From Stackebrandtia endophytica (lineage in GTDB: Bacteria > Actinomycetota > Actinomycetes > Mycobacteriales > Micromonosporaceae): a DNA stretch of 64,000 nucleotides. The translations under genes and the position numbers were made by a program. Of the stretch, positions 1 to 64,000 are shown one piece after another. The notes under the pieces were generated by a model that saw nothing but the letters and a program-made list of their open reading frames with translations, was not told where the DNA came from and made no database searches. The stretch lies in assembly GCF_006716355.1 (NCBI RefSeq), contig NZ_VFOW01000001.1:930001-994000 (forward strand), read 5' to 3'. Position 1 is the first letter of the stretch. Each line of letters opens with the position of its first letter.

Positions 1-104
1 AGGACCAACGGTGCGATCAGTCACACCGTGAAAGGGGCGCCCCGCGGCGCAATTCCAAGTCGGTGGGGTGGGGCGTCCCTCGCTCCGCAAGGGAAATGAG
101 AACC

Positions 105-275
105 ATGAAAACACGATGGACACAACGACGCGAAGAGCACACGCCAGTCCCCTGTCGACACTGCAACAAGAGCTTCGTCGTTAAACACGATGCTCATGGC
201 ATATCACGCGTCGCGCCTTGCCTGGAATGCAACAGCACTCAGCAGAAGCCGGTCACCAAGGAGTGCAACGGATGA
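105..275 (+). CDS. small Cys-rich (zinc-ribbon-like) protein, 56 aa
   Basis: The frame encodes about 56 residues from the ATG at 105. An AAGGGA sequence about ten bases upstream favours this start over the ATG at 96 or the earlier in-frame start at 63. The protein shows CRHC and, about 22 residues on, CLEC, the spacing expected of a small treble-clef or zinc-ribbon fold. No enzyme motif is visible. It overlaps the next gene by ATGA, so the two are probably translationally coupled at the head of a plus-strand accessory operon. Function is not recognised; nucleic-acid or protein binding is inferred only from the paired CxxC motifs. Confidence 0.5.
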   Translation: MKTRWTQRREEHTPVPCRHCNKSFVVKHDAHGISRVAPCLECNSTQQKPVTKECNG

Positions 276-706
276 GCGCGCGATCGCGAACGGATGGCAT
301 CAGACGGCCGGTGGTCGCACTTTGTCACAGCATTCCTCACGCAGGTTCCAATCAAGAAGACACTGTGCGTGAGGTGTTCTCCCGGGATGTTTCTACCGCG
401 GTGAGGGCTGTGGGGTGTATCGCGCTGCCGCGGGAGCACCGCATGGTGCGGGTGGCGTGGTTGCCTCGGCCTGACGTACTTGCCATCGAGGCTGCTTGCA
501 CAGGTCTGGCTGGGGTGCTCGGCGTTTTCAGTCCGCTCGGGCTGGTGCTGCACCCGGCGGATCCTGACGCGGAGTTGCTGCGCCTGGGCGAGGATGCGGA
601 TGACTGGCTGCCTCAGGGTTCCTCATTGGAGCGCGGACTGGTCCTTACCGCGCAGGAGATGAAGATCGCTGACGACCGCGTTGCTATCGGCGCGGCGATG
701 CCCTGA
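272..706 (+). CDS. hypothetical protein, 144 aa
   Basis: The start at 272 (MSARSRTDG) sits in an ATGA overlap with the preceding stop and has AAGGAG seven to thirteen bases upstream, which decides it over the longer frame from 218. The product is about 144 residues, soluble, Ala/Leu/Val-rich, with no membrane segment or known motif that I can see. Its central region (about residues 45-100) alternates hydrophobic strands and helices and could be a small alpha/beta domain. Context is the accessory operon at the left edge of the island. No family recognised. Confidence 0.5.
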   Translation: MSARSRTDGIRRPVVALCHSIPHAGSNQEDTVREVFSRDVSTAVRAVGCIALPREHRMVRVAWLPRPDVLAIEAACTGLAGVLGVFSPLGLVLHPADPDAELLRLGEDADDWLPQGSSLERGLVLTAQEMKIADDRVAIGAAMP

Positions 707-784
707 ACGAATCAAGAATGTTGGCAGCCAGCCGTCGGTGTCGAGGCCAAAAGACTGGCTGCCCTGTGAGAACGGAGTTCTCAG

Positions 785-1162
785 ATGTCTTTGACCCTAA
801 CTGAGCGGCCGTTGGCTGCGCAACACCCACCATCGGAAGCCGAGCTTGACGTGATCCGTGCGATCGCGCGTGAACATCGCCGGGACTACACCACCGACAC
901 CTGCACTCGGTGCAGGCAAGCGTGGGTGGACGGCAACTGCGCGCTCAGGCGCGAGGCGATGGAACGCGGCTGCGGTACCGGCTCCGTGTCGATCGAATGG
1001 CGGCCCAGCCGCGAGCAGGCGGTGACGCAGGTACTCGACCTGAAACACCTCTGGAATGCCCTATCCGTGCCCACCCGTACTCCCGGTGGTGTACCACGTT
1101 TCCGCCGAGGTCGACCGTCCCCGTTCCCACAGTGGAGGCGCGGTCTGACGCGCCGTCGCTGA
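785..1162 (+). CDS. hypothetical protein with CxxC motif, 125 aa
   Basis: A frame of 125 residues starts at the ATG at 785, following a GGAG-like sequence (ACGGAGTTCTCAG). The N-terminal half looks like a real protein: a helix around residues 18-32 (EAELDVIRAIAREHRRDY) followed by TCTRCRQAW, a single CxxC. The last ~35 residues are Arg/Pro-rich and of low complexity, so the C terminus may be unstructured or the frame may have decayed. It lies between the hypothetical gene ending at 706 and the LuxR-type regulator. Function is unknown. Confidence 0.45.
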   Translation: MSLTLTERPLAAQHPPSEAELDVIRAIAREHRRDYTTDTCTRCRQAWVDGNCALRREAMERGCGTGSVSIEWRPSREQAVTQVLDLKHLWNALSVPTRTPGGVPRFRRGRPSPFPQWRRGLTRRR

Positions 1163-1252
1163 TCGATTCGTTATTGCCCCCGGTTGGGGCCGTCACGCTC
1201 CTGGTCTTGGCGTGGCGGCCCTCTAACCCCCTGCCCTGAAAGGAATATCCAT

Positions 1253-1681
1253 ATGAGACTCAACGGTACGACGATCACCGGACTATCCCCGCACGGCGGC
1301 TGGCAGATGGAGGTGTGGGATCGCGTCTCGGCCGGCGCGATGCGGATCCACCGAGAAGTCCGGACTCACCGCCGCCCCGGCGAACTCAGACGCGCAACCG
1401 CAGCCATGATGGCGGCACTGCGAAACGCCGGAGTCGACACCACCGAAGTCAACGTCCCGACACAGCAGGGTCCGTCGACGCGACGGTTCGAACTGACCGG
1501 CCGTGAGCAGCAGGTCCTCACCCATATCAGCCAGGGCCTGTCCAATATCGAGATCGCCGCCGAGTTGTTCGTGTCTGAAGACACCGTGAAAACCCACGCC
1601 CGCAAGCTCTATCGAAAGCTTGGGGCGCGGGATCGGGCTCACGCGGTGGCGATCGGATTCCGGCGAGGTGTCCTGTCATGA
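1253..1681 (+). CDS. LuxR-type helix-turn-helix regulator, 142 aa
   Basis: The C-terminal ~60 residues (about 80-138) form a GerE/LuxR helix-turn-helix: LTGREQQVLTHISQGLSN, then EIAAELFVSEDTVKTH and a following RKLYRKLGARDRAHAV helix, which is the diagnostic arrangement. The N-terminal ~75 residues carry no receiver or autoinducer domain, so this is a stand-alone DNA-binding regulator. The ATG at 1253 has GAAAGGA nine bases upstream and is preferred to the in-frame start at 1184. It probably regulates neighbouring island genes; the target is not visible. The family assignment is secure, the role is inferred. Confidence 0.85.
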   Translation: MRLNGTTITGLSPHGGWQMEVWDRVSAGAMRIHREVRTHRRPGELRRATAAMMAALRNAGVDTTEVNVPTQQGPSTRRFELTGREQQVLTHISQGLSNIEIAAELFVSEDTVKTHARKLYRKLGARDRAHAVAIGFRRGVLS

Positions 1682-1795
1682 CACTGCACGGGAGGTCGCC
1701 TGCCAGTGGGGCATCGACCTCCCGCACCACACTGCCGTCTACCTCGCCGTCGTCGGCATCTACATCGAAACACCAAAAGCACAAAGGACATACCC

Positions 1796-2665
1796 ATGGA
1801 GGCGGCCATGACCATGACACAAGAAACCAAACAGACTGCGATCGCGCCTGTGGCCCGTGGTGATATCGAGTCCGCGCTCGACGCCATCCGTGGCGTCACC
1901 CGCGTGGCCAGGCGCGACGACCTCAACACGAACCCACGCTGGGCAGCAGTGCAGAGCCATCTCGATGCCGCAGAGGCGCGGCTGTGGGAACTCCTCGAAG
2001 ACATCGCCGAAGCCAGTCACACTCGCGTCTCGGAGTTGACGCGGCTGCGGATCATCCGCGCCACCGGGAAACAACTCATCGCACGATTCACGATCCCCGG
2101 CGACGTTGAGACCGCGCTGACCAGCGCATTTGATGCCGTGACCCGGCTCAAACATGATCAGGCTGAGGGATATCTTGCGCGGTTGGCGTGGCTCGACCTC
2201 GCGCGGGCTGTCTATGCCTACCGCGAACCTCTCGGCACGTTGTTGATTCATACGGGCTGTCGGGTGGATCGGGCACTGGGTGAACGGATCGCCGACCACG
2301 CTGCCGCTCTGACCCCGATCATCACGGGCCTGATCGACACCGGGGACCAGATGTCGGGTGCGATGGCCGTTGCACTGGTCGACAACGCCCAGACCATCCT
2401 TGCCTCGATCGTCGACGGTTCGAAGGTGGATGAGGCGACGGTGGTCCTGCGGCCATCCGGCGAACCACCCGACCCGACGGTGCCCTGGACAGCGCTGGGG
2501 GAACACATCGAACAGATCGACGCTGAGGTAGAAGCTCTCACTGACCCTGCCAGCCATGGGGTGGCGATGGCGTTGCGCGCCGCCGCCGACCGCCTCGTCT
2601 CCGCCCGCACCCGCCTCCCCGTCGACACCGACACCGCCACTGGGGTCGAGGTTGACCATGCGTGA
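1796..2665 (+). CDS. hypothetical all-helical protein, 289 aa
   Basis: The frame gives a mostly alpha-helical, acidic, Ala-rich soluble protein with no membrane segment. The start could be the ATG at 1796 (AAAGGA seven bases upstream) or the ATG at 1808 (GGAGG five bases upstream); both have good ribosome sites. No catalytic motif is recognised. It overlaps the next gene by eight bases (ATG at 2658, stop at 2665), so the two are coupled. The content of island genes downstream suggests a conserved plasmid/ICE accessory protein, but no specific function can be given. Confidence 0.6.
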   Translation: MEAAMTMTQETKQTAIAPVARGDIESALDAIRGVTRVARRDDLNTNPRWAAVQSHLDAAEARLWELLEDIAEASHTRVSELTRLRIIRATGKQLIARFTIPGDVETALTSAFDAVTRLKHDQAEGYLARLAWLDLARAVYAYREPLGTLLIHTGCRVDRALGERIADHAAALTPIITGLIDTGDQMSGAMAVALVDNAQTILASIVDGSKVDEATVVLRPSGEPPDPTVPWTALGEHIEQIDAEVEALTDPASHGVAMALRAAADRLVSARTRLPVDTDTATGVEVDHA

Positions 2666-3497
2666 GACGAGCGCTGACCTGGTGTGGACAGACCATCTGG
2701 CGTGGTGTCCGAAGCGGGGCCTGACCAGTTCAGCCACCCGTGTCGTGGATCTACCGGACCTGTCCCGGTGGGTCGCCGTGGCGGCCGATGGACGCCTCGA
2801 ACTGACCTGCCTCGACGACGGTGATGAGTCAGAGGATGGACCGCCGCCAGTGGACCTCTACCGACTCCCCGCCGATGTGGAGCTCCCGCCCGAACTCGTA
2901 ACCGCGCTAGGAGGGCTTGGGACCGTCGCTCGGCTTCGCACCACCGATATCTGGGAAGCGATCGTGGTCGGTGTCTGTCAGATGATCACCGTCGCGGCAC
3001 CGTGGGACACCTATAAACGCCTGTGCCAAGCGTGGGGCGAAGCGGTTCCGTTGTCGACGAGTCCGCTCTACCGCATGGCACCCGACCCGGTAGGAATCCT
3101 CGACCAAACCTGGCGAACCCTCCCCGCAACCGGTCTCGGCCAAGCCGCACCCGTACTCCACAGCGCCGCTGAGGCCTACCTCACCCACGGCGACACCTGG
3201 CACGCCGCCGAACCAGCCGACCTCATCACCGACCTCCAGACCCACATCGACGGCCTCGACACCGACACCGCACGACTGATCATCGTCGACATCACCGGTG
3301 ACTTCGAGTTCTATCCGGTGCACACCTTGGACTTCCGGGCGTGGGCGCACCGCGCCGCACCACACGCCCTATGGCCACCCCGCCCCACAGGGTTCGCCCA
3401 CCACTGGCGGACCCGAACAGGCAAACACCGATCCGCCATCACCGCACTACTGGTGGCGTGGGGCCACCAGCAACCCAACCTGTTAGGAGAAACCTAA
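2658..3497 (+). CDS. HhH-GPD (AlkA-like) DNA glycosylase fold protein, possibly catalytically altered
   Basis: About 279 residues. The central part follows the plan of actinobacterial HhH-GPD base-excision glycosylases: DIWEAIVVGVCQMITV (about residues 95-112), a region matching the helix after the hairpin (TWRTLPATGLGQAAP), then FEFYPVHTLDFRAWAHRAAP near residues 215-235, and a C-terminal WG helix (LLVAWGHQQ). In related proteins the YPxED-LAVRTWA segment carries the catalytic Asp; here HTLDF stands in that place, so the acid may be shifted or lost. Starts inside the upstream stop; its own TAA shares bases with the next ATG. Fold assignment is by eye and moderate; DNA repair activity is uncertain. 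Confidence 0.5.
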   Translation: MRETSADLVWTDHLAWCPKRGLTSSATRVVDLPDLSRWVAVAADGRLELTCLDDGDESEDGPPPVDLYRLPADVELPPELVTALGGLGTVARLRTTDIWEAIVVGVCQMITVAAPWDTYKRLCQAWGEAVPLSTSPLYRMAPDPVGILDQTWRTLPATGLGQAAPVLHSAAEAYLTHGDTWHAAEPADLITDLQTHIDGLDTDTARLIIVDITGDFEFYPVHTLDFRAWAHRAAPHALWPPRPTGFAHHWRTRTGKHRSAITALLVAWGHQQPNLLGET

Positions 3498-4009
3498 TGT
3501 CCACAGAGACCGAAGACACCGTAGAGACCACGACCGAGGTGACCGTGCCACCGCAGAAGTCGCCGGCCAACACCCATGTGCTGCACCAATGCATTACCAC
3601 TGCGCTGCACCGTTTCCAGGAGTGCCAGGTCGCCACCGCACAGGCCACCGCCGTAGCCGCCGAGTTGTTCGCCTTCACCGTGCCCACCGGAATGCGCCAC
3701 CCGATAGTCGACCTCAACGACATGCTGCAACGCCTCGCCGTCATGCAGGACCGACTCCTGGCCACCCAACCCGCCGCCAGTGCGGTACAAGCACTCATGC
3801 CCGCCTGGGACGAGCACGTCGCAGACCCCGACAACCTCCAACTGCCCGACCCCGTGCTGCTGGCGGGCATGGCCTGGATCGTCAGGCGCGATGAAACCTC
3901 GGCGCCGGAGGCGGTCTGTCGTATCGAGGACACCGCCAAGTGGACAGCCCAGTACCTGACCACCCACACCCACCGGGTGTACGAGGTGGCCCCGATCCAC
4001 ATCCCATAA
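3497..4009 (+). CDS. hypothetical protein, 170 aa
   Basis: The start ATG at 3497 overlaps the upstream TAA (TAATG) and has AGGAGA six bases before it, so it is translated as the last gene of a coupled series. The product has a Thr/Glu-rich, probably disordered N terminus of ~25 residues, then a helical body (HQCITTALHRFQECQVATAQ and onward) to the end. No membrane segment, cysteine cluster or catalytic motif is visible. Function unknown; it belongs with the accessory operon beginning near position 100. Confidence 0.55.
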   Translation: MSTETEDTVETTTEVTVPPQKSPANTHVLHQCITTALHRFQECQVATAQATAVAAELFAFTVPTGMRHPIVDLNDMLQRLAVMQDRLLATQPAASAVQALMPAWDEHVADPDNLQLPDPVLLAGMAWIVRRDETSAPEAVCRIEDTAKWTAQYLTTHTHRVYEVAPIHIP

Positions 4010-4109
4010 CCCGCCGGGGTGGGGTTCCACCCTGGCCCCGCCCCACCTCACCCCTCCTCAAGCTCGTGCGCGACAACCGCGCACGCAGAAAAGAAGAGGA
4101 GAGCATCAC

Positions 4110-4319
4110 ATGAACATCTTGGATGGTTTGAGCGCCGATCAGGTCACCTGGCAGAAAAGCAGGCGCAGCAACCCCAGCGGCAACTGCGTCGAGATCGCAA
4201 CGGGACAACACCAACACCTCGACGTCATCGCCGACAGCAAAGAAACCGGTGTGCCTGACCGTGGGGTGCTTCAGGGCGCGGCAGCACTGATCCACTCCAT
4301 CCGGTTCGACCTGCTGTAA
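4110..4319 (+). CDS. DUF397 family protein, 69 aa
   Basis: The sequence WQKSRRSNPSGNCVEIA near residues 14-30 followed by VIADSKETGVPDRG is the DUF397 signature (W-K-S-x-x-S-x-x-x-G-x-C-V-E ... D-S-K). These ~60-70 aa proteins are confined to Actinobacteria and usually lie beside an XRE-type helix-turn-helix gene as an antitoxin-like or regulatory pair. No XRE partner is visible here, so this copy is an orphan. The ATG at 4110 has GAGGAG eight bases upstream. A strong terminator follows immediately. Confidence 0.85.
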   Translation: MNILDGLSADQVTWQKSRRSNPSGNCVEIATGQHQHLDVIADSKETGVPDRGVLQGAAALIHSIRFDLL

Positions 4320-4336
4320 CACACCGGTTCTCACCG

Positions 4337-4364
4337 CTGGCCCCGCCACAGATGGCGGGGCCAG
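4337..4364 (+). terminator. hairpin terminator after DUF397 gene
   Basis: A perfect 12-bp stem (CTGGCCCCGCCA / TGGCGGGGCCAG) with a CAGA loop lies 18 bases after the stop. It lacks a long T-run but is strong enough to end the left operon. Confidence 0.7.
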
Positions 4365-4403
4365 TCGCATTCATCCGACTCCCTCCACCGGAACCGAACC
4401 CCC

Positions 4404-4571
4404 ATGGAGCGAACCATCCTCTGCGCGGCCGTCGCGCTCCTGGCCATACCCACTGTCCACCTACTTGCACCATCAGGTGGCTACCGAGGTGCGAAGATCA
4501 TCAGCGTCTCCTTAAATACACAGTCCCCGATTTCCGGCCAGAAAGGGGATGAGACGTCGGAATCGGAGTAG
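4404..4571 (+). CDS. possible small secreted or membrane peptide, 55 aa
   Basis: An ATG at 4404 opens a 55-codon frame whose residues 4-22 are hydrophobic (TILCAAVALLAIPTVHLLA), resembling a signal peptide or single membrane span, followed by a polar tail ending SESE. There is no clear ribosome site. It may be a chance frame; reported because the stretch is otherwise empty. Confidence 0.2.
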   Translation: MERTILCAAVALLAIPTVHLLAPSGGYRGAKIISVSLNTQSPISGQKGDETSESE

Positions 4572-4979
4572 CAGGTGCGCTCGGCCTATCTACCTCAGAA
4601 GAGCGTGGGTTGGTCAGGTGAGATGGATTTGGCGGTCGCTTTCCCGGCGATGCGGTGCGGCACCACGCTGGTCAACGGTGCGATGTACCTCGTAAACGCC
4701 GCGTCACGGTCATATTGGTTGCCGACATGGACTAGTGGAGTCGATCGGTCATATGCAGCCAGCTTTGCTGGATCGGCCGCATCCAGCAGTTCATCCGGTG
4801 CCGGGCACGGCAAATGAATCGCACCAGGCGACAGGTTGAGCCCGAGTTCACCGACGGCGACACTCGGCAGCTCGCGCAGGCGGGGTCTATCAGGAAGTTG
4901 GCTCTGTCGAATATTCGGTGGTTGCGGAGTGTGGTCAGTGATGATGGTTCTGGTGTAGTGCCGACGATGTTGTGAGCTG
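4572..4979. other. weakly coding intergenic stretch, possible gene remnant
   Basis: No convincing gene. A minus-strand frame at 4595-4813 (72 aa, ending DQPTLF) has protein-like composition but no start context or known motif; it may be the C-terminal remnant of a lost gene. At the right edge the 12-mer TGTCTTGTCTGG occurs twice within ~40 bases (about 4996-5032), which could be an insertion-sequence end; I cannot assign it. Confidence 0.3.
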
Positions 4980-5393
4980 TTGTCTTTTCAGAACTGTCTT
5001 GTCTGGATATTGATGGGATGTCTTGTCTGGGTGAGCGGGTCTTGTTGCGGGCAAGGACAAGGAAACAGCCTGAACGTGGCCACGCTGCAGAGCGTCATCG
5101 ACTCCAAGACTGGCCAGACCTACTGCCCCGAATCCGATCGCGCTGTCGTACTCCGCGACGTTGACAGCCAAGGACGGGCATTCTGTGAATTCGATGTCAC
5201 CAACGACGATGCCGAGGCCATCATGGTCAGCGCCGACGGCAATCCCATTACAGCGCCAACCGCCGCAGGCATCCATGCTCCGCTGGGATTCCTGGAAGGC
5301 GATCTCGCCATCCACTACGACCGCCACACAGGAATCGTGGCCGCGAACCAGCTCAAAATCTGCCCCAGCACGAAGGTACTGCAACATACTTAA
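4980..5393 (+). CDS. hypothetical protein, 137 aa (start uncertain)
   Basis: The region from about 5076 on looks genuinely coding (YCPESDRAVVLRDVDSQGR, then GFLEGDLAIHYDRHTGIV), with a beta-rich pattern and three cysteines. The N terminus as opened at 4980 (hydrophobic, LVWILMGCLVWVSGSCC) could be a signal sequence but overlaps the repeated TGTCTTGTCTGG motif, so it may be foreign sequence fused to a truncated gene. No ribosome site is evident. No family recognised; could be a secreted protein or a 5'-truncated remnant. Confidence 0.4.
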   Translation: MSFQNCLVWILMGCLVWVSGSCCGQGQGNSLNVATLQSVIDSKTGQTYCPESDRAVVLRDVDSQGRAFCEFDVTNDDAEAIMVSADGNPITAPTAAGIHAPLGFLEGDLAIHYDRHTGIVAANQLKICPSTKVLQHT

Positions 5394-5436
5394 GACTCGT
5401 CCCGGTTATTGCGGTTAGCAGCTGCCCCATTTGTTG

Positions 5437-6102
5437 TTAGCTGTTTTTGTTGCGGTCCTGATCGTCTTGGTCCTTCTGGGGTCCAGTGACGGGGCGGTTC
5501 GCGGGATAGCCCTCCTTCAAGTCGCGAAGGATATCTTCGTTCACGTACAGGAAGTTGTTGTTACGCGCTCTTTCCAATGTTTCGGGCGCACTTTTGGCTC
5601 TTGAGTGGATTTCCTCGAGTATGGAATCGTATTCTGCTTTGGATCGTTCGGCGGCTGTCTGGTAGCGATCAGTGACGGGCGACGGGGCGGGCGCGAATCC
5701 GCGCACGAGCGGGATAATCGTGAGATATCCCAGGATGGGCGTCACCACGATCGCGAACAACAGAGTAACGAACATATTGCCGAACATGTTGTGTCCCAAT
5801 AGGCCGACAAACGGTGCCGCAGCAAGGATCACGTACAGACACGAGGCCAGTGCCACTGGATGGTTGCGAGCAATGATGCTCCAAGTGAAACCTGCGACGG
5901 CCATCAGCAGCGGGCCGCTGGCAAGCGATACACAAAAGACTAGGCCTTCCTGCGCATCCCGGTCCATGCCTAGGACATCAGGCAACCAGAAGCCCGCGAA
6001 AAGGCTGAATGCGATCGCCGGGATCGCGCCGACGCGAGAGAAGAACAGTTGCGCCAAATTTTCGTCAGGCAGGTTTGAATCATGTGGGGTGTGGCCAGTC
6101 AC
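5437..6102 (-). CDS. multi-pass membrane protein, 221 aa
   Basis: I choose the GTG at 6102 because GAAGGAG lies eight bases upstream on the minus strand; the open frame to 6246 has no such site. The protein has about four hydrophobic segments (for example around AIPAIAFSLFAGFWL, CVSLASGPLLMAVAGF, ASCLYVILAAAPFVGL and FVTLLFAIVVTPILGYL) and a charged cytoplasmic C-terminal tail of ~75 residues with coiled-coil potential ending in Asp/Lys/Asn-rich sequence. No family recognised. It lies between the weakly coding region and the IS element on the opposite strand. Confidence 0.65.
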   Translation of the reverse strand: MTGHTPHDSNLPDENLAQLFFSRVGAIPAIAFSLFAGFWLPDVLGMDRDAQEGLVFCVSLASGPLLMAVAGFTWSIIARNHPVALASCLYVILAAAPFVGLLGHNMFGNMFVTLLFAIVVTPILGYLTIIPLVRGFAPAPSPVTDRYQTAAERSKAEYDSILEEIHSRAKSAPETLERARNNNFLYVNEDILRDLKEGYPANRPVTGPQKDQDDQDRNKNS

Positions 6103-6373
6103 CGTTTCAGCTCCTTCACGACTGAGCAGGACCTCCATCAGAATGCCAGAATCATGATCGCATACACAACCAATAGAACGCTTGTCCTCCAGACAAACCA
6201 TGGCACTGGCCAGCCGAAGAGTCCACTTAACGCGGTCTGCAGCCACGCCGTATGATGAAGCGCTTGGTCACGCTTCGACGCCGCCAAGAATTGTCTTGAT
6301 GACCTGGCCACACACAAGATGGCACGCGGGCGCCCAGCGGACCGGCAGATTTCAGGCTCGCCGACATGGGTGA

Positions 6374-7298
6374 CACTGAGGGTTTTTCATCCTGGTGTGG
6401 ATATGTTGTGCGGTAGGGGTTCTGGCTTCTGTGGCGTCTTAGGCCTGTGTGGAGTGTGGTGGGTGTGAGGAAGCTCCTGGTAGAACAGCGAGTGTCTAGA
6501 TCGTCGTCCACCAGGAGCTTCGTGTGTTGTTGTATCAGGCGGGCCTGCCGTTGTCGTCGTCGACCCTGCGTTATCTGACCGGTGTGATTCGTGCGTATCG
6601 GCGAGCCGCGGGGGTGTGGTGGCGGATCCTGGATTGCCGTGATCAGGCGTTGATGACCCTGGTTTATCTGCGTAAAGGCGAAACCTACGCCGATCTGGCG
6701 GCCGGGTTCGCCGTGTCGCCGGCGACGGTTTATCGGCGGGTCAACGAGACCATCGATCTGCTGGCCGCGCGGGCGGCACCATTGTCGAGGACCCTCAAAC
6801 GAGCCAAAGACGCCGGTGATGGGTTCGTCATCGTCGACGGGACCCTGATCGGGACGAACCGGCCGGCCGCCGACCGGCCCTACTATTCGGGTAAACACCG
6901 TCGTCACGGCATGAACATACAAGCCATCACCAGCCCACACGGTGATCTGTTGTGGACATCGGGAGCCCTACCGGGGGCTGTCCATGACACCGCCGCCGCA
7001 CGGATCTGGCAGATCCCCGCCCACCTGCGTGCCACCGGCATCAACGCTCTAGTCGACAAAGGCTACTGCGGGCTCTACACCCAGGCCGTCGCCGTGCCGT
7101 GGAAAGGCCACGGCAAGCCCGATCCGAAGAAGATATACAACCGGCTCCACGCCCGACTACGCGCACCCGGCGAACGCGCCTTCGCACAACTGAAAACCTG
7201 GCACATCCTGCGCAAACTCCGCTGCAACCCCCACCGCACCACCAACATCACCCGCGCCATCACAGTCCTAATCCACACAGGATGAAACAAGCTCACTG
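6374..7298 (+). mobile_element. IS5-group insertion sequence with imperfect ~27-bp inverted repeats
   Basis: The left end reads CACTGAGGGTTTTTCATCCT and continues into TGTGGAT; the reverse complement of the right end reads CAGTGAGCTTGTTTCATCCT and continues into TGTGGAT, giving imperfect inverted terminal repeats around a single transposase gene. Length about 925 bp fits the family. No target-site duplication is obvious. A decayed copy of the same element lies near 59120. Confidence 0.85.
6524..7285 (+). CDS. IS5-family transposase, 253 aa
   Basis: Starts at a GTG with CCAGGAGC eight bases upstream. The N terminus has a helix-turn-helix (TYADLAAGFAVSPATVYRRV, about residues 53-72) of the HTH_Tnp_4 kind, followed by a DDE_Tnp_4 catalytic core: first Asp in FVIVDGTLIG (about residue 105), second in ALVDKGYCG (about 172), and Glu in GERAFAQLKTW (about 220). 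The stop codon lies inside the right inverted repeat. All three catalytic acids are present and the frame is intact, so the element is probably active. Confidence 0.9.
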   Translation: MLLYQAGLPLSSSTLRYLTGVIRAYRRAAGVWWRILDCRDQALMTLVYLRKGETYADLAAGFAVSPATVYRRVNETIDLLAARAAPLSRTLKRAKDAGDGFVIVDGTLIGTNRPAADRPYYSGKHRRHGMNIQAITSPHGDLLWTSGALPGAVHDTAAARIWQIPAHLRATGINALVDKGYCGLYTQAVAVPWKGHGKPDPKKIYNRLHARLRAPGERAFAQLKTWHILRKLRCNPHRTTNITRAITVLIHTG

Positions 7299-7581
7299 GG
7301 GACGATCTAATCGGCGGCGAGCAGCCTTTCTGACCCGGAGTACGACATCTCGTTGGGAACCGGTGGCAGCACTGTCACGCCTATAAGTCGGGCCAGTGTT
7401 CTTGGCGGGTAACGGTTCGTGCGTTGCTGCTAGTCTTGACTGCTCAAATTCGGCCAGGAAGACTGGGCTTCTCGTCACCGTGGACATTTGGACGACCATT
7501 TAGGAATGTTGCCACAACCGGTGGCGGGCTGACCATCAGCATGTAATCGACGGCCATGAACTGCTGACTACAGGGGTCAAG
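7299..7581. other. non-coding gap between IS and ESX-like cassette
   Basis: I see no gene, repeat or strong hairpin here. It presumably holds the promoter of the plus-strand gene beginning at 7582. Confidence 0.4.
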
Positions 7582-7998
7582 GTGACCGAGACGATCCGAC
7601 TCAATCGGGTGGCGCTGGAGGCGTTCGCGGAGTCGATGGAGATTACGGCCACTGACATGGCCGACGCTGTGGACACCGTCGGGCCGTCCTATTCGCGCAG
7701 CGGAGCTATCGGAGCCGAAAGCGCCAGCCGCAGCGGTGTCAAGATGACGTTGGGGGCTGTCAATCACGCGCACTCGGGTCGAGTCGCGGGTGAATTGATG
7801 GCGGACAAGATCGCGCAGAGCCTGGAGTTCATGATTTCGCTCGAAGAGGGCGCTCGAGCGCTATCGCACTTCACTCGTGAAGTACTGGCTGCTCTCAACG
7901 CACAAGACGAGATCACTGCCTGGCGGTTGAACGAGCTGGCAGAATCGCTTGGCGTCGATGAGAAACTGCTGCAGATAGCGCAAGATGGGTGGGCCTGA
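7582..7998 (+). CDS. small helical ESX/WXG100-like protein, 138 aa
   Basis: An all-helical acidic protein with no membrane segment or cysteine, opening with VTETIRLNRVALEAFAESME, which resembles the first helix of WXG100/ESX-associated proteins that begin by describing an alpha-hairpin of ~100 residues. There is no exact WxG turn. The GTG at 7582 has only a weak ribosome site (GGGTCAAG). It lies four bases upstream of the proline-rich partner gene, the classic arrangement of a chaperone-like small protein followed by a larger exported partner. The type VII link is inference from context. Confidence 0.6.
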   Translation: MTETIRLNRVALEAFAESMEITATDMADAVDTVGPSYSRSGAIGAESASRSGVKMTLGAVNHAHSGRVAGELMADKIAQSLEFMISLEEGARALSHFTREVLAALNAQDEITAWRLNELAESLGVDEKLLQIAQDGWA

Positions 7999-8001
7999 AC
8001 G

Positions 8002-9546
8002 ATGACCTGGGACATGACCGAGTACGCGCAGTTGACATTGGACGACATCTATCATCTCAGCGCCGTGGATGCCGATCACGCCTGGGAAATCGATGAGCAA
8101 GCCAACGCCATCGCAGCCTTGAACCGCCGAACCGAAGAGGGACTGGAAAAGCTACGCCAAGCTGGTAACAGCCTCAACGAGGAAGATTGGCAAGGCTTTG
8201 GTGCGGTATTCAAGGGCGCTTCGGCCAGTGTCACTATCCGAACCCAGGCGCGATTGATCGGCTCCGTGGACAAGGGGCACCTGGCGCTAAACGGCCAACC
8301 CGGTGTCTTCTCCAATCTCGCGCAATCGGTGCGGGATAATCATCTCCGCTTGGAGGCACTGCGTACTCAACGTGATGGCTGGCTCGACGAACTGCAGCAC
8401 AACCCGTCCAGCCCGCGAGTGCGCGAAGAGTTCGCCGCCGAAACCGGGGGCTGGGCCAAGGACCACCCGACAGCGTTGAAACAGGCCATTCACGACACTT
8501 ATGATCGGCAGGCGCGCCAGCAGATGCAATTCAGTGCCGATTCCTACCTCAGTCAAGTCGAATCGTTGCCTGCTGTCGCCCCCTATGAAGGCCCGCGTAC
8601 CCCCCGCGCGGGATCAGCTGAAAGCCACGTCGGCGTTTTCACCGAGGAAGCCTCGGTCTCGGGTCCGACCCTGGCATCCGCGCTCCCACCACCCCCGCCT
8701 CCCGGTACCGCGACCACGATCGTGCCGCCGACATCGCCCGCCGGTACGTGGACTCCAGGTATGCCACCGGTGCTGGGCCCCATTCCGGCGACCAGCGAAC
8801 GCTTGTCGCTGCAATTCGGCCCCACCGTAACGACACCGGTGCCACACTCCGGCAGTACGCCGGGACTGGGTACGACTGGATCGGTCGCGGGCGATTACTA
8901 CACGCCCAACCGGGCAACTACCCAGCCCGTGATCGGTGGCCAGATTCGGCCGCCAACGCCATCCCGTCTGCCGATAAGCGCCACCGAGCGCGGGCTATCG
9001 CGCCCGGTCATCGGCGGGCGCACCACCACAACCACAAACGGCAAAAGAGCCTCGCGACCGGTCTTTGGCACAGTGCGTCCTGGTTCCCCAGTATCAAGCA
9101 ACCGCAGTGCACCGGGAGCGAGACGACTCGCCAGCGCGCCACGCCCCGTCATACGCGAATCGCCCCGTCCCGGAACCCGCGCTACCCAATCCACACCGCA
9201 ACCACAGGTCGGCAAGGTCATCCGAGGAAGGACCGAGACCCCACCGCCCGTCGGCGCGCGATTCGCGCACTCCCCACGAATCACGCATGGCGGCTCTGAT
9301 GAGCTGAACCGCCAAGTCATTCGCGGGTCGCGCCCGAAGTCAGACACTGCCGAAGAACCAGTCATGACTGAACCGGCCTCAACACCAGCCATAAACGACA
9401 TCGACTGGCTCACTTCCTTTAACGTGGTGCCACCAGTGATCGGCGGCAAACGCCCCAAACCAGAGCCCTACGACCATGGACCCATCGCGACCGCTTACAA
9501 CCTGGGACATCGGGGCCACGTCGGCGCGGAAACCGACAAACCGTAA
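8002..9546 (+). CDS. ESX-like proline-rich protein with repeated PVIGG motifs, 514 aa
   Basis: The N-terminal ~190 residues are alpha-helical (DADHAWEIDEQANAIAALNR; DEEDWQGF-like segments with an EDWQGFG turn around residues 58-66), like the helical domain of PPE/ESX substrates. The rest is Pro/Thr/Arg-rich and low complexity and contains at least seven copies of a short motif: QPVIGGQ, RPVIGGR, RPVFGT, RPVIRES, GKVIRG, RQVIRG and PPVIGGK. This is a linker or ligand-binding repeat of unknown role. It follows the helical partner gene directly. No catalytic domain is visible. Likely exported or cell-envelope associated; that is inference. Confidence 0.65.
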   Translation: MTWDMTEYAQLTLDDIYHLSAVDADHAWEIDEQANAIAALNRRTEEGLEKLRQAGNSLNEEDWQGFGAVFKGASASVTIRTQARLIGSVDKGHLALNGQPGVFSNLAQSVRDNHLRLEALRTQRDGWLDELQHNPSSPRVREEFAAETGGWAKDHPTALKQAIHDTYDRQARQQMQFSADSYLSQVESLPAVAPYEGPRTPRAGSAESHVGVFTEEASVSGPTLASALPPPPPPGTATTIVPPTSPAGTWTPGMPPVLGPIPATSERLSLQFGPTVTTPVPHSGSTPGLGTTGSVAGDYYTPNRATTQPVIGGQIRPPTPSRLPISATERGLSRPVIGGRTTTTTNGKRASRPVFGTVRPGSPVSSNRSAPGARRLASAPRPVIRESPRPGTRATQSTPQPQVGKVIRGRTETPPPVGARFAHSPRITHGGSDELNRQVIRGSRPKSDTAEEPVMTEPASTPAINDIDWLTSFNVVPPVIGGKRPKPEPYDHGPIATAYNLGHRGHVGAETDKP

Positions 9547-9623
9547 ATACGATGCATCGGTTGGAAGACCGGACTCAATACCCGGCTCCGCGTCAACAAT
9601 CGGACCCGGTGCGATGATGACTG

Positions 9624-10385
9624 TCACCCTCCGATGGCGGGTACTACCAGTGGAGTGCTGTCGTTGCCGAAGTAGAGCTGAAAGGCGTTGCCGATCGCGG
9701 TATTGATCTGTTCCTTATCCTTGACCGCACCATCGCTTGCAGTTTGCAAACTGTCGAAGGTCTTCGCCAACACGTCGAATGGGGTAGGGGCATTCAGACC
9801 CGTAACCCAACTGCCGATGATTCCACCGATACCTACGAGCGGGCCACCCGCCAAGGACTTGATGATCTCAGCCAACCGTTCACGTTTGGCCCCTTCTCGT
9901 TGGTTCCCTGCATTGCCAAGCTCTTCGAGCGTGACGTTCAGAATGTCCAGCACGTGTTCATGCATGGCAGCAGTGTGCACGCCTTGGATCTCGATGAGGT
10001 CCCTCGCCGCCACTGCGCACTCTTGCTGATATTGCAATGCATTCTCGACCTCGCTCATGAAGTCGCCGAACTCCGAGGCAGTGGGGCCCTTCCAATCGCG
10101 GACGGCCTCGCGGATTTTCTCAACGGGGGTGGCGAACTCGTCATCGGAGTTGGGACGCAGATTCAAGTCGACAGCTGCCTGCAGATCCGCGGCAACCCTG
10201 TCGGCGATGGCAGGTTCGGCGCCATCAAAATGAGCCACCCAAGCCCGCAAATTCTCTGCAGACAGCAGGGCCGCTAGAACCACGTCGTCCGAGGCCGCCC
10301 ACTGCTCCTCCGCATATTCCAGGCACGCCTCCTTGATCTGCTTGATTTTTGTGTTGGCGCTGGCAGCGAACTCGCTTGTGGTCAT
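9624..10385 (-). CDS. hypothetical ESX-cassette protein, 253 aa
   Basis: Last gene of a three-gene minus-strand operon (11264 to 9624). The protein is mostly helical and acidic, with a glycine-rich hydrophobic stretch near residues 185-205 (LAGGPLVGIGGIIGSWVTG) that could be a membrane-interacting segment or hairpin turn. It starts with an ATG overlapping the upstream stop by four bases. No motif identifies an activity. Converges with the proline-rich gene ending at 9546, so the two operons form one ESX-like cassette. Confidence 0.65.
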   Translation of the reverse strand: MTTSEFAASANTKIKQIKEACLEYAEEQWAASDDVVLAALLSAENLRAWVAHFDGAEPAIADRVAADLQAAVDLNLRPNSDDEFATPVEKIREAVRDWKGPTASEFGDFMSEVENALQYQQECAVAARDLIEIQGVHTAAMHEHVLDILNVTLEELGNAGNQREGAKRERLAEIIKSLAGGPLVGIGGIIGSWVTGLNAPTPFDVLAKTFDSLQTASDGAVKDKEQINTAIGNAFQLYFGNDSTPLVVPAIGG

Positions 10386-10720
10386 TTGACATCACCGACC
10401 TGGTCAACGGAGTTGAGCAGAGAAACCGCGTTGGCATCGTCGCTCAATTCGACAGCATCAGCGAACTCACCCAAAACGACCGCCGCAGCGTCGATACGAG
10501 CGGCACTCTTAGTCAACGCATCCATGAGGGCTTCCACTAGGGCGCCCCAATCTTCGTTGTTCTGCTTGTCCATGGGGTTGGCGAACGCACGGTCGGCCAT
10601 GCCAAGCACGGTCTGGATCGCGGATGTTCCATCCGTCATGTTGGTTGAGATCTCAGGCAGATGTTCTGTGGCAACGTGCCGCACAGTGTGGAGATCTATG
10701 GAAAAAGAGTCGTCAGCCAC
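10382..10720 (-). CDS. WXG100-like small helical protein, 112 aa
   Basis: I choose the GTG at 10720 (VADDSFSIDLHTV) because GGGAGG lies five to six bases upstream; the longer frame to 10840 lies inside the upstream gene. Two long helices are separated near residues 55-62 by NNEDWGALVEAL, whose DWG turn resembles the WxG of ESAT-6/CFP-10 proteins. Size and secondary structure match ESX substrates. Overlaps both neighbours by a few bases, so it is translated with them. Confidence 0.6.
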   Translation of the reverse strand: MADDSFSIDLHTVRHVATEHLPEISTNMTDGTSAIQTVLGMADRAFANPMDKQNNEDWGALVEALMDALTKSAARIDAAAVVLGEFADAVELSDDANAVSLLNSVDQVGDVK

Positions 10721-11264
10721 TGTGACCTCCCGATGTGTTGTCCCCGCCGTCAAGTGATGTGGGGTCGTCCTCAGCATCGCGGTACGCCTGCACCAGATAT
10801 CGTCCCTGCTTCGCCAAGAGGGCCGCCAAGGCCGCCGCAATGTCGCTGGCGGTCACCTCAGGGCCGTAATGGGCCAGGCTGCGACGACGAATCGTCAACG
10901 TGACCTCGTAACGGCCCACCAACGCGACCTCCGCCAAACCGCGAGGTGATTCAACCGTTGCCGAAAAGCTCTCAGCAAAACCACTCAGGTGCTGACGCCA
11001 TTGTGTCACCACGGTGGAATCCTGCGACGACATGGCTTCGGTCCACTCGTCGTATGCCTTGCTACTCACTTGGTGCCTGGCCCGCAAACCCGCGCTTACC
11101 GCAGCCGCTATCTGGCCTGCCAGGGACGTTTCGGAATGACTTCGATAACCCCTGGAGTCAAAGGTCAACTGAGGCCCCGACTTCATAGTGAGTTGGACGT
11201 GAACGCTGCTATCCGGAGAGCGCGTCTTCACACTCAGTTCACCAAGGTTTGCGATATTCGACAT
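10713..11264 (-). CDS. YbaB/EbfC-like protein, 183 aa
   Basis: First gene of the minus-strand operon. The opening strands and helix (LSVKTRSPDSSVHVQLTMKS, then LAGQIAAAVSAGLRARHQ) recall the YbaB/EbfC fold, actinobacterial versions of which commonly sit in ESX-type gene clusters. The C-terminal ~60 residues contain a second helical region and a Gly/Asp-rich tail. The ATG at 11264 has AGGAGG about 16 bases upstream, slightly far. Function is unknown; YbaB proteins bind DNA but the ESX-linked type is uncharacterised. Confidence 0.55.
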   Translation of the reverse strand: MSNIANLGELSVKTRSPDSSVHVQLTMKSGPQLTFDSRGYRSHSETSLAGQIAAAVSAGLRARHQVSSKAYDEWTEAMSSQDSTVVTQWRQHLSGFAESFSATVESPRGLAEVALVGRYEVTLTIRRRSLAHYGPEVTASDIAAALAALLAKQGRYLVQAYRDAEDDPTSLDGGDNTSGGHSG

Positions 11265-11538
11265 GGCTTCGGGGCTTCAACCTCCTATGGGACAGCAAAA
11301 CCACGACCGATTCCGCTGCTTCGACTCCATTATGAAGCAGACCGCCAAACGGCGACATCCGAACCATTCGGCACCCTTCAGACACCGAATGCACGCAAGG
11401 CAGCACTATCGGTTGTGGACTGAGGACCAGCGGCGTGACGCCGAGGTCCCTCGGGTTCAATTGCGCGAAGGTCACCACGCCGCCGTTCGATCCTCAGGTC
11501 GATGACCTGGCGGTGGTGTCGGTGCGGATGGTGAGGGC
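11265..11538. other. intergenic, no gene recognised
   Basis: It contains the divergent upstream region of the minus-strand operon and leads into the decayed LanC frame. No hairpin or repeat stands out. Confidence 0.35.
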
Positions 11539-11926
11539 AAGGGTGTAGTCGGCTTCGGAGCGGGTATTCCCCGTGCCCTGCAACTCGCCGCCATCGCCAC
11601 CGGCGACACCACAGCGCGACGACTCGCCGAAAGCGCCGCCATCTTCGCCATCGCTGACGGACACAGCCTCAACCAACTCACCGAACCCGGGTTGCGCCAC
11701 GGCCGGGCCGGAACCTACCCGGCCGCAGGCACATCGCCCGCGATATGAACGACCGTCAGCTCACCGAGCTTCTACCGAACCTCGCCCGCACAGTGACTAC
11801 CAGCCACCTCCTCACGCGGACCGAAGCCTGCTTGACGGAACCGCAGGAGTCGCCCTCGCCGCCCATCAAGTGCTCACCGGCACCAGAAGCAACACCGGAT
11901 GGGAACAATGCCTGCACCTCAACTGA
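11539..11926 (+). pseudogene. decayed lanthionine synthetase C (LanC)-like fragment
   Basis: Three reading frames together spell the C-terminal third of a LanC cyclase: GIPRALQLAAIATGDTTARR, then LTEPGLRHGRAG in one frame to a stop near 11748; LTELLPNLARTV in the next frame; and SLLDGTAGVALAAHQVLTG ending GWEQCLHLN in a third. In functional LanC enzymes these positions read WCYGTPGxARALQLA, LCHGWAG and GLLEGAAGVALAL. The zinc ligands are gone: the Cys before the G-x-P-R turn is absent and the CH pair reads RH. At least two frameshifts plus lost ligands make this a pseudogene. Only the 3' part remains. Confidence 0.65.
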
Positions 11927-12180
11927 ACACCGCCGCCATCATCGACGCCGTCAACAGAGTCATCGCCGGTAACGATCTCGCCGACGTGGCCAGCCAGACA
12001 GGGATCGCCCTCACCACGATTCTCGATGCCACCCAGACCTATCACGACGCCGGAATCGACGCACTCCGCAACCCCACCGGTCAGCAGACCTGGCACCATG
12101 CACACATCAAATTCACCAACGGGGACAGCGCCGTCGCGATCACCGCCGAGAGGAAACGCCCCGAGGCTGAATCGACTATG
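11908..12180 (+). pseudogene. fragment of thiopeptide-type bacteriocin biosynthesis domain
   Basis: From the ATG at 11908 the frame reads NTAAIIDAVNRVIAGNDLAD, then ILDATQTYHDAGIDAL and TWHHAHIKFTNGDSAV. This matches the N-terminal pattern of stand-alone thiopeptide-type / lantibiotic dehydratase C-terminal domain proteins (helix, Y-x-x-A-G-x-x-A-L, then W-x-Q-x-x-x-x-F). Homology stops about 60-90 residues in, where the frame runs into the antisense of the LysM/BTAD gene, so >150 residues are missing. It overlaps the LanC remnant end, the order seen in class I RiPP clusters. Confidence 0.5.
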
Positions 12181-12212
12181 CGAAGAAGGGGTCGCCACAC
12201 GGTGGCGGTAGA

Positions 12213-14555
12213 TCAGGAAACATCCACATTGGCGGACGCGCCAAATTCGAGGCGTTCCCGGACCGCCAACGCCCAAGACGTGTCGTCGCTGATACTGGTT
12301 GCGAACGGCTCTCTGCCGAGCTCTTGGGCGACGGCAAGATGTTCTGCTCGCTGGGTCTCGGTGGTGGCCTCGTTGGCGGCGGTGAGGTGGTGGTTCAGGT
12401 CGTTGATGTCGGTAGCGATGTGGTCGGTGTCGAGTCGGTAGGTGCGGTGGTCGGGGTCGTAGACGATGAACGCTGCGTCATCCAAGCCGGTTGCCTTTCG
12501 CAAGAGGGTTCGGGTGGTCGAGATGGTGACGTTGAGCGAATTCGCGGCTTTGCGGATGGTCATGTCGCCGACGATGTGTTCCATGAGTTCGTCGGTGGTG
12601 GCTCCGTCGGGGTGTGCGGCGAGGTAGGCGAGCAGGTGTTTCCCTCGCTGCCGGATCCCGGTGACGGTTTCTCCATGGTGTGTGACGGTGATCCGGCCGA
12701 AGACCTGTAGGCGCACTGGTTTCTCCTGACGGGCAACGGCTTCAGATCGTTGTGGCTGGGCAGGTTCGGGTTCGGGTTCGGGTTCGGGTTCGGGTTCGGG
12801 TTCGGGTTCGGGTTCGGGTTCGGGTTCGGGTTCGGGTTCGGGTTCGGGTTCGGGTTCGGGTTCGGGTTCGGGTTCAGGCGATTGTGGTCTGGCAGCTTGG
12901 GTCGGTGCGGTTGTTTGGCGGTCGCCAGCAGGGGCAAGTTCTGGTTCTTCGTCGGGTTCGACGATTGTGGTGGTGGTGGTGTCGGCGTGGGTTGCGGCGG
13001 TGGTTTGGGTGAGGGTGTCGAGTGTGGATAGGAATGTGTCGATGTCGAGGTGGAAGGTGTGGTCGATGTCGGGGTGGTTGGTGGTGGCGTCACGGTTGAT
13101 GTGGATGGTGGATGGCGCCCAGTCGCCGAAGATGATGCCGCCGATACCGAGGTTGGCGCCTTGATCGAGTAGTTCGCGCCAGGCATCGTGGTCGGTGCTG
13201 GTGGGGGCGATGACGGCGATGACGGGCGGCTCGGTGACGCCGGTTTCGGTGCGGTGGTTGATTTCGCGTTCGATGGCGGTGCGGATGCCGTCGTGGTGGT
13301 CGGTGGTGATGAGTCGGTCGATCCAGGCGACGGGTTCGCCTTCGGCGAGCCGGTTGAGGATCGCGGTGGTGATGATGATGTTGGGTTCGCTGTCGGTGTG
13401 CTCTCCGGTGACGAGTGCGGTGGCGATGAGGGCGCGGACGCTTGAGGCTGCTCCCGGCCCGGTCAGTCCCAGCCCGCCTGCCGCGAGGTCGAGCACCGGG
13501 ACAGGTTGATCGTCGGCGTCGACTCCGATGGGGAGAGGTTGTTCATTCTGCGATTCGTCCATCACGAACTCGTCGTTATTGGCGAGGGCTTCTAGGGCGG
13601 CGAGTTTCCCGGAAAGGCTGATCGTTGCGGGACTGTTCGTTGTGATGAGTCGGGTTCGAGTGGTGCGGACTAGGCGGATGAGACCGGCGATGAACAGGGC
13701 GGCGATGAGGCTTCCTCCGATCCATATCCCGGTGTGACTGGCCTGTGTGGTCTTCGACTGTTCGGTTTCGGTTGAGGGGTTGTCGGGTCGCGGTGGTGGT
13801 GCGTGTTGTTGGAAGTCGTCGTTTGGTGGGCTGCTGAGTTCGGGGGCCGGCTCTGGTTCGGGCTCGGGTTGTGGTTCGGGTTCGTTCTGGGTGGGGATGT
13901 CGAGTTGCCATCCGGGGTGGATGAGGTCGGGGTCGGTGAGTCGGCCGCCGTCGGTCTGGACTCGGTTTTCGTTGGTGTCGTATATGTCGGGCCATTGGTG
14001 GGGGTCGTCGAGGCGGGTGGCGGCGATGTCCCAGAGTGTGTCTCCCGCTTGGACGGTGTGAACGGAAACTGCTGCCTCGGCTGCGGTCTCGCGTGTCGAT
14101 GGGGGGTCTGGTTGTTCTGGTGATGGCAGCGACGGGACGACGGCGGTGGCGACGGTCGGGTTGGGTTCGACGGTGGACATGGTGGTGTGGGCGGGGACGG
14201 CGGCGGTGGCGATCGCCCCGACGAGGGCGGCGACGACCCACCGCATCGGCCCCTTTGCTGCGGTGACTTCGGTGTCGGTGTCGTGGGTTTGTCCGGTGTG
14301 GTGGGCGCGGATCTGCCGGGTGATGGCGGTGGCGAGGTCGCGCATGAACCACAACCACGTCAACCAACCCAACAGAGCCAGCAGGTTCATCAGCACGGTC
14401 GAGGTGAACGGCCGGGTGAGGAAGCGGCTGATTTCGTCGAGGTTGGGTATGTGGTCGGGTAGCGGCCACCCGGCGACGGTGATGAGCAGCCATGGAATAC
14501 CGGCCACGACGGCGACGAGAATGAGTGCGGCGGTGGTGGCGCGTATCCAGCGCAT
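12213..14555 (-). CDS. membrane LysM / BTAD-type regulator, 780 aa, probably 3'-truncated
   Basis: Three to four membrane spans (about residues 7-31, 57-75, 104-122, 273-294), an extracellular LysM domain ([17 protein letters not shown] to about 222), a Pro/Glu-rich region including an uninterrupted (Glu-Pro) run at about 560-597, then a winged-helix DNA-binding domain of the Trans_reg_C/BTAD type ([35 protein letters not shown]). The BTAD tetratricopeptide part is cut after ~30 residues, shorter than in related proteins, and the stop lies where the RiPP remnant begins. Actinobacterial relatives occur next to Tad-like pilus genes, as here; start overlaps the upstream stop as TGATG. Confidence 0.8.
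12763..12876. repeat. GGTTCG hexamer tandem repeat (about 19 units)
   Basis: Eighteen exact GGTTCG units run from 12763 to 12870, followed by the variant GGTTCA. On the coding (minus) strand they encode alternating Glu-Pro residues in the LysM/BTAD protein. Length is likely to vary by slippage without frameshift because the unit is six bases. Confidence 0.95.
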
Positions 14556-14974
14556 CAGGTCTCCTCACCATGGTGGACGGTCGCGGTGGCGGTGCTGGTG
14601 CCGGTGATGGGTCCGACGCCGATGATCGACAGCAGTTGCGGACTGGTTTCGACGGTGACGGTCACGGTGATGGATTCGGGTGTGGCGGTGGCGGTGCCGG
14701 TAAGTCCGTTGCTGGTGATCCAGGCCAGGGCGGCGGTTTCGGCGGCGGCGGGGTCTATGCGTGGCTGGGTGCCGTCGGTGCGGTAGTCGGTGAGGTCGAG
14801 TTGGTTGACTCCGGCGCGTGCGGCGGCTTGGGCGATGGTGGCGGCTTCGGTGCGGTCGGACAGGGCGCGTCCGGCATCCCAGACCAGTCCGACGACGGCG
14901 ATGAGGGCGATGGCGAGCACGACGATGAACGGCGCGGCATAACCGGCATCGCGGTGGGTATGGGTTGGGGTCAT
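14555..14974 (-). CDS. TadG/TadE-like Flp pilus-assembly protein, 139 aa
   Basis: The start is the ATG at 14974 ([11 protein letters not shown]), which overlaps the upstream stop as ATGA and has a GGAG site just before. An N-terminal charged segment precedes one hydrophobic span ([25 protein letters not shown], residues ~13-36) with the typical TadG pattern of a G-x-A-A-P-F start and an Asp-Ala-Gly at its end, followed by a secreted beta-rich domain. It belongs to the Tad-like operon running from 16520 to 12213. Confidence 0.75.
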
Positions 14975-15378
14975 AGTCGGCTCCGCCAGGTGTCGATGGG
15001 CGCTGACGCGGAGGCGGTGACGGTGTAGGTCCCCCACGGCACATACGCCAGATCAGCGAGGGGGACGGTGCAGGTCACCGTGACCGTCACGGTCGACCCG
15101 ACGGCGAGGTTCCCGTCAACCGTCGATTTCAATTGGTCACAGTGGATGTTGTCGGCGAGGGTGGCGGTCGCAGCGGCAGTGGCGTCGGTGTGGGCGGTGC
15201 TGTTGGTGCGGGCGAGCGACGCGGCACGCGCGGCGGCATGGGCTGAGGCGTTGACATCGAGTTGCATCCCGACGATCCGCGCGCACGCCACGGCGACCAT
15301 GACCAACAGAATCAACACAGGCGCTATGACGATGGCCTGGATGGTCGCCGAACCGTCGTCACGTGGCCGCCGGTTCAT
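14971..15378 (-). CDS. TadE-like pilus-assembly protein, 135 aa
   Basis: Starts at 15378 (MNRRPRDDGSATIQ) overlapping the upstream stop. Residues ~10-35 (ATIQAIVIAPVLILLVMVAV) form a single membrane span preceded by a short polar leader, the TadE-type signal anchor; the remaining Ala/Thr-rich part (RIVGMQLDVNASAHAAARAA) is the usual extended helix following the span. Second of three paralogous TadE/G-like genes in the operon. Confidence 0.75.
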   Translation of the reverse strand: MNRRPRDDGSATIQAIVIAPVLILLVMVAVACARIVGMQLDVNASAHAAARAASLARTNSTAHTDATAAATATLADNIHCDQLKSTVDGNLAVGSTVTVTVTCTVPLADLAYVPWGTYTVTASASAPIDTWRSRL

Positions 15379-15752
15379 GGTGTCTCCGGTGTGGTGAGTC
15401 GCTCGACGGGTGCGGTGACTTCGGCTCGCACGGTCCATCCCATGCCGGGGACGACTTCGAGCGCGGTCCCGGTGACGGTCACGGTCACCTGGGTGTCGGT
15501 GCGGGTGACCGTGACCTCGTGTCCGGTGAGTGCGCCGCCGATGTCGGCGAGCATGGCCTCGCCGGCGGTTTGCCCGTCGGCGCTGGTGGCGGTGTAGGCG
15601 CGGGCGGCTTCGGCGGCGGCGTGCGCGGCGGAGCGTGCGACGTTACCGGCATGCCCCCACACCCCGGCGTGGATGATCAGCGCCACCAACAGAAGTAGGA
15701 CAGGTGTGATGATGACGGCGTCGACCGTCCCCGAACCAGCATCCAGCGGCAC
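15375..15752 (-). CDS. TadE-like pilus-assembly protein, 125 aa
   Basis: The GTG at 15752 follows the preceding stop after two bases (TAGGGGTG), so translation is probably by reinitiation. The N terminus VPLDAGSGTVDAVIITPV gives a short leader with Gly before Thr-Val-Asp, then a hydrophobic span (VLLLLVALIIHAGVW), then the Ala-rich helix typical of TadE-like proteins. Third of three related minor-pilin-like genes. The frame upstream of 15752 lies within the next gene and is not real coding. Confidence 0.7.
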   Translation of the reverse strand: MPLDAGSGTVDAVIITPVLLLLVALIIHAGVWGHAGNVARSAAHAAAEAARAYTATSADGQTAGEAMLADIGGALTGHEVTVTRTDTQVTVTVTGTALEVVPGMGWTVRAEVTAPVERLTTPETP

Positions 15753-15754
15753 CC

Positions 15755-15934
15755 CTAGAGGCTGATGCCGTTGACGGCTTCGATGATGACGGCGACGAGG
15801 ATCCCCGCCGCCACGACGGCTCCAGCGGCCAACAGTGCCGTCCACAACACGTCGGATGAGACTTCCCCGGCGTCGCCGCCAGCACGTACGGCCTTCCACT
15901 GGTCGGCAAGAGCCTGCTTCAACGTTGTCCACAT
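15755..15934 (-). CDS. Flp pilin-like small membrane protein, 59 aa
   Basis: A 59-codon gene from the ATG at 15934 with GAGGGGG seven bases upstream. It encodes MWTTLKQALADQWKAVRAGG, a polar stretch, then a hydrophobic C-terminal span (TALLAAGAVVAAGILVAVII) ending EAVNGISL. Size, hydrophobic helix and position directly upstream of TadE-like genes fit a major pilin or small Tad component of this actinobacterial type. A consensus prepilin G/E cleavage site is not obvious (GGDAGE is the nearest), so a membrane scaffold role is possible. Confidence 0.65.
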   Translation of the reverse strand: MWTTLKQALADQWKAVRAGGDAGEVSSDVLWTALLAAGAVVAAGILVAVIIEAVNGISL

Positions 15935-15962
15935 CGTTCCCCCTCGTTGGTTGTCGTGGTGG

Positions 15963-16520
15963 CTATTGGAGTCCTTGTTGGATAGTCATGAGTGCGGGAT
16001 ATCCGAGGAGGAGCAGGAAGGTGATGGCCATGCCGACGACGGGCATGCCCATGCGTTCGGTGGCCGCGCGGGCGGTGGCGGCGACGGCGGCAAGGCGTCC
16101 GGCGCGCAGGGTCTGGGCGCGGGCGGTGAGGGAGGCACGGACGCGTGCGCCTTCGGTCCCCGCGAGCCCGATCGTGGCGGCCAGCTGTTCGTACTCGGAG
16201 ACGCCGATGCGACGTCCGAGGTCGGACAGGGCTTCCCACGGGTTCTGCCGGGTCAGGTGGGCGGTGTGGAGGGCGCGTTGGATCTGGGCGAACCGCGGCC
16301 CGGAGCCCGCGCGAGCGGCTTGGTTGAGTGCCTGGTCGATGCCGGCGGCACCGGAGACGGCGATCGCCACCAGGTCGAGGTAAATGGCCAGAGCGTCACG
16401 GTATTCGTCGCGGGCACGTTCAGCTCGCGTGTGGAGCGCTGCCGCAGGGGCGAGGAACCCGATGAGTCCGCCAAAGAGGCCGAGCCAGATCGGAACGATC
16501 CAGCCGCCCGAAACCGTGGC
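15963..16520 (-). pseudogene. TadC-like (type II secretion F) protein, 5'-truncated
   Basis: About 185 residues match the C-terminal two thirds of actinobacterial TadC/T2SS-F proteins: a span (WIVPIWLGLFGGLIGFLAPA), RDEYRDALAIYLDLVAIAV, then LAATIGLAGTEGARVRASL and a last span (GMAITFLLLLGYPALM). Relatives have a further ~100-130 residues before this, including an extra membrane span. Homology stops at about 16510, where the divergent conjugation gene begins, with no start codon or ribosome site. The TadB half, the TadA ATPase and the N terminus are missing, so the pilus motor is not complete here. Confidence 0.6.
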
Positions 16521-16522
16521 CG

Positions 16523-17005
16523 GTGCGAAGTATCGACCGTTCGGGGCTGGTCGATCTCGGTAGTCGTGGGTTCGCGGTCGTGTTGGAGACGTCGACGGTG
16601 AATCTCGCGCTGCGGTCGGCGACCGAACAGGCGGGTCTGGTGGATGGGTTCGCGAGGTTGGTGCAGTCGGTACCGGGTCCGGTGCAGGTGAGCGTGACCT
16701 CGCGGCCTGTCGACGCAGGACGTCGCGTTCGGCGGCTCCACCACGCCGCGACCACACTTCCCGACCCGGCGCTGCGAGAGGCCGCGGCCGAGCATGCCGA
16801 CTGGGTGAATCGCCTGACCACAAAAGTCGGGGTACGGGTGCGGCATATCGCGCTCACCGTCACCGGGCCCACGCCGGAGGCGGCGTGGCATGCGGCCACC
16901 ACCGCGATCAACGCGTGTGCGGGGTTCGGGGTCACCGCTGTCGCGTTGACCGGTGCCGAGCTTGAGGACTGGTTGTCGACATCGATTCGGGGGACCACAT
17001 GCTGA
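16523..17005 (+). CDS. conjugal transfer protein (PrgI-linked/TraC-N-like), probably 5'-truncated
   Basis: The product resembles the C-terminal part of actinobacterial conjugal transfer proteins that carry an N-terminal PrgI membrane domain: SIDRSGLVDLGSRGFAVVLE, then RSATEQAGLVDGFARLVQSV and QVSVTSRP. Here the PrgI membrane region is absent and the GTG at 16523 has no ribosome site, so the 5' part has probably been deleted at the same breakpoint that truncates tadC. It overlaps the VirB4-like gene by seven bases, as in intact elements. A functional short form cannot be excluded. Confidence 0.55.
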   Translation: MRSIDRSGLVDLGSRGFAVVLETSTVNLALRSATEQAGLVDGFARLVQSVPGPVQVSVTSRPVDAGRRVRRLHHAATTLPDPALREAAAEHADWVNRLTTKVGVRVRHIALTVTGPTPEAAWHAATTAINACAGFGVTAVALTGAELEDWLSTSIRGTTC

Positions 17006-18726
17006 CGCAGAAGCTTAAGAACCTGTTCACGACCGTGTCGGGGTTCCCAGCCGGTGAGGGAGTGTGGCCGTCCATCGTGGCCGCGAGACCACGACTCCTG
17101 GCCACCAGCGATACGTCACTGTCGTCAACGTTGCTGGTGACGGGATGGCCGGGCGAGGTCGACATGGCGTGGCTGGACCACCTGACCGGTGATGGTGTCG
17201 AAGCCAGCATCCATATCGTCCCTGTGAACCCGATAGTCGCCGCCTCGCGATTGCGGAAACGAAGGGCGCGTTTGGAGGCGGCGCGCCGGTATGAAGCCAA
17301 CCGCGACAAGCTCGATGACCCGTCGGTGGAGGCCGCCGCCCAGGCCGCCGCCGATCTGGCGGGGCGGATAGCGCGCGGTGAGACCCGCCTCCATACCGTC
17401 GCCGTCTATCTCACCGTTCACGCCACCACCGCCACCGAACTGACCGAGAAGGTGGCGGCGGTGTCGGCGCATGCGGCGGCGGGCATGTGGGAGGTGCGGC
17501 CGGTGACCTGGCGGCAGGTCGCCGGGCGGGTGTCGACGTTGCCGGTCGGTGTCGACTTGGTCGGGGCCAGGCGGGCTACCGATACCGATGTTGCGGCGGC
17601 GGCTTTTCCTTTCGTTTCACCGGATGCCCCTGCCACGCACCGGGGCGTCCTGTATGGGCTCAATCTTTACGGTGGGGGTCCGGTGTGGTGGGACCGGTGG
17701 GCTCGCGACAACCACAACAGTGTGGTGATCGCCCGCAGCGGTGCCGGCAAGTCCTACTTCACCAAGACCGAGGTGATACGGCAGCTCATCGATGAGGTCG
17801 AAGTCTCCATCATCGATCCCGACGGCGAATACCTGGCGCTGGCCGAACATCTGGGTGGGACCGTCACGACACCGGGAGCCACTCACCTCAACCCGCTCGC
17901 GCTCCCCGTCGACGCCGACGACGACGCGTTGACGCGGCGGGTGATGTTCACCGGGACCCTCGTCGCCGCGCTACTGGAAACCGATGTGTCACCGGCCGAG
18001 ACCGCCGCACTGGATCACGCCACCATCGCCGCCTACCAGGAACACGGCATCAACCTCGACCGGCAAACGTGGCACCACGAGCCGCCCACCATGGTCGACG
18101 TCCACCGCCACCTCACCGAATCGGGTGAGGAGGGGCGGGTGTTGGCGGCGCAGTTGGCACCGTATGTCCACGGTGGCCTGTCGGGTCTGTTCACCGGTGA
18201 CGCCACCACCGCGCCCGGTGGGCACCTCACCGTCTACAACCTCCGGCACCTACCAGACGAACTCCAAGCCGCGGGGACGTTGTTGGTGTTGGATGCGATC
18301 TGGCGGTCGCTGCGAGACGACGGGGTGCGGCGTCTCATCGTCGTGGATGAAGCCTGGCTGCTGCTTCGGCAGCCCGCGGCAGCGGCGTATCTGTCGCGAC
18401 TGGCCAAGACCGTCCGGAAACGCCACGCCGGTTTGATGTTGGTGACGCAGGACGCGATCGACATGCTCGCCTCCGACCTCGGGCACACCGTCATCGCCAA
18501 CGCCGCCACCCAGATCCTGCTACGACAAGCCCCACAAGCCCTTGATCAGGTCGTCGACGCCTTCAACCTGACCGGCGCCGAACGGCATCTCGTGGCCACC
18601 GCCCAACGCGGCGAAGCCCTCCTGCTGTCGGGCGAGACTCATGTCGCGTTCCGGTCGGTCGCCTCGGAGAACGAACACGACTGGTGCGTCACCGGACTCA
18701 ACACCAATCTGGGTGGGTGGGCTTGA
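16999..18726 (+). CDS. VirB4/TraC-like conjugation ATPase, 575 aa
   Basis: Walker A at about residues 244-254 (ARSGAGKSYFTKTEV), Walker B at about 445-456 (LIVVDEAWLLL), and a downstream LMLVTQDAIDML motif, in the order of the VirB4/TrbE/TraC ATPase family that powers mating-channel assembly at the membrane. The N-terminal ~230 residues carry the substrate domain. Start ATG overlaps the upstream stop and follows GGGGGA. It is the second gene of a compact operon with peptidase and coupling protein. Length is on the short side for VirB4 but all motifs are present. Confidence 0.85.
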   Translation: MLTQKLKNLFTTVSGFPAGEGVWPSIVAARPRLLATSDTSLSSTLLVTGWPGEVDMAWLDHLTGDGVEASIHIVPVNPIVAASRLRKRRARLEAARRYEANRDKLDDPSVEAAAQAAADLAGRIARGETRLHTVAVYLTVHATTATELTEKVAAVSAHAAAGMWEVRPVTWRQVAGRVSTLPVGVDLVGARRATDTDVAAAAFPFVSPDAPATHRGVLYGLNLYGGGPVWWDRWARDNHNSVVIARSGAGKSYFTKTEVIRQLIDEVEVSIIDPDGEYLALAEHLGGTVTTPGATHLNPLALPVDADDDALTRRVMFTGTLVAALLETDVSPAETAALDHATIAAYQEHGINLDRQTWHHEPPTMVDVHRHLTESGEEGRVLAAQLAPYVHGGLSGLFTGDATTAPGGHLTVYNLRHLPDELQAAGTLLVLDAIWRSLRDDGVRRLIVVDEAWLLLRQPAAAAYLSRLAKTVRKRHAGLMLVTQDAIDMLASDLGHTVIANAATQILLRQAPQALDQVVDAFNLTGAERHLVATAQRGEALLLSGETHVAFRSVASENEHDWCVTGLNTNLGGWA

Positions 18727-19352
18727 TGCGGCTCATCATCACCGCCATCACCGCCGTCGTGGTCATGTTGTGTGGTTGCGGGGCCCTGTTCGCCGACCCG
18801 ATCCTCGGAGAGCTGATCGGGATCGATGACGACACCTTCGCCAACCGACCCGATGACCAAGGTGTCGGGTGTGGACCACAGCAGTGTCCCCCCGGATCCG
18901 ACTGGGTGAAACCCGTCCCGCACGGCGTCGTCTCCGGATACCGGACTCTGGATCGGCCCGACCATTACGGCGTCGATCTCGGATCCCCGAAGGGCACGCC
19001 CGTGGTGGCAGCAACTGCCGGGACCGTGCTGACCGCCGAATGCTCCGCATGGCTCAACGGTGCGTTCTACGGGTGTGACCGGGACGGGTCGTGGCGGGTC
19101 TCCGGATGCGGTTGGCACGTCACCATCGCCCACTCCGGTGATGCGATGACCGTGTACTGCCACTTCAACCAGAAACCCGCCGTCACCCCTGGCGATGTCG
19201 TCGACGCCGGTGACCGCATCGGGTTCACCGGCTCCTCCGGGAACTCATCGGGGCCGCATCTGCACTTCGAGGTCCACACCAATCAGGTCTGGGATGCCGG
19301 GTCGAGCCTCGATCCGGTGGGGTTCTATGCCGCGAAAGGACTCTCACTATGA
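18726..19352 (+). CDS. M23 (LytM) family peptidoglycan endopeptidase, 208 aa
   Basis: A hydrophobic leader (RLIITAITAVVVMLCGCG) looks like a signal or lipoprotein leader, so the protein is exported. The catalytic domain has the M23 zinc motifs: HYGVDLG (about residue 78) and HLHFEVH (about 178-184), with HVTIAHS between. It probably opens the cell wall for the conjugation channel. Starts within the upstream TGA (TGATG) and overlaps the next gene by four bases, so the operon is translationally coupled. Confidence 0.85.
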   Translation: MRLIITAITAVVVMLCGCGALFADPILGELIGIDDDTFANRPDDQGVGCGPQQCPPGSDWVKPVPHGVVSGYRTLDRPDHYGVDLGSPKGTPVVAATAGTVLTAECSAWLNGAFYGCDRDGSWRVSGCGWHVTIAHSGDAMTVYCHFNQKPAVTPGDVVDAGDRIGFTGSSGNSSGPHLHFEVHTNQVWDAGSSLDPVGFYAAKGLSL

Positions 19353-21643
19353 ACTGGATGCCTTTTATATACGGCCTCGCTGTCGCAGGTCTCGTGTTCA
19401 TGGTGACGCGGTTGGTTCTTCATGCGTGGGCGCGCCGGGCATGGCAGCCCGGCACCCTGGTCCATGTTCAGGCGCCACCGGTCGTGGACCCGAGAACCTC
19501 GGTCATGTTTTGGACGCATCTGGCCGCGACCATCCGCACCCCGTGGCGGCGGTTCTGGTTCGGACAACCACACATCGCGTTCGAGTTCGCATGGACCGGT
19601 CGGGACATGGATGTGCGGGTCTGGGTGCCAGCGTCGATACCGGTACCAGTCGTGCAGGCGGCGGTGACGGCTGCGTGGCCCGGAGCCCTCACCGCCACCG
19701 AACCCGCCCCGCCACCCATCGACATGGCGGCACGGTGTCGCGGTGGAGCGGTTCGTTTGACCGCCGCACCCGCCCCGGTCGACACGACCGCGCCCGCCGA
19801 CCCAGCCCGCGCGCTCATCACCGCCGGCCCCTCCCCCACCCCCAGCGACGCAACGATCGTGCAGGTTCTGGCTCGTCCGGCGCATCCACGTGCGGTCGCG
19901 CGACTGCGCCGCACCAACACCACCGGTTCCTCGACGTCGTTGGCGGGAATGCTGCTGGACCTGATTCAACCCGGCCCCACCAAGACCCGCACGACAAGGT
20001 CTTCGTCGCATCCGGAAGTGACGCGGCTACGCCGAGAGACCGCCGACCGCGCAAAGGGACTGATGTTCGAGACAGCCGTCCGGTATGCCGTCACGACCAG
20101 CAAAACCGGTGACAAGGCCGAACACGCGCTGGTGGCTCGGGCGTCCGCTATCGCGGCGGGGATCGGTAGCCTCGCTGGTGGCTCGGTGAAACGCGCCCGC
20201 CTCCCCCGCGCCGCTACGGTCATCAATACCCGTGGTTTCGGACGGGGTGTTCTTCTTACTCCGGCCGAACTGTCCACGCTGGCGCACCTGCCGTCCGATG
20301 AGGTCGTGCCGTCACTGCCGCGCGCCGGGGCCCGCCCGATCGCACCCGCCACCGGCATCCCCTCCGGCGGCAGAGGCACCAAACCACTCGGGACCGCCAC
20401 CGTCGGCGGACGAAAAATCGCCTTGGCGGCAACCGATGCGCGATATCACGCGCACGTCGTCGGCCCCACCGGCGTCGGCAAATCCACGTTCCTGCTGCAC
20501 ATGATCCTCGCCGACATCAAACAACACCGAGGAACCGTCGTCATCGACCCCAAAGGCGACCTCATCACCGACATCCTCAACTCTTTGGATCCCGCCACGG
20601 TGGCTGACCGGATCACCATCATTGACCCGGCCCAACCCGCACCCGCCATCGGTATCGACCCACTCGCCGGCGCCGATCACGACCTCGTCGTCGACAACCT
20701 GGTCTCGATCTGCCGCCGGATCTTCGAACGCCATTGGGGGCCGCGCGCCGACGACATCCTCCGCCACGGCCTCCTCACCCTGCTACGCGTCCCCGGCGCC
20801 AACCTCGAACACCTCCCCAGCCTGCTATCCAAAAAAGCGTTTCGGGCGCCGTATGTGTCCGGGATCGACGAACCATGGGGCCTCGGCGGGTTCTGGGAAT
20901 GGTACGACGGACTCTCACCAGGCATCCAATCCCAGGCGGCCGGCCCGGTCTTGTCTCGCATTCGGGCTCTGCTCGGGCGGGAGTTCGTGCGCGCCACCAT
21001 CGGAGCACCCCGCACCAGCCTCGACATGGGACACATCCTCAACCACGGCGGCGTCCTCCTCGCACGTCTCCCCAAAGGCGACCTGGGTGGCGACACCGCA
21101 CGCCTGCTCGGGTCCATCATCGTCGCCCGAACCTGGCAAACCACCATGGCCCGCGCCAGCACCCCCGAACACCAAAGACGCGACGCCTCCATCTACATCG
21201 ACGAAGCCCAAAACTTCTTGAACCTACCCAGGTCGCTGGACGACATCCTCGCCGAAGCACGCGGACTCCGCCTGTCCATGGTCCTCGCACACCAGTACAT
21301 GGCCCAACTACCCCGCGACATGCAACTCGCCGTCTCCGCCAACGCCCGGACGAAGGTGTACTTCGCGACCAGCCCCGAGGACGCCCGTCTCCTGAGTAGA
21401 CATACGCACCCTTACCTGACCGAACACGACCTCGCCCACCTCGACGTCTACCAAGCCGCCTGCCGAACCGTCACAGGCGGCCGGGAAATGCCGCCATTCA
21501 CCCTCAACACCCTCCCACCACCACCCGTCGTCGGACAAGCCGAAACGATCCGTCAAACGGTGCGTGAACGAGCGGCGTCTGAGCCAAGCACCTCACCCAA
21601 GCCCAAACACCAAGCCGCTGAACGACAAGACACCATCGACTAA
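19349..21643 (+). CDS. TraD/VirD4-like coupling ATPase, 764 aa
   Basis: One N-terminal membrane span (FIYGLAVAGLVFMVTRLVL), a ~340-residue variable region, then an AAA-type motor: Walker A VVGPTGVGKSTF near residues 369-380, VVIDPKGDLITDIL, and Walker B IYIDEAQNF near 615-623, followed by the GLRLSMVLAHQYMAQL motif of type IV coupling proteins. It links processed DNA to the secretion channel at the membrane. No relaxase is visible in the window, so DNA processing must be encoded elsewhere or be of the double-strand type. Confidence 0.85.
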   Translation: MNWMPFIYGLAVAGLVFMVTRLVLHAWARRAWQPGTLVHVQAPPVVDPRTSVMFWTHLAATIRTPWRRFWFGQPHIAFEFAWTGRDMDVRVWVPASIPVPVVQAAVTAAWPGALTATEPAPPPIDMAARCRGGAVRLTAAPAPVDTTAPADPARALITAGPSPTPSDATIVQVLARPAHPRAVARLRRTNTTGSSTSLAGMLLDLIQPGPTKTRTTRSSSHPEVTRLRRETADRAKGLMFETAVRYAVTTSKTGDKAEHALVARASAIAAGIGSLAGGSVKRARLPRAATVINTRGFGRGVLLTPAELSTLAHLPSDEVVPSLPRAGARPIAPATGIPSGGRGTKPLGTATVGGRKIALAATDARYHAHVVGPTGVGKSTFLLHMILADIKQHRGTVVIDPKGDLITDILNSLDPATVADRITIIDPAQPAPAIGIDPLAGADHDLVVDNLVSICRRIFERHWGPRADDILRHGLLTLLRVPGANLEHLPSLLSKKAFRAPYVSGIDEPWGLGGFWEWYDGLSPGIQSQAAGPVLSRIRALLGREFVRATIGAPRTSLDMGHILNHGGVLLARLPKGDLGGDTARLLGSIIVARTWQTTMARASTPEHQRRDASIYIDEAQNFLNLPRSLDDILAEARGLRLSMVLAHQYMAQLPRDMQLAVSANARTKVYFATSPEDARLLSRHTHPYLTEHDLAHLDVYQAACRTVTGGREMPPFTLNTLPPPPVVGQAETIRQTVRERAASEPSTSPKPKHQAAERQDTID

Positions 21644-21701
21644 GCCAGACCCATTACGGCAGGCATATCCGCAGGTCACCTACACCACACCGGAGGACGC
21701 G

Positions 21702-22553
21702 ATGGCTGGTCGCAAGCCCCTAAATACTTCCTCCCCACAGGAAATGACAGCGGTCCTGCAACGACTCACTCCCCGCGACCTCACCCTCATCGACACCCTC
21801 GGCCGACACCGAGTCCTCACCATCCACCAAATAGGACTCCTACTCTTCAACTCCGAACAAGCCGCCCGAGCCCGCGTCAAAGTACTCGTCGACATCGGCG
21901 TGATCACCCGGTTCCGGCAAGCCATCCGACCCGGCTCACAGGCATACCGCTACACACTCGGCCACCTCGGCGCCTACATCCACGCCGCCGCCACCCACCA
22001 ACCCACACCCACCCGCGCAGCCACCACACGGCGCATCACCGAACTGGCCGCAAGCCAACAACTCAACCACCAACTCGGGATCAACGACTTCTACGCCCGC
22101 CTCACCCACGCCTGCCGGGTACACGGCGGCGTCGAGGTCGTCCAATGGCTCACCGAACGCGAAGCCACCGCACTAGCCGGGGGCACCATCCGACCCGACG
22201 CCGCCGGAGCCCTCAGAACCACAACAGGCAACGAGATCGCCTTCTGGTACGAACACGACCGAGGCACCGAAACCCTCAGCCACCTCATCCAGAAAATCCG
22301 AGCCTACGACCGACTCCCACACCACCACCGACAACGGACACTCCTGATCGAGATGACCAGTCCAGGACGCGAAGTCAATCTCCACAAAGCGCTCGAACAC
22401 AGTCAAACCGCTTGCACAGTCGTTACAGCCGCAACCCCGACCGATCCGCTCGACGCAGTCTGGCGCATCACCCGAACAGCGAACACTTCCCGAAGTCCAC
22501 TTATCGGGTCTCTCAGTCTTCCCACAGCTGGACATCGATCGGACGCATCGTGA
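21702..22553 (+). CDS. replication-relaxation family protein, 283 aa
   Basis: The ATG at 21702 has CGGAGGA six bases upstream and is chosen over 21564. The N-terminal winged helix (LTPRDLTLIDTLGRHRVLTI; QIGLLLFNSEQAARARVKVL; GVITRFR) followed by GLNDFYARL-like sequence (INDFYARLTHACRV), RPDA and an FWYEHDRGTE acid motif are the Pfam replication-relaxation pattern, found on actinobacterial conjugative plasmids and ICEs. Follows the coupling protein directly. The presence of EHDRGTE with a predicted nuclease-like fold suggests it may act on DNA. Confidence 0.8.
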   Translation: MAGRKPLNTSSPQEMTAVLQRLTPRDLTLIDTLGRHRVLTIHQIGLLLFNSEQAARARVKVLVDIGVITRFRQAIRPGSQAYRYTLGHLGAYIHAAATHQPTPTRAATTRRITELAASQQLNHQLGINDFYARLTHACRVHGGVEVVQWLTEREATALAGGTIRPDAAGALRTTTGNEIAFWYEHDRGTETLSHLIQKIRAYDRLPHHHRQRTLLIEMTSPGREVNLHKALEHSQTACTVVTAATPTDPLDAVWRITRTANTSRSPLIGSLSLPTAGHRSDAS

Positions 22554-23172
22554 ACATGTCACGGGCATACGCAAGGATGGGTAGATTCGCGGTCCCCTGC
22601 AACAGTTCGGCCAGACAAGTCGAAGCCGTGCCGTCAAACTCCGACCATTCATTCACACCGTTATCGACGATCACCACCGGCCAGGCATCAGGGTCGTCTC
22701 CCACTGTTCGCCAACAGAACAAGAGATCACCATTCAGGTCAGCCCAGGGAACCAGTCCCCCCGGTTCCGGCCAGAACTCAAACGGAAAGTCTGAGCCCCG
22801 GCGAAACACCCGAAGGGTCTCCAGCATCTGTTCAACCTTCGCCACCCACGGAACCTTGGACGATCAAGGTGTCCACTCCAGATGATGCCCATCAAGCTGG
22901 ATCGAGTTCGCCGCGACAGCGGTACCCGGTGCAGGCGGAACAGACTCGACCACTCCATCGGAATCCAGATCTTCATTGGGATGCCACACCTCAACCAGAT
23001 CCTGCAACAACATCGACGGAAACCGCTCCATCAACTCGCGGAAATCACTCGGAAACCGCAATCCCAGCTCACGATGTATCCGACCCCAATCAACCACAAT
23101 CCGTCGATCCCGCCCCGCAGGTGCGACAACCTCGACAAACCGCAAAACATCCACGTGCCCTTGCTGATTCAA
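22513..23172 (-). pseudogene. SMI1/KNR4-type immunity gene split by an in-frame TGA
   Basis: Two frames in the same register, separated only by the TGA at 22866-22864, together give a protein of ~219 residues, the size of the intact neighbour. The upstream part has VDWGRIHRELGLRFPSDFRE and the downstream part FWPEPGGLVPWADLNGDLLF and WPVVIVDNG, the two halves of the SMI1/KNR4 fold that neutralises polymorphic toxins. The only visible lesion is the stop codon. Its 3' end overlaps the replication-relaxation gene end by ~40 bases on the opposite strand. Likely a recently inactivated immunity paralogue. Confidence 0.65.
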
Positions 23173-23245
23173 CTGCTAACCTTTCGCATGTCCTCACGCC
23201 CAGAGGCAGCTCAGGAATCCTCGAAATAGGACATCCAACTAAGTC

Positions 23246-23899
23246 TCAACGACTCTGTTCGAAGTAGGAACGCCAACGGCGGGTCGGAACCAGGACCGGG
23301 GTATCCAGCTCCTGCTCGAAACCCGGAAAACGGCGCTTCTCATACCCCTTCAACTCCTTGATCGCTGGGCGCTTGGGAAAGTTTTCAGGAAGCACCGAAC
23401 ACCTAAGACTGCCGTTACAGATACCCACCAGGAAATCCAAGAACCCGCCATCAAATTGCCAGAATTCAACCGCATCTGAGATCACGATCGTCCACTTCGC
23501 TGGGTCGGGATCAGTCAACCACATACACCAATCGCCATTATTGGTGAACCCCCAGGTCAACAACCCACCTGGCTCTGGATAGTAAGGCAACGCCGGCATG
23601 TACCGCCCCACCAGACCAAATCGATCAGTCACATCCGAACGCCCACGTTTCGCAGTCAGCTCCCTCATACCGTCAAATGTCTCAATCGCCGCAGTCCGCA
23701 ACTTCAACAACGGGTCAGTGGCGAAATTATCAATTCGCATGAACCCGTGCAATTCCAGTGTCGTGTAATGCCGCGCCCACTCCCGATAATCCTCCGGGAA
23801 TGTCAGCCCAAGCTCCGCTTCAATCGCAGCCCAATCAGCCACAGGCGGCGCGGTCTCCGGCTCCCCCACCAGAGCCATAAACTCAGCAAGGCCCACCAT
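23246..23899 (-). CDS. SMI1/KNR4 family immunity protein, 217 aa
   Basis: Signature parts: VADWAAIEAELGLTFPEDYR near residues 20-40, YYPEPGGLLTWGFTNNGDW near 105-125 and WTIVISDAVEFWQFDGGFLD. These match SMI1/KNR4 (SUKH) proteins, which act as cytoplasmic antidotes to RHS-type and other polymorphic toxins. The ATG at 23899 lies inside the last codons of the RHS toxin gene (overlap 17 bases), so toxin and antidote are co-transcribed and coupled, the expected arrangement. Confidence 0.85.
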   Translation of the reverse strand: MVGLAEFMALVGEPETAPPVADWAAIEAELGLTFPEDYREWARHYTTLELHGFMRIDNFATDPLLKLRTAAIETFDGMRELTAKRGRSDVTDRFGLVGRYMPALPYYPEPGGLLTWGFTNNGDWCMWLTDPDPAKWTIVISDAVEFWQFDGGFLDFLVGICNGSLRCSVLPENFPKRPAIKELKGYEKRRFPGFEQELDTPVLVPTRRWRSYFEQSR

Positions 23900-26800
23900 G
23901 AACCACCTTTCCATCAGGGAATTTGTTCTCGAAACATTGATCCTGATAATAGCCCATATGACCGATTGCGATCACGCGGATCCCACTCAATGTCCCACCA
24001 TCTCCGTTGTACTGAGGGATGGATATGTACAGGATGTCCTCACCACCTTGTTCGACTTGCCAGCGCACGTCGTCTTCAAGTGCCTTCATGTTTGGATCAT
24101 TGGTCGGGTATTGAAAGCAGGTCACCAGGTTCTTTACATCCTTACCCGTTCCGCCCAATTGGTGACCAATCAAATGGCATCGAGCGAAAAGCCACTGATT
24201 TCCTCGCAATTTTATATTCCCACTAGCTGGCCAACCCCATGGCTCGATCGAGTCATCTGCTTTGGAGCCAGGTCCTTGGTCTTTCAGGTCATACATGCAC
24301 AGATATGCGGCGGCACCGGTTGCTTTTCCGCCCGGGGCGTCCCCGTAGAAGTAGTTCGATTTGCAGTGATCGCGGACGTCCCGCCAGTTGATGCCTGTGA
24401 CATTACCTTCAGGGTCGACGGTGATGATGCCAGCTTCCTCTAGTTCGTCGAGGATGGCGGGGTCGTTGCCTAGGAGGGCGCCGTTGAGGAGGTCGATCGA
24501 GTCAGGTTGGCTGTCGGCTTCTTGTTGGGCCGTCCCGGTTGGCCGGGTCTGGTGGGCGTTCCAGTCGATGGGTGGTGGCGGTGGCGGTGCAGGCATCCAG
24601 GGGGCACCGCTACCACCGGGGGAGCCATACCCGCCGTTACCACCGTTACTTCCTGGCTTCCCTCCCGGTTTTCCTCCCGGTTTGGAACCGGGATTGGAAC
24701 CAGGTCGAAATGGACGGCCCTTGACACCAATCCGTGTCTTCGAACCAGTACGAATCCCGGAGCTCGAGCTGGATTCCCAGGCCCAACCATTCTGCTCACC
24801 GTAAACAATGACACCGCCTACCGCAATCACGGCCACGACACCGACGGCAACCCACCCCACCGGTCCTGCCAAAAGCGCACCACCAACTACAGCTGCAATC
24901 GCGTGCCCGTTGGTATCCACGTTGTTTAGTGGTGATCCGTTGCCGTAGGTGTATCGGTTGGTTTGGGCGACGGGGTCGGGGGATAGTTTCCAGGTATCTC
25001 GGCTGCTGAAGGCACTGGTTGCGGGGTCGTACCAGCGGGCGTGGGCGTTGACTTGTCCGGTGTCGGGGTCGGTGTAGCCGCCTTGGAATCCGATGGTGGT
25101 TGTTTGGCCGGTGCTGGTGGCGGTGCCGTAGGGGTCGTAGGCGGTGTTACCGATGATGGTTCCGGTGACGGGGTTGACGACGGCGATGGTGTCGCCGTGT
25201 CGGTCGTTCCAGATAACAGCGGCGCTGCCTGCTTCGGATGTGGCGATGACTTGTCCGGATGGGTCGCGTGCGAAGACCGCGGTTCCGGTCCCCGATGTGG
25301 GTGTGGCGACGGGGAGATTGCTGGTGTTGGCGTATTCGAACGCGATGCCGTTTCGGGTGGCTAGTCGGTCGAGTGCATCATACTCGTTGACGACTGTTGA
25401 CTGCCCGGTTTGGATGCTGGTCAGGCGTTCGAAGGCGTCGAATGTGTACTGCTGGAATCCATCCGGCCCGGTTTGGTTGGCGAGGGTTCCGCGAGCGGTG
25501 TAGGTGTACTCCTCGACCGACTGGTTGGCACCGGTGGTGGAGATGGCGCGGTTGCGCTGGTCGAAGCTGGTGGTTCGGGTCGTCTCGGATTCGGTACCGA
25601 CTTCGGTGGTGACGGTGATCCGGTTGGATGCCGCATCCCAGCCGTAAGCGGTGGTGCCGTCGGGGCTGGTCCAAGAGGTGAGCCTTCCGATGTCGTCGTA
25701 GGTGTAGGTGTAGGTGCCTTCATCGATCAGACCGGTGATGGTCTTGCTGGTGAGTTGATCGTTGAAGTCGTGCTCGTATTGCAGGGATGCGACAGGTATT
25801 CCCGCATAGGACACCTGGTCTTCGGCGACCCGTCGGAATCCGTCATATTCGAAGGATCTTGTCGTCTGTCCATAGGCGATGCTTTCCAGCAGACCGTCCT
25901 GACGCCAGGTGTACTGGTGTGTCTGCCCGGTCAGTGGTTCACTGATGGTGGCGATTCGTCCGGCGGCGTCATAGGTGAAGGTCGTGGTTCCTGCCGCGTC
26001 GGTGCGAGTGTGGAGGAGACCGTCGGCGTCGTAACTGAACGAGGCAGTGTTGGCGCCGGTGGTCGCGGTCAACAGTCCGCGGTCGTTGTATGTGAACATC
26101 GTGTCGCCTGCGGGACCGGAGATCGAGGCCAGTCGCCCATTCTGGTCGTAGCCGAGTTCCTTGCTTGCGGTGAGGGCTTCGGCGCCCGCGCCGGTTTCGC
26201 CGGTCAGCTGCCCGTTGGCGTCGAAGGTGGCCTGCCGGGTGACTCCACCGGGTAGCCACTGTTCGACCGGGTTACCGACAGCGTCGTAAACGGTGGTCCA
26301 GGTGCGGTCGGTGCCGGCGGGGTGAGCCAACGTGACAGGCTCGATGGTGGATTCCTGGAGACCCCAGGTGTTGTAGGTGTATTCGGTGACGTTGCCGTTT
26401 CCGTCGACGAGGCGGGTCTGGTTTCCTGCCCGGTCGTATCCCAGGTGGACCGTGATCGGGTCACCGTCACCGGTTGTGGAGGTGATGGCGACGGTTTGAC
26501 CGGCGGCGTTGTGCTCGTAGGTGGTTTCGGGTCGCGAACTGCAATATTCGGTCCACCGGGTTCGTCCGGTGATGTTGCCGTTCATGTCATAGGACTGCTG
26601 TTGACAACGGCGAAGATCACTAGTGCCATCAGCCGAGCTGTATGCCTCGGTTGTTGATACTGGACGCCCCTCGGCATCATAGGAGGTAATCGCAGAACGA
26701 GCAGCACCTTCTTCATCAACAGGTGACCGCTGAGACACCGTAGTGACTGCGGTGTTGGATCCGGGGGCTTTATAAACCCACGTGGTGGTCTGTCCGAGTG

Positions 26801-29800
26801 GGTCGGTCTCGGAAATCTTCCGGCCGCGGACGTCGTAGGTATACGACGTGGTGCGTCCGCCGGGTGTGGTGACCGTTGAGGGGCGGCCGCCGGAGTCGTA
26901 CTCGGTGGCGGTGGTGAAGTAGGCCAGTTCACCGTTGACGCGTTCGGTCGTGGTGTAGGTGATCATGCGGCCGAGGTGATCGTAGGTGGCGAACACCTGT
27001 GCGCCTGTCGGGTCGGTCGCTTGGATCTCTTGACCGACCCGGTCATAGAGGTATCTCCAGACAGGACGAGACTTCGAGCCGTCACCGTCAGGATCCGGAC
27101 CGATGACGCTGGTTTGTCGCCCGTAGAGGTCATAGGTGTAGCTGGTGGTGTTTCCCAGTGCGTCGGTGACATGCTGTGGTTGGCCGTCGGCAGTGTATTC
27201 GACGGAGGTGGTGGCGGTGATCGTCTCGCCGGTGGGCGCGTGGTATTCGGGGAGTGTGACCGAGATGGGGCGTCCCATCTGGTCGTATTCGGTGACGGTG
27301 ACCGCGCCGAAGGGGTCCTGTTCATGGGTGAGTTCGCCGAAGGTGTTGTAACCGTTGACGCTGGTGGGAGTCACTGCCTCGGTCAGGACGCCGTTCTCCC
27401 AGACGTCGCGTGCCACCCCGGTGATGCTGCTGGAGCGCGCGAGGGCGTCGTATTCGTATGTCTCGGTGGCGCCGAGGCTATCGGTTGTGGAGCGAAGTTC
27501 GCCGCGTTCTGAGTATGTGGCGGAGGTGTCGTAACCGATGCATCGCAATTGCCCGGCGCAGGACTTGAAGTACAGGTGCTGCTGGGTCAACGGGTTCCCG
27601 GCGAGGTCGAAGGTGAACTTCTCCTCGCGTACCCAGGTTCCGCGCTCGGCTATCCAGTTGGCGATGACGTTGCCGTCCTCGTCCCGGACGTACATGTAGG
27701 CGCGGGCGTCGAATCCGGGGGCATGCGTTTCGTCGGATACCCAGCCACGTTCGTTGTACTCGTATGTGATGGTGATCGCGTCTGGCCCGGTGTAGGTGGT
27801 GGTGTTGCCCGCCGGGTCATAGTCGAAGGTCTCGATCACGGTCTGGTCGGTCCCGTCGGGGGCCTTGACCGTGGTGGTGTGGACCAGGCCGTCGAGGTAG
27901 TAGTCGAACTCGGTGGTCCGGCCTGCGGCGTCGGTGGTTGAGGCCAGCAGGTCGTTGTCAAGGTATGCCCGGGACTCCACCGTCAGCCGGTCAGCCAGAG
28001 GGTCCAACGGGTCGACGTCCTGGCCGACTGCTGTGGTGGTTTGGAGTCGACCGCGTTCGTCGTAGCTGAGCTCGAGTTGGAGCCCGGTCGGTGTGGTTTG
28101 GGTGATCACGTTGCCGGCGGTGTCCCACTCCTGGATGGTCGTCACGCCATCGGGAGTCGCCTGTGTGATCGGGCGTCCCGCGGAGTCATAGGTGAACAGC
28201 GTGATTCGGGATTGGTCGTCACCGGTCAGGTCCGACAGTGTCGTGGAGACCATGAGGCCACGGGAATCGTACTGATTGGTCTGCACGAGGGTGTGCGTGA
28301 TGTCGGTGATCGGGTTCGTCACGGGTTGCCCAATGGTTTGGGTGACCTGCCCGATCGGGTTGTAACTGAAGTTGGTGGTGTCCTCGGCAGCGAAGTCGGC
28401 TGCCTGGCCGGTGCCCACGCTGACCGCCGTGATGCGCCCGAGGTTGTCGTATGTGTACCGGGTGGTTGCCCCGATGGGGTCGGTGGACTCGACGAGGTCA
28501 CCGGTTGAGCTGTATCGGTGTGTCGTGGCCTGGCCTCTAGCGCCTATCTCTTCGACAATCAGGCCAGCGGGTATGGTCCCACCGTTGACGGCTGCTTCGG
28601 TTCCCGTGGAGTAGGTGACCGTCTCTACGGCCGGTGGAACCGTTCCGATCGCAGGGTAAGTCGTTGACAGGCGTTGGCCTGCGGCGTTGATGGTGAAGGT
28701 CGTTCGGAACGTCTCATCGGTCTCCGATGAGGAGCGGGCGTCGGCGGACCAGAGGGGTTGACCGTTACGAGGGTCGAGTGGGTTGTCGCTGGTGAAATAC
28801 CCTGCGTATCGAGTGTGGCAGTCAGTTTCGGTTCGACAGGTCGTGACCGCCAGAACGTTGCCGTACTCGTCAGTGGCGAATGCGGTTTCGCGGCCCAGTT
28901 CGTCAATGGTCTTGGATCGGAAGCCTGCCGTGTTGTACTCCCATGACACGGTTCCCGTGGCGTCGGTCCGCGATATCGGGCGTCCACTGTGCGCAATGTC
29001 GTACTTATAGGTCTCGGTCTTTCCGTAGTCGGCGGACAGGTGCACGGTGCGGACATCCTCGGCGACCTGCGGTGCCGACAACTGCCAGGTGGCGCCGTTC
29101 TTGTCGGTCACATCCGTGACGCGGCCGGTGTACCCATCGTAGGTGACGTCGGCGAGGAGATGCTCACCTGGGGCGGTGACGTCGGCCAGTCTCACCGAGG
29201 CGGAACTACCGGCCTGGTAGTGGGCCGCCACCTGGCGAGGGTCCAGGGTCTTCTTGTACAGCGCGACCTCGTCGATCTTGCCGGTGAAGTCGAAATACCC
29301 GGACCCCGCCGGGGTGCTCGGCCATCCGCCCGAGCGATACCCGGTGCCGATGAGGAAGGTCGTGCGGTCTTCGTAGTCGAGTGTGCGGCCCGACTCGGTG
29401 CCGACGAGTTGTCCGTTCAGGTACAACCATTGCTGTGCCAACGCTGAGGTCAGCACCACGTGATGCCATTGACCGTTATCGACGCGGCTGGATGAGATGA
29501 AGTGCTGCCGGTTGTTCGGTTTTGCCTCAAGCATCCAGAAACCGGACCGTAGCTTCCCGTCGGTTCCGACATACAGCAGCGGGGTGTAGTGGTTCGTCGC
29601 GTCACCGTGTGGGGCGTTCTGTTGGTGGAACAGGACGCCGGTTTGGCCTGGCTCTGCTTTGAACCAGAGCTCGATGGCCATGTCCAACGCTCCGTCGAAC
29701 ACATCGTCAGGGGCGGTGACTGCCGAACTGCCGGAGTTCGAAAAGTCGATGCTGGTGCTGGATGAACCTGGGAGTGCCCCGGCCTCACCGAACTGGACAT

Positions 29801-32800
29801 TGTGGTAGAGGCCGTCGCCGTCACCGTCGTCGGATGCCATGACGTTGGTCGCGGTGGTGCCGTCGGTTTCGTCGAAGGTGTAGTAGACGACCGGGTTGTC
29901 GTCTTCGATGACCGACCGGTAGTGCGATGTCTGGTCGTATCCGTAGGTGGTGCAGGCGTCAGGTGCCAGCGGGCTACACACCGATGTCAGCACGTCCCCG
30001 TCGTAGCTGTATGTCCATTCGTGCCGGACGCCTTCGGTGGTGGCGGAGTCGGTGGCCACGGTGGCGATGTGGTTGCCCGCCCACGATAGGTGCAGCGATC
30101 GTCCCGACACGTCGTCGGTAACCGTGCTCAGCTTGCCATCGATGTGTTCGAAGATCTGGGAGTTACCGTGCGGATCCACAATGACCGTCAACGCGCCCGA
30201 GGAGTCGAAGCGGCGGGTCATGCCCGAGGCATCGCGCAGCACGTACTCGGTTCCGTCCGCTACGAGCTGCATGGCGCTTCCGAGGGGCGACTGATAACTG
30301 CGGTCGGTGTTGTGACCGAATCGGACCTGCCTACCGGTCGACAGCGTCGCGAGAACGCTGCCGGAGCCGTCGCCGTCGAACTCGAGTTTCTGGTCCCACG
30401 GCGTCGACCATCCCGCGCCGAAAGCTCCATTAGTTCGCAGGTCTTGCGAGTTGTAGGTGCGGACAGCCGCTAGCGCCGGTCCGATGGCGGCAACCGATGC
30501 GTCGGTGATCGTCGTGGTGTAGTTACCGACCTGAGGGTTCAATCCGGGGACGGTTCCGGCATCAGATGTGCCGGCCAAGTGCGAGGTCACAGCGGGCTGG
30601 ATCGGCATGGTGGTGAAGAAGATGGGTGGCGTGATCTCTGATTGATTGTCACCGTCAGAGACCTGCGCGTACCAGAACGCGGTCTCACCCCATGTCAGCA
30701 TTCCATCGGGGAGCTGCCATGAGGGGATGGTCTGCCATCCCGATTCCTGGCATTCCGATGGCTCGTCGGGAGTTCCTTTGCAGACTTTGTATGAGTACTC
30801 AGCGGAGTTCACACCGGTGTCCGGGTCCGCCCAGTTGACGTACAGGGTGGGGCGCAGAGTGTTTACCTGCGCGCCGTTGGCGGGGGCGTTGCCGGTGATA
30901 TATGGGGCCAGGTTGCTGACCTTGAAGGAGACTCGCGCGCTGGGAACGTTGTACGGCGATTCAGAGAACCATTTGCCTGACGAGTACGCCATCGAGAACT
31001 CGATGCGATAGGAGCCTGCAGGGAGCGGGTCGACACCGATCACGATGTCACCAGTCTGGTGTGGACCGATCTTGCTTGTCGCGAATACCGGTGTCCCGTA
31101 TCCGACACGGGTTCCGTCGGCACGATAGATCGCGTGACGCAGCGAGTATCCGGTGCCGGGTTGCCACGTGGCACTCCCCCAGTTCGTCACTCGAACCCGG
31201 AGCTTCCCACTTTGTGTAGCGGTCACCGGTGTATCGAACTTGCCCGTCGGGATCGTGTAGGTGGCCGCCTGATCGGCATAGACCACGTCCAGGAACGGTT
31301 GCGCCGAGGGGATAGTGGTCTGGTTCGATGCGAACTTCTTCCAACCGTACTTATCCGAGTGGGATGCCTCGATTCGGAACCCGTACATGGATTGTTGGCC
31401 GTGTACCCACTTGGTGAACCGTTCGGAGTTGATCGGGAAAGTCGCCCACTTTCGACCGCATGACGAACTGTAGCCGTGTGCGAAGGATTTGCTGGCCAAG
31501 GCAGTCGACTCGTACTTGGGTCCTGGCCACGACATGCTGGAGTTGGCCGCCCATGAACTCGTGATTCGGTGGATCTTCACTGAGCGCGCGTTGCACGAAT
31601 AGGAGTGGGTGTTGTACAGGTTCAAGGTCGCGCCCTGAATGTACTTGTTCTTCAACCGGTCGAAAGTGTCGTTGAACTTCACGAGGCCGGCTGCCGTCAA
31701 GCCATCAACGTAGCCGACCTTCAGCTCGCCCTCGCCGCTGTAGTTGTTCGTGTAAGGCTTCATCACGTAGGTGTCGCCATAGGCTCGACCGTCTTCGATC
31801 TGCGGGTCCACCGTCACGGGGAACACCCGTCGCGGATCCTTCAACCAGCCCTCGTCCATCGAGACCCGCAATGCCTGCCCACCGGCATATTCCACGACCT
31901 CGTACGCCAGGTCATAGGACAGCGCCCCGTCACCGGAGTATGGATCGACATTCGCATCCTCTGCAAACCCCGGTGGCATCGTTGCCTGAACGGTGCCTGA
32001 GGCGTCGATGAACTCCACCGCGCCGCTGCCGGAGTCGACTCGTGCCGACAGTCCGGTCAACTGCAGCGGGAACACCCAGCTGGAGGGTGCCTGGGCGTCA
32101 TGGATAACCAGCTCCTCTTTGGCGCCCCATGACGCTGCGGTGTACCTCAGATCCGTGAAGGGCAGTACGTCGCCGTACATGATCTCCTGACCATCGGCGA
32201 TCCCGACGACAGCGGCCGCATCGGCCATCCCGTAGGCGACCGACAACCCCTCCCCCACAACGAACTCCATCACGATGGCGTCATCAGCCGCCTCAGCGAA
32301 CGACACCTCTGCGGCGTTGATCGGGCGCCAACGACCATCCGCGCTCTGAATGAGATCGGTGTCGACCGGCGCCAGCATCCCCTCGTCATCCTCAATGAAC
32401 GCCTGCGCCTCAAACATCCGCAGCGTGGTGGAACCATCGGGATTGGCGAACTCAGTGGACGTCTCGGTCCGCCTAGAGATGATCTCGACCGACTGTCCTG
32501 CCACGAATCCTGTGGGGGCAACCGCCTCATCGTCGACCAGGGTCGCCGATTGCTCGGGGACAACAACCTCTTGCGGAGCGATCTCCTCGAACACCGGCCC
32601 CGATACCGCCACCGCTCCCGGAACATCGGGAACAGACACCGGTGGAGCGACCAGATCCGACGTCGCCTGGTGCGACAGGTTATCCGCAGAACCCATCGAC
32701 TGTTCGGGCGCAACGGAGGAGGCACCTACCGGCCACGGCTGCTCGTCAACCCCGTCGGCTGTCTGGGTCGGCGGTGCAGGTGGCACCGTCGCCAACAGTC

Positions 32801-32930
32801 CTGCCACCAACGCCACCATCACCACGACGTGCACCAGTGGGGACAAAGCCAGTGCCATCCACCGGCCACGTACGAGACCGCGAAGGAATCTCCGAAAACG
32901 GGCAGCACAACGCACGAGAGGACGCAACAT
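23883..32930 (-). CDS. giant RHS-repeat polymorphic toxin with C-terminal DNA/RNA nuclease
   Basis: About 3015 residues. I choose the ATG at 32930 (MLRPLVRCAARF); the open frame continues to a TTG at 33023 that looks non-coding. Domain order: N-terminal signal/membrane segment (LVHVVVMVALVAGLL), a DNRLRE-like domain near residues 380-560, a LamG-type domain near 1035-1240, long RHS/YD repeats to ~2600, the RHS core ending RYTYGNGSPLNNVDTNGHA, a hydrophobic hairpin (VVGGALLAGPVGWVAVGVVA), a Gly/Lys/Pro linker, and a C-terminal toxin of ~170 residues with ARCHLIGHQLGGTG, as in Endonuclease_NS-type nucleases. The SMI1 gene downstream is its antidote. Confidence 0.9.
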   Translation of the reverse strand: MLRPLVRCAARFRRFLRGLVRGRWMALALSPLVHVVVMVALVAGLLATVPPAPPTQTADGVDEQPWPVGASSVAPEQSMGSADNLSHQATSDLVAPPVSVPDVPGAVAVSGPVFEEIAPQEVVVPEQSATLVDDEAVAPTGFVAGQSVEIISRRTETSTEFANPDGSTTLRMFEAQAFIEDDEGMLAPVDTDLIQSADGRWRPINAAEVSFAEAADDAIVMEFVVGEGLSVAYGMADAAAVVGIADGQEIMYGDVLPFTDLRYTAASWGAKEELVIHDAQAPSSWVFPLQLTGLSARVDSGSGAVEFIDASGTVQATMPPGFAEDANVDPYSGDGALSYDLAYEVVEYAGGQALRVSMDEGWLKDPRRVFPVTVDPQIEDGRAYGDTYVMKPYTNNYSGEGELKVGYVDGLTAAGLVKFNDTFDRLKNKYIQGATLNLYNTHSYSCNARSVKIHRITSSWAANSSMSWPGPKYESTALASKSFAHGYSSSCGRKWATFPINSERFTKWVHGQQSMYGFRIEASHSDKYGWKKFASNQTTIPSAQPFLDVVYADQAATYTIPTGKFDTPVTATQSGKLRVRVTNWGSATWQPGTGYSLRHAIYRADGTRVGYGTPVFATSKIGPHQTGDIVIGVDPLPAGSYRIEFSMAYSSGKWFSESPYNVPSARVSFKVSNLAPYITGNAPANGAQVNTLRPTLYVNWADPDTGVNSAEYSYKVCKGTPDEPSECQESGWQTIPSWQLPDGMLTWGETAFWYAQVSDGDNQSEITPPIFFTTMPIQPAVTSHLAGTSDAGTVPGLNPQVGNYTTTITDASVAAIGPALAAVRTYNSQDLRTNGAFGAGWSTPWDQKLEFDGDGSGSVLATLSTGRQVRFGHNTDRSYQSPLGSAMQLVADGTEYVLRDASGMTRRFDSSGALTVIVDPHGNSQIFEHIDGKLSTVTDDVSGRSLHLSWAGNHIATVATDSATTEGVRHEWTYSYDGDVLTSVCSPLAPDACTTYGYDQTSHYRSVIEDDNPVVYYTFDETDGTTATNVMASDDGDGDGLYHNVQFGEAGALPGSSSTSIDFSNSGSSAVTAPDDVFDGALDMAIELWFKAEPGQTGVLFHQQNAPHGDATNHYTPLLYVGTDGKLRSGFWMLEAKPNNRQHFISSSRVDNGQWHHVVLTSALAQQWLYLNGQLVGTESGRTLDYEDRTTFLIGTGYRSGGWPSTPAGSGYFDFTGKIDEVALYKKTLDPRQVAAHYQAGSSASVRLADVTAPGEHLLADVTYDGYTGRVTDVTDKNGATWQLSAPQVAEDVRTVHLSADYGKTETYKYDIAHSGRPISRTDATGTVSWEYNTAGFRSKTIDELGRETAFATDEYGNVLAVTTCRTETDCHTRYAGYFTSDNPLDPRNGQPLWSADARSSSETDETFRTTFTINAAGQRLSTTYPAIGTVPPAVETVTYSTGTEAAVNGGTIPAGLIVEEIGARGQATTHRYSSTGDLVESTDPIGATTRYTYDNLGRITAVSVGTGQAADFAAEDTTNFSYNPIGQVTQTIGQPVTNPITDITHTLVQTNQYDSRGLMVSTTLSDLTGDDQSRITLFTYDSAGRPITQATPDGVTTIQEWDTAGNVITQTTPTGLQLELSYDERGRLQTTTAVGQDVDPLDPLADRLTVESRAYLDNDLLASTTDAAGRTTEFDYYLDGLVHTTTVKAPDGTDQTVIETFDYDPAGNTTTYTGPDAITITYEYNERGWVSDETHAPGFDARAYMYVRDEDGNVIANWIAERGTWVREEKFTFDLAGNPLTQQHLYFKSCAGQLRCIGYDTSATYSERGELRSTTDSLGATETYEYDALARSSSITGVARDVWENGVLTEAVTPTSVNGYNTFGELTHEQDPFGAVTVTEYDQMGRPISVTLPEYHAPTGETITATTSVEYTADGQPQHVTDALGNTTSYTYDLYGRQTSVIGPDPDGDGSKSRPVWRYLYDRVGQEIQATDPTGAQVFATYDHLGRMITYTTTERVNGELAYFTTATEYDSGGRPSTVTTPGGRTTSYTYDVRGRKISETDPLGQTTTWVYKAPGSNTAVTTVSQRSPVDEEGAARSAITSYDAEGRPVSTTEAYSSADGTSDLRRCQQQSYDMNGNITGRTRWTEYCSSRPETTYEHNAAGQTVAITSTTGDGDPITVHLGYDRAGNQTRLVDGNGNVTEYTYNTWGLQESTIEPVTLAHPAGTDRTWTTVYDAVGNPVEQWLPGGVTRQATFDANGQLTGETGAGAEALTASKELGYDQNGRLASISGPAGDTMFTYNDRGLLTATTGANTASFSYDADGLLHTRTDAAGTTTFTYDAAGRIATISEPLTGQTHQYTWRQDGLLESIAYGQTTRSFEYDGFRRVAEDQVSYAGIPVASLQYEHDFNDQLTSKTITGLIDEGTYTYTYDDIGRLTSWTSPDGTTAYGWDAASNRITVTTEVGTESETTRTTSFDQRNRAISTTGANQSVEEYTYTARGTLANQTGPDGFQQYTFDAFERLTSIQTGQSTVVNEYDALDRLATRNGIAFEYANTSNLPVATPTSGTGTAVFARDPSGQVIATSEAGSAAVIWNDRHGDTIAVVNPVTGTIIGNTAYDPYGTATSTGQTTTIGFQGGYTDPDTGQVNAHARWYDPATSAFSSRDTWKLSPDPVAQTNRYTYGNGSPLNNVDTNGHAIAAVVGGALLAGPVGWVAVGVVAVIAVGGVIVYGEQNGWAWESSSSSGIRTGSKTRIGVKGRPFRPGSNPGSKPGGKPGGKPGSNGGNGGYGSPGGSGAPWMPAPPPPPPIDWNAHQTRPTGTAQQEADSQPDSIDLLNGALLGNDPAILDELEEAGIITVDPEGNVTGINWRDVRDHCKSNYFYGDAPGGKATGAAAYLCMYDLKDQGPGSKADDSIEPWGWPASGNIKLRGNQWLFARCHLIGHQLGGTGKDVKNLVTCFQYPTNDPNMKALEDDVRWQVEQGGEDILYISIPQYNGDGGTLSGIRVIAIGHMGYYQDQCFENKFPDGKVVHGGPC

Positions 32931-33454
32931 CGAACACCATCCGGGCACAGCCCATAAAGGCTGGTTGACAAGGGGCTGCGGACTGGCCATAAAGGGGCAA
33001 CTCTGGCTAGTTCCGCGTGTCAATCACATGCCGGATGATCAACAGGCACGACCATACTGACGATTCACCAATCGCAACAGTGTCATCACCAGTAACAAAT
33101 CTCACACTATGGCACGACCAGCGGTTTACGACTCACAACGGGCCAGTCCAGGACAACAAGGTTCACAAGAATGAGGACTGGGCTATCTGCATACCCGAAC
33201 AGATATAACGGCCATCTCACCTCAAAATGACTCAAATGGCCATTCCCGTAAAGAAATGAAACAGGGCAAACGATAGCCAAAGACGTTTGTCGACGTACCG
33301 GTGAGAACAAGACCTCGAACAGCCTCCGGGCCAAGCCCAATCGCTAATGCTGCACGCCGCATAGAACCCATATCGCCTCAGCCGCCAGGACATGAAGTCC
33401 CTGATTCGCGAGCCGGGGATGTCAAGAACCTGACCGCCGACCTCCGGATCTGAG
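32931..33454. other. intergenic region upstream of the RHS toxin
   Basis: About 500 bases with lower GC than the flanks and no credible gene. A minus-strand TTGACA at 33023-33018 could be a -35 box of the RHS promoter, but no good -10 is seen at 17 bases. A possible frame at 33107-33340 has no family match and no start context. Confidence 0.35.
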
Positions 33455-33829
33455 CTACGGCGCCATGGGGTTCCAGGTGACCAGTTCTCCGCCGGGCATG
33501 GAGACGATGCGTTCGTTGGTGGGGCCGACGATGTTCCAGGCTTCGAAGTCTTCGTCGGGTGGCATCGTCAGTTCGACGTTCGGCGTGATGGTCATGGTCA
33601 GCCCGTCTGCTTCGGTGATGGTCATGGTTTGGATGGGGTGTCCGGTCAGGACGGGTGCCAGCACAGCGGCGGTCTCGGGTTCCTCGCCCGTGAGTTCTTG
33701 GGTAGTCCCGTCTTCGGCTTTGTAGACGATCCGGGATTCGATCGTGATGAGCCATCCGCCATCGGTGTGGATGGAGAGTTGCCCGTCGCCGGTGACTTCG
33801 GTGATTGTCTGTCCGGTTAGGTCAAGCAT
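33455..33829 (-). CDS. DUF6188-like protein, probable immunity partner, 124 aa
   Basis: A beta-rich protein with GWLITIES, a PETAAVLAPVLTGH segment and a C-terminal DFEAWNIVGPTNERIVSMPG plus GELVTWNP motif. This pattern matches small actinobacterial DUF6188-type proteins, which are commonly found beside secreted toxins. The ATG at 33829 has AAGGA eight bases upstream and overlaps the end of the gene before it by eight bases, indicating co-translation with the putative toxin. Immunity role is inferred from position. Confidence 0.6.
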   Translation of the reverse strand: MLDLTGQTITEVTGDGQLSIHTDGGWLITIESRIVYKAEDGTTQELTGEEPETAAVLAPVLTGHPIQTMTITEADGLTMTITPNVELTMPPDEDFEAWNIVGPTNERIVSMPGGELVTWNPMAP

Positions 33830-34430
33830 GGTTCCATCCTTGTGGTGTCTGGTGGGTTCCGTCTGGGTTGATGGGGATGTGGGTTTCGGCGCGGGATCCG
33901 GGTTTGCCGTTGATGCCGATGGGCTGTCCGTGGCTGTTGTAGTACCTCATGTAGCCGTGAGGGTATCGCGGGGACGGGCTCATGACCCGGACCATGTCGG
34001 CGTTTCCGGTGGTGTCGGGGCGCTGCCACACGTGGCCTTTGGCGTTGTCGGCATCCCGGAGCGACCATGTCGCCGGGACGCTGGACGGGCGAACCGTCGA
34101 CGACGTCGGTCGACTGGTGATCTGATCGCTGCGTCCTGGAGGAGTCGATGTCGCGTTTGTGGTGAGTAAACCGGTTCTTGTTTTTGCGGCCTCGGCCATC
34201 TGGGAAGCCTGGCGACACGTCTCGATGAATGAGGCGAGGTGCGTTCCTGCCTCATCGAGCTTTTCAGCGACGGCGTTGATGTTTCCAGCGGTCCCGTCTG
34301 CGCCCAATCCAGCAAGGTGGCTCGACAGCTCCCGGGCCTTACCTAACGCACTAGTTGTGTTCGAGCCTGTTTGCTCGGCCGCAGTGATGGTGACAGCGAT
34401 CATGGCCGTGAGTTCATCGATACTTGCCAT
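33822..34430 (-). CDS. small ESX-type polymorphic toxin candidate, 202 aa
   Basis: The ATG at 34430 (MASIDELTAMIAVTI) opens a frame with an N-terminal ~90-residue helical region like those of WXG/ESX-exported proteins, a Ser/Thr/Pro linker, and a C-terminal ~60-residue module: VRVMSPSPRYPHGYMRYYNS, then HGQPIGINGKPGSRAETHIP and GWNHA. The R-x-M-x-P ... GY-x-R-x-YN-x-HGQP ... THIP pattern recurs at C termini of actinobacterial toxins whose activity I cannot name. No ribosome site is clear. The overlap with the DUF6188-like gene supports a toxin/antidote pair. Confidence 0.5.
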   Translation of the reverse strand: MASIDELTAMIAVTITAAEQTGSNTTSALGKARELSSHLAGLGADGTAGNINAVAEKLDEAGTHLASFIETCRQASQMAEAAKTRTGLLTTNATSTPPGRSDQITSRPTSSTVRPSSVPATWSLRDADNAKGHVWQRPDTTGNADMVRVMSPSPRYPHGYMRYYNSHGQPIGINGKPGSRAETHIPINPDGTHQTPQGWNHA

Positions 34431-34765
34431 AGGCGGCAGTCTATGAACTGCCAACCGGTCGCGGTGAATTCGGTGGTGCAGAAGGCGGCTCCTGTCCGCA
34501 CCAGACTGCCCGCTGTCGGCCCGTCGTAATGCGGTGTAACCCGGCCATGGTGGATCCGTAACCGCGGGGCGACGTAGCTTCGAGGCAACACATTTCATTT
34601 TCTTGCATCGCCGGTTTCCGGTGCTCAGGTTCAGGGCCTGTACGGGGATTGTGATCCACTCGCCGCATCGCGGCCTGTCGTTGGCTTCCCGTTACGTGCA
34701 TCGTCCCGCCTGGTCGCGGATTCCGTCTCTTACAGCCGCATGGGCATCTGCCCTTGGGGCTTTTC

Positions 34766-34810
34766 GTCGTGCCCGCGCACGGCTTTTAAGGCGTTCTCGC
34801 CTGTCTCATT
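34766..34810 (+). repeat. duplicated 45-nt leader, copy 1
   Basis: GTCGTGCCCGCGCACGGCTT and the following TTAAGGCGTTCTCGCCTGTC recur almost identically at 35190-35234, in both cases ~25-30 bases before the ribosome site of a paralogous gene. It includes a small stem (GCGCACGGC / GCCGTGCGC is not closed, but AGGCG...CGCCT is). A transcribed 5' leader or promoter element is likely. Confidence 0.7.
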
Positions 34811-34839
34811 ACATCTATTACCTCGGTGGAGGTTCCATC

Positions 34840-35124
34840 ATGACCGTTGACAACGCCAGGACCTTTCAGGTCGGTGACCGTGTGCGGGTTCGCCCGCGTC
34901 TGGCCATTCCCATCAAGCCCCATCAGGTAGCCGCGTGCCTGTCACCGTTCCTGTATCCGGGCGAGATCATCCAGTGCGACGTTTCCGCTGATTCCGAATC
35001 GGCCGCGTTCGTCGTTCGTCTCGAACCGCACCAGTTCGAGCGGGTGTGGGACCTCGAGCAGAACTTCTATGCCGATGAACTCCATCGGCACGATTGCGAC
35101 TGCTCCGAATGTGGCCTGTCATAG
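34840..35124 (+). CDS. paralogous small protein A, 94 aa
   Basis: The ATG at 34840 has GTGGAGG six bases upstream. Residues 10-30 (FQVGDRVRVRPRLAIPIKPH) and FLYPGEIIQC form a small beta-barrel-like opening; the C terminus ends HDCDCSECG, a cysteine cluster that could bind zinc. It is a shorter paralogue of the next gene, which shares VRVxPxLAxP and YPGxI with conserved RLxPH. Function unknown; a nucleic-acid-binding small barrel is plausible. Confidence 0.6.
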   Translation: MTVDNARTFQVGDRVRVRPRLAIPIKPHQVAACLSPFLYPGEIIQCDVSADSESAAFVVRLEPHQFERVWDLEQNFYADELHRHDCDCSECGLS

Positions 35125-35158
35125 ACAGGTCTCCGTAGCCGCATGACCCAATAGTTCA

Positions 35159-35184
35159 GCCGCATCGGTCTGTGCCGATGCGGC
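35159..35184 (+). terminator. hairpin terminator with T-rich tail
   Basis: GCCGCATCGG and CCGATGCGGC form a perfect 10-bp stem with a TCTGTG loop followed by TTCTTG, just downstream of the 94-aa gene. The second copy of the duplicated leader begins within six bases of it. Confidence 0.7.
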
Positions 35185-35189
35185 TTCTT

Positions 35190-35234
35190 GTCGTGCCCGC
35201 GCACGGCTCTTAAGGCGTTCTCGCCTGTCCCATT
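35190..35234 (+). repeat. duplicated 45-nt leader, copy 2
   Basis: Nearly identical to 34766-34810 (differences only at the TCTT and CCCATT positions). It is directly upstream of the AGGAGG of the 197-aa paralogue, so leader and gene were duplicated together. Confidence 0.7.
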
Positions 35235-35262
35235 TCACCTGACCTCAACAGGAGGATTCATC

Positions 35263-35856
35263 ATGTCCGCAAAAGACATCCCCGAGTTCCGTATCGGTGA
35301 CTCGGTTCGGGTGCAGCCGCACCTTGCGCTGCCCACCTCGCCGAATTCGGCCGAGCCGTTCACGGCGCCGTTCTACTACCCAGGGCAGATCGTCGAGACT
35401 ATCGCCGGAACCGACCCGGCGATGTTCATCATCAGGCTCGATCCGCACCCGTTCGGCCCGGTGTGGGCGTCACAGCAGGCGTTCACCGCCGATGCGATCC
35501 ACCGGGCCGCCTGCGTATGCGGAGGGTGCGGCGAGGGCGATCCGTACATCCCGGGAGCAGTACCGGGTGACCTCGTCATCCCGCCGGGCACGCGGCACGA
35601 GCGGCACCGGTTGGTGTGGGTGGGGCACCACCTGACCACGGCCGAACTCGGTGAGGTCCTCGCCTACAAGCTCGTCTTGCGCGGAGAAACACCCACCGCA
35701 CTGACACGAACAGAAGCGCTCGACCTGCTGGAGTCGGCGCTGTCGTGGCGGTCCCTGGAGGAAATACGCGCCGACTACGACACACCCCCAGCCGAGATCC
35801 TCCACTGGGGACGGGACCAGGCGACACGCCTGTTTGGGCCTGGTGATGGGTCGTGA
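35263..35856 (+). CDS. paralogous protein B, 197 aa, with extra C-terminal domain
   Basis: The ATG at 35263 has AGGAGG eight bases upstream. The first ~75 residues align with the 94-aa neighbour (FRIGDSVRVQPHLALP, FYYPGQIVET, MFIIRLDPHPFGPVWA) and end at a CVCGGCGEG cysteine cluster. The remaining ~115 residues are helical (LTTAELGEVLAYKLVLRGE) with no recognised motif. Its stop overlaps the following gene (GTGA). A duplicated then extended gene pair of unknown function. Confidence 0.6.
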   Translation: MSAKDIPEFRIGDSVRVQPHLALPTSPNSAEPFTAPFYYPGQIVETIAGTDPAMFIIRLDPHPFGPVWASQQAFTADAIHRAACVCGGCGEGDPYIPGAVPGDLVIPPGTRHERHRLVWVGHHLTTAELGEVLAYKLVLRGETPTALTRTEALDLLESALSWRSLEEIRADYDTPPAEILHWGRDQATRLFGPGDGS

Positions 35857-36077
35857 CCGTCCTGGAACCGGACACCCGTGCGGTGGTGATCGGTGTCGGC
35901 ACCGCCTGGCAGCGCGGCGATATGACCGCCGCCATCGTCGTCCGGAAGTGGGGGCCTCGCCGCTACCGAGTGCGGTGGCAGGACCGAATTCTGTCCACAA
36001 TCCACACCAGCACGGTTCCTCGCGTCGACATCCGGCTCCCCGACCGGGAGCTTCTTCGGTTGTTCGCCGAGGACTGA
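35853..36077 (+). CDS. hypothetical protein, 74 aa
   Basis: GTG start inside the upstream TGA (GTGA), so it is translationally coupled. A small basic protein with alternating strands (VVIGVGTAWQRGDMTAAIVV, then WGPRRYRVRWQDRILST) and a charged C terminus. No motif recognised. Confidence 0.5.
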   Translation: MTVLEPDTRAVVIGVGTAWQRGDMTAAIVVRKWGPRRYRVRWQDRILSTIHTSTVPRVDIRLPDRELLRLFAED

Positions 36078-36222
36078 GTCGCCATAAAGGCCGATCTCGC
36101 CGCCGGCTCGGACACCGAGTCACACCGGGTTGGTCGCGTCGATGGCGGCTCGACGCTCGCCAGTGGCACGGACAACCTGGAAACAGTCCACACCCGACCT
36201 CCACAAGAGCAGGGAGAACTTC

Positions 36223-36415
36223 ATGAAACACCAGGCCACGTACCGGATCGCGATCCGGGCGGAGGTTCTGCGTCGGCTGGCCGCGCTGGCCACTGACACC
36301 GACCGCACCTACGACGACGTCCTACGGCGGCTGATGGGACAGCCACCCGCCAAGCAGTCGTCGCCTGACCTGACGCTCATCGACCGTCAACTCACCACAC
36401 AGAAAGAGGACAACA

Positions 36416-36429
<14 letters not shown>
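36223..36429 (+). CDS. small ribbon-helix-helix-like protein, 68 aa
   Basis: The ATG at 36223 follows AGGGAG. The sequence ATYRIAIRAEVLRRLAALAT with DRTYDDVLRRLMG gives a short strand then two helices, like RHH regulators or antitoxins, followed by a polar tail. It overlaps the next gene, which begins at 36416, by 14 bases. A partner toxin is not visible. Fold call is tentative. Confidence 0.45.
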
Positions 36430-37390
<961 letters not shown>

Positions 37391-37406
37391 CCAAACCATC
37401 TCCCAT

Positions 37407-37434
37407 GGCCACGCGGGCACCGGCTCGCGTGGCC
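37407..37434 (+). terminator. hairpin between winged-helix gene and DUF932 gene
   Basis: GGCCACGCG pairs perfectly with CGCGTGGCC across a 10-base loop. There is no T-run, so it could be an attenuator or processing site for the DUF932 gene that follows at 37476. Confidence 0.6.
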
Positions 37435-37475
37435 TCATCCATCCACACACCACACATCTCAAAGGAGAAACGATC

Positions 37476-38465
37476 ATGGCTCATGAACTCGAACAGTTCG
37501 CAGACGGAACGACGGCGTTCGTCTCGGCGAGGACTCCTGGCTGGCACCAGTTGGGCACGGTCACGGCTGAGGCGATGACCGGCTCGCAGGCGCTGGAAGC
37601 GGCGCGGCTCGGGGACTGGAATGTCCGCGCGCTGCGGATGGAAGGCGTGGACGTCGCACCCGACGGAACCGTCCGCCGGATCGAGGCCCCGGACCGGCGC
37701 ATGACCGTCCGGACCAACCCCGTCACTGGGGAGACCGACTACCTCGGGATCGTCAGCGACGAATACCAGGTGATCCAGAACGAGAAGTGTGCCGAGATCC
37801 TCGACCAGATCGTCGACGAATCCGGGGCCCGGTTCGAAACCGCAGGATCGTTGAGGGGCGGAAAGAGCATCTTCATCACGATGCGGATGCCCGAGACGAT
37901 CACCATCGCCGGGACCGACCCCATGAACCTGTATCTGGCGGCAACGACCTCGCACGATGCCAGTGCGGCTTTGCGTGTGGACGCGACACCGGTGCGAATC
38001 GTGTGCGCCAACACGCAACGCCTCGCGATGGCGCGGTCGGTGTCGCACTTCGAGTTCCGGCACACCACCTCCAACACGCTGCGCGCCAGTGAAGCCCGGC
38101 AAGCGCTCGGTATCTCGTTCAAGTTCTTCGACGACTTCCAGGCCGCCGCTGAACGCATGATGAACGAGTCGACCACCATCGACCAGTTCAAACAACTCTG
38201 CGACGAACTGTGGCCGGTACCCGATGCCGCCACCGACCGTGTCAAAGCCGCCGCCCGGCAACGCGACGCTTCCTTGCGGTACTTGTTCCGCGACGCCGAC
38301 ACCAACAAACGGTTCGCCGGGACTCGCTATGGCGCCTACCAGTCGGTGGTCGAGTACGTCGACCATTTCGCGCCCGCGTCAACACCGGTAGCTCGCGCGC
38401 AACGCGCTCTTCACGGCAACGGTGCCGCCATCAAATCGCAAGCCTGGCAACTCCTCGCCGTCTGA
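37476..38465 (+). CDS. DUF932 (phage/plasmid-like) protein, 329 aa
   Basis: Recognisable from PGWHQLG near residue 20, YLGIVSDEYQVIQNEKCAEI near 85-105, and FITMRMPETITI, followed by TTSHDASAALRVDATPVRIV and CANTQRLAM, the DUF932 (TIGR03299) pattern. The family occurs on plasmids, phages and ICEs and its function is not established; a link to DNA replication or transfer is often suggested by context. The ATG at 37476 has AAAGGAG about ten bases upstream. Length is typical, so the gene appears intact. Confidence 0.85.
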   Translation: MAHELEQFADGTTAFVSARTPGWHQLGTVTAEAMTGSQALEAARLGDWNVRALRMEGVDVAPDGTVRRIEAPDRRMTVRTNPVTGETDYLGIVSDEYQVIQNEKCAEILDQIVDESGARFETAGSLRGGKSIFITMRMPETITIAGTDPMNLYLAATTSHDASAALRVDATPVRIVCANTQRLAMARSVSHFEFRHTTSNTLRASEARQALGISFKFFDDFQAAAERMMNESTTIDQFKQLCDELWPVPDAATDRVKAAARQRDASLRYLFRDADTNKRFAGTRYGAYQSVVEYVDHFAPASTPVARAQRALHGNGAAIKSQAWQLLAV

Positions 38466-38495
38466 GGATCCATCAATCCTGTTAGGAGGTGCAGT

Positions 38496-38996
38496 ATCAG
38501 TACATCTCGATCGGCGCGAGATCACGCTACCCAACTCGTGGCGATGATCCCCGCCTTTCTCGGACACTATCCACTGGATTCGGTGGCAACGATCGGGCGT
38601 ATCAACGGGCTACCGGCCGCAGCAGTGTGTCATTCGATCCACATTCCACCAGTCGAGCCACCAGGGCCCAACAACCGGCGCATCACCGATGTGATCGTGA
38701 CCGGCTACGCCACCGGCAACACCGTGCAGCGGGTCATCCGACACACGGTGGGAATCGGGCACGCTATGGCCTGTCGTACCTCGATTCTGGCGATGTTCGT
38801 CGTGGTCAACTCGGAGCGGTGGGCCATGGTCAGCCTCAATAGCCATGTTGGGACCTGGTATGCCCTGCCCGATCTGAGCATCGAGAGCGTCCGGGCTTTG
38901 AAGGATCTCGGCCTGCCGTATCGGTTCCTGCCGTGGGGATGTGGCCATCTCAACGGAGTCTGGAAAGACATCACCGTCCGCCCTGAAGAGTCCTAA
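38496..38996 (+). CDS. DUF4192-type N-terminal-domain protein with apparent ATC start
   Basis: The body (LVAMIPAFLGHYPLDSVATI) matches the DUF4192 opening of three neighbours, which place 10-14 residues before LVA. Extending upstream in frame gives STSRSARDHATQ preceded by ATC at 38496, six bases after a perfect AGGAGG (38484-38489). No ATG or GTG is available there; the first in-frame alternatives are GTG 38535 and ATG 38538, which lack a ribosome site and cut into the domain. Either ATC is used or an ATG was lost. About 166 residues; the family's C-terminal domain is absent. Function unknown. Confidence 0.55.
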   Translation: MSTSRSARDHATQLVAMIPAFLGHYPLDSVATIGRINGLPAAAVCHSIHIPPVEPPGPNNRRITDVIVTGYATGNTVQRVIRHTVGIGHAMACRTSILAMFVVVNSERWAMVSLNSHVGTWYALPDLSIESVRALKDLGLPYRFLPWGCGHLNGVWKDITVRPEES

Positions 38997-39013
38997 CACG
39001 ACTCTGTTACGCC

Positions 39014-39050
39014 GCGCTTCGCCCCTGCCGGGCTGAGGCGCTCTTTTTAT
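39014..39050 (+). terminator. intrinsic terminator
   Basis: GCGCTT/AGGCGC outer pairs and GCCC/GGGC inner pairs form a hairpin at 39014-39041 followed by TCTTTTTAT, a classic rho-independent terminator after the DUF4192-type gene. Confidence 0.8.
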
Positions 39051-39082
39051 GCCGGAAGCACCCCGCAACGGGTGTTTCCGGC
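39051..39082 (+). promoter_or_regulatory. second hairpin, leader of DUF4192 gene 2
   Basis: GCCGGAAGCACCC and GGGTGTTTCCGGC pair over a CGCAAC loop, starting immediately after the terminator T-run and ~20 bases before AAAGGAG. It probably lies at the 5' end of the next transcript. Confidence 0.6.
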
Positions 39083-39111
39083 TGTCCATTCACCACATTC
39101 AAAGGAGTCCC

Positions 39112-39582
39112 ATGAAAACCTCTTCTTACATTGACGTGATCGAGACGGTGCCCCATCTGGTTGGGCATCAGCCCGTCGACGCGACAACGATCATCGCCGT
39201 CGGCGAGGGGCGACCGGTAGTCGGCTACTGCCATTCGGCAAGCGAGATGGCCGACGTCCCGGCCCGCCTGGCGGTACCGGATCAGGTCGGTGAGCTGATC
39301 ATCGTCGGGTACACCGGGCCACTGGCCCCGGTCGACACCACGATGCGCCGCACTGCCCGCATCGCCGACCACCTGCAACAGCAGGCACCGGTGAGCCTGG
39401 TGCTCGTTGTTAACGGGCACCGCTGGACGATCCCCGACCCGGCGTCGGGCGGTACGCGCATCACCGGGTGGCACACCACGCCACCGGCCTCGATACGACC
39501 GGCGGTCCCGTTGTCGTTCGGGTGCCGCCACGAGCCGGACTGGTTGGCCATTGAGGATGGTCGCCTGGCGTCACGCTCATGA
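39112..39582 (+). CDS. DUF4192-type N-terminal-domain protein, 156 aa
   Basis: The ATG at 39112 has AAAGGAG seven bases upstream. Residues 6-32 (YIDVIETVPHLVGHQPVDAT, then TIIAVGEGR) match the DUF4192 opening; GELIIVGYTGPLAPV and SLVLVVNGHRW continue the first alpha/beta half of the family. The C-terminal half found in full-length members is missing, replaced by a short Pro-rich tail. Its stop overlaps an in-frame ATG of the next gene (ATGA), but that gene has a better start at 39660. Confidence 0.65.
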   Translation: MKTSSYIDVIETVPHLVGHQPVDATTIIAVGEGRPVVGYCHSASEMADVPARLAVPDQVGELIIVGYTGPLAPVDTTMRRTARIADHLQQQAPVSLVLVVNGHRWTIPDPASGGTRITGWHTTPPASIRPAVPLSFGCRHEPDWLAIEDGRLASRS

Positions 39583-39659
39583 CCACCATCGATTCACCGA
39601 ACACCGCGCCCTCAACCAATCCGGTTGGGGGCCTTTTCTATGCCCAAGGGAGGCACATC

Positions 39660-40589
39660 ATGACCATCTGGTCAAAGAACATCCGGATCGCCGATAGTGG
39701 ACAGCTCGTCGCGGCCGTCCCTCACTTGGTCGGGTACCGGCCCGTCGACGAGGTCATCGTGATCCCGTTCGCGCAGGGTCGGATCGCCTCGGTGGCTCAC
39801 CGCGGCTACCAGCGAGTGGACAGCACCCTGCTGCGCGGCACCAACCGCGACGGCGTCGACGCGACCACCGTCGTGGGGTGGGCCTCCAGCGACGCCACCG
39901 CCAGTGACGTGTCACATCGCGCCGGAGTCTTGCACCGGCTGCTCACCGACTGCGGTCGGGTGAGTGTGTGTCTGTCGGTGGTCGCCGGGGACGTCTGGAG
40001 CACCGTCACCCGCCTGGATGACCGGGTCGTCACCAGGTCGGCATGGGTGAAGGCGCGCGGCCTCGACCCTGCCGTGGCACACCGGTTGGCCGATGCCGGC
40101 TGCGACCCGCAGCGCCGCGACAGGCTCCGCGACCAACTCGCCGGTCCCGGAATCACCGAGTTGGATGTCCACATTCAGCATGCGGCAAACCTGGCGAGGT
40201 CGCAACCTCAAGGGTTCGCCGCGGCGGCGATACACCGGTTGGACGAGCTGATCCGAACCGGCGGCGCACCCGATCTCGACGACACCGCCGTGATGGCCGT
40301 CGCCGCCCGGAACCCCGGGTTCACCTGCGAGGTCGTCACCCGCATCGACGCCAAGTCCAGGCACGCGGGCCAGCACGCCCGGTTCTGGTTGCGCGTCACA
40401 CGAGACGCACCACCACCGTGTCGCAGCACCGTGGCGACGCTGCTGGCCTATGCCGCCTGGCGCTCCGGCGACCGCCTCCTGGCCGTCGAAGCCACCCGAG
40501 CCACGACGCCGTCAACCAGTGATCTGGCGCGGTTCATGTCCGAGGTCATCACGCAGGAACTCACGCCTGAGGACCTGCCGAACAAGTAG
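39660..40589 (+). CDS. full-length DUF4192 protein, 309 aa
   Basis: The ATG at 39660 (MTIWSKNIR) has GGGAGG nine bases upstream, preferred to the coupled ATG at 39579. The first ~150 residues (QLVAAVPHLVGYRPVDEVIV; RLLTDCGRVSVCLSVVAGDV) and the helical C-terminal ~150 residues (RFWLRVTRDAPPPCRSTVAT, LLAYAAWRSGDRLLAVEATR) make a complete DUF4192 protein. The family is widespread in actinobacteria and on their conjugative elements; its function is unknown. This is the only clearly full-length member of the four here. Confidence 0.8.
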   Translation: MTIWSKNIRIADSGQLVAAVPHLVGYRPVDEVIVIPFAQGRIASVAHRGYQRVDSTLLRGTNRDGVDATTVVGWASSDATASDVSHRAGVLHRLLTDCGRVSVCLSVVAGDVWSTVTRLDDRVVTRSAWVKARGLDPAVAHRLADAGCDPQRRDRLRDQLAGPGITELDVHIQHAANLARSQPQGFAAAAIHRLDELIRTGGAPDLDDTAVMAVAARNPGFTCEVVTRIDAKSRHAGQHARFWLRVTRDAPPPCRSTVATLLAYAAWRSGDRLLAVEATRATTPSTSDLARFMSEVITQELTPEDLPNK

Positions 40590-40590
40590 A

Positions 40591-40622
40591 GCGGCGCCTG
40601 ACCATGCCGGGTCAGACGCCGC
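40591..40622 (+). terminator. intrinsic terminator
   Basis: GCGGCG...CTGACC pairs with GGGTCAG...CGCCGC over an ATGCC loop, directly after the DUF4192 stop, followed by T-rich AGTTGTGTTTT. Confidence 0.75.
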
Positions 40623-40688
40623 AGTTGTGTTTTACGCAGCTTCCACTGTAACCGGCCGACTCCGGCCACAACCAACAATCCATCTTCC

Positions 40689-40720
40689 GGTGGTGCATGA
40701 CCGAATGGTCGTGCACCACC
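40689..40720 (+). promoter_or_regulatory. leader hairpin before fourth DUF4192 gene
   Basis: GGTGGTGCATGACC and GGTCGTGCACCACC form a 14-bp stem (one T-G wobble) with a GAAT loop, followed by CTTTGTCGTGC. That tail resembles the GTCGTGCCC leaders at 34766 and 35190. Confidence 0.6.
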
Positions 40721-40745
40721 CTTTGTCGTGCATGGGAGCACCCAC

Positions 40746-41601
40746 ATGTCCATCACCTTCACCGGCATCGGGCAGGTCCTCGCCGCCGTCCCACATCTGC
40801 TCGGGTTCTACCCGACCGACGATGTGATCATCGTGAAACTCCACGACGATCAGATCGGTGAACTGCTTCGTCGGCACCCACTGGCCTGCGTGCCACTCCC
40901 GCCACCGGACACCGACAACGCCGACAAGGTCCTGGTCATCGCCTACGGCAGCGACGAGCACAGTTTCACCTCGGCGTCGGCGGTCACGATGATGACCGCG
41001 CAACAGTTCGCCGATCACGGGATCACCGCCAATCCACTGGGTGTCTTCGACGGGCAGTGGACCCGGCTCAAGGGACTCGGTGAGGCCACCATTCTGGTCT
41101 CCGGTTCCGATGGTCGACCCCGGTACCCGCGAGACTCTCGAACAGGCCGATGGCCGCATTCGTGAACGTCGCGCGATCCTGGCACCGGCACTGGCCACGA
41201 CCGATGATCACTCTCTGGCCGCGGTGGCCATATGCATGGCCGCTCACACTCAAGGCGACGCGGTCAGCCGCGCCCACGGCGTGCTTCAGCAAGTCGGGGG
41301 ACTCGAAGGGGTCAGTGTCACAAACATCGCCGCGCTCATCACCGCCGCCCAGGTCGACGCGTTCATCACCGAAGCCGAATCCGCGATCTACCGGCGCCCC
41401 GAGGCGAACCTGATCCTGTGGACGATCGTGGCCACACATGCCGCCGGGGCCCAACTGACCTCACTGGTCCTGCTCACCGCCTACGCGGCCGAATGCTCTA
41501 TCGACATCGATCTGTGCCACCAGGCACTCAGCCTCGTCAAACCCAGCCAGTTGACTCCAGCCGCCTTCGAGCTGCTGGACCTCATGTACGGCCGTCACTA
41601 G
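40746..41601 (+). pseudogene. DUF4192 gene interrupted by a frameshift near 41,105
   Basis: Frame one from the ATG at 40746 encodes QVLAAVPHLLGFYPTDDVII and continues as a good DUF4192 N-terminal half to ATILVSGS near 41105. The same protein then continues in the next frame (DPGTRETLEQADGR; RRAILAPALATTDDHSLAAV; LSLVKPSQLTPAAFELLDLM) to the stop at 41601. A +1 shift around 41095-41115 would restore ~285 residues, the family length. Frame one alone runs to a stop at 41165. Either a mutation has split the gene, or the two halves are now separate genes (an ATG at 41110 is available), or a programmed shift occurs. Confidence 0.65.
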
Positions 41602-41616
41602 CAGTTCGACACCCGT

Positions 41617-41642
41617 GCCCACCGCGCCCTCGCGCGGTGGGC
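41617..41642 (+). terminator. hairpin terminator
   Basis: GCCCACCGCGC and GCGCGGTGGGC pair perfectly over CCTC, 16 bases after the DUF4192 stop. No strong T-run follows. Confidence 0.65.
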
Positions 41643-41684
41643 ACCGCCGTTTCCACACACCAACACACCTGATTGGAGCCATTC

Positions 41685-42173
41685 ATGGACCCCAACGAGA
41701 CACTCGACCAGATCCGCGCACTCCTGCGCGAGGGCACGCTCGACCCGGCTGCGGCCGGCTCCCTCGCCCGTCTCATGTCCAGTCTCGACAACTGGCTAAG
41801 CAAAGGGGGATTCGCCCCGACTGCGTGGACTGCCACACCGTGTTCCGGGTTGGAAGGCACCATCGGTCTCGTCTGGGCCGACCAGCTCCGAACCGGGGAC
41901 ATCTTCCTCTTCCCCGCCCGGGAGATCTGGGGAATAGAGGAAGATGGATTTTCCATTGTGGTCGACGATGGCCAGCACACGGAGTACCTCGACGCCGGAC
42001 AACGATTCCTGGCGTTTCGGCCGAAGTACCCAATCTCACGACGCCTCGACGGCTGCCCCGACTGCGAAGCCGGACCCGGCCAAAGGTGCCATTTCACCTG
42101 CATGACTTTCACAACGGTAGACGAGAACGCGCGCACGTACTTGGCGAGGATCGGTCTCATTGACCTCGACTGA
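41685..42173 (+). CDS. hypothetical protein with C-terminal zinc-ribbon, 162 aa
   Basis: The ATG at 41685 has TTGGAGCC just upstream. The N-terminal ~50 residues are helical, the middle is beta-rich (RTGDIFLFPAREIWGIEEDG; SIVVDDGQHTEYLDAGQR) and the C terminus has CPDCEAGPGQRCHFTC, four cysteines in a CxxC ... CxxxC arrangement suggesting a zinc ribbon. No family is recognised. A bidirectional terminator separates it from the convergent prepilin peptidase gene. Confidence 0.6.
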   Translation: MDPNETLDQIRALLREGTLDPAAAGSLARLMSSLDNWLSKGGFAPTAWTATPCSGLEGTIGLVWADQLRTGDIFLFPAREIWGIEEDGFSIVVDDGQHTEYLDAGQRFLAFRPKYPISRRLDGCPDCEAGPGQRCHFTCMTFTTVDENARTYLARIGLIDLD

Positions 42174-42178
42174 CACCC

Positions 42179-42210
42179 GTGGTGTGCCGACCGGCCGGTC
42201 GGCACACCAC
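42179..42210. terminator. perfect 32-bp palindrome, bidirectional terminator
   Basis: GTGGTGTGCCGACCGG is followed immediately by its exact reverse complement, a perfect 32-bp palindrome between convergent genes at 42173 and 42246. It is best explained as a shared terminator, though a palindromic protein-binding site cannot be excluded. Confidence 0.75.
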
Positions 42211-42245
42211 CCCCGCATGACGGACCGTCTTTCTCCACCCACCGT

Positions 42246-42836
42246 CTATCCAAAATAGACAATTGTGAGCCATCCGAATATCAGGAACGGCCCCAACGGG
42301 AACCGCTCGTAACGCTGGTATCCGGCGATGGCGGTGACGATGGCAGCCGCAACCAGACCGGCGAGCATTCCACCCCATACCGCGCGCCATGACACCCAAC
42401 CCAGCGACAGGGCAAGCACGGCCGCCAGGACAACGTCGCCGAGCCCCAGTCCACCGCGCGAGGCCAACGAGATCACCAGAAACACAGCCCCGACCACGAC
42501 AGCGGCCACCACCGCACGCACCAACCGACCACCCCCGCCTTCAGTGACGGCAGCCGCCGAAAAACACCCCAAACTGACCAACCCCACCGGGATCGTCACC
42601 GGGAACGGAAGCCGGTGCACCAGAACATCAACGACCGCGAGAGCGGGCGCGGTACCCGCGACGACCGCGAACGCCGCCGCAACCCACCAACCCCCATCCA
42701 CGACCAAGGCTGTCAGTCCACCCAGGACAGCACCCGCCGGGGCCAGCCACCACCACGCCCGATCCACCAGCACCGGACGACACCCGGCCACCCCACTCAC
42801 ACCCGAAATCGCCCCAACCAGCACCCCCACCAGCAT
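42246..42836 (-). CDS. prepilin peptidase (A24 / TadV-CpaA-like), 196 aa
   Basis: Five to six hydrophobic spans and the two catalytic aspartates of A24 peptidases: VVDVLVHRLP near residue 70 and GLGDVVLAA near residue 132. The N-terminal methylase domain of PilD is absent, as in TadV/CpaA-type enzymes. It cleaves pilin leaders at the membrane. The Tad-like operon 26 kb upstream in the same window has no peptidase of its own, so this is a plausible partner. Start assumed at 42836; upstream ribosome site is weak. Confidence 0.8.
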   Translation of the reverse strand: MLVGVLVGAISGVSGVAGCRPVLVDRAWWWLAPAGAVLGGLTALVVDGGWWVAAAFAVVAGTAPALAVVDVLVHRLPFPVTIPVGLVSLGCFSAAAVTEGGGGRLVRAVVAAVVVGAVFLVISLASRGGLGLGDVVLAAVLALSLGWVSWRAVWGGMLAGLVAAAIVTAIAGYQRYERFPLGPFLIFGWLTIVYFG

Positions 42837-42990
42837 GCCCCGAGCCTAACCACTCGGCTGGCCTACACAACGCATTCAACGTGCGCGCATTCCCTGCTCG
42901 CAGGCTCGACGCTCGCCACCGGACAGGCCATATTCGCCCCGGGCCCAACCATCCGACCAAACCCGCACCCACCACAAAGGAGTATTCGTC

Positions 42991-43461
42991 ATGGTCATCG
43001 AAGACGACATCGTCACCTGGACCGACAACGGCACCCAACGACGCGGACACGTCATCCGGTCCACGCCCCGCCGACAGATCGCGCTCGTCGAACCCACCGA
43101 CACACCCGGTCCAACTGCAACTCTCAAGCTGGGCTTCGCGGCACTCACCGTCCACCGAGACTGGGACCGCCACTTCATCATCGGCACCGACATCCGCACC
43201 TGGAAACTTCACGGTCAGCTTCAACCGCGGCACGGCCTCATCGAAGCCTTCCCCGAAGGCAAGATCACGCCGGCGTTCCGCATCCGGCTCGACGGCGACG
43301 ACCTCACCCAATACCTCGCCGCGCCCGAGCAGGTCATCACGACGATCACCGAAGAACGCGGATTCGCCATCACCAAGCGCGGGCTCGCCCGCGAAGACCT
43401 ACCCCACGACATCGAACTCAGCCACCGCATCACCGGTCACGCCTACCCGCGCCAGCAATAG
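42991..43461 (+). CDS. hypothetical protein, 156 aa
   Basis: The ATG at 42991 follows AAAGGAG by eight bases. N-terminal beta-rich SH3-like section (DDIVTWTDNGTQRRGHVIRS, IALVEPTDTPGP), then a mixed region with FRIRLDGDDLTQYLA and a helical C terminus. No motif identifies it. It lies between the prepilin peptidase and the CRISPR array, in an area of small accessory genes. Confidence 0.55.
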   Translation: MVIEDDIVTWTDNGTQRRGHVIRSTPRRQIALVEPTDTPGPTATLKLGFAALTVHRDWDRHFIIGTDIRTWKLHGQLQPRHGLIEAFPEGKITPAFRIRLDGDDLTQYLAAPEQVITTITEERGFAITKRGLAREDLPHDIELSHRITGHAYPRQQ

Positions 43462-43493
43462 AAGCATCCATTTCCAGAAAGGACGCATAAGTC

Positions 43494-43739
43494 ATGTCAC
43501 CCAAGATCGACCACCACGCCCTGATACGGGTTCCGGCGATCACCCTCGCTGACCACACCACATGGGACAGCCCGCCCTTCCTCTTCACCATCCACGACCC
43601 CCTGAGCCCACGGCTCGAGACCGATCTCAACCCCAAGGTCAACGGCGTGGACATCGATGTCGCCGACCTTCTGATCGCCCTGGCCGACGCCTGCTACCAA
43701 ACCCACCGCGAGTACCCCGAGAAGCCCCCTCGCCGATAG
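43494..43739 (+). CDS. hypothetical protein, 81 aa
   Basis: The ATG at 43494 has AGAAAGGA about ten bases upstream. A small acidic protein, strand-rich at first (LIRVPAITLADHTTWDSPPF) and helical at the end (VDIDVADLLIALADACYQTH). No family recognised; last gene before CRISPR array 1. Confidence 0.5.
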   Translation: MSPKIDHHALIRVPAITLADHTTWDSPPFLFTIHDPLSPRLETDLNPKVNGVDIDVADLLIALADACYQTHREYPEKPPRR

Positions 43740-43883
43740 TGATTTCACCGGAGTCGCGCTACGACCGAAGCATGGGACTGGGCATCGACACCGATCCCGC
43801 CACGCCCCATCGAACCGTTCGAAGGCTCAGTCCGCCACCACCGCAACTGTGTCGAGGCCCTCCACTCCGGCCAGCTTTCTCAT

Positions 43884-45924
43884 GGAACACCTCCACGTGC
43901 GTGGAGAGCAGTGAACGGTGTTGCGCCGTTTATCCGCGCGCCACGGAACACCTCCACGTGCGTGGAGAGCAGTCGTCGTACGGCAGGTCAAGGTCATCGA
44001 GGTACGGAACACCTCCACGTGCGTGGAGAGCAGTCCGCGTCGCTTCTGGAGTCCGGCGACGTGGGCGGAACACCTCCACGTGCGTGGAGAGCAGGGGTAC
44101 TCCGACTCCGAGGTGCTCAAGGAACGCGGAACACCTCCACGTGCGTGGAGAGCAGGATGCCCTGAGGGGGTGGTGGTGTGCGGTGGGCGGAACACCTCCA
44201 CGTGCGTGGAGAGCAGAGGGCGATGGTGTTGCCCCGCAGGAGGGTGAACGGAACACCTCCACGTGCGTGGAGAGCAGGGCGTGGCGTGACTATCTCGATA
44301 TGACCGACCCGGAACACCTCCACGTGCGTGGAGAGCAGTCGGGTTGTCCCGGCCATACATCCCGTACCGGCGGAACACCTCCACGTGCGTGGAGAGCAGG
44401 TTGTCGCGGGTGCCGGCTTCGGCGTTGGCGTCGGAACACCTCCACGTGCGTGGAGAGCAGCACGAACCTCACCGAAATGGGAAACAACCCAGCGGAACAC
44501 CTCCACGTGCGTGGAGAGCAGCTGCGGTGAAGCTTCCACCGCAGCTCCGCATGCGGAACACCTCCACGTGCGTGGAGAGCAGGTCGACCAGGCTCTCCCA
44601 CAGACGGTGGTCGCCGGAACACCTCCACGTGCGTGGAGAGCAGATGGCCGATTCAGTGGCCCTCTAAGACGTCTCCGGAACACCTCCACGTGCGTGGAGA
44701 GCAGGACGACGCCGCGACCATCTGCGGTCCCAACTTCGGAACACCTCCACGTGCGTGGAGAGCAGGGTCTCGGCGACCTGATCCAACGGTTCGCCGACGG
44801 AACACCTCCACGTGCGTGGAGAGCAGCTGGTGGTCTCGTCAGAAGAAAGGACTCATATCGGAACACCTCCACGTGCGTGGAGAGCAGCGATCGACCGGCA
44901 ACTGCGCGAGTGGGAGTTATGGAACACCTCCACGTGCGTGGAGAGCAGTACCTACGCCCCCAACAATCCAGTCACCCACGCGGAACACCTCCACGTGCGT
45001 GGAGAGCAGATGTGGGCGACTGGATCACGATCACCGAGCAACGGAACACCTCCACGTGCGTGGAGAGCAGTGCTTGCGGTACCAGTTGACCGCGTTACGG
45101 CGCGGAACACCTCCACGTGCGTGGAGAGCAGGGGGTGGCGTTCCTGGGCGGCGACTATCTCCTCGGAACACCTCCACGTGCGTGGAGAGCAGTGTCCTCG
45201 TGATCGCCACCCGGGTGGTGCCGCCGGAACACCTCCACGTGCGTGGAGAGCAGGATGACGTGGGCGAGCTTCGCACGCAACACGGCGGAACACCTCCACG
45301 TGCGTGGAGAGCAGCACGCTCCGCCGGCATATCGGAGGACACCCTGCGGAACACCTCCACGTGCGTGGAGAGCAGCCGGCCGTGCCGGGCCACCACTCGG
45401 GGTGCCACGGAACACCTCCACGTGCGTGGAGAGCAGCCGCCGACGATACTCGGCGCAGAAGTGCCGGCCGGAACACCTCCACGTGCGTGGAGAGCAGACC
45501 GTCATGAGTTGGCGCAGCGGTACAGCCAGCGGAACACCTCCACGTGCGTGGAGAGCAGGCGTGGGGTGCCGGCCTGGGCCTCACGGTGGGCGGAACACCT
45601 CCACGTGCGTGGAGAGCAGGATGTCCGTAACCACTGGACCAACGACGCGTGCGGAACACCTCCACGTGCGTGGAGAGCAGTCGACCATCGCCGCAGTCTG
45701 GACCGGGATCGTCGGAACACCTCCACGTGCGTGGAGAGCAGGCGCGGCCATTCCCAGTCGTAGTCGTGCAGTTCGGAACACCTCCACGTGCGTGGAGAGC
45801 AGTGCATTTTCACGTCCAATGTGATGCCGAAAGACGGAACACCTCCACGTGCGTGGAGAGCAGGCCCACCTCTTACTCCACAGGAGACCACATGTCGGAA
45901 CACCTCCACGTGCGTGGAGAGCAG
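43884..45924 (-). CRISPR. type I-E CRISPR array 1: 34 repeats, 33 spacers
   Basis: Repeats recur at an exact 61-base period from 43884 to 45897. In crRNA orientation (minus strand) the repeat begins CTGCTCTCC, has the palindromic core CCACGCACGTGG and ends GTGTTCCG (29 nt with 32-nt spacers). The last G is T-derived (A) in the outermost repeat at 43884 and at one internal unit near 44921, otherwise the repeats are identical. The leader is at the right end beside cas2, so new spacers are added there and the left end is oldest. No spacer visibly matches the window. Confidence 0.97.
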
Positions 45925-45999
45925 GCTTCGCGAACTGGGATTTTATTCGAGCGTTTTACCGTTTTCGGCTCGAAATGCGATCAGCTGGAGTCCGTCACA
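45925..45999 (-). promoter_or_regulatory. array 1 leader, overlapping cas2 3' end
   Basis: Only 18 bases separate the cas2 stop from the first leader-proximal repeat, so the leader lies largely inside the cas2 coding end. A 45-nt block beginning GCCGAAAACGGTAAAACG is identical to the sequence preceding array 2, which supports it as the functional leader (Cas1-Cas2 recognition and/or promoter). Confidence 0.7.
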
Positions 46000-46251
46000 G
46001 TCGATGACTTCTCGACGTCGATAGCCAGCGGTGTGGATGATGAACCGCTGTTCGAAGTCGGCGTGAGGGTAGACGATGGTGGCCGCCCCGTCGCCGACTG
46101 ACCCGGCTACGGCTTGCCACAGTTCGTCTCGGACGCGGGCTGACAAGGTCCCTACGTACATTCCTGGGGTCGGTTCGATCATCCAACGAGTGAGGGCACC
46201 GCGGACGTGATCAGGCACAGCGGTGGTGTTGATGACAACGAGTTTGGGCAT
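45943..46251 (-). CDS. cas2: Cas2e, CRISPR adaptation nuclease, 102 aa
   Basis: KLVVINTTAVPDHVRGALTR is the type I-E Cas2 opening and the length is typical. With Cas1 it forms the integrase complex that inserts new spacers at the leader. It starts five bases after the cas1 stop. The C terminus (CDGLQLIAFRAENGKTLE) is encoded within the array leader. All residues appear intact. Confidence 0.9.
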   Translation of the reverse strand: MPKLVVINTTAVPDHVRGALTRWMIEPTPGMYVGTLSARVRDELWQAVAGSVGDGAATIVYPHADFEQRFIIHTAGYRRREVIDCDGLQLIAFRAENGKTLE

Positions 46252-46255
46252 TGGT

Positions 46256-47218
46256 TCACCAGTCCGGGTCTATGTCGCCGTGGTTGACTCCGGCTGATAC
46301 TTCTCCGACATCAGGGTCCCAGAGGTGCACTAGCTCAGGGTTGACGAGCTCTTCTTTCTGGACTTCGCTAGGTGCGAGCAACCATTGAAGGTCGTGGACG
46401 ATTTGAGGCAGCAGTCGGTAAATCCTGAAGTCATCTCGGAGTCTTCGCCTGGCTTCTGCTTCCGGGTTGCTGGATTTATGCAGGGAGAACGCGAGCGGAA
46501 TGGTGTATTTCGCTTTGTAGAGATCACCGATGTCGTATACGAAGGAGTGCTGTTTGCCACTGTGGATGAATCCAAGAGCTGGTGAGCAACCGAGCGCGAG
46601 GATCGCCGCATGGCACACGCCATACAGGGCGTGATTTGCTGCTGACAGTGCTTGGTTGACGTTGCTTTGTTCGTCCCAGTTGTGGGGATCGTAGTTGCGT
46701 TTGAACCCTCGAATACGGTGTTGGTCGGCCAATGTCCGATAGAGGGTTTTCATCCGTTGGCCTTCTAGCCCGCGAAGTACGTTCATCGCGGTGTCGGATT
46801 CGACGTGCTCACCGAATCGCAGGGTGAACATCGCTTGAGCCACTGTCAGTCTCGTGGCGTCGTTGGCCCATGCTCGGGCTTGTTTTTCAAGCCATGTTGT
46901 AGTTAGTGCGCTTGGCAAACCGGCGTTGTACATGCGTACCGCGCCGGCTCCGGCCCACACGACGGTGGTGTTGTGTCTTCCCAATGTCGCCATTGCGGGT
47001 TGGGTTATCGATGTTCCAGTCCCCAAGAGCAGGCATGACAGGCTGGCGATGGGGAGGTAGACGCGGTCGATCTGTCCGTTTCGCTCGACTTGGGCGCAAA
47101 CTCCGGTGTCGTCTTGGACGACGCGAACGGTCTCCAGGTATAGGAACGACAGGCTGTCGCCGATTCGCGGCAGCATCGCCAAGGCTGGTGCACCGAGCTT
47201 CTTGCGGGGGTCAGTCAT
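46256..47218 (-). CDS. cas1: Cas1e, CRISPR integrase, 320 aa
   Basis: The ATG at 47218 (MTDPRKKLG) overlaps the cas6e stop by eight bases and is chosen over 47365. The catalytic residues of type I-E Cas1 are visible: Glu in LRGLEGQRMK (about residue 140), His in GFIHSGKQHS (about 215) and Asp in FVYDIGDLYK (about 225). It catalyses spacer integration with Cas2. Length is standard for Cas1e. Confidence 0.92.
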   Translation of the reverse strand: MTDPRKKLGAPALAMLPRIGDSLSFLYLETVRVVQDDTGVCAQVERNGQIDRVYLPIASLSCLLLGTGTSITQPAMATLGRHNTTVVWAGAGAVRMYNAGLPSALTTTWLEKQARAWANDATRLTVAQAMFTLRFGEHVESDTAMNVLRGLEGQRMKTLYRTLADQHRIRGFKRNYDPHNWDEQSNVNQALSAANHALYGVCHAAILALGCSPALGFIHSGKQHSFVYDIGDLYKAKYTIPLAFSLHKSSNPEAEARRRLRDDFRIYRLLPQIVHDLQWLLAPSEVQKEELVNPELVHLWDPDVGEVSAGVNHGDIDPDW

Positions 47219-47852
47219 CAGTGAGTCCCTTGATGAGCGCGAGGCTGAGCAGGCCGCAGCCGTAGCTTCGCGCTCGACCGATTCCAGTGAGGATGGCGTC
47301 ACGGACAGCGGCGGCGTCGCGCACCGTAGCGGTTCCATCGAATTGGGCCATCGCGTGTCGTCCACGTTTGACGGTCACGTCGGGCAATGGTCTCCATTGG
47401 GTGGAGTTTATGTCGAGGCCGTGGCCGTCCGCCCGGTCGATCCACCACTGCTGGGCGCTGTCTCCTCGAAGGACGCGCAACTTCCCCTGCTGTTCTGGGG
47501 CGGCTGAGTTACCCCAGCGTTTGGTGGGGTTGGCGACTATTCGGTATTTGACAAGCCTGCCCGGATGCAGTGCCCCGATGATCGGACCAATTTGTCGAGT
47601 CTGGACAGCCATCAAACTGGATGACGGCAGGCGTTCGGTTCGAGGCTCCTGGGCGGTCTGGACCAGCATGGTGGTGGTGGCGTCGATGTTTTCTATTCGA
47701 TAGAGCAGCCCAGCCGTGCGCCTAGGGTGTTCTCCTAGATCATCGTCAACGAGTCTCATAAGGTAACGGTGCTGTGCTTGCCCATCGGTGAGCATTCGGC
47801 GAATGTCACGATGGTGCGTGGCCACAGTGATCCGAGTAAGCCAGCCCGTCAT
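47211..47852 (-). CDS. cas6e: Cas6e crRNA endoribonuclease, 213 aa
   Basis: N-terminal ferredoxin-like fold with the probable catalytic His in DGQAQHRYLMRL (about residue 28) and the C-terminal glycine-rich loop GIGRARSYGCGLLSLA. It cuts the repeat hairpin to release crRNA and stays bound to its 3' end. Starts in an ATGA overlap with cas5e. Confidence 0.9.
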   Translation of the reverse strand: MTGWLTRITVATHHRDIRRMLTDGQAQHRYLMRLVDDDLGEHPRRTAGLLYRIENIDATTTMLVQTAQEPRTERLPSSSLMAVQTRQIGPIIGALHPGRLVKYRIVANPTKRWGNSAAPEQQGKLRVLRGDSAQQWWIDRADGHGLDINSTQWRPLPDVTVKRGRHAMAQFDGTATVRDAAAVRDAILTGIGRARSYGCGLLSLALIKGLTDD

Positions 47853-48589
47853 GCGGCGCCTCCCGAAATAAAGCGTCCCAGTGCTTCACGATAGGAGTCC
47901 GGGCCTCCTGCGCACAGATCCACGGGGAGATCCTCAGTAGATTTGATGACATGACGGATGCGGTATTGACGGTCTCGCCGGGGGAAGGAATCGCAATCGT
48001 CACGGACTTCTGTGGTCGCATGTGGATCATTTGGTGCGGCAGACCCGATGAAGTCAACCCGTACCGTATCGGCTTGACCGGGCCTGAATCTCGGTAGTGG
48101 TACGTCACGCAGTCGCGCCTGTGCATCATCGAAGACACCTAGCAGCATTGGTTGTTCAGGTGGACACGATCGGCGCCCCAGGAAAGGCTGCCAATACGGG
48201 AACTCCAGTGAACGGGCTGCCTTAACGACCACGTCATCAGGTCCCTCGCACGCCACGGTGAAGACCGCGTCGGTGAGATAGTGACGTTGTGTCAGGATGG
48301 CGCTTTTTTTGCGTCCGCCTCCGGCTGTGGGTATGCCACGGCCGATGGGATAGTTGCCGCCGATGGTGTGGAAGTCAATGAGCCGGACACCGGGTCGATC
48401 AACACGGATGGTGAATTCGAGATCGGTCAAGCCTCCTAGCGACTGTCCTCTCGAGATTCCGGCCGCCGCTGCCAACAACCCCAGCAGGCCTGAACGGGTC
48501 GGAAAGTCGATGGTGTCGCGTTCGCCGAACACGCCATGTTCGCCCCAGCTTTGCATTGGCCCGGCAAGCCGGATCAACATACCGGTCAC
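47849..48589 (-). CDS. cas5e: Cas5e, Cascade subunit, 246 aa
   Basis: LIRLAGPMQSWGEHGVFGER and FPTRSGLLGLLAAAAG are the Cas5e N-terminal signature. It caps the 5' end of the crRNA in the Cascade complex. ATGA-type overlaps on both sides join it to cas7e and cas6e. Confidence 0.92.
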   Translation of the reverse strand: MTGMLIRLAGPMQSWGEHGVFGERDTIDFPTRSGLLGLLAAAAGISRGQSLGGLTDLEFTIRVDRPGVRLIDFHTIGGNYPIGRGIPTAGGGRKKSAILTQRHYLTDAVFTVACEGPDDVVVKAARSLEFPYWQPFLGRRSCPPEQPMLLGVFDDAQARLRDVPLPRFRPGQADTVRVDFIGSAAPNDPHATTEVRDDCDSFPRRDRQYRIRHVIKSTEDLPVDLCAGGPDSYREALGRFISGGAA

Positions 48590-49725
48590 TGCGGCTCCGT
48601 GGTGTGGGATTCGCTGATGGCCTTGGCTACCAGATTATCAATGGACTCCATGTCCTCCCCCATATGTTGAAGCTCATCATCAGAGACGCTAACGTGCCCC
48701 GACCAGGCGAGATGACGCCCGGTCAGCAATGTGGACAGTCTTCCTGCGTACCTCTCCAACGCCTGGATCGACTGGGTGACGTTGCCGTCGTGCCCGATGA
48801 TTGGTTTCTCGAAGGCTGGTGCCATCGACACCGGGCGATCGGTACGAACAGCGATGTGAACGAGGTCGGGAATCGTCGCCGGAGCCGTCGGGCGGTTCTT
48901 CCCGGTCGGTACGGTTCGGATGAACGCTTGCAGGAACTGCGTGACCATTTCATCGGTGACGGAGTCGTCGGCGCCGAGATTGCGAGCTAGCCCTCTCACG
49001 TCGATGTTGGCGTAGCGATAGAACGTTCCCGCGCTGAACATCGCCGTGTTGATATGGCCGCTGCCGGGAATCCCCAGGTCGGCCTCGACATCGTCGACGG
49101 CTGCGAAGAAGTCGAACTCCGGTGTGGTCTCATGCGTGGTGAAGGCGTGCGCCATCTGCACCGCGCCATCGACATTGGCGCCCGGCAGTTCGGCGAGCAT
49201 CCGACCGAACAAGTTGATGGAGGCGCTGCGCCGTTTCAACACATCCGTGACGGCATCGACCGGCAGCACGCCTTTAGGCGTCTTCTTTGCCTCGGCGGCG
49301 ACGATGGCATCCTTGTGATTGGCTGCGATGGCGGTCAATTCATCAAGTCCGGCAGCCGGAAGGTAGAGCAGGACTGAGGTGGTCAGCACCTCCTGTTCCT
49401 TCTCGTCCTTTGCCTTTTCAAGCTTGATCCCGGCCGAACGCGCTACCTGACGGCCGGCGGCTTCGGCGTCGTCTGTTGACCAGCCGTGCCGGTCCTGAAG
49501 ACGTTCAGCCACACCGCGAACGACACGGCGGGTTCGAATCGCCGGATCCCCCAGCTTGGACTCGATGTCAATCCGGATTTGCCGCTTCCACGACTGGCTG
49601 GAGATCCGGGTCCGTTCCCGACCACCGAAGATCATCGTCTTCGGGGCGCCTTCGCTGTCCCGGTTGGGATTGCTGAACGGCAGCGTCTGCAATGCGTGAA
49701 TGTCGATGTACAGGGGCTGGTTCAT
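48586..49725 (-). CDS. cas7e: Cas7e, Cascade backbone subunit, 379 aa
   Basis: IDIHALQTLPFSNPNRDSEG, then KTMIFGGRERTRISSQSWKR, is the diagnostic Cas7e/CasC opening; the central part carries AFTTHETTPEFDFFAAVDD and the C-terminal thumb region. Six copies coat the crRNA. Length and motifs are normal; overlaps its neighbours by four bases. Confidence 0.93.
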   Translation of the reverse strand: MNQPLYIDIHALQTLPFSNPNRDSEGAPKTMIFGGRERTRISSQSWKRQIRIDIESKLGDPAIRTRRVVRGVAERLQDRHGWSTDDAEAAGRQVARSAGIKLEKAKDEKEQEVLTTSVLLYLPAAGLDELTAIAANHKDAIVAAEAKKTPKGVLPVDAVTDVLKRRSASINLFGRMLAELPGANVDGAVQMAHAFTTHETTPEFDFFAAVDDVEADLGIPGSGHINTAMFSAGTFYRYANIDVRGLARNLGADDSVTDEMVTQFLQAFIRTVPTGKNRPTAPATIPDLVHIAVRTDRPVSMAPAFEKPIIGHDGNVTQSIQALERYAGRLSTLLTGRHLAWSGHVSVSDDELQHMGEDMESIDNLVAKAISESHTTEPQ

Positions 49726-50360
49726 TCCGTCTCGCTTTCATCAGGCTTGGTGGTGGTTCGCTCGGCCCGCAACCGGTTCACCGTGCGGTGGTAGTCACGA
49801 ATCCATTGCTTGGAGGTTTTTCGCTGTTGGATCGGCCAGGTGGTGAGGTCTTCAATCAACCCGGGCCACCGAACCGGGACAAGGCTGCCGCGCAAATGCA
49901 ACACCGTTCGGGGCAACAGACGATGGATGCCGGTCGAGTTTTGCCGGGCAAGCAATATCAGGCGGTGCTCGGCGAGGTCATCAGAGAACAGTTTGTGCGT
50001 TACCACCGCATGTGCCATCGAGGAGCCCAGGGTCGACCGACCGTTCAACAGTGGTTCCCTCATGTCGGCAGCCCGTGCCCGGGGCGACTGCGCGCATACC
50101 ATCGCCAGCACCGTGAGGAATGCGCGTTCTTCGGCCTCGTTGGAGTGTTCTGTTAGGAATGGCTCTATGTGACGCAACGCCAGCAATGCCAGTGACGAGT
50201 CCGGGGCGGCACCGAGACTTCGTTTCAGAGCTGATCGAGGCCCTGCTTGTTCCAGGAGGGGGCGTCCCCTGTCGTTACCAGTCGTCGTCTGCGGCCAGCC
50301 TTTCGTTACCCGCCTGATCGCGGTACTGGCTCTGCTCGACAGATCCGTTTCCGTCGCCAT
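49722..50360 (-). CDS. cse2: Cse2 (CasB), Cascade small subunit, 212 aa
   Basis: The ATG at 50360 (MATETDLSSRAST) gives a normal-length Cse2: GPRSALKRSLGAAPDSS, then ALLALRHIEPF and a helical body ending RLRAERTTTKPDESETE. It stabilises the target strand in Cascade. Its start lies 86 bases inside cas8e, an unusually long overlap. The open frame to 50441 is not needed. Confidence 0.88.
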   Translation of the reverse strand: MATETDLSSRASTAIRRVTKGWPQTTTGNDRGRPLLEQAGPRSALKRSLGAAPDSSLALLALRHIEPFLTEHSNEAEERAFLTVLAMVCAQSPRARAADMREPLLNGRSTLGSSMAHAVVTHKLFSDDLAEHRLILLARQNSTGIHRLLPRTVLHLRGSLVPVRWPGLIEDLTTWPIQQRKTSKQWIRDYHRTVNRLRAERTTTKPDESETE

Positions 50361-51849
50361 ACATGGCGTCCTTTCTCCAACCACGGAGCAACCGAGTACG
50401 GTGAGTCTCCAATGTCTTGATCGCGTCCGGACCGGTCTCATAAGCTCCGGTTACGGTGTCCCACACCGACAACGCGATCCTGATGAATTCATTCGGCATG
50501 ATCGGCAACGGTTCCCGGGACTCCACCAACCCCCAGAAGCGCCGCCCAGCGCGACTCCAATAGTCGGCCATAGCCGCCGCCGGCTCCTCCGCTTTGGGGT
50601 CGTGACGCAATTCCTGCCAGGCCAACCTCAATGCGCGGCGCAGACTCTCACCACAACCTGATGCCGCATCGTGGACTCGCCGGACTCGGTCGTCCAGGTC
50701 ATGGTTCTTCAACACCCCCAGAATCGGAGGGGTCGTCTCCTGGAAATACGCCTTGTCGCGGGTCTGGCCGTCCTGGTCGTACCCGATAGCTCTGATACGC
50801 AGCCGTTCCAACAGGTCAATCGACAATTCACTCAGCTCAACCAGCACCTGTGGCCGATCGTCACGCGACTCGACGGTGCTCTCCAGAATCAAGGAGTCCA
50901 AGTCCCGCCAGATCGCCCGATCAGCCCGGGCGTACCGCGGAAACCGGTCTCCCTTCTTATTCTCCTGGTAGGGAACAAAGGGATCGTCCACTTCGCCATG
51001 CGGATATCGCCATGCCCAGGTGATGTATGCATCAACCACGGCGTCACCGGCTTCATTGGGAACCAGCAGAACCGCATGCCGGAAACGCCTGGACAATATT
51101 CCGGCAAATCCAGACGGCATTGGAGGCTCACTCAACGGATCATTCAGTTGGTCCTCCCACGGCGCCATCGCGACACCGTCACCGGGGGGAACATACGCCT
51201 GGTTCAGCAGCAGAGTCTCGTACAGATTGTCACCCATCGGATGCACCGATAGCGTTCGACGCAACGGTCCCGACCCGGTGTTCCCAGCTCTCGTGCCCTG
51301 CACCGTCCGAGGCGTACACGTCCCCGACGGTCCGTAGTACAGCCAGGCCAACAAATGCCATACCGACTCCGCAGCCGTGAGTGGACGCTGAACAACATCG
51401 GTGTCATGCGATAGAAACACCTGGTTATTTCCCGCGATGCGTGTCCACTGCAGCTTATTGACGCCTGTGGATCCCGGACACTCCGTCGACAGTCGCGGAT
51501 CCTGCAGGAATGGCCGATCTACATCGAAGAGTCTAAAGTGGCTATCGTCGCTCAGAACCCGATTGATTTCGTCTTCGTCGAACCCTCGTTCCCTATCCTC
51601 AAGCAGCTCGGCGCGCAGGCGATGCCACTGGGACGCCGAACCTGCTTTGTCCAGACCCGTGATCTGTGCCGTCAATACCGACAGAACACGCATCAAACCG
51701 GCCATAGCAGGAGGCAAGGGCGCGTTCACATCGATGATGTCCGTTGACCGCAGGAACAGCTCGCGTAGCCCTATTGGTCGGACGTCAGACGGCGGGTCAC
51801 GGAACGTGACGCCAATCCACGGCGACGTCCTCAGATCAAATTCATCCAT
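50275..51849 (-). CDS. cas8e: Cas8e (Cse1/CasA), Cascade large subunit, 524 aa
   Basis: I choose the ATG at 51849 because MDEFDLRTSPWIGV is the conserved Cse1 opening; the upstream GTG frame to 51918 adds non-conserved sequence. Motifs include GLRELFLRSTDIIDVNAP and NKLQWTRIAGNNQVFLSHDT. It recognises the PAM and recruits Cas3. Three bases short of the cas3 stop region upstream, confirming the operon order. Confidence 0.9.
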   Translation of the reverse strand: MDEFDLRTSPWIGVTFRDPPSDVRPIGLRELFLRSTDIIDVNAPLPPAMAGLMRVLSVLTAQITGLDKAGSASQWHRLRAELLEDRERGFDEDEINRVLSDDSHFRLFDVDRPFLQDPRLSTECPGSTGVNKLQWTRIAGNNQVFLSHDTDVVQRPLTAAESVWHLLAWLYYGPSGTCTPRTVQGTRAGNTGSGPLRRTLSVHPMGDNLYETLLLNQAYVPPGDGVAMAPWEDQLNDPLSEPPMPSGFAGILSRRFRHAVLLVPNEAGDAVVDAYITWAWRYPHGEVDDPFVPYQENKKGDRFPRYARADRAIWRDLDSLILESTVESRDDRPQVLVELSELSIDLLERLRIRAIGYDQDGQTRDKAYFQETTPPILGVLKNHDLDDRVRRVHDAASGCGESLRRALRLAWQELRHDPKAEEPAAAMADYWSRAGRRFWGLVESREPLPIMPNEFIRIALSVWDTVTGAYETGPDAIKTLETHRTRLLRGWRKDAMYGDGNGSVEQSQYRDQAGNERLAADDDW

Positions 51850-51930
51850 GCCCCGCCCACTCCCCTGGTCAACATCTCTAGCATCAGACGTTATTCGGTG
51901 CGATCCAAATGATGTCACCTGCCTGTGACA

Positions 51931-54735
51931 TCACCGCAACAGGCCCAGCTTCGCATCCAGCCTGAAGTTGTTGCCTCGCATACGAACGGGCTGAGGATCA
52001 CCATCGGCGTTGAAGTCGAAGATCAACGGAATCACCCTCTTGAGCAGGTGGTTTTTCGACCAGCCGTCGGGCTGTGCGGCCAGGCCAGCTTCATGATCCA
52101 CATAGCTGGTCCGCAAAGGAATCGTGTGTTCGATGATCGACGCGAGCTCCGACCTGAGCCAAATGGGATCAGTTCCTCGCCACCTCGGCGCCGGCACAGG
52201 CTTCTCGCACTCTTCGTCGAAGTAGAGGTTGCCGTCGCGCCGAAAACAAGGCAACACCCGCACTGAGTCGGCGTTGAACCGAGTCGACACCATCTCGTCG
52301 TCAATGACGTTGGCACCTTTAGACAACAGTTGTACCGCCGAAACGTGCCCCGGTCTCGGAATGCTCTTTCGGATCGCCTCAGCTGCTGCCACCAACTCAT
52401 ATGCCTTGCTGGTGACCTCCGCGTTCTCATGTCCGGCAATGAGGGACGGATCCGTGTGAACAGTGTCAACTAGATCTTGGACTTCCCCGGGAACTTGAAC
52501 CGGTAGACCTCCGAGTCCGGTGATCAACCGATGCGTGCGAATCATGGCCGCTTCGGGATACACATATATCCAGCCACCAGGAAGCGCCAGTTCGTCACCC
52601 TGCTGGGGTGTGAGGACGACGAGCCGATGACCCTTCACCCACTTGGGACGATAGGCATCGTTTTCCGGATGCCGGCATCCCCGACCGGCGCGTTGAAACA
52701 ACAGCTCCAGTGGCGCCAGATCGGTGACCATGAGGTCCATGTCGATGTCGACTGATTGCTCAATGACCTGAGTGCTGACGATAATGGTCCGCCCACCCCG
52801 GTCACCCTTTTTGCCGAAGCGTCTCACGATATCGCTGGTGATCTCATCTCGCCGGTGTAGCGGCATCCGGGCGTGCAACAGGATCAACTCAGCATCAGAT
52901 CCTTGCTCCGCCAACCATGTTTTCAGGCCGAGATAGGTTTGCTGGGCCTCATCCACAGTGGTACAGATAACGGCGGCACTGCCACGAGAGTCCAACAAAG
53001 GAGCCAAGTGAGTCTTCAAAGCTGCCATACGCTGCATGCCAGAGTCGGAGACTCCACATGGGTGCACCTCGATGAACAGTTCCCGTTGCTGCTCCGACGC
53101 AACCTCAATGGCCTCGGACGTCGATTTCTGCGACTCCAAGTCGACGTAGCGCCACCCCGGATACTTCAACGCCGCGGAGATATCGCCGACTGCACCGACG
53201 GGCTGTCCTAGATAGGCAGCCGTCAACCGGCTAGCGGTTCGTTGCGGAAGGGTTGCCGACATCAGGATGACAGGCACCCGCAGGTGTCCGCACCAGGCCA
53301 GGAATGTCGACAACAACTGTTCCACGTATTCATCGAAAGCGTGGACCTCATCGATGATGATCGTCTTGTTGGCGAACGCAAGCATCCGGAATGCGTTGTG
53401 GCGGATCGGAAGTACCGATAGAAGCGCCTGGTCGATCGTACCGACACTGACCGGCGCGAAGGCCGCCTTCTTACCTCCACTGAGCCACTCGGTGACGACC
53501 GTGAGCATGTCCTTAGCTTGCGATGCAACCGAGTCGCCCTGCTCCAGTTCGTTCTTCAACCGGCGAAGCCAAGCCATACTGTGCAGCAGATTCAGCGGTG
53601 TCGGGTTCGCCACCCGTTCCTTCAAGAAGGAGGCGAGCCGCGGTTCCATCTCATTGGACGTCGCCATCGTCGGCAACAGAAAACTCAATCCAGCTGAACC
53701 AGCCGCCTCCGACATGATCCCTGCCGCGAACAACGCTGCCTCGGTCTTACCTTGACCCGTCTGCTCAGCCATAATCAGCAACCCCGGTCCGGTAACCAGA
53801 GCAGGTAGCCCGGATTCGAGACTGCGCTGCAGCCGATTAGGTTCAAACCCGAACTGGTCTACGAATGTGCCGGGCTTGAGTTGCAATCGGGTCAAACCTG
53901 CCTGCTGCAGCTCCGCAGAAGCACGGTCACCACTGCCATCGAAGAACCTCTTCAACTGCTCGACACGGCCCATCTCAGGAACATCGGGCAAACGCAGCTT
54001 GACATACTCGGTTCGGCTGGCCAACCAATCAGCCAGGACCACGATGGCACACACGATGACCTGTGCCTCATGAGTAATCTCTCGCGGCCAGTGGTCGAAA
54101 CCCAATACCGCACGCATGGCTTCGAGATGAGCCAATCGTTGCCGCCCCCAGGCACCGATGCCTAGACCATGCGCCTTCATCTTGTCGGCTTTGAAGTCTT
54201 TGGGGTCCGCGGTGGTAAAAACTCCGTGATGCCCACCGACAATCTCGCCGACCCTCACGGACAGATGTCGTGGAATGCCGAGCTTGTGCTGCAACGCCGC
54301 ACCAATCCACAAGTGACCAGCACGCGCATGGTCTGTGCAATCGCCTTCCTGTGGATACCCGTTCGGCATCGCCACCTTCCGTTGGAATCCTGGACTGGCC
54401 TTCCCAACATCATGAACCCCAGCCATAAACATCACGAAACAGCGAGATTCCTGTGCGGACAGTCCCAGTTCCTTCGAAAGCCAACCACGCAATCCCAGCG
54501 ACAGATAGTCATCCCATACCGCTCCGGCCAAGGCCGCCGTGTCCAGCAAGTGACAAACCAACGGGTACTTTACGAGCGATCCGTCGTGCTCCTCCAAGCC
54601 ACGAGACTTACCCCATAGCACCAGATCCGGTCCACCATCAGGCAACTCCCCGACCCAGAATTCACCACACACCGTCGACACCCTCCAATACGATTGACCT
54701 ACCCGATAGATACCACGTATGTGTTCGAGGTTCAT
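51931..54735 (-). CDS. cas3: Cas3, HD nuclease-helicase, 934 aa
   Basis: N-terminal HD nuclease: His in PLVCHLLDTAALAG, HD in MAGVHDVGKASPGF, and HH in VGGHHGVFTT. Superfamily 2 helicase follows with Walker A EQTGQGKTEAALF (about residue 328), DEVHAFDEY (about 463), LMSATLPQRTAS, and motif VI QRAGRGCRH. It shreds DNA marked by Cascade. First gene of the operon; start codon assumed at 54735 without a strong ribosome site. All catalytic motifs present. Confidence 0.93.
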   Translation of the reverse strand: MNLEHIRGIYRVGQSYWRVSTVCGEFWVGELPDGGPDLVLWGKSRGLEEHDGSLVKYPLVCHLLDTAALAGAVWDDYLSLGLRGWLSKELGLSAQESRCFVMFMAGVHDVGKASPGFQRKVAMPNGYPQEGDCTDHARAGHLWIGAALQHKLGIPRHLSVRVGEIVGGHHGVFTTADPKDFKADKMKAHGLGIGAWGRQRLAHLEAMRAVLGFDHWPREITHEAQVIVCAIVVLADWLASRTEYVKLRLPDVPEMGRVEQLKRFFDGSGDRASAELQQAGLTRLQLKPGTFVDQFGFEPNRLQRSLESGLPALVTGPGLLIMAEQTGQGKTEAALFAAGIMSEAAGSAGLSFLLPTMATSNEMEPRLASFLKERVANPTPLNLLHSMAWLRRLKNELEQGDSVASQAKDMLTVVTEWLSGGKKAAFAPVSVGTIDQALLSVLPIRHNAFRMLAFANKTIIIDEVHAFDEYVEQLLSTFLAWCGHLRVPVILMSATLPQRTASRLTAAYLGQPVGAVGDISAALKYPGWRYVDLESQKSTSEAIEVASEQQRELFIEVHPCGVSDSGMQRMAALKTHLAPLLDSRGSAAVICTTVDEAQQTYLGLKTWLAEQGSDAELILLHARMPLHRRDEITSDIVRRFGKKGDRGGRTIIVSTQVIEQSVDIDMDLMVTDLAPLELLFQRAGRGCRHPENDAYRPKWVKGHRLVVLTPQQGDELALPGGWIYVYPEAAMIRTHRLITGLGGLPVQVPGEVQDLVDTVHTDPSLIAGHENAEVTSKAYELVAAAEAIRKSIPRPGHVSAVQLLSKGANVIDDEMVSTRFNADSVRVLPCFRRDGNLYFDEECEKPVPAPRWRGTDPIWLRSELASIIEHTIPLRTSYVDHEAGLAAQPDGWSKNHLLKRVIPLIFDFNADGDPQPVRMRGNNFRLDAKLGLLR

Positions 54736-55093
54736 TTGAGGGCATTGAGTTCCCTGGATTGGGGGAGCGGTGACGATCAGCTTCTCTTTCGCGAAAAGCG
54801 ACCATCATGGAGCATCGGGGAAGCTGTGCTCAGGATTCCACTTGATAGTGTGACGCTGATCAACGAACGTATGCGACAAACCCGTGGAGGGGTCCGACAA
54901 TCGCACCATGTACACCCGCAATTGCGTTGGAGATGTCCTGCCCCACCTTCGCCTGATCAAAATGCACGAGGCAACTGTCATCACGGTCCCCTCCTCCCCG
55001 GAAGATCTCCCCACGACATGGACTCCTGCGGGTGACTGTCACGCAAGTCCCGAGAACCACAGACCCGATGCTCGACGCCGAGAGCTAACCCCC
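54736..55093. other. cas operon upstream region
   Basis: Contains the promoter region of the minus-strand cas operon. A plus-strand frame from 54884 lacks a start context; its last 27 codons (from about 55070) are the degenerate cas2 end described separately. The rest has no recognised gene. Confidence 0.5.
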
Positions 55094-55168
55094 TGTGACG
55101 GACTCCAACTTGTCGCGTTCCAGGCCGAAAACGGTAAAACGCTCGAATAAAATCCCAGTTCGCGAAGC
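55070..55168 (+). promoter_or_regulatory. array 2 leader, a degenerate second copy of the cas2 3' end
   Basis: Translated, 55070-55150 ends ARRRELTPCDGLQLVAFQ then AENGKTLE and a stop, nearly the C terminus of Cas2e (RRREVIDCDGLQLIAFR then AENGKTLE). At DNA level the last 45 bases before the first repeat are identical to the array 1 leader and the 30 before them are ~75 percent identical. The stop codon and 18-base gap to the repeat are preserved. No other part of cas2 is recognisable here. Confidence 0.75.
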
Positions 55169-56783
55169 CTGCTCTCCACGCACGTGGAGGTGTTCCGCCG
55201 CTGTGAAACCCCGCAACGAATGGGAACAACTGCTCTCCACGCACGTGGAGGTGTTCCGATTTTGTCGATGAAGTACCCGTTCCAGACGTCCTGCTCTCCA
55301 CGCACGTGGAGGTGTTCCGTCGTCGGCGACTTTGGCGATGCTTCGTTCACCCTGCTCTCCACGCACGTGGAGGTGTTCCGCCTTGATCCGGTCCCGCGCT
55401 TCACCATTGGGACTGCTCTCCACGCACGTGGAGGTGTTCCGTGCCAAATGGTGGCACCCAGGCCCACGTCAGCCTGCTCTCCACGCACGTGGAGGTGTTC
55501 CGGTGCGGATCGGGGGCGTGTCCGTCGACGGGGCCTGCTCTCCACGCACGTGGAGGTGTTCCGGTCTGTGACACCGTCCCAGACCATCGGTGGGACTGCT
55601 CTCCACGCACGTGGAGGTGTTCCGTTGCTCGCCGAGCGGGCCGATCGATCGCTGAACTGCTCTCCACGCACGTGGAGGTGTTCCGCAACAGGCCCAGGCT
55701 GACCAGGACCACCGGGCCTGCTCTCCACGCACGTGGAGGTGTTCCGAACACAACCAAGGGAGTCGCCACTATGGCCACCTGCTCTCCACGCACGTGGAGG
55801 TGTTCCGGAATCACCGAATGCACCTCCCAGGTGTAATACCTGCTCTCCACGCACGTGGAGGTGTTCCGTCATCGAGCAGCTGGCGACCCTACCGCCGGGC
55901 CTGCTCTCCACGCACGTGGAGGTGTTCCGGGAGTTGGATAGCGGACTGACTGAGGCCTGCGCTGCTCTCCACGCACGTGGAGGTGTTCCGCGCCAGCCTC
56001 GGCCAGCAGCTCCAGGAGTACGCTGCTCTCCACGCACGTGGAGGTGTTCCGGCGTCGTCCGGCCACTCGTCCTCCTCAATCCGCTGCTCTCCACGCACGT
56101 GGAGGTGTTCCGCAGTACGAGCAGTTGCGCGCCAAGGCGAAAGCCTGCTCTCCACGCACGTGGAGGTGTTCCGTTCCTCCTGGGCAAACTGGGCGAAAAC
56201 GCGAACTGCTCTCCACGCACGTGGAGGTGTTCCGACCGTGCGGACCATCTCCACGTTCCCCGCGTCCTGCTCTCCACGCACGTGGAGGTGTTCCGTGCGC
56301 CAACGACGCGTTAAACCGGCACGATCCCTGCTCTCCACGCACGTGGAGGTGTTCCGGTCGAGCCGTGGTGGGCGGCTCCGCTACCCGACTGCTCTCCACG
56401 CACGTGGAGGTGTTCCGGCGCGCGGCCTCGGTGGCGGCGTCGTCGTGATCTGCTCTCCACGCACGTGGAGGTGTTCCGAAAAGGGGGGCCGGTCCGCCAG
56501 GGGTGCGGACCTGCTCTCCACGCACGTGGAGGTGTTCTGCCGGCGATCTCGACATCCGCAGCATCACCGGGCTGCTCTCCACGTACGTGGAGGTGTTCCG
56601 GTGAGTAGTGAGCACCTCGTGCGAGATGTGCGCTGCTCTCCGCGCACGTGGAGGTGTTCCGGCCGGGACGGCAAAACCGCGTCACCGTCGACGCTGCTCT
56701 CCACGCACGTGGAAGTGTTCCGACCGGAGATGCTGCACCGATTCCGGGGCCGGTCTGCTCTCCACGCACGTGGATCGGAGTGT
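55169..56783 (+). CRISPR. type I-E CRISPR array 2: 27 repeats, 26 spacers
   Basis: Same 29-nt repeat as array 1, in crRNA orientation on the plus strand, at an exact 61-base period from 55169 to 56755. Repeats are identical for the first ~22 units; the last five degenerate (TTCTG end at 56535, CCACGTACGTGG, CCGCGCACGTGG, GGAAGTG, and a last copy broken by an insertion near 56774). Decay at the right end and a leader at the left end set the direction. It diverges from array 1 across the cas operon. Confidence 0.97.
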
Positions 56784-57055
56784 TGGATCAGCCGGCTCCG
56801 CTCCGGCCAATACGAACCTGGTGGACCACAATCGACTGCTGTATATCCCCGTGAGCTTCCATGTCGACCGGAGATGATCAGCATGACCATCGCCACAGTA
56901 AAACAGACGGCACTCATCTGCAACAGATCAAGCATTGTGGATAGTCGGTGCACCCAGGATGGGTGCAGGTCGACCAATCACAACCAACCCGGGACGACAC
57001 CATCCGTCATTCAGTCGCGGGATCGCTGCATGTCGTTGACACTATCCGACACTAG
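56784..57055. other. region between array 2 and integrase remnant
   Basis: No gene recognised; open frames here are extensions of frames across the CRISPR repeats. Nothing repetitive or structured stands out. Confidence 0.35.
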
Positions 57056-57715
57056 CTAACACCACTTAGCACTGTCTTCAAGGGACTCATAACCCGTCGG
57101 TCGCCGGTTCGAGCCCGGCCCGCCCCACCACGGTTGACCTGGGGTTTCACCTATTACAGGTTCGGGATTGTTGTCGGTTTTGTCCTCAGGTGTTCGCATG
57201 GTGTACGCATGCGCGTGCATATAGTTTTGTTTAATGTTTCCTCTGGGCACTATGGACGCTGTTTTGTTGGCGGCGGCGCGTGCCAGTTCGGGGTAGACGT
57301 GCTGGTACGTGTCCCGGGTGAACGCCGCCGTGGCGTGTCCGCATTCTTCTTTGACGATGGTGATGTCGGTTCCGGCGGCGAGCATGAGACTGGCGGCGCC
57401 GTGTCGGGTGTCGTGGAGGCGGATCGGTGGCAGCGGCATGGCGAGGGCGATGTTGATGGCGCGTTCGGTGACCTTGTGAGCCTTCATGATCCGTTCCATG
57501 CTCCAGTTGTCGTCGAGGAACCGTTTCCGGATCGCGGCATGCCGCGCCAGGAAGCGTTCGAACTTCTGCGAAATCCACCCCGGATCCAGGACCGCCCCCG
57601 CCGGGTCAGTAAACAACCTGCCCGATCCGCCCCAGGCATCACCCAGTTCAAGGTGCCGTTTCTGTTTGTAGTGCAGTGTTTCGAGCGCGCGGCGCGTTCT
57701 CGTTAGGCTGGGTCG
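57056..57715 (-). pseudogene. tyrosine integrase C-terminal fragment, 5'-truncated
   Basis: The frame from ~57715 reads TRTRRALETLHYKQKRHLEL, then FTDPAGAVLDPGWISQKFER, IRLHDTRHGAASLMLAAGTD, CGHATAAFTRDTYQHVYP: box II H-x-x-R, the following His and the nucleophile Tyr are present, but the first catalytic Arg and the N-terminal ~200 residues are missing beyond 57715, where a plus-strand gene starts. The C terminus WWGGPGSNRRPTGYES is encoded by the reverse of the tRNA 3' half, the typical att overlap of actinobacterial integrative elements. Not functional as it stands. Confidence 0.7.
57082..57130 (+). other. tRNA 3' half (CAT anticodon), att-site remnant
   Basis: GGGACTCATAACCC is an anticodon stem-loop with CAT, followed by the T-arm CGCCGGTTCGAGCCCGGCC-like sequence and CGCCCCACCA. 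It is the 3' half of a tRNA with CAT anticodon. No D-arm or 5' acceptor half precedes it, so it is not a functional tRNA; it is the core of an attachment site. The integrase stop lies just beyond. Confidence 0.75.
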
Positions 57716-58429
57716 GTGGATCGGTGGTCGGAAGTTGATGAGCGTGAGCTCGGTTGGTTGGTTGATGTCTGCGGGCAGGGGGTCACCGGGTATGGGCCTC
57801 CGCCGTATCCTGCGGGGCTTTGGATTCTGAACGCCATGTACGAGGCGGAGACCGAGGACCTCGCTGCTTATCGAAGGGCTCAGGATGAGGGGCTAACCGA
57901 CGAGCCAGGATGGCCCGCTGATCCGGGGCAAGGATGGCGGAGGCTGCGTTGGCATGAGCTGGCCGAGCGAACGGGAAATCCGGTGGTGGTGCAGCATGTC
58001 GCGCCGCAATATCGAGTGCCCTCGTTTCGGGCATTTTTCTCGGTCAAGCAAGGGGACGGACTGTGGGAGACGATCAGCTGGCCGGACTGGGGCACCTTGG
58101 ATCGGGAGAGTTTCCACAGTCTCGCTGCAGTCTTGCAGCGATTCTCAGGCTCAGACACCGTCACGTTCGCTCATCCCTGCCCCCTTCGGGATCCTGAAGT
58201 GGAGCCACACGTCTTTCGCGGCCGGCTAGGCGACTTGGCGCTCCTTGAACAGCTCGACGCCTACCACACCCCAGCGAACATGTGGCCTGCTGACCGGTCC
58301 TGGCTGGTGTACACGGACTGGGACCTGTCAGGAACGAAGATCTACGGCCCTCCAGAGCTGCTGACCATGATCGAGGAGGACAAGTTCCTCGAGACGGTCT
58401 GGCTGCCGCTGCCGGGAGACACCTCATGA
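57716..58429 (+). CDS. hypothetical protein, 237 aa
   Basis: Starts at a GTG right at the break that truncates the integrase. The product opens WSEVDERELGWLVDVCGQGV and is Trp- and acid-rich throughout (AYRRAQDEGLTDEPGWPADP; LVYTDWDLSGTKIYGPPELL). Similar Trp-rich hypothetical proteins are common in actinobacteria, some beside toxins as immunity-type proteins, but I cannot name a family. No ribosome site is clear. Confidence 0.55.
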   Translation: MDRWSEVDERELGWLVDVCGQGVTGYGPPPYPAGLWILNAMYEAETEDLAAYRRAQDEGLTDEPGWPADPGQGWRRLRWHELAERTGNPVVVQHVAPQYRVPSFRAFFSVKQGDGLWETISWPDWGTLDRESFHSLAAVLQRFSGSDTVTFAHPCPLRDPEVEPHVFRGRLGDLALLEQLDAYHTPANMWPADRSWLVYTDWDLSGTKIYGPPELLTMIEEDKFLETVWLPLPGDTS

Positions 58430-58669
58430 TGGTTGAATCCCGGCCCTCGACCATGCCTGCACACACTGAAAACGCGTTGGCAGGCTTGAGCCGGGTTCTG
58501 CATGCCTGGGCCATGCAGCGATTGGTTCGTGTTCTCGGGATTTCTTCCATCACTTCGAAAGTGGCGTGGAGGGCCGATGGAAGCGGTGCACGCCCTGATC
58601 CGCAGGCTCGATGCGCCGGTTCTTGTTGATCTCGCCGGTCTGAACCCGGGAGGAGCGGCCCTCTAACGA
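58430..58669. other. short remnant region
   Basis: Frames in three registers carry protein-like stretches (for example HALIRRLDAPVLVDLAGLNP ending at a TAA near 58666), suggesting a decayed gene of unknown type between the hypothetical gene and the membrane protein. No start or family can be assigned. Confidence 0.3.
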
Positions 58670-58994
58670 GCGGGAACCAGGCGCAGCCCAAAATCTCCAT
58701 GCCGGTCTTTCGACCGAGTTGGTCGTACTCAAATAAGTCCCCTTCCTTAGAACCGTCCGTTCCAAGAGCTGATCGACGAGTTAGTTTTACACGCAAATAC
58801 TTCGCAATCACGACCGCGAAGCTCGCTATAAGCGATAGCAAAAAGATGCTTCCGGAGACCAGAAAGACCACCACCAGATTCAAAGGGGTCATAAGTAGCA
58901 AACTTAGAACTGATCCCCCGAAGAGACCTCCCGCTATGGTGCCGCCCAATATCCGTTCGTAAGCACGAATCTCACCGTCCAACGAGTCCTTCAT
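58670..58994 (-). CDS. small membrane protein, possibly truncated (frame runs on to 58161)
   Basis: The first ~80 residues contain two hydrophobic spans (GGTIAGGLFGGSVLSLLLM and LVVVFLVSGSIFLLSLIASF), then KYLRVKLTRRSALGTDGSKE. After about residue 108 the composition becomes Arg/Pro-rich and overlaps the other strand, so the frame to 58161 is probably not coding at its end. Stop position is therefore uncertain. No family recognised. Confidence 0.45.
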
Positions 58995-59119
58995 ATGCGA
59001 CTACCTCCCCACCTTTGGCGGCATCTTGAAACCATTTTTGACGAACTTCATAACTGTACCTATAGCGCTACTCCCATAGAAATACCTCGCCACACCGTTA
59101 AACACTGGCCCTGGAGCCA

Positions 59120-59425
59120 CACTGAGGCTTTTTCATCCTGGTGAGGATGTGTTGGGATGCGGGTGATGCGAGAGAAGCTCCTGATAGAACGGCGGGTATC
59201 TAGATCTGTGTTCTTCAGGAGCTTCGTGTGTTGTTCTATCAGCGCCCTGCCGTTGTCGTCCTCAACCCTGCTGTTGGGTAACTGGTGTGATTCGTGCGCA
59301 CCGGCTGGCGAGTCGGGCGCGGTGGCGGATCCTGGACTGCCGCGAACAGGCGTTGATGACACGGGTCTACCTATGCAAAGGCGCAACCTACACCGGCCTG
59401 GCCGCCGAGCTCGCAGGTGTCACAG
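59120..59425 (+). mobile_element. decayed partial copy of the IS5-group element
   Basis: The left inverted repeat (CACTGAGGCTTTTTCATCCT) and the first ~300 bases match the intact IS at 6374: upstream GAAGCTCCT...GAACGGC, the start region, then ALMTRVYLCKGATYTGLAAE corresponding to ALMTLVYLRKGETYADLAAG. The frame is broken by small deletions, and homology ends near 59425; catalytic acids and the right end are missing. A dead, older copy. Confidence 0.75.
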
Positions 59426-59594
59426 TGGCCATATCGTCAGCCCTCGACGGATCCCCACCTCGGGTACCGGTAAAGATCTGCGCCACCCGCTCAACACACC
59501 CCGCCACCACAAACGCACGAAGCTGCGGCGACCCTTGATGAAAAGCCTGTGCCGTCAACCCATCCATCACCGGAAGCTCCATTATCGAGTGCAA
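59420..59594 (-). pseudogene. fragment of a hypothetical protein
   Basis: LPVMDGLTAQAFHQGSPQLR, then VERVAQIFTGTRGGDPSRAD reads like a family of small actinobacterial hypothetical proteins (AxRxAQxFTGLRGxDPxRAxD). The frame is interrupted by the IS remnant, so only ~55 residues remain. Confidence 0.35.
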
Positions 59595-59728
59595 GGTAGC
59601 CCTTTGTCGACTAACCGATCACCATGGTGGCAGTACGTTCTTTGCGACCATCTGAGTTTGCTGCTCGGCGTTCAACAAGGCCGAAGCCTAGACGAGGTCC
59701 CTCAAACACTCATGGAACTATCCTCAGA

Positions 59729-60088
59729 TCAACACAAACCCGGCAGCGGACCGAACCTCGACTTCGCACGACTATCGCCATCATCCTCAGTCCACGCAAA
59801 ATTCATTGCCACTACATAGTCGCCCTCATTCGGAAACGCAAAGTACGACAAATCCTCATCGTTCCAAGGTTCCAATACCGCCAGCAACGCGGGATCAGTA
59901 AGCGGCTTCCGAGTAATCTCCATCCGGTCGAAATCCGTTATCAACGATATCCGTCTTACACCGAAGAATCCAATCTCGACACGACTTTCACGCCCACACT
60001 CTTTCGGGCTACGCAAAACCAAGGTTCCATGAGTTATCGAATAGTGCCAAATAACGAAAGAACGCTCGCATCGAAAGTGGTCATTCAT
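59729..60088 (-). CDS. hypothetical protein, 119 aa
   Basis: SFVIWHYSITHGTLVLRSPK, then VEIGFFGVRRISLITDFDRM and an acidic C terminus (EPWNDEDLSYFAFPNEGDYV). This beta-rich pattern recurs in actinobacterial hypothetical proteins, often near toxins or mobile elements, but has no named function. The ATG at 60088 lacks a strong ribosome site; the last ~10 residues (KSRFGPLPGLC) may be past a decayed stop. Confidence 0.5.
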   Translation of the reverse strand: MNDHFRCERSFVIWHYSITHGTLVLRSPKECGRESRVEIGFFGVRRISLITDFDRMEITRKPLTDPALLAVLEPWNDEDLSYFAFPNEGDYVVAMNFAWTEDDGDSRAKSRFGPLPGLC

Positions 60089-60181
60089 GATTCATCTTAC
60101 CCAAGATAGATTCGAGATGCCGATAGAAGCACCGTTCAGATAGAAATTGATACTAGTTGCAATCCATACAACGTTTCCCAG

Positions 60182-60426
60182 TCATCTCGCATTGGTTTGA
60201 GCGAAGTGCTTTAGTCCACATTCTCGGATTCCCAAGGCTACATCCTCGCAGTTGTGGACGAGGGTGTCGAGGGTGGCGGCGTAGTAGTTGTGGGTGCCGG
60301 CGACGGTGAAGTTGTATACGGTGAACGGGGTTGTTCGGTCCAGTGTGGTGATGCTCGTGAAGGTGAGTAGGTCACCGTCGCGCTGGAGGAGATCGTCTCC
60401 GGGTTGGAGTTCACCGACTGCGCCTC
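60182..60426 (-). pseudogene. 3' fragment of a Hint-domain polymorphic toxin
   Basis: The frame VGELQPGDDLLQRDGDLLTF, then VYNFTVAGTHNYYAATLDTL, VHNC is the C-terminal half of a pretoxin Hint domain, which cleaves at the final Asn-Cys to release a toxin. It continues EDVALGIRECGLKHFAQTNA and stops, so only ~20 residues of the toxin domain remain. The upstream part is in another frame (EITVTENTTLSRDSTGD). A remnant of an RHS/Hint toxin gene, truncated on both sides. Confidence 0.6.
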
Positions 60427-60584
60427 CGGTGGGTCGGCCCCGGACACCTCACCCGCGACCCGGTCCCCTGTGGAGTCCCGGCTCAATGTGGTGTTCTCGG
60501 TGACGGTGATCTCCAGCAGACCTCGGCCTGCACCCACTTGTCACACTCAGACCAACGCAGTGAAACGACTAAGGCGCCGGAGTG

Positions 60585-61328
60585 TTACAGGGCCACCGCA
60601 TGCCCCGCGTACTCGGAGGCAGCGGCCCGGAAGGCTTCCATGAGGACGGACCCTGGATAGGTTCCGAAAACCGGGTAGTCCCTGCGGTAGTAGCACGTCC
60701 AGTAGCTCACAACTCGCCGTTCCGTACGTGCGAAGAAGGCTTGATTGTGCGCAATGAACTCTCCGTATAGGCTGCGCCGGGCTGAATCTGGGTCGGCAAG
60801 GTCGGTGAGCCCTTCACGGATCACTTCAAGGATCTCCAGCACGTACTCGCCGGCCAACTGCATTACGAACGGGACCACCCAAGGCTGCGTTGACTCCACG
60901 ATCATTTCGAGATGCCGCTGGCGTCCATATCCATCACTTTGCCGGGTGTATAGGCAATGCAGCATCTCACGTTGAATTCGGGTCAACTGTGAAACAGCGT
61001 CCGGTTCTTCGTTGTAAATGCGCGAGGGAATAGCAACGACCTCGCCTCGCACCTCGACCTCGAAGTGCCCCATCGGGGAAAGCCGAGTTTCGGGCAGGAC
61101 CGCCAGAACCTTCGCGGCGTCATCAATAAGAGGTGATGGAAAGGCACCCGTCACGGTACGCGCGAGGCTCGAACGATCCTGGGGCAACTGCACCGCATAA
61201 GGATAGGCATCGGGCTCCCCGCTCCATCTCTCCGCGCCCACTTTCATGGCAATCTCGAGTGGTACTCCGCGATGAGCCGTTGGCGGCCCCTGAGAGCCAG
61301 CTATTTTTCTGGGTCGGTCAGATCGCAT
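60585..61328 (-). CDS. hypothetical protein, 247 aa
   Basis: The ATG at 61328 overlaps the stop of the small upstream gene (ATGCGATCTGA), supporting this start; another candidate is the ATG at 61247 (MKVGAERWSGE). The body is helical with IQREMLHCLYTRQSDGYGRQ RHLEMI-like sequence and QLAGEYVLEILEVIREGLTD, no membrane spans. This type of protein is found in actinobacterial chromosomes without a known function. Last gene of a three-gene minus-strand group. Confidence 0.55.
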   Translation of the reverse strand: MRSDRPRKIAGSQGPPTAHRGVPLEIAMKVGAERWSGEPDAYPYAVQLPQDRSSLARTVTGAFPSPLIDDAAKVLAVLPETRLSPMGHFEVEVRGEVVAIPSRIYNEEPDAVSQLTRIQREMLHCLYTRQSDGYGRQRHLEMIVESTQPWVVPFVMQLAGEYVLEILEVIREGLTDLADPDSARRSLYGEFIAHNQAFFARTERRVVSYWTCYYRRDYPVFGTYPGSVLMEAFRAAASEYAGHAVAL

Positions 61329-61461
61329 CGTCTACCATGGAGTGCAACAAGAAGTCCGACAGCCGTTCATCAGTGGGATACCACGGATCGCCGGGACCTT
61401 CCCGCTCAAAACCAGGGACCATCCGCCTCACGTGTCCACTGTCAACAATTCTGATTCTCAC
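61318..61461 (-). CDS. small protein, 47 aa
   Basis: A GTG at 61461 opens MRIRIVDSGHVRRMVPGFER and ends MVDDAI, overlapping the next gene by 11 bases; GAGGTGAG immediately precedes the start and the previous stop is one base away. The frame is protein-like and fits the coupled operon. Too short for family assignment. Confidence 0.45.
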   Translation of the reverse strand: MRIRIVDSGHVRRMVPGFEREGPGDPWYPTDERLSDFLLHSMVDDAI

Positions 61462-61462
61462 C

Positions 61463-61684
61463 TCAGAACCGCGCCATATCATCGACGACCTCGATCGCCT
61501 CGAACTCCACCGACAGATTGAGCATCACGCGGACGTATCGGTCCAGGAGCGGACGAAGCATGGCGTAGCGCCGGGCGGCCGCCTCTCCACAGGAGAAGGC
61601 GGGCGTGGGGATGATATTGTCCATCGTGCGGAGACACCCGGTCGCTGCGGGACCAGAATTGGGAGGTGTATTGATGTCTGTCAT
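61463..61684 (-). CDS. small hypothetical protein, 73 aa
   Basis: From the ATG at 61684 (MTDINTPPNSGPAATGC) the frame ends AMLRPLLDRYVRVMLNLSVE then FEAIEVVDDMARF. The longer frame to 61765 is unlikely. Helical second half, no motif. First of a coupled minus-strand trio. Confidence 0.4.
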   Translation of the reverse strand: MTDINTPPNSGPAATGCLRTMDNIIPTPAFSCGEAAARRYAMLRPLLDRYVRVMLNLSVEFEAIEVVDDMARF

Positions 61685-61834
61685 CAAGGCCACTGCCGTG
61701 CGCAGTGCCCGCCGGACCATCCTCACGTCCCGGGCCCCGGTCTGACCTGACGTCTGCCCCCGCAAGAGCTCTGACAGCTCGCGAATGGCAATCCATTGTG
61801 CCGATCGGGGTCCCTTTTCTCAAGGGTACCTACG

Positions 61835-62932
61835 TTGTCTCAAATTTCTTCGCATCATGCTCAGCCGTATCCCCTGGTGGATTACGGCTGGGACGAGGCG
61901 TGTGAGCACGCCTTCTCAACCCACCGCGCCGCCGGCCTGATCCCCGCCCGCATCGTGCGGGCCGAACGCAGCTCCTGCGAGGCGGTCACCGACACCGGAA
62001 TCGTCCGTGCGACGATTCCCGGCGCCGCCGATCACGGTGATCCGTTGTCGGCACCGTGCACGGGAGACTGGGCGGCGCTGCGGCCTGCCTCCTCCGGCCC
62101 CATGCCAGTGCTGCACGCGATCCTGGAGCGTCGAACCGCTCTGGTGCGTTCGTCTTCTTCGCGTACCTCGCTCGGCCAAGTCTTGGCCGCCAACGTCGAC
62201 ACGGTCGTGGTGACCGTGTCGCTCGCGGCACCGCTCAAGCACGGTCGAACCGAACGCATGCTCGCCCTGGCATGGGAAAGCGGGGCCCAGCCGGTCGTGG
62301 TGCTTACCAAGGCCGACGCATGCACGGACCTGCTCTCTGCTGAGGAGCAGGTGTCCGGAGTCGCCGCCGGTGTAGACGTACTGGTCACCAGTGCCGTGAC
62401 CGGGCAAGGCCTGGACACACTGACCACCGTCCTGAAGGGAACCATCGTGCTGCTCGGCCCTTCCGGAGCGGGCAAGTCCACTCTGGGCAACCGGCTGCTG
62501 GGCGAGGACCGGTTGGCCACCGGCGCCGTCCGCGAGGTGGACGGCAAAGGCCGACACACCACTTCCTGGCGGGAACTGCTCCCGCTACCCGGCGGCGGGG
62601 TCCTGCTGGACACCCCTGGTTTGCGCGCGATCGGTCTCCACGACGCCCAAAGTGGGTTGGAACAAACATTCGCCGAGATCGAGGACCTCGCGCAAGCCTG
62701 CCGGTTCACCGACTGCGCACACGTCAGCGAACCCGGGTGCGCAGTGCTGGCAGCCGTCGAGGCCGGTGAGATCTCCCAGCGTCGCCTGGACAGTTATCAC
62801 CGGCTGCTGCGGGAGAACGCCTACTCGGCCTCCCGCACCGACTCGCGGCTGCGCGCCGACCGCGAGGCTGCCAAGAAGAACATCACGCGGCATCTACGCG
62901 CCACCTACCGGTTCCGGGAGCGTGGACAGTGA
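61835..62932 (+). CDS. rsgA: RsgA-like ribosome small subunit GTPase, 365 aa
   Basis: Circularly permuted GTPase: G4 VVVLTKADA (about residue 160) precedes G1 LLGPSGAGKSTLGNRLLG (about 213-230) and G3 LLDTPGLRAIG (about 260), then the zinc-binding CRFTDCAHVSEPGCAV. An N-terminal OB-like region (IVRATIPGAAD; GDWAAL) completes the RsgA layout. It promotes late 30S maturation. I choose TTG at 61835 (LSQISSHHAQPY) with AAGGG just upstream over the GTG at 61796. Overlaps the next gene as GTGA. A chromosomal-type housekeeping or auxiliary gene. Confidence 0.85.
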   Translation: MSQISSHHAQPYPLVDYGWDEACEHAFSTHRAAGLIPARIVRAERSSCEAVTDTGIVRATIPGAADHGDPLSAPCTGDWAALRPASSGPMPVLHAILERRTALVRSSSSRTSLGQVLAANVDTVVVTVSLAAPLKHGRTERMLALAWESGAQPVVVLTKADACTDLLSAEEQVSGVAAGVDVLVTSAVTGQGLDTLTTVLKGTIVLLGPSGAGKSTLGNRLLGEDRLATGAVREVDGKGRHTTSWRELLPLPGGGVLLDTPGLRAIGLHDAQSGLEQTFAEIEDLAQACRFTDCAHVSEPGCAVLAAVEAGEISQRRLDSYHRLLRENAYSASRTDSRLRADREAAKKNITRHLRATYRFRERGQ

Positions 62933-64000
62933 ACAATGATGACGCCCCCACCCCCGGCGGCGACCCTGTGACGCAGGCATTCTTCGCCCTGCATCACGGC
63001 CTGCCTCGACAGGGCCCCGGTTCGGACGCCAGCACACGGCTCGCTTTGGAGGCGGCCGGACCGCTGCCCGAGCACCCGCGGGTACTGGACGCGGGCTGCG
63101 GCCCAGGCCGCTCCGCACTGCTACTGGCCGAAGAAGTCGGCGCGTATGTGACCGCGGTCGACCTGCACCAGCCGTATCTGGACAGCCTTGCCGCCGAAGC
63201 GGCCCATCGAGGTCTCGGTGACCACATCGCGCTGGTCAACTGCTCGATGGACCGGCTGCCCTTCCCCGATCACAGCTTCGACGTGATCTGGGCCGAGGGG
63301 TCTGTTTACACCATCGGCTTCGACGTCGCGCTGCGTTCCTGGCGTCGCATGCTTGCACCGGGCGGCGTCCTCGTCGTCACCGAATTGGAGTGGACCGTAT
63401 CCCACCCCGCGGCCTCGGTGCGCGCCTACTGGGACGCGGTCTACCCGTTGCGCACCCACATCGCGAACACCGATGCCGCGCAGGCTGCGGGCTACCGTCT
63501 CCACGCGCACCGGTACCTGCCGGAAAGCGATTGGTGGGACGAGTACTACACACCGCTCACTCAGCGCATGGAACGGGCGGACCCGCAGTTCCCGGGCATG
63601 GCGCAGGCTCTGGCCGCACACCGGACCGAGATCGACATGCGGCGCGACCACGGCAATGACTACAACTACGCCGTCTACATCCTCCAGCCCCACAATCGCA
63701 TCAGCAAGGACGAAACCATGACGACCTGGACCACCCATTCCGAGACCAATGGGGACATCGCCGCGATTCGCGACATCCTCCTCGCTGCGTTCCCCACCGC
63801 TTTGGAGGCCGACATCGTCGACGCTCTCCGCGCCGATCCGAATGCGTGGATCGACGGGCTGTCGATGGTCGCTGCGGCCCCCGACGGCACCGCGACCGGG
63901 TATGCCCTGCTCACCCGCTGCCACGTTGACGGCGTACCTGCTCTCACTCTTGCACCCTGCGCGGTGCCGCCCTCGGCGCAGCGCACCGGTGCAGGTTCCG
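62929..64000 (+). CDS. bifunctional SAM methyltransferase / GNAT acetyltransferase fusion (partial at window end)
   Basis: GTG at 62929 overlaps the rsgA stop (GTGA). Residues ~40-150 form a class I methyltransferase: VLDAGCGPGRSALLLAEE (motif I), FDVIWAEGSVYTIGF (motif IV region), LAPGGVLVVTELEW. From ~264 (MTTWTTHSETNGDIAAIRDI, then LLAAFPTALEADIVDALRAD, TGYALLTRCHVDG) a YhbS-type GNAT domain follows in the same frame. The frame is open to the window end, so the C terminus lies outside. Substrates unknown; coupling to rsgA suggests a ribosome-related role but is not proof. Confidence 0.8.
   Translation, partial: MNNDDAPTPGGDPVTQAFFALHHGLPRQGPGSDASTRLALEAAGPLPEHPRVLDAGCGPGRSALLLAEEVGAYVTAVDLHQPYLDSLAAEAAHRGLGDHIALVNCSMDRLPFPDHSFDVIWAEGSVYTIGFDVALRSWRRMLAPGGVLVVTELEWTVSHPAASVRAYWDAVYPLRTHIANTDAAQAAGYRLHAHRYLPESDWWDEYYTPLTQRMERADPQFPGMAQALAAHRTEIDMRRDHGNDYNYAVYILQPHNRISKDETMTTWTTHSETNGDIAAIRDILLAAFPTALEADIVDALRADPNAWIDGLSMVAAAPDGTATGYALLTRCHVDGVPALTLAPCAVPPSAQRTGAGS

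Follow-up and report, generated by a model that had tools for sequence, protein, structure and literature searches.

Judged from sequence, one stretch of DNA is both CRISPR leader and 3' end of cas2 in Stackebrandtia endophytica, and the arrangement is widespread, recurring in many actinobacterial relatives. We consider it quite probable that the locus is a paired-array type I-E system whose leader lies partly inside cas2, and that the leader of its second array has been overwritten by approximately 100 bp from a cas2 end. Since the cas2 end doubles as leader, a leader copy ahead of a second array resembles a broken piece of cas2. In type I-E systems Cas1-Cas2 inserts new spacers at the leader end of the array.

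The window, meaning the whole 64-kb stretch of S. endophytica DNA that was analysed, contains a full type I-E operon, encoded on the minus strand with cas3 first and cas2 last, and flanked by array 1 and array 2. All eight genes (cas3, cse1, cse2, cas7, cas5, cas6e, cas1e and cas2e) match their own NCBIfam models, with the core and HD domain models of cas3 scoring above cut-off. By these profile models cas3 occupies 51931-54735 on the minus strand, divergent from array 2, and cas1e occupies 46256-47365 on the same strand (TIGR03638, 337.7 bits). The 102-residue cas2e follows at 45943-46251, also on the minus strand (TIGR01873, 60.9 bits against a cut-off of 33.15). Array 1 (43883-45924, minus strand) has 34 repeats and array 2 (55169-56722, plus strand) has 26; the repeats are palindromic and 29 nt long, and every spacer measures 32 nt. 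The far end of array 2 is worn, with one mismatch in each of the last four repeats and a 20-nt repeat remnant at 56755-56774. Just past it, on the minus strand, an open reading frame at 57056-57616 looks by eye like the C-terminal portion of a tyrosine recombinase. An imperfect inverted repeat of 26 nt and 73% identity (54810-54835 and 55048-55073) spans the interval from cas3 to the array-2 leader.

The two leaders were aligned by anchoring them at the first repeats, at 45924 on the minus strand and 55169 on the plus strand, and positions are counted outward from there. From -1 to -45 the leaders do not differ, the first mismatch falling at -46, so that 45925-45969 (minus strand) is identical to 55124-55168 (plus strand). 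These 45 bases comprise the 3' end of cas2 and the 18-nt gap downstream of its stop codon, a TAA at -21 to -19 (45943-45945); residues 95-102 and the stop therefore lie within the array-1 leader. In both arrays the element directly abuts the first repeat, on the side with unmutated repeats. Further out, differences number 8 of 32 at -46 to -77 and 9 of 23 at -78 to -100, and past about -100 the sequences are unrelated (11 matches in 30 positions at -101 to -130). The edge at -45 is sharp (0/45 against 8/32 differences, Fisher p=0.0005), and the score of the ungapped run was equalled in none of 2000 shuffles. With blastn the two 150-nt leaders match over 97 nt at 85.6% identity (E=5e-28), which places a degenerate cas2 coding remnant at 55072-55123 (plus strand), 5' of the array-2 leader proper and reaching -97. 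The codon table and tblastn agree with this assignment: residues 73-102 of Cas2 are found in frame in the array-2 leader at 70% identity (E=1.6e-12). AENGKTLE followed by a stop closes both copies in the same frame, while the array-2 copy is without V82-I83-D84. Only these two copies of the cas2-end and leader sequence were found in the 5.66-Mb genome.

Much of this had been anticipated by the initial annotation, which described 45 identical bases next to the repeat, about 30 drifted bases upstream of them, and the last ~27 residues of Cas2e encoded in frame ahead of an array some 9 kb from cas2; the first repeat of array 2 lies 8918 nt from the start of cas2. Its starting point of 55070 is two bases short of 55072, where the blastn match begins, and an identity of 20 bases or less, which it held would speak against a copied leader, is far exceeded. 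At the 17 positions that differ out to -100, four relatives share the base of the window's cas2 at 10 and that of the array-2 copy at 5, with two ties, which argues that both copies have changed since the copying. The idea that the array-2 copy preserves an older cas2 is by the same counts only half borne out. That the 45 nt still agree in full suggests that the leader is under selection, that gene conversion followed, or that both apply.

Whether cas2 ends inside the leader elsewhere was examined in 300 genomes sampled at family level, of which 58 had a Cas2 match, in 394 sampled at class level, of which 65 did, and in 13 named contigs. From 144 loci examined, 123 distinct actinobacterial type I-E loci with an array no more than 320 nt from the cas2 stop were retained; those outside this set were 19 loci lacking an array within 1500 nt, one with a distance of 484 nt (L131) and one duplicate (L057, of L041). 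Repeat starts were shifted by hand in three loci (L043 and L182 by 4 nt, L046 by 1 nt). The distance from the cas2 stop to the first repeat falls into classes: 17-18 nt in 38 loci, 25 nt in 9, 30-50 nt in 21, 51-130 nt in 46 and other values in 9. The window, with its 18 nt, belongs to the first class, which makes up 19/60 loci with an array in the class-level sample, 16/55 in the family-level sample and 3/8 among the named contigs, one of these being a duplicate. On a Cas1 tree, which took in 112 of 116 loci, the 17-18-nt state requires no fewer than 8 changes, of which well-supported branches force 6, and the full set of spacing classes requires 22, so the arrangement has arisen or been lost several times. 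Several genomes (G153, G113, G016, G298 and others) carry at least two Cas2e-like loci of differing kinds, some with different distances from cas2 to the repeat. Leaders have been said to lack an open reading frame (PMC5006608, in the part considered here), whereas positions -45 to -19 of the array-1 leader consist of cas2 codons and their stop. The proposal in the initial annotation that leader function and the coding end of cas2 are one and the same DNA gains support from the 38 loci of 123, from the gene-free motif at array 2 and from the matching stop triplets described below.

The stop codons of cas2 appear mostly to coincide with stop triplets that stand at the same positions in non-coding leaders. 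In 32 non-coding leader-1 and 39 leader-2 sequences, each required to match the core motif, the frequencies of a stop triplet are 0.66 and 0.64, respectively, at -21 and 0.44 and 0.28 at -47, with minor peaks at -43 (0.16 and 0.18) and -28 (0.12 and 0.13). Genes for cas2 end at -21, -47, -43 and -28 in 36, 6, 5 and 9 loci. The coincidence gives p<=0.002 by position permutation in each of four tests, in a set where 8 of the 123 arrays were not classed as forward-oriented. Not every gene fits: stop triplets are rare in non-coding leaders at -42, where four cas2 genes terminate, and at -20, -37 and -57, each the end of two more. We lean towards the view that in actinobacterial type I-E systems the leader sets the end of cas2: the frame would repeatedly invade a fixed element and stop at its built-in triplets, the protein tail would be partly translated leader DNA, and integrase gene and docking site would form one indivisible module able to overwrite the leader of a second array.

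The leader itself is best described as a two-block element positioned relative to the repeat, with a proximal block at -21 to -1 (about TAAAnnCgCAGGTCAnnAAGt; 55148-55168 at array 2) and a distal block at about -50 to -32 (approximately 55124-55137 within the identical part). It precedes both array 1 and the gene-free, divergent array 2 of the same loci. Own pairs of leaders could be compared in 21 of the 38 loci with a gap of 17 or 18 nt, those having both leaders, by a permutation that ignores kinship. Own leader 1 and leader 2 are identical at 0.63 of positions from -45 to -32 against 0.34 when permuted (0/2000; 0.61 with the window removed), at 0.52 against 0.37 from -31 to -22, and at 0.41 against 0.29 from -60 to -46 (1/2000). 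At -80 to -61 the values are 0.34 and 0.29 (22/2000, or 127/2000 once the window is removed). Arrays served by the same Cas1-Cas2 thus have this sequence in common, and as the leaders of one locus are alike where no gene stands, what the arrays share is DNA and not a peptide. Conservation peaks at -13 to -2, right up to the repeat, and TAA occupies -21 to -19 in 14 of 21 array-2 leaders of the 18-nt class. Similarity of leader 1 to leader 2 extends to about -80 in nine loci of the 51-130-nt class, so the length of the element varies and -45 is no universal minimum. The earlier suggestion that the boundary between conserved and drifted bases marks the minimal leader accordingly holds at this locus, where -45 matches the comparative edge, and does not extend to all. 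A nearly invariant AAG stands at -4 to -2 (55165-55167 in the window), one base from the repeat, in relatives too; the same triplet is the PAM reported for the type I-E system of Streptomyces avermitilis in the part of that account considered (PMC4762764). In Glycomyces amatae (L041, of which L057 is the duplicate) the junction of leader and repeat at array 2 carries a 5-nt duplication.

Matches to solved full-length Cas2 chains end at residues 92-96, the exception being a chain of 78 residues, and an AlphaFold2 model of the protein places the last strand at 88-92, with pLDDT 69 at residues 91-100 and 54 at 101-102. AENGKTLE (residues 95-102) corresponds exactly to the codons at -45 to -22 and thus lies outside the Cas2 fold; with the stop at -21, the last eight residues are read from leader DNA. 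Synonymous conservation was compared, by locus group, between codons with their third base in -45 to -31 and the remaining codons. It is higher in that stretch in group B (0.92 vs 0.54) and group F (0.84 vs 0.53), groups C and D point the same way and are not significant alone (p=0.17 and 0.19), and the excess for the four groups pooled is +0.28 (p=0.00005). The largest group (A, 18 loci with a Cas2 ending in ARPRR) has no such excess in -45 to -31 (0.47 vs 0.64), and for this group a general constraint on synonymous sites near the end of cas2 was rejected. No rise in synonymous conservation was seen in a control group in which cas2 stops far from the array.

Array 2 appears to be old and to have been present before the leader was copied. 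Sought as three or more repeat copies differing from the array-1 repeat at 7 positions or fewer, an inverted array 2 is found in 37 of the 97 loci for which 11 kb or more of upstream sequence was available, mostly 8.6-10.1 kb from cas2, and the array-2 leaders of these relatives are of their own diverged type, unlike their leader 1. Among 44 array-2 leaders only that of the window matches its own Cas2 at E<0.01. A weaker case is locus L203, where the 150 nt before array 2 are cas2-like over 64 nt at 81% identity (E=2.7e-14 for nucleotide, 0.08 for protein); its stop triplet is now CAA, and it looks independent of the case in the window. Because array 2 is widespread with leaders of its own while the cas2 remnant is nearly confined to the window, the likely event in this lineage is that about 100 bp of a cas2 end overwrote the leader of an array that was already there. 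The initial annotation had instead proposed that array 2 was born by duplication of a cas2-leader-repeat segment, and the cas2 tails it expected ahead of array 2 in relatives are absent at that threshold from 43 of 44 leaders, L203 being borderline. Such a birth in this lineage, upstream of cas3, could explain some 100 bp of homology with cas2 codons beside the first repeat, and the two arrays have identical repeats and no spacer in common, as copying of a single repeat would leave them; but the same-place arrays of relatives with leaders unlike their own leader 1, the lone Cas2 match and the worn last four repeats make it improbable. Recent gene conversion between the inverted leader-array ends could by itself have produced the 45-nt identity, which would then say nothing about leader length. 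We hold this possible, though on balance doubtful. The other 20 pairs of the 18-nt class differ at several to many sites in the same stretch, so selection alone does not force identity, and inverted arrays supply homology for recombination; against this, the identical block stops at -45, just where leader conservation ends in the comparison across loci and where the conserved Cas2 fold ends too.

Two further readings concern what is conserved. That the Cas2 tail matters as protein, the array-2 copy being a cas2 pseudogene in decay that plays no part as leader, finds some encouragement in the differences at -46 to -61, 5 of 7 of which fall in third codon positions (p=0.045), and in a Cas2 frame legible to about residue 73. 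It is nonetheless highly improbable, as the part free of differences is the very tail that is absent from solved chains and unstructured in the model, the 18 non-coding bases past the stop are identical too, and relatives keep the DNA ahead of array 2 without keeping the tail peptide. The array-2 copy is not the remnant of an otherwise complete gene, its homology ending at about -97, and further matches of at least 9 nt to the cas genes are limited to one of 22 nt (E=0.085) and one of 11 nt. The conserved blocks might alternatively be the array promoter for pre-crRNA and not a docking site for integration. A TAAAnn at -21 to -16 is like a -10 element, and Streptomyces avermitilis transcribes both of its arrays, according to part of the published account (PMC4762764); however, conservation is strongest against the repeat, and a simple scan for one promoter type found no sigma-70-type site at 54730-55200, and we regard this reading as unlikely. 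Part of the element may still act as a promoter.

Under the preferred reading, that of a leader lying partly in cas2 and copied over the leader of array 2, the cas2 frame at array 1 would run into the leader element and end on one of its stop triplets. About 100 bp of cas2 end and leader would then have been copied ahead of the already existing array 2, possibly by way of homologous recombination involving the leader-repeat ends, which lie inverted to each other. The outer part would have drifted on both copies, while the 45-nt leader stayed identical or was made so. Our inference is that Cas1-Cas2, perhaps together with an actinobacterial DNA-bending protein, docks on the two blocks and inserts spacers at the adjoining repeat.

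Such an arrangement would account for the quantised distance between the end of cas2 and the array. It defines the actinobacterial type I-E leader by sequence, as two blocks in a span of about 50 nt, and at array 2 these can be mutated without touching other genes. Leaders may sit hidden in coding sequence, where tools that seek non-coding leaders would miss them, and copying of this kind offers a simple route for arrays to gain or swap leaders.

Among known systems, that of Escherichia coli K-12 resembles the window in that the leader comes directly after cas2 and ahead of the first repeat; however, 105 non-coding nt separate the cas2 stop from that repeat, against 18 nt here. The K-12 leader directs spacer integration with the use of IHF, and actinobacteria are not known to have IHF in its E. 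coli form. Among the literature matches listed, which covered few subscription papers, no description of a leader inside cas2 was found. Closest in layout is Streptomyces avermitilis, whose eight type I-E cas genes lie between two transcribed arrays, the upstream one read in the opposite direction, and in which 69 new spacers of 32 bp were observed (PMC4762764). Its two leaders, judging from a figure legend, resemble each other as those of the window do, although the sections of that account considered here make no mention of a leader overlapping cas2 or of cas2 ending on leader stop triplets (PMC4762764). The leader-anchoring sequences of type II-A systems belong to a different type with a different repeat and, as far as the relevant passages go, seemingly are not embedded in a cas gene. 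Like the element described here, they form a short conserved leader end beside the repeat that is thought to guide integration (PMC5382924, PMC6895254).
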